From Pigoraptor vietnamica (lineage: Eukaryota > Opisthokonta > Filasterea): 27,721 nucleotides of DNA. The position numbers and the translations under genes are program-made. How positions within the stretch are numbered: the stretch's first letter is position 1; each line of letters opens with the position of its first letter. The stretch is from contig CALSCQ010001827.1 in NCBI GenBank assembly GCA_943704525.1, positions 1 to 27,721 on the forward strand. Reading direction: 5' to 3'. Under the pieces are notes generated by a model that had not been told where the DNA came from, searched no databases, and was given only the letters and a program-made list of their open reading frames with translations. Positions 1-27,721 of this stretch are shown here, in pieces.

Positions 1-54
<54 letters not shown>

Positions 55-84
55 ACACACACACACAACACACACACACACACA

Positions 85-150
<66 letters not shown>
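1..150. repeat. Compound (AC)n-(CT)n microsatellite
   Basis: A nearly pure AC tract (about 1-86, with two small interruptions) runs directly into a CT tract (about 87-150). On the minus strand this reads (GA)n(GT)n and lies in the WEE1 intron after the third visible exon. The window edge cuts the AC part, so its real length is unknown. Confidence 0.97.
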
Positions 151-154
<4 letters not shown>

Positions 155-193
155 GAGCGGCAACACATCACGAGCGGGGCACGTGACACCCAC

Positions 194-1535
194 TCTTCCG
201 ACACGTTCCGAATGCGCTTGTTTGATTTTTTGATGGCGTAAAAGCAGCCGTCGAGGAGGTTCTTGCACTTAAACACAGTGCCAAACTCGCCGCGGCCAAT
301 GACCTCGACCTCTTGAAACTCCTGTGGGCCGTTGGGAAGGGATGAGCCGACAGTATTCACACATGCCGATATGTGCGCTCCCTTACGCAACATACGAGCA
401 TACACACAGAGCACTCGAGCACACACCCGGTGATACCGCTGAATGTTCAAGAGATTGGGAACGGCGCGGACATTTGACAGGGCCCTCTCAAAGTCCGTGT
501 CGCCCCCGAGCGCATCCTCTCCAAGCGGATCCGCCGGCGCGGCCGCAGTTTCCCCTTCCTTCACGTCACGTGCGTGCGGCGGGTGACCCCCATCGCGGCT
601 AGGGGCGCGCGGTGTGAACGGGTTGACGTTGGGCACAAGAGGCGGCGCCAGCCCCGGATGTGCGGCCTGCGCATGCGACTGCCCGCTCCGCCCACTGCTC
701 TCGGCGTGACTTGGGCGGGGGCGCGGCACGTGACCGAGAATATCTCGGAGGCGACGCGATGTGAGGTGCGTGTCCTTCGTGCGGGGGGACCCCGGCAGCG
801 TGGGCAGGCGGGGGAGGCGCGGCTGCGAGTCCGGATTGGGCGACTGGCGGCGCGCGTCATCGCCCTGCGCCAGATATAGGCATGCACGCGGGTTAGGGCG
901 TGAATTAGCAGCGAACAGAACGACGACTTGTACAACGGGAAAATGCGGTGGCATCGCAACAGCACACGCGCGTGTGGGCACACAACAGAGAACGCCCAAT
1001 GATGAATGAGGCGCACGCAGAAAATTACTTCATAAAGAAAAAATAAATTTAAATAGGAAGCACCCACATCGAGCTCGCTTCCCGATCGCTTTCGCTTGCG
1101 AAGGTCCGTCGTCATAAAGTCAAAGCTGAACTGCGCGCTCTCGCGGGGCGTTATGGGCGGCGCATCCGCGCCAATCATGCTGTTCTCCGCGTCCAGCGCG
1201 GACGAAAACATGATCTGCGTCGATGCGCTCCCCTGCGACTGCGAGAACAGGCCCCCGTCCACGTTCGACGCGTCGTCAGGAGAGGCAAACAACACCTTGG
1301 CGCACGGCGTTTCTTCATCCACCGCAGACACCGGTGTGCCCTGCGATCCCAGCACAGGCGTCGCAACCATGTCCAACAAGCCGCCGCTCACAGGACCCGG
1401 CGTGCGCGCGAGGCCGTCCTTCGAGAGGGCGCTTGCGGCGCTTCCGGGCGCCAATCGCAGCGCGCTCCCCACACCGCCCGCCATCCCCCTACTGCTCCCG
1501 CCCGAGGAGTGCACTGGGCCGATGGGAGGGGCCAT
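194..1535 (-). CDS. WEE1: Wee1-type mitotic inhibitor kinase, N-terminal part (3' end outside the window)
   Basis: Wee1 is the nuclear kinase that phosphorylates the inhibitory tyrosine of CDK1. Visible coding exons, in gene order, are 1535-1068, 864-427 and 321-194; the gene continues past the left edge. The regulatory region holds several SP/TP sites, a basic KRKR stretch and the motif NVNPFTP, which closely resembles the NINPFTP of animal Wee1. The kinase domain opens with FQEVEVIGRGEFGTVFKC, then AIKK with the ATP-binding lysine. Later kinase motifs are not in the window. The splice phases (0, 0, 2) are consistent. The start is uncertain: the ATG at 1535 (MAPPIGPV) is the first in frame after a stop at 1658-1656, but a short upstream exon is possible because other genes here have tiny first exons. 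Identity is firm from the glycine loop plus NPFTP. Confidence 0.93.
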
Positions 1536-2611
1536 GCGACGCAGGCCGCTCGCACAGGAAGGCACCGAGATGCGCTCAGTGTCCCTCTGTCCACGCAACA
1601 CAGAACGGCGGACTCTGAATACGGGGGTCGGCAAACACCCGAAATCGCAGCGAATCTACACGCGATGGCAAGTTCCCACGGAGTCACCAGGTCCAGCAAG
1701 ACGCCGAGTACAATGCAATGGTCGAGTACACGCGTGGGTAATAGTGCGCACGGGTCGCACAATGTCGGATTCGTCGCAATCGCCGGTGTCACAGCGTTCC
1801 CCACCAGCCTCGAATATGGAAAATAGCCACTGACGGTCACTTCAGCGGTACAAAGACACAAACGAGGGACACTAATGAAGCTTGGTGCAGAGTTGTGCGT
1901 GCGTGGGAGACGAAGACAACACACACGGGACGCACACACGCGAGCGCGCTTGTTGGAGGACAGAGGGAGAGAAAAGCGACTCGTGAGTGGGTGAGACAAA
2001 AATCGCGCGCTCGGCAGTCACGCGGCATTCTCATGGATTTATTACGACGACCAGTGACTATGGGAAATGTATGGAAACTGAAAAAATTGAAATTTATTAC
2101 GAAAAGGACACTTTGGTGACCAATGTCGGCATTGAGTAGATCAACGAAGTCACAGGAATAGCTTATTTTGAATTTTTATCGGCACAAATAATGCGATTCA
2201 TCGCACTTTTCCTTTCATTTATTCAAATAATCAATGTAAGAATGATTGGCAAATAAAGATGCTTACGGACAATATTCACCGCAGCGCATTTTGGCGCGCT
2301 CTCTTCTGATTGGCCCACTCAACCCCTCACGCCCTCGACACGTGCCGCGCTTCTGTGCGCCCCAACACACCCACCCCCAAACTGCGGCACTCCGTTGGAG
2401 CGTCACTCGTACACACACCGGGGGTGAGTGGCATTCACGCTGACGTCCAGATAGCAATAGACAGCACCCGATGCAAGAGATCACAGGGGACCGGATTAGC
2501 CCGTGTTGTTATTTGTCTTTCTGCATACGCACGCTGCGAAAGCGCTGACGATAGCGAGTTGAAGGGGGGGACGAATGCATAGCACGGTTGCGAGCGCGCC
2601 TCTACAAGCGC
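1536..2611. other. Intergenic: 5' side of WEE1 and 3' side of TUB
   Basis: About 1.1 kb between two minus-strand genes. I see no convincing coding exon. Around 2085-2245 is an AT-rich island with AATAAA-like strings on the minus strand near 2215-2225, a possible poly(A) signal for TUB though about 390 bp from its stop. The part next to 1535 may hold the WEE1 promoter or an unrecognised first exon. Confidence 0.5.
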
Positions 2612-5217
2612 TCACTCGCACGCGAGCTTGCCATCGAAGGACGAGAGGGCGATGGAGAAAGCCTGAATTGCCGACATGGGGTACATGTAGTCGCACGTGA
2701 AGACCTCGTCCGAGATGCGCCCGAACTGCATCACAATGTAGTCCGCTGTGGGTTGAAAAGGTGTGAGATAACAGAGCAATACACAGAGGCGAAGTGTAAA
2801 GAGGCGTGCGATGTGTGTGAGTGTGTTTACGGAATGCGTATGAGCCAACTCACGGTCGTCGTCGTGGACGATCTGGAAGTTCTTGACCGACGCCACGGTG
2901 ACACGACCGTAGAAATTGAGGACATACGATTGCGTCGCTGGGTGGGGCGGGGTCGTCAGCATACAATCAGAGGTCGCTCCTTGCACGCCATAGAACGCAT
3001 GGCAGTGGGTTGATAAGGGAGAAGAGTGAACACTCGCGACAGACGGGCGACCCACAGTCGTTCCACACGGGCGCCTTGTTGTGGAGGACGAGAATGTCCT
3101 TCATGTGATGCCGGCGTGCCCTCTCAATCAGCGTGTCGCTCTCCTATGGGACGAGTGGACGGCGTGAATAGTCGAACAGATGACCAACGGAGACGCACTA
3201 GGCCATTGAGACCGACATCCGAACAGCAACCACACAATTAGACGCGCTAAGCACTCACGCTTGTGGGCCGCACTTGGACGCGCCGTCCGTCGGACTTCAT
3301 CCCCGGAATGATCACCGACATCTTGCGAGGTCCCTTCAGCCCCATCACATTCGTGCCCTGCGAGCCACAACGTCCACGTTAACCAGTGCTGCGACACACA
3401 AAATGCGCTGTCGTTCACAAGAGAAAAAAACACACCGCCGCAAAGCAGCAGAACATGGCGTTCAAAAAGGAGAGTGGACATAAGACAGGGAGCGCTGTGA
3501 TCAAGGAGGTGTGGGGCCCTCACGTATGTAATGGCCGCGAGCTCCTCGCGCACGTTCTCCCCTGACGACTTGCGGCTCTTCGGGTTGACGCCATTGCCAT
3601 ACACCGTGAACTGCGTCCCCAGGAAATTCGACCTAAAATAACAAACCGGCGTCAGGTTAAGCGCTGCGATGGCGCAGACACGCAGCCGACCCATTGATGG
3701 TAAGTGCGTGCACGCGTACCTGAGCTTCCCGACAAACGTCTCCCCGTCGCGCGCCATGTTGGTGGGGTCGATCGAGAGGAGGTAGTTCGAGCTCGCCGAC
3801 TTCTTCCGCTTACGCGCGGCGAGGAGGAACTGCTTCTTACCGCCCTCACGCTCCATGTGCAGATAGTACGCGGGATACATGCCCTTCTCAAGACCCTTCT
3901 TGTCGCGCGTGATGCGGCAGAGGATCTTCTGACCCTGCGGCGCGGGCCTGCGACAGTGTCACACAGACTATGAGCAAAAAAGTCGGCGCACGCATGGCAG
4001 TCGCCAAACGATCGTACGAAGATCCCCCTAGCGAGATGACGCCGAGAGACACCCACGAGGTCACAAACTCGAGCAGGTTCTCGTCGTTGAGGTCGATCGA
4101 GATGGACGTGAGTCGCGGGCGGCGCGCGTCCTCGGTGGTCGGCTGCGGCGTGATGACGGCGGCCTCGCGATCGTCCTCTGTCGGATCGTACGTCGTGGAA
4201 ATGCCACTGCGCGCGCGCAAAAAGGGTGTGATTGCGGGTGAGCACCACACACAACCACACGTGTATGCTCGGGCTGACATTGTACACACATGCACGAAAT
4301 GCGAACAACGCGCACGTACCGGTTCTGCAGCTCTCGCCGAATGTCGCGCACGGGCTCGTCATCGCTCTCGTCATACGAGCGCACGACAGTGGCCTCAGGG
4401 CGACTCCTCCGCGTTTCGCGCTCCTCCCTCTCCTCGCGAGCGGCGCGACGGCTCTCCCTCGTGCTGCGTGACTCACGTGACTCACGGGTCTCTCGCGTGT
4501 CGCGCGAGTCGGAATCGCGGTCACGCGACTCCCGTTCGCGCTCGCGCTCTCGCTCAACAACAGACCGACGCGACTGCAGAGTGCATGGTCGAGGTATGAG
4601 TGTGAGAACACAAACGGGCAATCGCAAAGAAAGGAACGCAAATGCGCCACAATAAGGGAACATCGCGGGAACGTGCGATGAAGACGTCACAGCGACGCAC
4701 CGTCCTCTCCTCGGGCTCGTCGTCGTCGCGGCGAGACGCACGCGCAGAGGGCTGGCGGCGCGCGGCGGACGATGGACGCCGTGAGTCACCGTCCGTGTTG
4801 AACACCATGCCTGACATGTGGGGAGAGTGAGAGGGGACAGGGATGCGCCCGCATTCAAAGGTCTCAAGTAGTTCGATCGTTCTGGTGCGATCGAGTCGCG
4901 GCCTCATACATACAAGCCATGTGGTGCATCTCAAACACTCTCCCAATAGTAGCGGCGATCGCCTGCAACGCACCTGCAGCCGACTGCCTCTGCTTGCGGC
5001 GCTGTTCCTCGAGCTGCCGCTGGCGCTCCAGCTTCTGCTGTCGGAGCGAATTGGGGCTGTTCGAGCGGTCCTCCATCTCTGCGTCCTGGTTGTCGTCCGG
5101 CGTAAAGGGATGACGAGGCTGCGCCCCACGCGACGACCGACGCGGGTTCGGCGGCCTGTTGTTCCGCAGTCGCGACGAGAGGTTGGGTAAGAAGACGGAC
5201 GTGTACGTGGCGTGATC

Positions 5218-5248
<31 letters not shown>

Positions 5249-5372
5249 TGTGTGTGTGTGTTCATGTGTGCGTGCGCAGCATGTGTACATGCGTTGTCCA
5301 TTGTGTGCGCACAGCCATAAAGGTCACCAATACCCACTTGGCCCACCTCTCTTCGTCGGAGTCGACCATCAT
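2612..5372 (-). CDS. TUB: Tubby-family protein (TUB/TULP)
   Basis: Tubby proteins bind phosphoinositides at membranes and deliver cargo such as GPCRs to cilia, acting as adaptors for IFT-A. Eleven exons: 5372-5347, 5155-4974, 4810-4701, 4573-4320, 4206-4057, 3947-3720, 3632-3524, 3357-3259, 3143-3056, 2937-2854 and 2745-2612. They give 487 aa with every phase consistent. Start is ATGATG at 5372 with an in-frame TAA just upstream. Near residue 46 is [15 protein letters not shown], the conserved N-terminal TUB motif. Residues about 107-170 are rich in RE and RS dipeptides. The tubby domain fills residues about 242-487, with [24 protein letters not shown], the basic RKRKKS region that carries the PIP2-binding residues, [18 protein letters not shown], and the terminal [12 protein letters not shown]. 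The gene is complete and looks functional. Confidence 0.97.
5218..5262. repeat. (GT)n microsatellite in TUB intron 1
   Basis: A GT tract with one TATG interruption lies inside the first TUB intron (5346-5156). On the coding strand it reads (AC)n, upstream of the acceptor at 5156. Confidence 0.95.
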
Positions 5373-6069
5373 TTTCGAGGCTTACTTTACGCCCAAACAG
5401 CGTTTCGCTGTGGGGCCAACAATTCAAAATCGGTCCAAATCGCTGTGCACAGACAGCAAGCCACAAAAGCCACTCGCCGAGTCTAAGGTACACAAAAATT
5501 GAACGCACTCGAAGCGTCCTTTTGCAGGTGCTGCGCTTGAGTGTGTGTACGACGCACTCGGCTGTGGAGTCTGTGTGTGTGTGCGGTCGTGGCTGGTCAG
5601 TCGATGCGGGAATTTCGATTTCAAACGGACTCCATCCGTCAAATTAATGTGAGATTTTCATGGAATGTGGGTGAAAAATGCTTGGTAGTCTCAAATTGAC
5701 GAGTTGCGAGGTACCCTCGTCACACGTTTTTTATTGACATTCAAATCACTATGGCCTCACTATGGAAAAATTTTTATTACGTGCGCGAAATCCCCTTGGA
5801 GATAGAGTGAAACGACCAATGGGCGTTCAGACACGCATGTCACGTGATGCGTTGTTACTTTGTGTGGTTGCTGTTACACAGGCTGCCCATTTCCGTTTTT
5901 TCGTACTACGGTTGTGTCGTCTCTTCTTCGTTGCGCATTCTTCCACACACGCAAGCAGCGTGCTCGCGCGCTACATTATTACATATTTTGTTGCGCTTCG
6001 TCTCCGTCAGGCGCATCCACCCGACACTGCCCACATCCACCTGAACATTAGCACACGCGTCAGACCGAA
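5373..6069. promoter_or_regulatory. Divergent 5' region of TUB and the coiled-coil gene
   Basis: Roughly 700 bp between two divergent start codons. The middle (about 5640-5790) is AT-rich. It contains a CCAAT at about 5815, a TCACGTGA-type palindrome near 5837-5844, a short palindrome around GGTACC near 5711, and an imperfect inverted repeat (5637-5655 with 5689-5701). I found no good X-box here despite TUB being a ciliary gene. Promoter function is inferred from gene orientation only. Confidence 0.45.
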
Positions 6070-7247
6070 ATGGCACAGACGGCGCCCGGTGTGCGCGAGG
6101 AGCGTGGCGAAGGCCCCTCTCTGAGCGAACTGATTGACGGAATCCTCCCGAAGCTCATTGGGGGTGCGGTGGACCGAACGGCCGTGAGAAGGGATTGGGT
6201 GGATTTCACTTGATGCGTGACGGCGTGTGCTTATTGAAGCGCAGAGACTGCGGAGGCGAAACGCATGTACGAGCAGGAGCTGAAAGCGCACGGCGAAACA
6301 AAGGCCAAGCTGGCGGAAGGTGGAAAGTGGATCTGCGCTTAAGGAACTTTGTGTGAATGGTATAATAACACAAGTCACTTGTGTGTCCCCGGTAGCACTT
6401 GCGACGCTCGAGGCGCGCCGCGTCAAGCTGGGAGAGTTTATGGGTAAACGACTTGCATTGGCGCTGCAGCCGATGTAACTTTTGTTCGCGTGCTCAGTCC
6501 ATGTCATTGCGTACGGCTACCAGACCGCCGCAGCACGGCCGAAGCGCGCTTTGATTCCGAGGGCGAAGCGGGACTCAAGCGGTGCGTGGTACAGTACAAC
6601 GGACAGCAGACATCATGAGATGTTCCATTCGAGCGTCAATGCGAGGGACTATGCAACTGACACGTGACGCGCAGCATGGAGGCGGACATTGTCGCTCTGA
6701 AGAAGGCCGTCGCGGAGAGTGAGGCCAAGTGCCACGCCATACTCGACCAGAAGGTCGCCATGGAGTGGGTGTTCGTTTGTGGCAATCGGATTCGAACAGC
6801 CATTCTCAATTGAACTGGCCCGTGCACTGCAGGAACGCCTTCGTCGTCGAGATGCGCGCGATTGCGGCGGACTACAAGGCCCGCAACGCCCTCGCGGGTG
6901 GCAGCCCACCCCGCGACATGGACACGACCGAGTATAACAACAACGGTAAATGCTGCTCCTCAGAAAAAAGGCATTCAAAGCTGCCTCACGATTTTCATAA
7001 TACACAATGTCCAGCGGCGCGCGATTTCACAGGCGCTACGAACGCCGGGGGCGTCGACGGGAACGAGCGCCGCCAACGCAAGCGCCCTCGCGAAGAGGCG
7101 GACGACGACAGCGGGGCCGCTGAGGGCATTCCGCCCTTTGCCCTTGCGCACGCCCAGCTGCCAGAGCCCATTTCGCACAAGGGCGGCGCGGATGAAACCG
7201 CAATCGCAGGGACGGCCGAGAGCATCGCCACGTGTGGTAACGAGTAG
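6070..7247 (+). CDS. Unrecognised 236-aa coiled-coil protein
   Basis: I do not recognise this family. Seven exons join in consistent phase: 6070-6163, 6245-6319, 6396-6443, 6524-6581, 6675-6764, 6833-6945 and 7015-7247. The start MAQTAPGV follows AAA. Residues about 32-130 are charged and alpha-helical in character, with heptad-like spacing (for example EAKRMYEQELKAHGETKAKL and MEADIVALKKAVAESEAK), so a coiled coil is likely. The C-terminal 85 residues are disordered, with a basic patch RRQRKRPREE that could be a nuclear localisation signal. The first donor could instead be the GTGAGA about 30 bp downstream (near 6191) paired with an acceptor two bases later, and the fourth exon has alternative acceptors. 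A GTAACG just before the stop could be a donor, but I see no downstream exon before the convergent MTG1. Confidence 0.68.
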
Positions 7248-7310
7248 TAGTTTGGCGCAAAGCGGTACTCGCGCGCTGCGTTTTCTTGCTTGACGAAATC
7301 AATAGAAACC

Positions 7311-9009
7311 TCAGCCTTCCTTCGGCGGTGGGACGCTGTTTGGTTGTCGCGGCATCCTGTCGAGAGTGAGTCGACCCAGCTTGGCGTTCCTGCGAACGGA
7401 CAAATGACAGGGGCAGTCGGCAACGATTACCAGCGAAGATCGTACCAACCCCACTCACTGCTCAGCACTCTGATGTCCATTCACTCACCGGTACGCGTGG
7501 ATGAAGGCAGTCGCGGACGCCGTGAGCTCCGGCACGCCGCCCTTCTTCAGCCGACCCATTTTGAATGCGATGTGCGTGAGGACCTCCTTGATGTCGTCAG
7601 AGGGCCCGCTCATCTTGTAGAGATCCACATAGCTGCAGTGAAAACGGCCAAGGCGTTGGCGAAAAAAGAACGGCGAAAGCGCATCCCGCTCTAATGCAAG
7701 GGCGAGAAATGAATAATGTCACAACGCGAGCGAGAGAGAACGTGAACGTAATAAGTGTGTGTGTGTGGGAGTGCACGAAATTTCAAACGCGTGTGTGGCG
7801 CGTGCTATGGGTGCGAGGGTCATCACCCACTTGAACATGCCCGCCCTGTTGAGCCGGTAGAGAATGTAGTCGGCAATCATCCTGTGCCCGACCACCTCGT
7901 CCTGCATGGTGCCGATCATCGCCAGTTGCATGCCCATCTCAAACGACGCCACGCGCGGGACCATGATGCCTGCGCGGCGGGAGTCTGGTGAGCAGAACGC
8001 ACACAACACATACGCATGCACTCGCACCCCCTCCCCTTCCCGCACACACACCCATCAACACGCAAGAGAGTCTGACACAGAATACAACACGGCTCTTGCA
8101 ACGCGCAACACACCCGGCGTGTCCACCAGGTAGACCCTCGGGCTATCGCAAATCTTGATGTACTGCTTGAGCGAGCGCGTGACGCCCGGTCGGTCGCCCG
8201 TAATGGCCGCCTTGCCAGCGCCCGTGTAGATGCGCCGCAATTGGTTAATGAAGGACGACTTGCCCACATTTGGCAGGCCAATCACCATCACGCGAATTGC
8301 ATCCTCCTCGGGAAGATTCGCAATCCATCTGTCGTCGTGGTCAAATTGCGGCGCGCTGCCGTCCGCCGTAACGACCGACAGCGTGTTTGGGAGCGCAGGG
8401 GCCTTCGGACGCCGCTCCCTTATCTCGCGCACCGACGCCTTCACGTGCGCGAGGAGCGGCTTGACGCTGCGGTCGAATTGCAGCGTGCAGTCCGTGTACA
8501 TGACGTCCAAACCGCGGCTCTTGTAGTGCGCCTTGACCGGCTGAGTGCATGGTGGAGTAGTGGCACCGGGGAAAGTGGGCAAGAGTCAATTGCCGGTCGT
8601 GAGGGAGGTTAGGAAAAAAACCACAACGACAGACAGAAAGTGTCACCTCGAATGTGGACGGATTCGCGAGATCGCACTTGTTGAGCATGAGCACACGCGG
8701 CAAATGCGACGACATGGTGTCGAAAAAGTCGTTGCGGCCGGTGAAAGGTAACTGCGGAACAGTGCGACGCCGACGCTTAGGGCAACGCACACAGTGGAAA
8801 CCCCAAACCACTCCTTCCGCATCACGTGACTGGCCCAGAGTGTGTCTCCAACGCACCCGCGCATCGTGCATTTCGATGATAAAGTCCATGCGGCGTGCGA
8901 TGCGCGCCATGTCCATGGACGCCCGCTGCATGTGCATGGGATACCACTGCACGGCGCAAATGTCGCCGGGGTTGAACGCAGCGCGGAATGCGCGCGCCGC
9001 GGCCGCCAT
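7311..9009 (-). CDS. MTG1: Mitochondrial ribosome-associated GTPase 1 (YlqF/RbgA family)
   Basis: MTG1 is a circularly permuted GTPase that acts in assembly of the mitochondrial large ribosomal subunit at the inner membrane. Six exons: 9009-8857, 8751-8647, 8540-8114, 7969-7831, 7632-7489 and 7389-7311. They encode 348 aa, the normal family length. Motif order shows the permutation: G4 NKCD (residues 75-78) comes first, then G1 GLPNVGKSS (174-182), a G2-like GDRPGVT, and G3 DTPG (226-229). HDARLPFTGRN matches the conserved N-terminal block. The C-terminal helical region (MADY-like IADYILY, then YVDLYKM) is present. The N-terminus (MAAAARAFRAAF) is arginine/alanine-rich, as expected for a mitochondrial presequence. 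The stop lies 63 bp from the stop of the convergent coiled-coil gene. An internal splice choice (AA|GTGGGT at 7831) is fixed by phase. Confidence 0.96.
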
Positions 9010-9417
9010 TGTGTGTGTGTGTGTGTGTGTGTGCGTGCGTGCGTGCGTGTGTGTGTGTGTGCGTGCGTGTATGTGCGCGTTTGTGAGTGCGTGTATGTGT
9101 ATGTGTCCGTGAGTCAGAGGTGTGTCAGGCGTTTGAAACCTACCCCAACTCACTCCTCCTGGCACGCGTTACTCCCGTCACGTGCACCTAATCACGAACA
9201 CGTGCACCATGTTACCCAGTGCATGTGCACCATTACCCACCGCCGCACCCGCACACACACGCACACACACGCACACACACTGAGCAAGGACAAACGAAAA
9301 GAAAGAAGGACAAAGGAGCAGTGCGTACGAATTTCCCGTGCCTTTTCGTGTTGTCAGTGGCGAAGGCGCAGTGTGTGACGAACACTACGGCAGTCCTCCG
9401 CTGCCCACACAGTGAGA
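9010..9417. promoter_or_regulatory. Divergent 5' region of MTG1 and the ferredoxin fusion, with microsatellites
   Basis: About 400 bp between two start codons of mitochondrial genes. The MTG1 ATG is immediately preceded on its own strand by (CA)n; on the plus strand the GT/GTGC tract covers about 9009-9105. A second, shorter AC tract lies at about 9251-9280. Two CACGTG boxes are near 9180 and 9200. Shared promoter use is inferred from orientation. Confidence 0.55.
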
Positions 9418-11245
9418 ATGCTGTCCCGCGCGCTTCGTCTGCGTGTGCCGCTCTCGGCCGTGCGCCGCTTTGCGACGGCCACTTCGGAGCAGGAGCTTGC
9501 GGGATCCGTCAAGCCGTATAGCAAGCATGTCGTCGTTGCCACTGGTACGCTATTGTCTGTTTGTGGAACATATCAGCGTTGTTGCGTCTCTCCACGTTCG
9601 CCTGCCAACTACTTCTTGTGGCGTGCTGAATTGCTGAATATTAAGTAGCACGCTAATGCATGCGTGGCACCTCATTCCTCCACAGGGACGTCGAAATGGT
9701 CGCCTGAAATAGCCGAGGGCGATGCGTACATTGCCGCGCTCCAGAGGGCGCTCAAGTCGAGCGCAGAGCTGCAGGCGCGCATCACGGCAAGCGACGTCGC
9801 ATCCATGTCGTCGAGCGGGCGGGATCTCTTCGTGTTTCCGGAGAGCGTGCAGTTCCCTGCTGTGAAGGAGGCGGACTTTGCGCGGCTCGTGGGTTCGCTC
9901 GTGGGCGCGAACGGCGCTCTGACGGGGAAGAAGATTGAGGGTCGCACTCTGCTTGTGTGCACGCACGGGGAGCGCGACGAGCGATGGTGAGTGCCGCTCA
10001 GTGAATGTCTGGCCGGCTGTGTGTGAGGGCGATGTGTTACGTTGGGCTGTGCTTGCAGTTGTGACACAGTATGAATGTGTGTGACGTATGTGATGCGGTG
10101 TGCTTGTGCTCAAATATTGATTACTCTGTCCAGTGGCACTGTGGGCGGCGCCGTATATGAGCGCATCCGCGAGGAATTGGCGAAGAGGGGACTCTCGCAG
10201 TCGGTGTCCGTGTACCGCACGTCGCACGTGGGAGGACACGTCTTTGCGGGCAACGTCATCGTATATCCGGAGGGTCACTGGTGCGTTGAGGGCGCGCGTG
10301 GCACTGTGCCTCTGCTCTGGCGTGTGATCGTTTGCGAGATGCGAACGGCATGTTCTCTCCTCTGACGACATTTGCGTCATTTGCGCACATTGTGCGGCCG
10401 AGTATTTGCGTGTCCTTGCGCTGACGTCATGTGTGTGCTGTAGGTATGGTCGCGTGACTGTGGACGACGTGCCTCGGCTAATCGACTCTGTTATGGCTGG
10501 CGAAATTGCGGCGGAAAATTATCGTGGCTCTGCGAATATGACGAAGGAGGAGCAGTGCGCGGTGAGAACACCACGCGTTGCACCCGTTGCACGCGCAGCA
10601 GACGCACGCACAATCACCCGCATGCATCACAAGCATGAAAGTGCCTTCTTGTGCGGCCCCGATGGCATGACATTGGAGAGCCATGCACGTGCAAGCCAAG
10701 CCACAGACACAGCTCTTGTCCTTTGTGTCGCTCATGTGCCGTTGCTCGCCCCGCAGTGCGCCAAGAAAGCTGCGCAGGATAAGGAGGCGAAGGAGGCACA
10801 ACAGGCGTCGTCGAGTGGACAGGGCACTGGCGGCGATGCCAACGCAGCGTCCGGACAGGCGCCGAAGCAGACGCCGACGCCCGCACCGGCCGGTCCGCGG
10901 CGGCGCGCGCGCATCACGCTGACGTTCGTGGACGCGCAGGGAGGCGTGAAGACGGCGGAGGGCGTCGAGGGAGAGAACGTGATGGAGGTCGCGAAGGCCG
11001 GACGCGTGGACATTGAGGGCGCGTGCGGCGGCGCGATGGCGTGCTCGACCTGCCACGTCATCTTCCCTGCTGACGTGTACGCGCAGCTGCCTGCGCCCTC
11101 GGACGAGGAGAACGACATGTTAGACATGCTCGACGGTGAGGGCGTTTTGACGCAGACGTCGCGCCTCGGGTGCCAGATCAAGCTCACAGAGTCGCTGGAC
11201 GGCGTCAAGATTGCGCTGCCGGCAGTGCGCCCCAACTTTGAGTGA
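9418..11245 (+). CDS. Mitochondrial fusion of Apd1/Aim32-type thioredoxin-like ferredoxin and adrenodoxin-type ferredoxin
   Basis: Five exons (9418-9544, 9686-9986, 10134-10280, 10444-10561, 10757-11245) encode 393 aa. The N-terminus MLSRALRLRVPLSAVRRF is a typical mitochondrial presequence. Residues about 36-225 are a sucrase/ferredoxin-like (thioredoxin-fold) domain: C134 in CTHGERDERCG with C143 (C-x8-C), and HVGGH with H174 and H178. These match the two Cys plus two His that ligate the non-Rieske [2Fe-2S] cluster of yeast Apd1/Aim32. A Lys/Ala/Gln/Pro linker (about 232-280) follows. Residues 282-389 are an adrenodoxin-type ferredoxin with C321, C327, C330 and C370 (C-x5-C-x2-C, distal Cys in RLGCQ). 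It ends soon after RPNF, without the usual tail beyond. Two cluster types in one chain imply electron transfer or cluster chemistry in the matrix; that is inference. No stop separates the two domains. Confidence 0.9.
10562..10756 (+). other. Stop-free 195-nt intron joining the two ferredoxin halves
   Basis: The last intron (GCG|GTGAGA ... CCGCAG|TGC) is a multiple of three and has no in-frame stop. Retention would insert 65 residues between the two ferredoxin modules and give a 458-aa protein. The insert has no recognisable domain and looks intronic (CA/CG-rich), so I treat it as spliced out. Confidence 0.7.
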
Positions 11246-11471
11246 TTGTGCGGGTTGCGTGTGTTCCTGTGGCGCATCGTTTGTGTCTTGCGTGTAGTCT
11301 TTTGCCTTTGCGCTGGCGTGCGAGTGCGTGTGCGTGCGCGTGTGCGTGCGTGTGATGTTTAGAGGGATAATCCACGGAGATGGCCCATTCTGTCAGATAT
11401 CGCTTTCTTTGCACTGCACAGCCGCACGCACCGCGCGCACACAAAACGCAAAAGCACGCACGCCGCAGCAC

Positions 11472-12888
11472 TCAGTCCATGCGACCCTTGAGCGTCCGGG
11501 TCGTAATCTTGTCTTTCTCGCTGTGGCGCAATGACGAGAGTGCGGGTTGGTGTGAATCACGTACATTGTCGGTCCACCGCACACAAGAAGGACTAAAGTG
11601 AGGAGACATCCAATACGGCCAATAACTGCCACCCGCACCAACGCGGCAAACACAGATACACTCACATGATGTGCACCACGGCGCCCCATCCGCTGATGGC
11701 ATCGCGGTCGACGGCATTGAGCAAGGCCTGCGAAATCGTCTCAAAGAGGTCCTCGGGTGCCTACAGAAGGGTCACGTGCCGTCAGTCCATCGCACTCATG
11801 TGCACGCACAAAGCATAGGGCAAACAACGGCAAACACGCAAAGTTATCACTCAACCACACCAAAACACACGCGTGCACGTCGCCCACATGCACCCACCAA
11901 GTCCGGCTCCCACAGCGACTCGCACATGCCGTAGAGCTGCTCTGATGCGGTCCCAATGACGACAAAGTCCTTGGTGACGTTGGGGCAACCAATAAGGTCC
12001 ATCGAGCAGATGAAGGGCTCGTGCGTCGCCGGGTCAAGGCCGGCAATCACGGGCTCGGCAAAGTACGGCCCAAAGCTGCGATGGGAGGCACTGGGCGTAA
12101 GGAGATGCCACCCACAGACAGAATAACGTCCCCCACGCGCCACTCACAAGCATAGCGTGACCACAACTAAAGTTGTTATCCATTCAACGCACGTCGCATC
12201 GGCACGTGGCCACACGCAGCATGCCACATTAGGCCACAGACAGCATGCCACACGCCGCAACAACCCACCGTTTCTCATAGAGGAGATTCGACACGACATG
12301 CATAAACGGCTTTGGGCGCATCGGGCGCTCCTCTCGCAAACGGTACATGTTGAGCTTGAACTCTAGCCTCTGGGCACTGCACAGCCACACGCACAGCAAC
12401 GCACGTAAGCGCGTGGAGGCAAAACGAGTTCTTTTACAGTCGATCTCGCGACACACACACCGCTGACAACGTCTTTCTCACAGCCCGACGACTTACATTG
12501 TCTGCACGTCCGTCGCAAGGCCAGCGAGCCCAATAAAAAGCGTGTCCTCCATCTGCAGCCATGAAATGGAGCATAAGCGCCAACGAAAACAGGAGAAGAG
12601 ATAACATGTTGTGATTGGCCAGAGATCCGCACAACACGGCGTAGACGGTGCGCGATGCCACGCAATTGTGGGCGTACCTTGAAAATCTTCTGAAAGTCCG
12701 TAGAGACGGTCTGCGCCTGGATGCCAAAGCGACGGTCGGCCGCAATGGCAACGCAGTCCTTGCCAATCATGGCAACGACGGCGCCGCCGTTGTACGCGAG
12801 AATGGACTGCGATTGGAGAAGCAGGCGGGCGTCAGGACAGCACAACACAAACACAAGGCGCAGACGTAATTGATGCAGTATTCACCAT
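11472..12888 (-). CDS. PSMB3: 20S proteasome subunit beta type-3
   Basis: A structural, non-proteolytic beta subunit of the 20S core. Seven coding exons: 12888-12886 (the ATG only), 12806-12678, 12552-12497, 12376-12269, 12075-11898, 11760-11666 and 11520-11472. They encode exactly 205 aa, the same length as human PSMB3. Diagnostic blocks are [76 protein letters not shown], and the terminal [12 protein letters not shown]. There is no N-terminal catalytic threonine and no propeptide, as expected for beta-3. The first intron starts directly after the start codon (ATG|GTGAAT). The gene is complete and looks functional. It diverges from LRRC23. Confidence 0.97.
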
Positions 12889-13273
12889 TCTCCGTTCAGA
12901 TAGAGACACAACAGTCCCTCCGTTTCACGAGAGAGAAAGAGAGCAGCTGTATTGTTCGTGAGTGATGTGCAATCAACTGCTCTCTCTCTCAGCTGTGTTG
13001 GAGTTGGATGGGAACATTTGTTCACTTTGCGCCATCATGATGCCATTAATGAAATGACGCAATATTAAGTGGTGATGATGATGTCATAACTGTACTGACG
13101 TCAATTGGTGTGATGATGTCATGTCTCTGTGTGTTGCCATGGCGATCACTCCATGCATTTGAGGGTTGAGGTGAAAGTGCATCATCTTCAAGCGCTTGTT
13201 GTTTGCAGAGTCTTCCTTTTTTTGTTTTGCGTAGTTTAGCCTCTCCTGCGCAGTTCTCTCGAGAGCAGCAGCC
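12889..13273. promoter_or_regulatory. Bidirectional promoter of PSMB3 and LRRC23
   Basis: A 385-bp divergent region with several recognisable sites: ATF/CREB-like elements TGACGCAAT (13055-13063), TGATGTCA (13079-13086), the full palindrome TGACGTCA (13096-13103) and TGATGTCA (13114-13121); an inverted CCAAT box ATTGG (13104-13108) touching the palindrome; and an RFX X-box-like GTTGCC-AT-GGCGAT (13133-13146). Nearer PSMB3 a purine/pyrimidine inverted repeat (12929-12946 with 12977-12990) can form a hairpin. Site function is inferred from consensus only. Confidence 0.65.
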
Positions 13274-14114
13274 ATGGCAGGTGAGTGTGTGTGTGTGCCC
13301 CGTTAAATCATGCAAATCAAAGTTTCTCACATTCTTCCTCGCCGCACTCTCGGCCGCCATATTGCAGACGAGGAAGTTATTGACGGTGAGTTTCTGTTCG
13401 CGTTTACGGCACACATGAGTGTTACGCATTGCTCTTGCATTTCATTGTTCGACCGTTGGAGCGAGAAGGGATCGGCGTACAATTGAGTGACATGTGCTTT
13501 TATGCATTCTTTTGTTGCAGGGTCTCCCATTGGCGACGACGACGACGAAGCCAAGGGCGAGGACGAGGAAGGAGGAGCCGACGGACAGGTGCGACGCAGT
13601 CCTTGCTGTACAAACGCAACTGCGCAGATTGCGTGTTTATGTCACTCGATCACAACAACGCACCGAAGTAAAGCTCGCATTACACATGCGCGCACAGGTG
13701 ATTGACGACGACGAAGGCGAAGGAGACGAGGGCGGCGATGATGCCGGCGGTGACAGCGCAACGCCCGGGGAGGCAGGGGGTGAGGGCGGTGATGGCGAAG
13801 AGGAAGGGGATGGAGACGCCGAAGGCGGTGAAGGGGACGCTGTTGTGACGGACGCGGCGAAGACCGAGGAGGGGGCTGCGGCTGAGGACGGCGAGAAGGA
13901 CGAGGGCGACAGCGACAAGAGCGACTCGGATGAGGATGAGGTGGTCGACGGCAGCGGCTCGCGCACGGCGTCTGCGAAGATTGCAAAGGCGAGGAAGGAC
14001 GCGGAAGAGGCCGCGGCAAAGGAGGACGACGTGGGTGACCGCTTTTTCTCTCTTTGCTGTTCGCTTAGTGTGTGTGTGTGTGTACTGTGTACTGTGTGAT
14101 GTGTGTCTGTCTGT

Positions 14115-14150
<36 letters not shown>

Positions 14151-16250
14151 ATGTGTGTGTCTGGGTATGTACATGTCTGTGTGCGTTAAGTCTGTGTCTG
14201 CCGCACAAGTAGTCTGTTTGGTTCGTTCATATTGTCCATCACGTGACGAGTGCCTCGATGCCTCCCCTCAGCCCCCCAACCCGCTGTCGACGGGCACCAT
14301 TTCGGAGAGCCTTTCGCTGCTGTGCAAGACGGGCAATGGGCTTGCGCACGCGTACGTTCGCCTGGAGGTGAAGGAGAAGGACCTCACGGACGTCGCCGCC
14401 ATCCGCGACTTCGTCCATCTCCGATACGTGGTGGGTGCTCACTTACGCTTCGCAGTGCGCTGTGCTGTGTTTATTGGACGATAGGAGGGATTAAGCGAGC
14501 GGGTCATATATATTGATATCGAGGGCTTCGAAGTGCGGTCTTATCGCGACAGTCTCATGGCTGCACTTGTGCCCATACACACTCCATGTTGACCTCTTTT
14601 TGCCTCTGCGTGCAGGACGTGTCCAACAACAAGATTAAGGACCTCTCCCCTCTCGAGGCGCTCGAGCACCTCCTCACTCTCAACGCCGATCGCAACAAGA
14701 TCATCGCGCTCAACATCCCCGAGCGCGCCTACCTGCAGTACCTCTCTGCGTCGCACAATCGCATCGTCACGACGGAAGGCATCACGCACCCGCTGCTCGA
14801 AGTGCTCGACCTCAGCTGTGGGTGCCGGTTTTGTTAGGGGTTGCTTCCATATGGGGCAATTGTTCAGCGCCAATGCTGTTTAGGGATATTCTGCGCCCTC
14901 CAATGTCAATTTGGGTGTGAACAGCTGTGACTGTCGCTTCATTTGGTCATGATGTTACTTTATGGGCTCACGATCTCTCTTTGTCCGCACGCAGTCAATG
15001 ATATTGCGACCATCCGGGGCCTTGACCGCGAGCGACTGGACAAGCTCCACACGCTCTCGCTTCGGGGCAACAAGCTCACGAGCACAGCCGGCATCAACAC
15101 GCGCGGGCTCAAGAACCTCTACTTGGTGCGTGTCCCCGGCTCTCTTGCCGCACGGCTGCTGTTAGCGCAATGCTTGGAATACCGTGCTCACGTACATCTA
15201 CGTATTTGTTCGCTCGATTGCAATGAATTTCGTTCTCGTAACACTCGCGCACCTGGTTACTCCTCCACCCGCACACATGGTCGCTCCCTCCATGGCGCTG
15301 ACACTTCCCCGCAATCGCAGGCCGGCAATCTGATTGACCACGTGGAGGAGCTGAACCTGCCCTACCTCGAGCGCCTGCACCTGCGCGACAACATGATTGC
15401 GTCGCTCGACGGGTTCTCTCGAAGCCTCTCGACGCTCACGTACCTCAATCTCCGGTGCGTGGAAGCGCTTTCTGTGTGTGCTTGTGTGCTCGGCCGTTGA
15501 CTTGGGCTGTGTCGTGCGTGCGCATGCAAACGCGAGTTGTGATTTCTAATCCTGTATTTCCGTCTGCAGAAAAAATAAGATTGCGACGCTCGCGGAAGTG
15601 GGCAAGCTCAACGTTCTCCCTGCGCTCAAGACGCTTGTCCTCCTCGGTGCGTGCTTATAATGGCTCCATCCCTCGATGTGCTGCGACACTTGCGTAACTG
15701 CAGAGCCATTTTGCACACTTCACAGTGTCGTATCTGAGATTTGTGTACCTGGTTGTTCATTTTTGACGCCTGTCCGTTGCGTTGATTGACGGCTTCTCCC
15801 AACGTGCTCTTCAGAAAATCCCGTGACTGAGGTGGACGACTATCGCATGGAGGTGCTCATTCTGCTGCGCACGCTCACGTCGCTCGACAAGGAGGAGTAC
15901 ACGGAGGAGGAGCACGCGGACGCCGAGCAGGTGCGCTTGCACGACGAAACACACACACACACACAAACACACACGCGCGCTCACACACACATACACACAC
16001 ACACACATACACAATTCATGCACAATGCCCCTGAAACCATTTCGTGTTGCGCGCAGATTATTTTGGAGCGCGAGGAGACGGCGAGGTTACTGGCGCAGCA
16101 AGCAGCGGACTCCCAGCAGGTGAGCACTCGACTTTAAAGCCCCCTCCGTCTGTCACACATGTGGTCCATATATTCCATTGACCTGTTGTTGGGCATTTCA
16201 CTCAATGACATTATTTTTCTCTGCAGGACGACGGCGGCGACCACTCTTAA
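13274..16250 (+). CDS. LRRC23: Leucine-rich repeat protein 23, ciliary radial spoke component
   Basis: LRRC23 is a radial spoke (RS3-associated) protein of motile cilia. Twelve exons: 13274-13280, 13368-13385, 13521-13588, 13698-14030, 14272-14430, 14616-14817, 14995-15125, 15321-15454, 15570-15646, 15815-15930, 16057-16119 and 16227-16250. They give 443 aa in consistent phase. Residues about 10-142 are an acidic Asp/Glu/Gly extension, longer than in human. The conserved core starts with SLSLLCKTGNGLAHAYVRLE and DLTDVAAIRDFVHLRYVDVS. Leucine-rich repeats follow (NKIKDLSPL, ATIRGLDRERL, LSLRGNKLTSTAGIN, LKNLYL, LERLHLRDNMIASLDGFSR, LTYLNLR, LVLLENPVTE). The LRR cap SLDKEEYTEEE and a short coiled tail end the protein. 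Block order matches human LRRC23 throughout. Exons 1, 2 and 12 are very short (7, 18 and 24 nt). Confidence 0.96.
14070..14160. repeat. (GT)n microsatellite in LRRC23 intron 4
   Basis: Interrupted GT tract, longest pure run about 14123-14149, in the intron that follows the acidic exon. It reads (GU)n in the pre-mRNA. Confidence 0.95.
15949..16012. repeat. (AC)n microsatellite in LRRC23 intron 10
   Basis: Interrupted AC tract between exons 10 and 11. It reads (AC)n in the pre-mRNA and is thus complementary to the (GU)n of intron 4 of the same gene. Confidence 0.95.
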
Positions 16251-16631
16251 ACCGCGTGCCTTCGATAGCGTTGCGTTTCGCCACAGGCTGAAAAGCCAAG
16301 CCTCGCCGTGTCACCCGCCGCCGCTTTTGTATTGCGCGCGCCATGTGCGTACGATTGTAAAATTTGGCCTTTCTGCACACGACGCGCATTTCAGCCTTGC
16401 AATCGACAGCGTGCGCGTCAAAGCAAAGCGGTCAAACAGTAGACGTACACCACAGCCCAAACAGCATGTGCTTCCCAGACTCACGTGATTGTCGGTTGCA
16501 CCACCAGGCAGGATGTGCAACGCAAGCCCCGGGGATGTGCCACAGGGACACGCCGCATTCGCACGTTGGCTGCATGCATCGCAAAGCGCTTTGCTGTTCG
16601 CGTGGACAATCTCGCCGATAACAGCCGTCGC
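16251..16631. other. Convergent 3' intergenic region of LRRC23 and the zinc-finger gene
   Basis: About 380 bp between two facing stop codons. I see no coding exon and no canonical AATAAA. One TCACGTGA-type palindrome lies near 16481. Confidence 0.5.
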
Positions 16632-17278
16632 TCAGTCCTCTTTCTCCTCAACAGCCTCCGCCGCGTCCAGCGCAAGCGCCTCCGCCATAGTGTACGGTGG
16701 TCGTTCAGTCTCAATGCGAGCCGCCATGCGCTGCACACGGCGTTCGTGTCGCGCTCCGCCCACGTGGCGCCACTGCGCGCACGAGCGCGTCACACAAAAC
16801 TGCCAGAAAGAAACACGTCGCAAACGCCAAAGAATGCACTCACCCACTCGCCCTCCGTGGGCACTTTGACGCCACACGCCTCACACGCGAATTCCACGCC
16901 TTTCGCTCGCCGTTCGCGCCGAGCGTGTCGTTTGGAGGCCATGTGTGCGTCGTACATTTGCAACGAAGTGAAGCGCACGTCGGGACACGTCGCGCACGAC
17001 AGTCGCGAACAAACTTCCGCCTGCATACGAGTACATAGGGCAATAGAGTGAGCGTGTGCGCACTTTACATAGGGGAATTGAGTAAGATGTGCACATCCAC
17101 GGCACATATGCCGCACAGTCATTCACGAACAATACGAAACACTAGGCACCTGCAGCCGCTTGAGCGTGCGCTTGGACCGCGCCTTCACCGCCGCGCGCTC
17201 CTCTTCTGACATGTGCTGCCACGCAAACGGCGGTACAGCGCACTCATTCGGCTGTGCATCGACGTCGGTCGGCTGCAT
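16632..17278 (-). CDS. Small protein with two U1-type C2H2 zinc fingers
   Basis: Three exons (17278-17150, 17020-16844, 16772-16632) encode 148 aa with phase-0 junctions. Finger 1 is CATC with 13 residues before the first His and H-x5-H (MASKRH). Finger 2 is CEAC with 12 residues before the first His and H-x5-H (VGGARH). This long first loop and x5 His spacing is the U1/matrin class, which usually binds structured or double-stranded RNA and occurs in splicing and ribosome-biogenesis factors. The second intron splits finger 2 between its Cys and His pairs. The N-terminus (EEERAAVKARSKRTLKRLQ) is a basic helix, and the tail ends acidic (EAVEEKED). I cannot assign an orthologue; the class is clear, the role is not. 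Confidence 0.82.
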
Positions 17279-17858
17279 GGGCGCGGCATGTCGCCCTCGC
17301 GCACACGCAGTTCAAATACAGTATTGTCCAATCAACTCACTATGAGATTTGGCGTGTGGAAAAATACGCTCTACGATAATTGTCGCTAACTTAGCGCCAT
17401 TTAGCGATTTTTAGGCCTAAAACATCGCTGAAATAGGTTGCTAAGATTGCGTGCAGTCCACGCAAAAATCCGAGCCAATCTTGTCCGTCACGTGATTGAC
17501 ACTTTACCGAGCTTTCGGACAATTTGAATCGAATTTTGGCTTGTGGCTTTTCAGGCGCCGGCTGTGGCTGAGAACACGAAAAATAACACGCACCCTCACC
17601 CCTCACGCACGTGCAACAGCGTCCACGCACACGCACACAGTTGGTTTGTAAGACGCTCGCTGAACGGCTCCGCATCAGTCACGCACCTGCGTGCGGTCTG
17701 TTGATGGGACGTTGCTCACTCAGAGTGCCGTGTGTATTCGCTGTTTGTCGCGATTGATCGACGCGAACGACGCGAGTGCCCTCGCACGATCGTGCTGCGC
17801 GCTGCGTGGCGACTCTCCGTTCTTCCGGCCGTAAGATGCGCAGGGTGCACTTGCAGGC
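17279..17858. promoter_or_regulatory. Divergent 5' region of the zinc-finger gene and MAP4K, with nested palindromes
   Basis: A 580-bp region. At 17384-17396 is a perfect inverted repeat CGCTAA-C-TTAGCG. A few bases on, 17399-17433 forms a near-perfect hairpin centred on the 14-bp palindrome TTTTAGGCCTAAAA, with AGCGAT and ATCGCT arms. The hexamer TTAGCG or its complement thus occurs three times within 25 bp, with a further AGCGAT/ATCGCT pair. A TCACGTGA-type site lies near 17488. The function is inferred. Confidence 0.55.
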
Positions 17859-23701
<5,843 letters not shown>

Positions 23702-24417
23702 GGGCGCTGGGATTTTCGCGCGTAAATGTCTGTGGTCTTGCCGTGCACAGTTTTCTGTCGATTTCTGTCGATTGCGTCTGCGTACAATTTAAGAAAGAAG
23801 AGAAAGGAAACGAGGTATCATCATACGCTGTTCACATTCGTGGTGGCCTTGTTTGGACTCACGCGCAACACGTGTACACTAGCGAATGGCTGTTGGTGCG
23901 TTTGTATTTGGCTGCTGTTTTGCACATTTCAACATATTCGTAACCCTCACCCTATTTTGATGACGATGACATTGTCTTATTCAAACAATGAGGCCCGCAG
24001 AGAGTGGGTATTACTCATAAATGTGCGTCCAGCCAAAGTCCATAGCTAACGACGGATATGATAATTCGGTGACATGGGTTTGGGTGACATGGTGGGTGGC
24101 GGGAAACTGGGCGACCGAGTGTACACATGGCCACACGTGTGTTCGCGAACAACAAACTCGCAGTGCCTTTTTTCTCCAAACAAACTTTGCATGACCTCAG
24201 GCGTTTACATCTCACACTCAGCTGCACTCACTTACATCTCACCCTCAGCCCCGTTGCGCACACTCATATCAACATCGCTCCTGTGTCGGCTAAGGCATTA
24301 TGGTGTGCACTCGGCGACACCACCGCGGTAACGACGGCGCCTGATTTTGAAGCTGTCATACGTGCTTCCCTTTTTTTTCCAAGCAGCGACTGCAGCGGGA
24401 AGATTTTCTTGCGGATC
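23702..24417. other. Intergenic region between MAP4K and the SWIM-RING gene
   Basis: About 715 bp between two plus-strand genes. It holds the MAP4K 3' end and presumably the next promoter. A short direct repeat (TTACATCTCAC[A/C]CTCAGC at 24205-24222 and 24232-24249) lies near the downstream gene. From 24127 the frame of the SWIM-RING protein is open and begins with an ATG, so part of this stretch could be coding. Nothing else is recognisable. Confidence 0.5.
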
Positions 24418-26246
24418 ATGGCCGCGCCCTTCTGTAGAATCGAAGCGGATGGCACGCTTGTGTTTTCCGTGCCGTCGCGGTCGCGGCCCATTGCGCACGT
24501 CGTGCGCTTTGGGGCGCACGCCATGTGCGACTGCGAGGATTTCCAGTACCGCCGGGGGAAGAGCGGGACGCCGTGCACGCACATTCAACACGTGTTGCAC
24601 TCGGCGTTCGATCTCGACTCTGGCATGCGCCCGAACGCGCTCTCTGCGGACGACCTGATAAACTTTCGCCGCATCGTATGTGAAAAGCGACTCGCGTGCA
24701 CGGACTGCTGCGGCATCTGCCTCACGGACTTTGACTTGTCTTCGACGGACGCGGCGACGGCGCGGCGGTGCGATAACTGCGGCAAGTACACACATCGAGA
24801 GTGCTGGGAGGAGTACTGCCAGCACAAGGGACGCGCCGAGTGCCCCATGTGCCGCGCGCGCGTGGAACTGGACGAGATAAGGCAGACGCAGGGTGGGTGG
24901 CATGTTGTTGTAACTCTGTCGCCTTTGTCAATCTGTTGCGCCTCTAGTCGATTTGCTGGCCGTGTGCTCGGCGTGTCTCTGTAACGCTACGGGTAACACT
25001 ACCTCCGCGTCCTGCCTGTCGCAGAGCTTGTGTCTCCCACGTCGTCGACCCATCCCACGTTTCTTCCGGGGCTGTCGCAGGCGGAGGCGGAGGGTGAGTG
25101 CGCAAAGATGCATGGGTACACCCGTCGCCTCAGTCGACTCTTGGTGACGCGCCCACGTAAGAACGGCATGTGCTCTCGGTGGCCTGGACGCATTGCACTC
25201 AACGCCCCGGCTTCCATCCCACAGCTGCATCGCAGTCGCTCCCGCAGACCCCCTTTGCCGCCCACCCCAACGGAGATCCCGCTCGAGAGGTGGCAATTCG
25301 CTACTGCGACGCCCTCAGTCGCCTGCCCTACGTGTGCGACGTTGGGCACTCGCTGCGACTGGAGGACGGCGAATATGTCCGCGGTAGTTCGGTCGTATCG
25401 GTCGACGTGGAAGTAGGGCGGGTGCGCGACGTCGAGGAACTCATTCGTCGCGAGTTTGGCGCGCTTTCGATCGAAGGCGTCGACGTCCAAGTGCTGGAAT
25501 ACGTCGAGCTGGCGCACCAGACAACGTACCCGCCGGCGTCTCCCACAGCCACCGCCGAGGCGGAACATTCGCTATGCGAGGCCTCGCTCTCGTTCTACTC
25601 ACAGGGAACCACCGCCAGCCGCCATCGCTCGCCGTCGCCTCCGCCATTTGCGCAGCCGCTCGACACGAACCACATTGTGTGCGACAGTGCTGAGCGTCCA
25701 AACGCCACCCGCCTCGGCGGTTTCATGCTGCGTAAAGGACTGGATCACGCCGGCCGCGTGTTTGTCGTTGCACCGCGCCACGGTCTCGAGAACGCCGACG
25801 TTCTGTTTGACGCGTCGGTGGTCGTCCCTGGCCCCCTCATTGCGCGCGTTGCAGAGCATCACCCTAAGCTGGACGCCATGCTTGTGCGGCTGCAGCGCCA
25901 CGTCGAGGCCGTGTTGCGAGGGTACGCAGGTCCCCCGGATGTCCCGCCCAAGGAGACGCCCGTTTACTTCCGCGGCGCGAAGACTCCCTCTGCCGCCGGA
26001 CGTGTCGTCAAGGAGTCGTTGCGCACGTTCGAAGTCATGGTCCGCCGAGATACGCAACTCGACACTCGCGATGTGTCTGTGCCGTACACGGTCAACGGGG
26101 ACTGCGGCTGTTACTGGTGGCTGGACTGCAGTGCGAGTGCGGTGCCTGTCGGGTACCATGTACGCGGCGACACGCAGGCGCTGGCCGCTTTTCTTCCGCT
26201 GCGACACCCCTTCGCCGACTGGAACCTCTGCTGGCCGTCACCGTGA
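24418..26246 (+). CDS. SWIM and RING zinc-finger protein, probable E3 ubiquitin ligase
   Basis: Three exons (24418-24892, 25025-25093, 25225-26246) encode 521 aa with phase-1 junctions. Residues 37-55 are a SWIM finger (C37-x-C39 ... C53-x-H55, CDCEDF and CTHIQH). Residues 98-145 are a RING-type domain with eight ligands: C98, C101, C118, C121, H126, C129, C142, C145. The C4HC3-like spacing and SWIM-then-RING order recall MAP3K1 and ZSWIM2. E3 ligase activity is inferred. The last exon encodes about 340 residues I cannot assign. They include a globular-looking block (about 340-520) with ADVLFDASVVVPGPLIARV and CGCYWWLDCSASAVPVGYHV, so a new or divergent domain is possible. An in-frame ATG at 24127 would add 97 residues; I chose 24418 because the extension is repetitive and runs through what looks like promoter sequence. 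Confidence 0.83.
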
Positions 26247-26478
26247 GCGGCCGTGAAACATTCGTGTGCGATTTCGTGTCGTGCGGGCGTTACCGCGGTG
26301 CGTGCGTGCGTGTGCGTGTCGTGCGCTCCTTCCACTTTGCGCTGGACGCAAGTGGCGTATATATGAGATGGCGTTAGTGTTTCAAGTTCTGGCAAGCTCG
26401 AAAGGCACCGCACACTTTGCGGTCACTCGCGTGCTCATAACAGCGCAAAAGAGCTTCGACAGCTCCGCAATATTTTAC
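26247..26478. other. Convergent 3' region of the SWIM-RING gene and the last gene
   Basis: 232 bp between two facing stop codons; no coding exon seen. Confidence 0.5.
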
Positions 26479-27544
26479 TCAATCGACGTCGTGCAATTCC
26501 ACGACATTAGCGACTGGACTTGAGAACCGCACCGCCCTCCCCTCCTTCACCCCCTGCGCCGACGGCGGGATATCGGCCCCCGCGCGTCGCAGCATGCGCA
26601 GCCCGCGTGCCTCTCTGCGAGCACCGAATAAAAGTGTGCCATTAACCGAACGGCCCATGCTTACATGCCACACAAACAACTCACCGCTCTTCGTACAGCT
26701 TCAACTGCCTCAGTTGCTCCTGTCGCTTTTTCCTTCGCGCCGCCTTCTGCGCGGGTGTGCTTGGCGGTGGCAATTCGCCGCTATCCGCTCCTTCTCCCTC
26801 CAATTCATCGCCGTCCCCTTCTCCGCTTCCACCCTCGGTTCCTCCGCCGCCGCCATGACCCTGTTGTGTCGCGCCCACCGTGGCGGCTGAAGAAGAAACT
26901 TCGGAATTCGCATCGTTCTCTACTGACTGCGTCGCGGCTGTGTGCTGCTCTGGCGCAACCGCACTCGACGACGATGGATGCCCAGTGTCGGATTCGTCGC
27001 CCATCTCTCGCAAGCGCACGCCGCTTTCCGCACGTGACGCCGTTACCACACGCTTTGCGCCCCTTCCGCGACCTCGTCCCCTTGCGAACGACCGTGTCGC
27101 ACTTGCGCCAGCTGCCCTTGCCCGTGGTTGTCGCGTGTGCGTTGCGTCTGAAGAAAAATCTCCGCTGCGCGCAATTTCACTCGCGGACGACAACGAATGC
27201 GCGTCCCCCTCTCGTGAAGAGGTGACACAGGGCGTCGCAGGCAACGCTGTCGTCGCGGGTGGGATTTGGCGCGCGTTGTCGCAAGTGGATGCCGCGTCGT
27301 TCGCTTCGGTCATCGAGCCACCGCTCCCCTTATCCACGGCGCGGAGTGAGTGCGTCTCGGCATCGCGGCTGTTGTCGGCGCTTTCGGCGTCCTCCGACGG
27401 ATGTCCCTGCCGCACATCGTTTTTTGTTCGCGCGCAGTGCCGCTTTAGGGGTGGTTGGCCTTCGCGCGGGGTGTTCTGCGCGAGGGTGCGCTTGGGACGG
27501 CCCATTCCCAGCGCACGTCGCGTGGGAGGCGCACTCTCGCCCAT
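26479..27544 (-). CDS. Low-complexity, probably nuclear protein with RG-rich patch and RVxF-like motif
   Basis: I do not recognise this protein. Two exons (27544-26685 and 26614-26479) join in phase 2 and give 331 aa. The start MGESAPPTRR is the first ATG after in-frame stops. Residues about 1-260 are disordered (Ser, Thr, Ala, Glu, Gly rich). They include an RG-rich patch ARGRGRGRGAKR and a Gly/Glu stretch. Residues about 265-305 are a basic helix (AQKAARRKKRQEQLRQLKLY continuing into EARGLRMLRR). The C-terminus has RAVRF, which fits the PP1 docking pattern [RK]-x-V-x-F, followed by SSPV. This architecture is common in chromatin and nucleolar proteins, but that is inference. A GTG-initiated open frame exists on the opposite strand (26880-27587); I prefer this strand because of the ATG, the splice site and the conserved-looking C-terminus. 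Confidence 0.62.
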
Positions 27545-27721
27545 GGCAGCGCTTTTGTGTTGCGTGCACGACCACTCGCTCGGCTGAAGAGAGCGCCGGG
27601 GAGTGTGTCTTTCTCTGTTGTAGCCATCTCATTAACGGTTTTCTTTGCGGAGTAACAGGCGCGCAACCCGACTTCCTCAAATCCAACCCGGATCGTTGCC
27701 TCCCTTTTCCTCCCCCCCCCC
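27545..27721. promoter_or_regulatory. 5' flank of the last minus-strand gene
   Basis: About 180 bp upstream of the ATG at 27544. On the minus strand it begins with a G-run and a purine-rich tract (27700-27721) at the window edge. No further gene can be seen. Confidence 0.35.

Follow-up and report, generated by a model that had tools for sequence, protein, structure and literature searches.

A single gene predicted to encode an Aim32-type domain fused to an adrenodoxin-type ferredoxin in one mitochondrial protein

Results

One reading frame for two ferredoxin-like domains

The window analysed here, a stretch of 27,721 bases, is the whole of contig C744 of a genome of 32.5 Mb in 1,395 contigs. 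On its plus strand it carries a gene whose five exons (Table 1), when joined, give a frame of 393 amino acids without an inner stop, and all four introns between them have GT-AG borders. The earlier note had claimed a single five-exon frame between 9418 and 11245, and these features bear that out. Elsewhere on the plus strand, a protein kinase piece and a CNH domain piece (together spanning 18213-22746) are candidates for a single gene, an arrangement found in germinal-centre-type kinases.

Table 1. Coordinates of features in the window, with the unfused Suc_Fer-like gene found elsewhere in the same genome
Feature	Position	Strand	Remarks
Ribosome-binding-type GTPase	8055-8585	minus	nearest neighbour found on one side; strand opposite to fusion gene
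TG-rich simple repeat	about 9010-9110		long; upstream of fusion gene
Exon 1	9418-9544	plus	start codon, mitochondrial-type presequence (MLSRALRLRVPLSAVRRFATATS), beginning of Suc_Fer-like domain
Intron 1	9545-9685	plus	GT-AG, phase 1, 141 bases; codon score negative in all six frames
Exon 2	9686-9986	plus	N-terminal half of Suc_Fer-like domain, first cluster Cys C134; codon of C143 split by intron 2
Intron 2	9987-10133	plus	GT-AG, phase 2, 147 bases
Exon 3	10134-10280	plus	thioredoxin-like ferredoxin half; H174 and H178 within SHVGGH
Intron 3	10281-10443	plus	GT-AG, phase 2, 163 bases
Exon 4	10444-10561	plus	end of Suc_Fer-like domain
Intron 4	10562-10756	plus	GT-AG, phase 0, 195 bases; in frame, stop-free
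Exon 5	10757-11245	plus	linker (about 232-283), adrenodoxin-type ferredoxin (about 284-393; C321, C327, C330, C370), stop codon at 11243-11245
Proteasome subunit	11847-12143	minus	nearest neighbour found on other side; strand opposite to fusion gene
Protein kinase piece	18213-19151	plus	
CNH domain piece	22093-22746	plus	
Second, unfused Suc_Fer-like gene	contig C839 (L005)	minus	Pfam E 2.8e-37 on joined model

Since the gene model is based on splice signals and homology, it has to be asked whether annotation or assembly has made one gene out of two adjacent ones. Whether or not intron 4 is included, however, the frame from 10328 to 11245 has its sole stop at 11243, so that the first domain has no separate end in that frame between 10561 and 10757. 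Being in frame and free of stops, intron 4 would leave the domains joined whether it is spliced or retained, retention inserting 65 residues and keeping the fusion. A stop-free intron of this kind is expected in 13% of shuffled sequences (0.13), and its in-frame codon score is -0.29. Four in-frame ATGs (10493, 10538, 10622 and 10667) were considered as possible starts of a second gene; the last three were tested and none begins a presequence, whilst the first, which reads MAGEIAAENYRG, is by eye not presequence-like. The nearest genes found on either side both lie on the opposite strand, and there is no N between 9000 and 11500. Two genes read as one is, on these grounds, a very improbable explanation. 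Codon scores, trained on genes of C839 and C197 elsewhere in the genome, rank the expected frame first among the forward frames for each exon and for the linker, and all introns are negative; the linker scores barely above zero (0.03) and the ferredoxin part reaches 0.44 in the true frame.

The first 25 residues contain five Arg and one acidic residue, with a net charge of +4 and a hydrophobic moment of 0.48. This composition is presequence-like and fits the mitochondrial presequence that had been claimed for the protein, and we infer that the protein is likely to reside in the mitochondrial matrix. The putative presequence sits on the Suc_Fer-like half of the fusion. Both separate ferredoxin genes of this genome (C700 and C1076, described below) start Arg-rich themselves, the first exon of C700 not being joined in its model.

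The N-terminal half is an Aim32-type domain

Residues 27-220 match the Pfam Suc_Fer-like family (PF06999, Apd1/Aim32) over its entire profile (1-191 of 191; E 4.4e-41), with a score of 141.5 bits that lies above the curated cut-off of 34.9. The domain contains the ligand candidates C134-x8-C143 and H174-VGG-H178, the latter of the form H-x-G-G-H; in the protein as a whole, Cys occurs at 134, 143, 230, 232, 321, 327, 330 and 370 and His at 37, 136, 174, 178, 191 and 331. The Aim32/Apd1 motif is given as C-x8-C-x24-75-H-x-G-G-H (PMC11138216) or as CX8CXnHX3H, with C213/C222 and H249/H253 of the yeast protein described as required for function (PMC8482512).

When compared with solved structures, the N-terminal part finds the thioredoxin-like ferredoxin domains of hydrogenase subunits (best 7t2r, E 7.6e-7) and, as a weak match by sequence, the Aquifex TLF 1m2d (E 0.0046). 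Two NCBIfam models of thioredoxin-like ferredoxins cover residues 150-209 (2.6e-10) and 142-217 (7.6e-10), both below their own cut-offs. Predicted structures cover exon 5 and one bacterial relative, and it is the AlphaFold model of that relative (pLDDT 87) which has the Aquifex thioredoxin-like [2Fe-2S] ferredoxin as its best match, at a modest E of 6.5e-4. The conserved C-terminal Trp region is absent, the fusion protein ending RPNFE behind its second domain.

Just past the Suc_Fer-like domain, a Cys-Ala-Cys pair (residues 230-232; 10556-10759 when spliced) spans the intron 4 splice. It lies outside both ligand sets and could be redox-active.

The C-terminal half is an adrenodoxin-type ferredoxin behind a linker

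Pfam Fer2 (PF00111) matches residues 295-374 (E 7.2e-7) and the NCBIfam ISC ferredoxin model matches 298-377 (2.2e-15, below its own cut-off). Yeast Yah1 (2mjd, E 6.5e-32) is among the solved structures that match the C-terminal part, as are S. pombe Etp1 and human FDX1 and FDX2, and the predicted structure of exon 5 is a confident adrenodoxin fold with 2wlb as its best match (E 2.1e-13), followed by 3p1m and 8rmc. The putative cluster ligands follow the pattern C-x5-C-x2-C...C at C321, C327, C330 and C370. The earlier note had placed C-x8-C at 134/143, H-x3-H at 174/178 and a C-x5-C-x2-C ferredoxin at 321/327/330 with a distal C370, and had concluded that one protein holds two different [2Fe-2S] sites; all eight residues are found at exactly these positions in the translated frame, which therefore contains putative ligand sets for both. 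The last Cys is spaced C330-x39-C370, compared with x35-37 for adrenodoxin types in PMC11138216; the extra length comes from three residues inserted between the docking helix and that Cys. The linker of about 50 residues is modelled with low confidence (pLDDT about 50-70) and, to judge from this, is probably flexible or disordered.

The acidic docking helix is kept (D347 E348 E349 N350 D351 M352 L353 D354, or DEENDMLD), whilst the FDX2-specific C-terminus is absent from the fused ferredoxin, which ends LPAVRPNFE as against LPKATRNFYVDGHVPKPH in the genome's own C700 copy. In human FDX2, acidic helix F is described as binding NFS1 and also as the main contact with FDXR, the latter determined for FDX1, and the FDX2-specific C-terminus as binding NFS1. 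By its sequence, then, the fused ferredoxin looks able to accept electrons from FDXR and does not look built for the cluster-assembly complex; because the tail is missing here and a separate FDX2 with the tail is encoded on C700, it would be free for another job. Six-frame and pattern searches of this genome, which miss genes split by introns, did not detect an FDXR gene. The only protein match in the FDXR search, on C197, reads as a glutamate synthase, the surroundings of a match to the pattern GVAPDHP on C473 contain no FDXR, and two further searches gave no hit.

Both halves have unfused relatives in the same genome

The unfused Suc_Fer-like gene on C839 (Table 1) lacks a presequence and starts MGQGQST, a possible N-myristoylation start; as modelled, it also ends without the Trp. 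Because a GC donor would be needed for its first intron, the model is unsure at that edge. The gene also carries an extra Cys-rich N-terminus (CAGRCETCACGH).

There are in addition two separate genes for adrenodoxin-type ferredoxins. That on C700 (L012) is 71% identical to human FDX2, groups with it in the tree at 100/99 and has the FDX2 tail, which rules out the fused ferredoxin as this genome's FDX2, and that on C1076 (L010) groups with human FDX1 at 86/77. The fused ferredoxin itself is 52% identical to Yah1, 47% to FDX1, 44% to FDX2, 47% to the C1076 copy and 41% to the C700 copy, and forms a long branch whose placement is unsure. The tree is small, with 17 rows, and includes nine of 14 bacterial ferredoxins, the five with E values from 8e-9 to 5e-4 having been dropped; alignment A4 holds seven of these nine, omitting L054 and L059. 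With the fused ferredoxin as query, a search of the genome at E up to 1 returned only the window itself, C1076 and C700. A Fer2 search gave four more matches (C274, C1236, C1095 and C330), which are family candidates only; the window's own ferredoxin was absent from its results, which shows that such searches miss some. The claim that the two parts are normally separate proteins agrees with the unfused genes for each in this genome. Because these comprise an unfused Suc_Fer-like gene, an FDX2 orthologue and an FDX1-like gene, the fused ferredoxin is the third adrenodoxin-type copy found here and probably a dedicated one.

The C700 and C1076 genes are both interrupted at LEG/AC by a phase-1 intron, which falls in the codon of the Gly two residues ahead of the first ligand Cys; the fused ferredoxin has no intron there (window position 11012). 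A processed copy that landed behind an Aim32-type gene would fit this, as would other causes of intron loss.

Bacterial relatives are not paired with an adrenodoxin-type ferredoxin

In a search with a ferredoxin HMM built from three sequences (E up to 10, frames of 80 aa or more), none of 32 bacterial Suc_Fer-like loci showed an adrenodoxin-type ferredoxin within 6 kb, the flanks being shorter at contig ends. The same HMM recovered nine bacterial ferredoxins at E 8e-21 or better, a control that is not independent because they were found with the same alignment. At E 1e-3, seven of 20 bacterial genomes encode such a ferredoxin anywhere (six strong matches and one weak) and 13 give none; these genomes represent 20 of the 32 loci, include several metagenome bins, and in four cases come from loci without the whole motif (L026, L034, L042 and L045). 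The suggestion in the earlier note that the fusion hints at Aim32's electron partner elsewhere thus receives no support from the bacterial relatives, and because neither the loci nor most of these genomes gave an adrenodoxin-type ferredoxin, any ferredoxin link is not general to the Suc_Fer-like family.

The Suc_Fer-like motif C-x8-C...H-x-G-G-H is whole in 26 of the 32 bacterial loci, incomplete in L026, L034, L042, L043 and L044, and L045 gave no Suc_Fer-like frame. Across the 23 relatives in alignment A3, from which L019, L025, L033, L036, L037 and L042-L045 were omitted for doubtful starts, shortness or redundancy, three ligands never vary and the fourth is present in 90% or more. Two short frames (L042:5926-6270, 115 aa; L044:5926-6234, 103 aa) have C-x3-C in place of H-x3-H, like all-Cys thioredoxin-like ferredoxins. 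No neighbour cluster spanning phyla appeared among the 25 largest clusters listed, and no second Pfam domain was found in three long relative ORFs (623, 745 and 399 aa), the 697-aa ORF of L043 lying outside that scan. None of 34 pattern matches on viral contigs encodes a relative.

Discussion

The fusion suggests, short of proof, that the ferredoxin is the electron supplier of the Aim32-type domain. We consider the best explanation to be a single matrix protein in which an Aim32-type domain is tethered to its own ferredoxin, with electrons relayed by the ferredoxin from FDXR to the bis-His cluster, and we are somewhat more inclined to accept this than to doubt it. In such a relay an Aim32-type thioredoxin-like ferredoxin, bearing a bis-Cys, bis-His [2Fe-2S] cluster, would be tethered to the adrenodoxin-type ferredoxin by a flexible linker of about 50 residues. 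A NADPH-ferredoxin reductase of the FDXR/Arh1 type would dock on the acidic helix and reduce the four-Cys cluster, after which the tethered ferredoxin could swing to the Aim32-type domain and deliver single electrons to the His-ligated iron, possibly coupled to protons. From there the Aim32-type domain would reduce a target; oxidised protein thiols, suggested for yeast Aim32, are one possibility. Cluster occupancy, the direction of electron flow and the target are all our inferences.

Reduction of the Aim32-type cluster by the ferredoxin is plausible in the light of the sequence and the model, and the intact acidic helix, the missing FDX2 tail and the probably flexible linker speak for it. PMC11138216 describes the bis-His site as able to couple electron and proton transfer, and PMC8482512 reports that yeast Aim32 affects mitochondrial thiol states, its authors suggesting oxidised-cysteine repair. 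Several observations count against the relay, namely the undetected FDXR, the absence of a bacterial pairing and the x39 spacing of the last Cys. So does the second domain behind the Suc_Fer-like one: in yeast, capping the C-terminus of Apd1 blocked complementation with the cluster still bound (PMC11126956), and Aim32 cut before the conserved Trp was impaired (PMC8482512).

Electrons or signals might also run the other way, with the Aim32-type domain sensing or accepting redox signals, gating or draining the ferredoxin, or docking a third partner. The sequence does not fix the direction of electron flow, and PMC11138216 and PMC8482512 put forward a thiol-switch role for Aim32. Adrenodoxin-type ferredoxins are, however, known donors, and this makes such reverse coupling distinctly unlikely in our view. 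Bis-His thioredoxin-like clusters, at about -170 mV, belong near the top of the range of [2Fe-2S] ferredoxin potentials, and if this one does too, flow from the ferredoxin to the Aim32-type cluster would be downhill. That range is given as between -500 and -150 mV in PMC11138216.

It is also possible to regard the fusion as a shared vehicle for import and expression, the precursor being cut in the matrix within a disordered linker so that the halves act apart. A single presequence serves both halves, the linker is modelled at low confidence as disordered stretches are, and there is a precedent in fission yeast Etp1, in which a ferredoxin is fused behind a Cox15-like domain (heme A synthase) and processed after import, and whose ferredoxin part is the top fold match of ours. 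We nevertheless think this unlikely, if worth keeping in mind, as a third free ferredoxin would seem redundant because two separate ferredoxin genes already exist.

In its boldest form, the proposed relay would be a self-contained mitochondrial ferredoxin:thiol reductase, fed by FDXR, in which single electrons, each with a proton, pass to a bis-His cluster that repairs oxidised thiols, with FDX as the general donor to Aim32. This is a speculation in which we place little confidence. Were it true, the enzyme would be a mitochondrial analogue, in logic and not by descent, of chloroplast ferredoxin:thioredoxin reductase.

The Suc_Fer-like and ferredoxin families are both known, and their join is the new point. 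Stegmaier 2019 is said to be the founding Apd1/Aim32 paper. Among the literature matches listed, none reports an Aim32-type/ferredoxin fusion, which may sit unremarked in databases of eukaryotic proteomes. The class is described as 'not well understood' in function in PMC8482512, and the sources consulted name no electron donor for Aim32 or Apd1. A natural ferredoxin fusion is thus a Rosetta-stone hint to the Aim32 donor that can be tested directly, and the protein would offer an intact two-cluster relay in which the clusters are spectroscopically distinct.

Compared with known systems, the fusion shares with Aim32 and Apd1 the full PF06999 domain and the C-x8-C-xn-H-x3-H motif, and its presequence-like start is reminiscent of the presequence of mitochondrial Aim32, but it has a linker and a second ferredoxin in place of the C-terminal Trp region; no fusion of yeast Aim32 or Apd1 is described in the sources consulted. 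With Yah1, FDX1 and FDX2 it shares the adrenodoxin fold, the docking helix DEENDMLD and 44-52% identity, whereas its ferredoxin is not a separate protein, has the 3-residue insert before the last Cys and lacks the FDX2 tail; from the genome's own C700 and C1076 copies it differs in lacking their common LEG/AC intron. S. pombe Etp1 likewise has a C-terminal adrenodoxin-type ferredoxin, the solved part of which (2wlb) is a close match, and is not known to have an Aim32-type domain. If the partner in Etp1 is Cox15, ferredoxin fusions of this sort would be good guides to ferredoxin partners. The ferredoxin part of Etp1 (residues 516-618) has been used alone (PMC6123783), a Yah1-Arh1 fusion is mentioned instead of a Cox15 partner (PMC7140478), and Yah1 serves Cox15 in budding yeast (PMC7140478).
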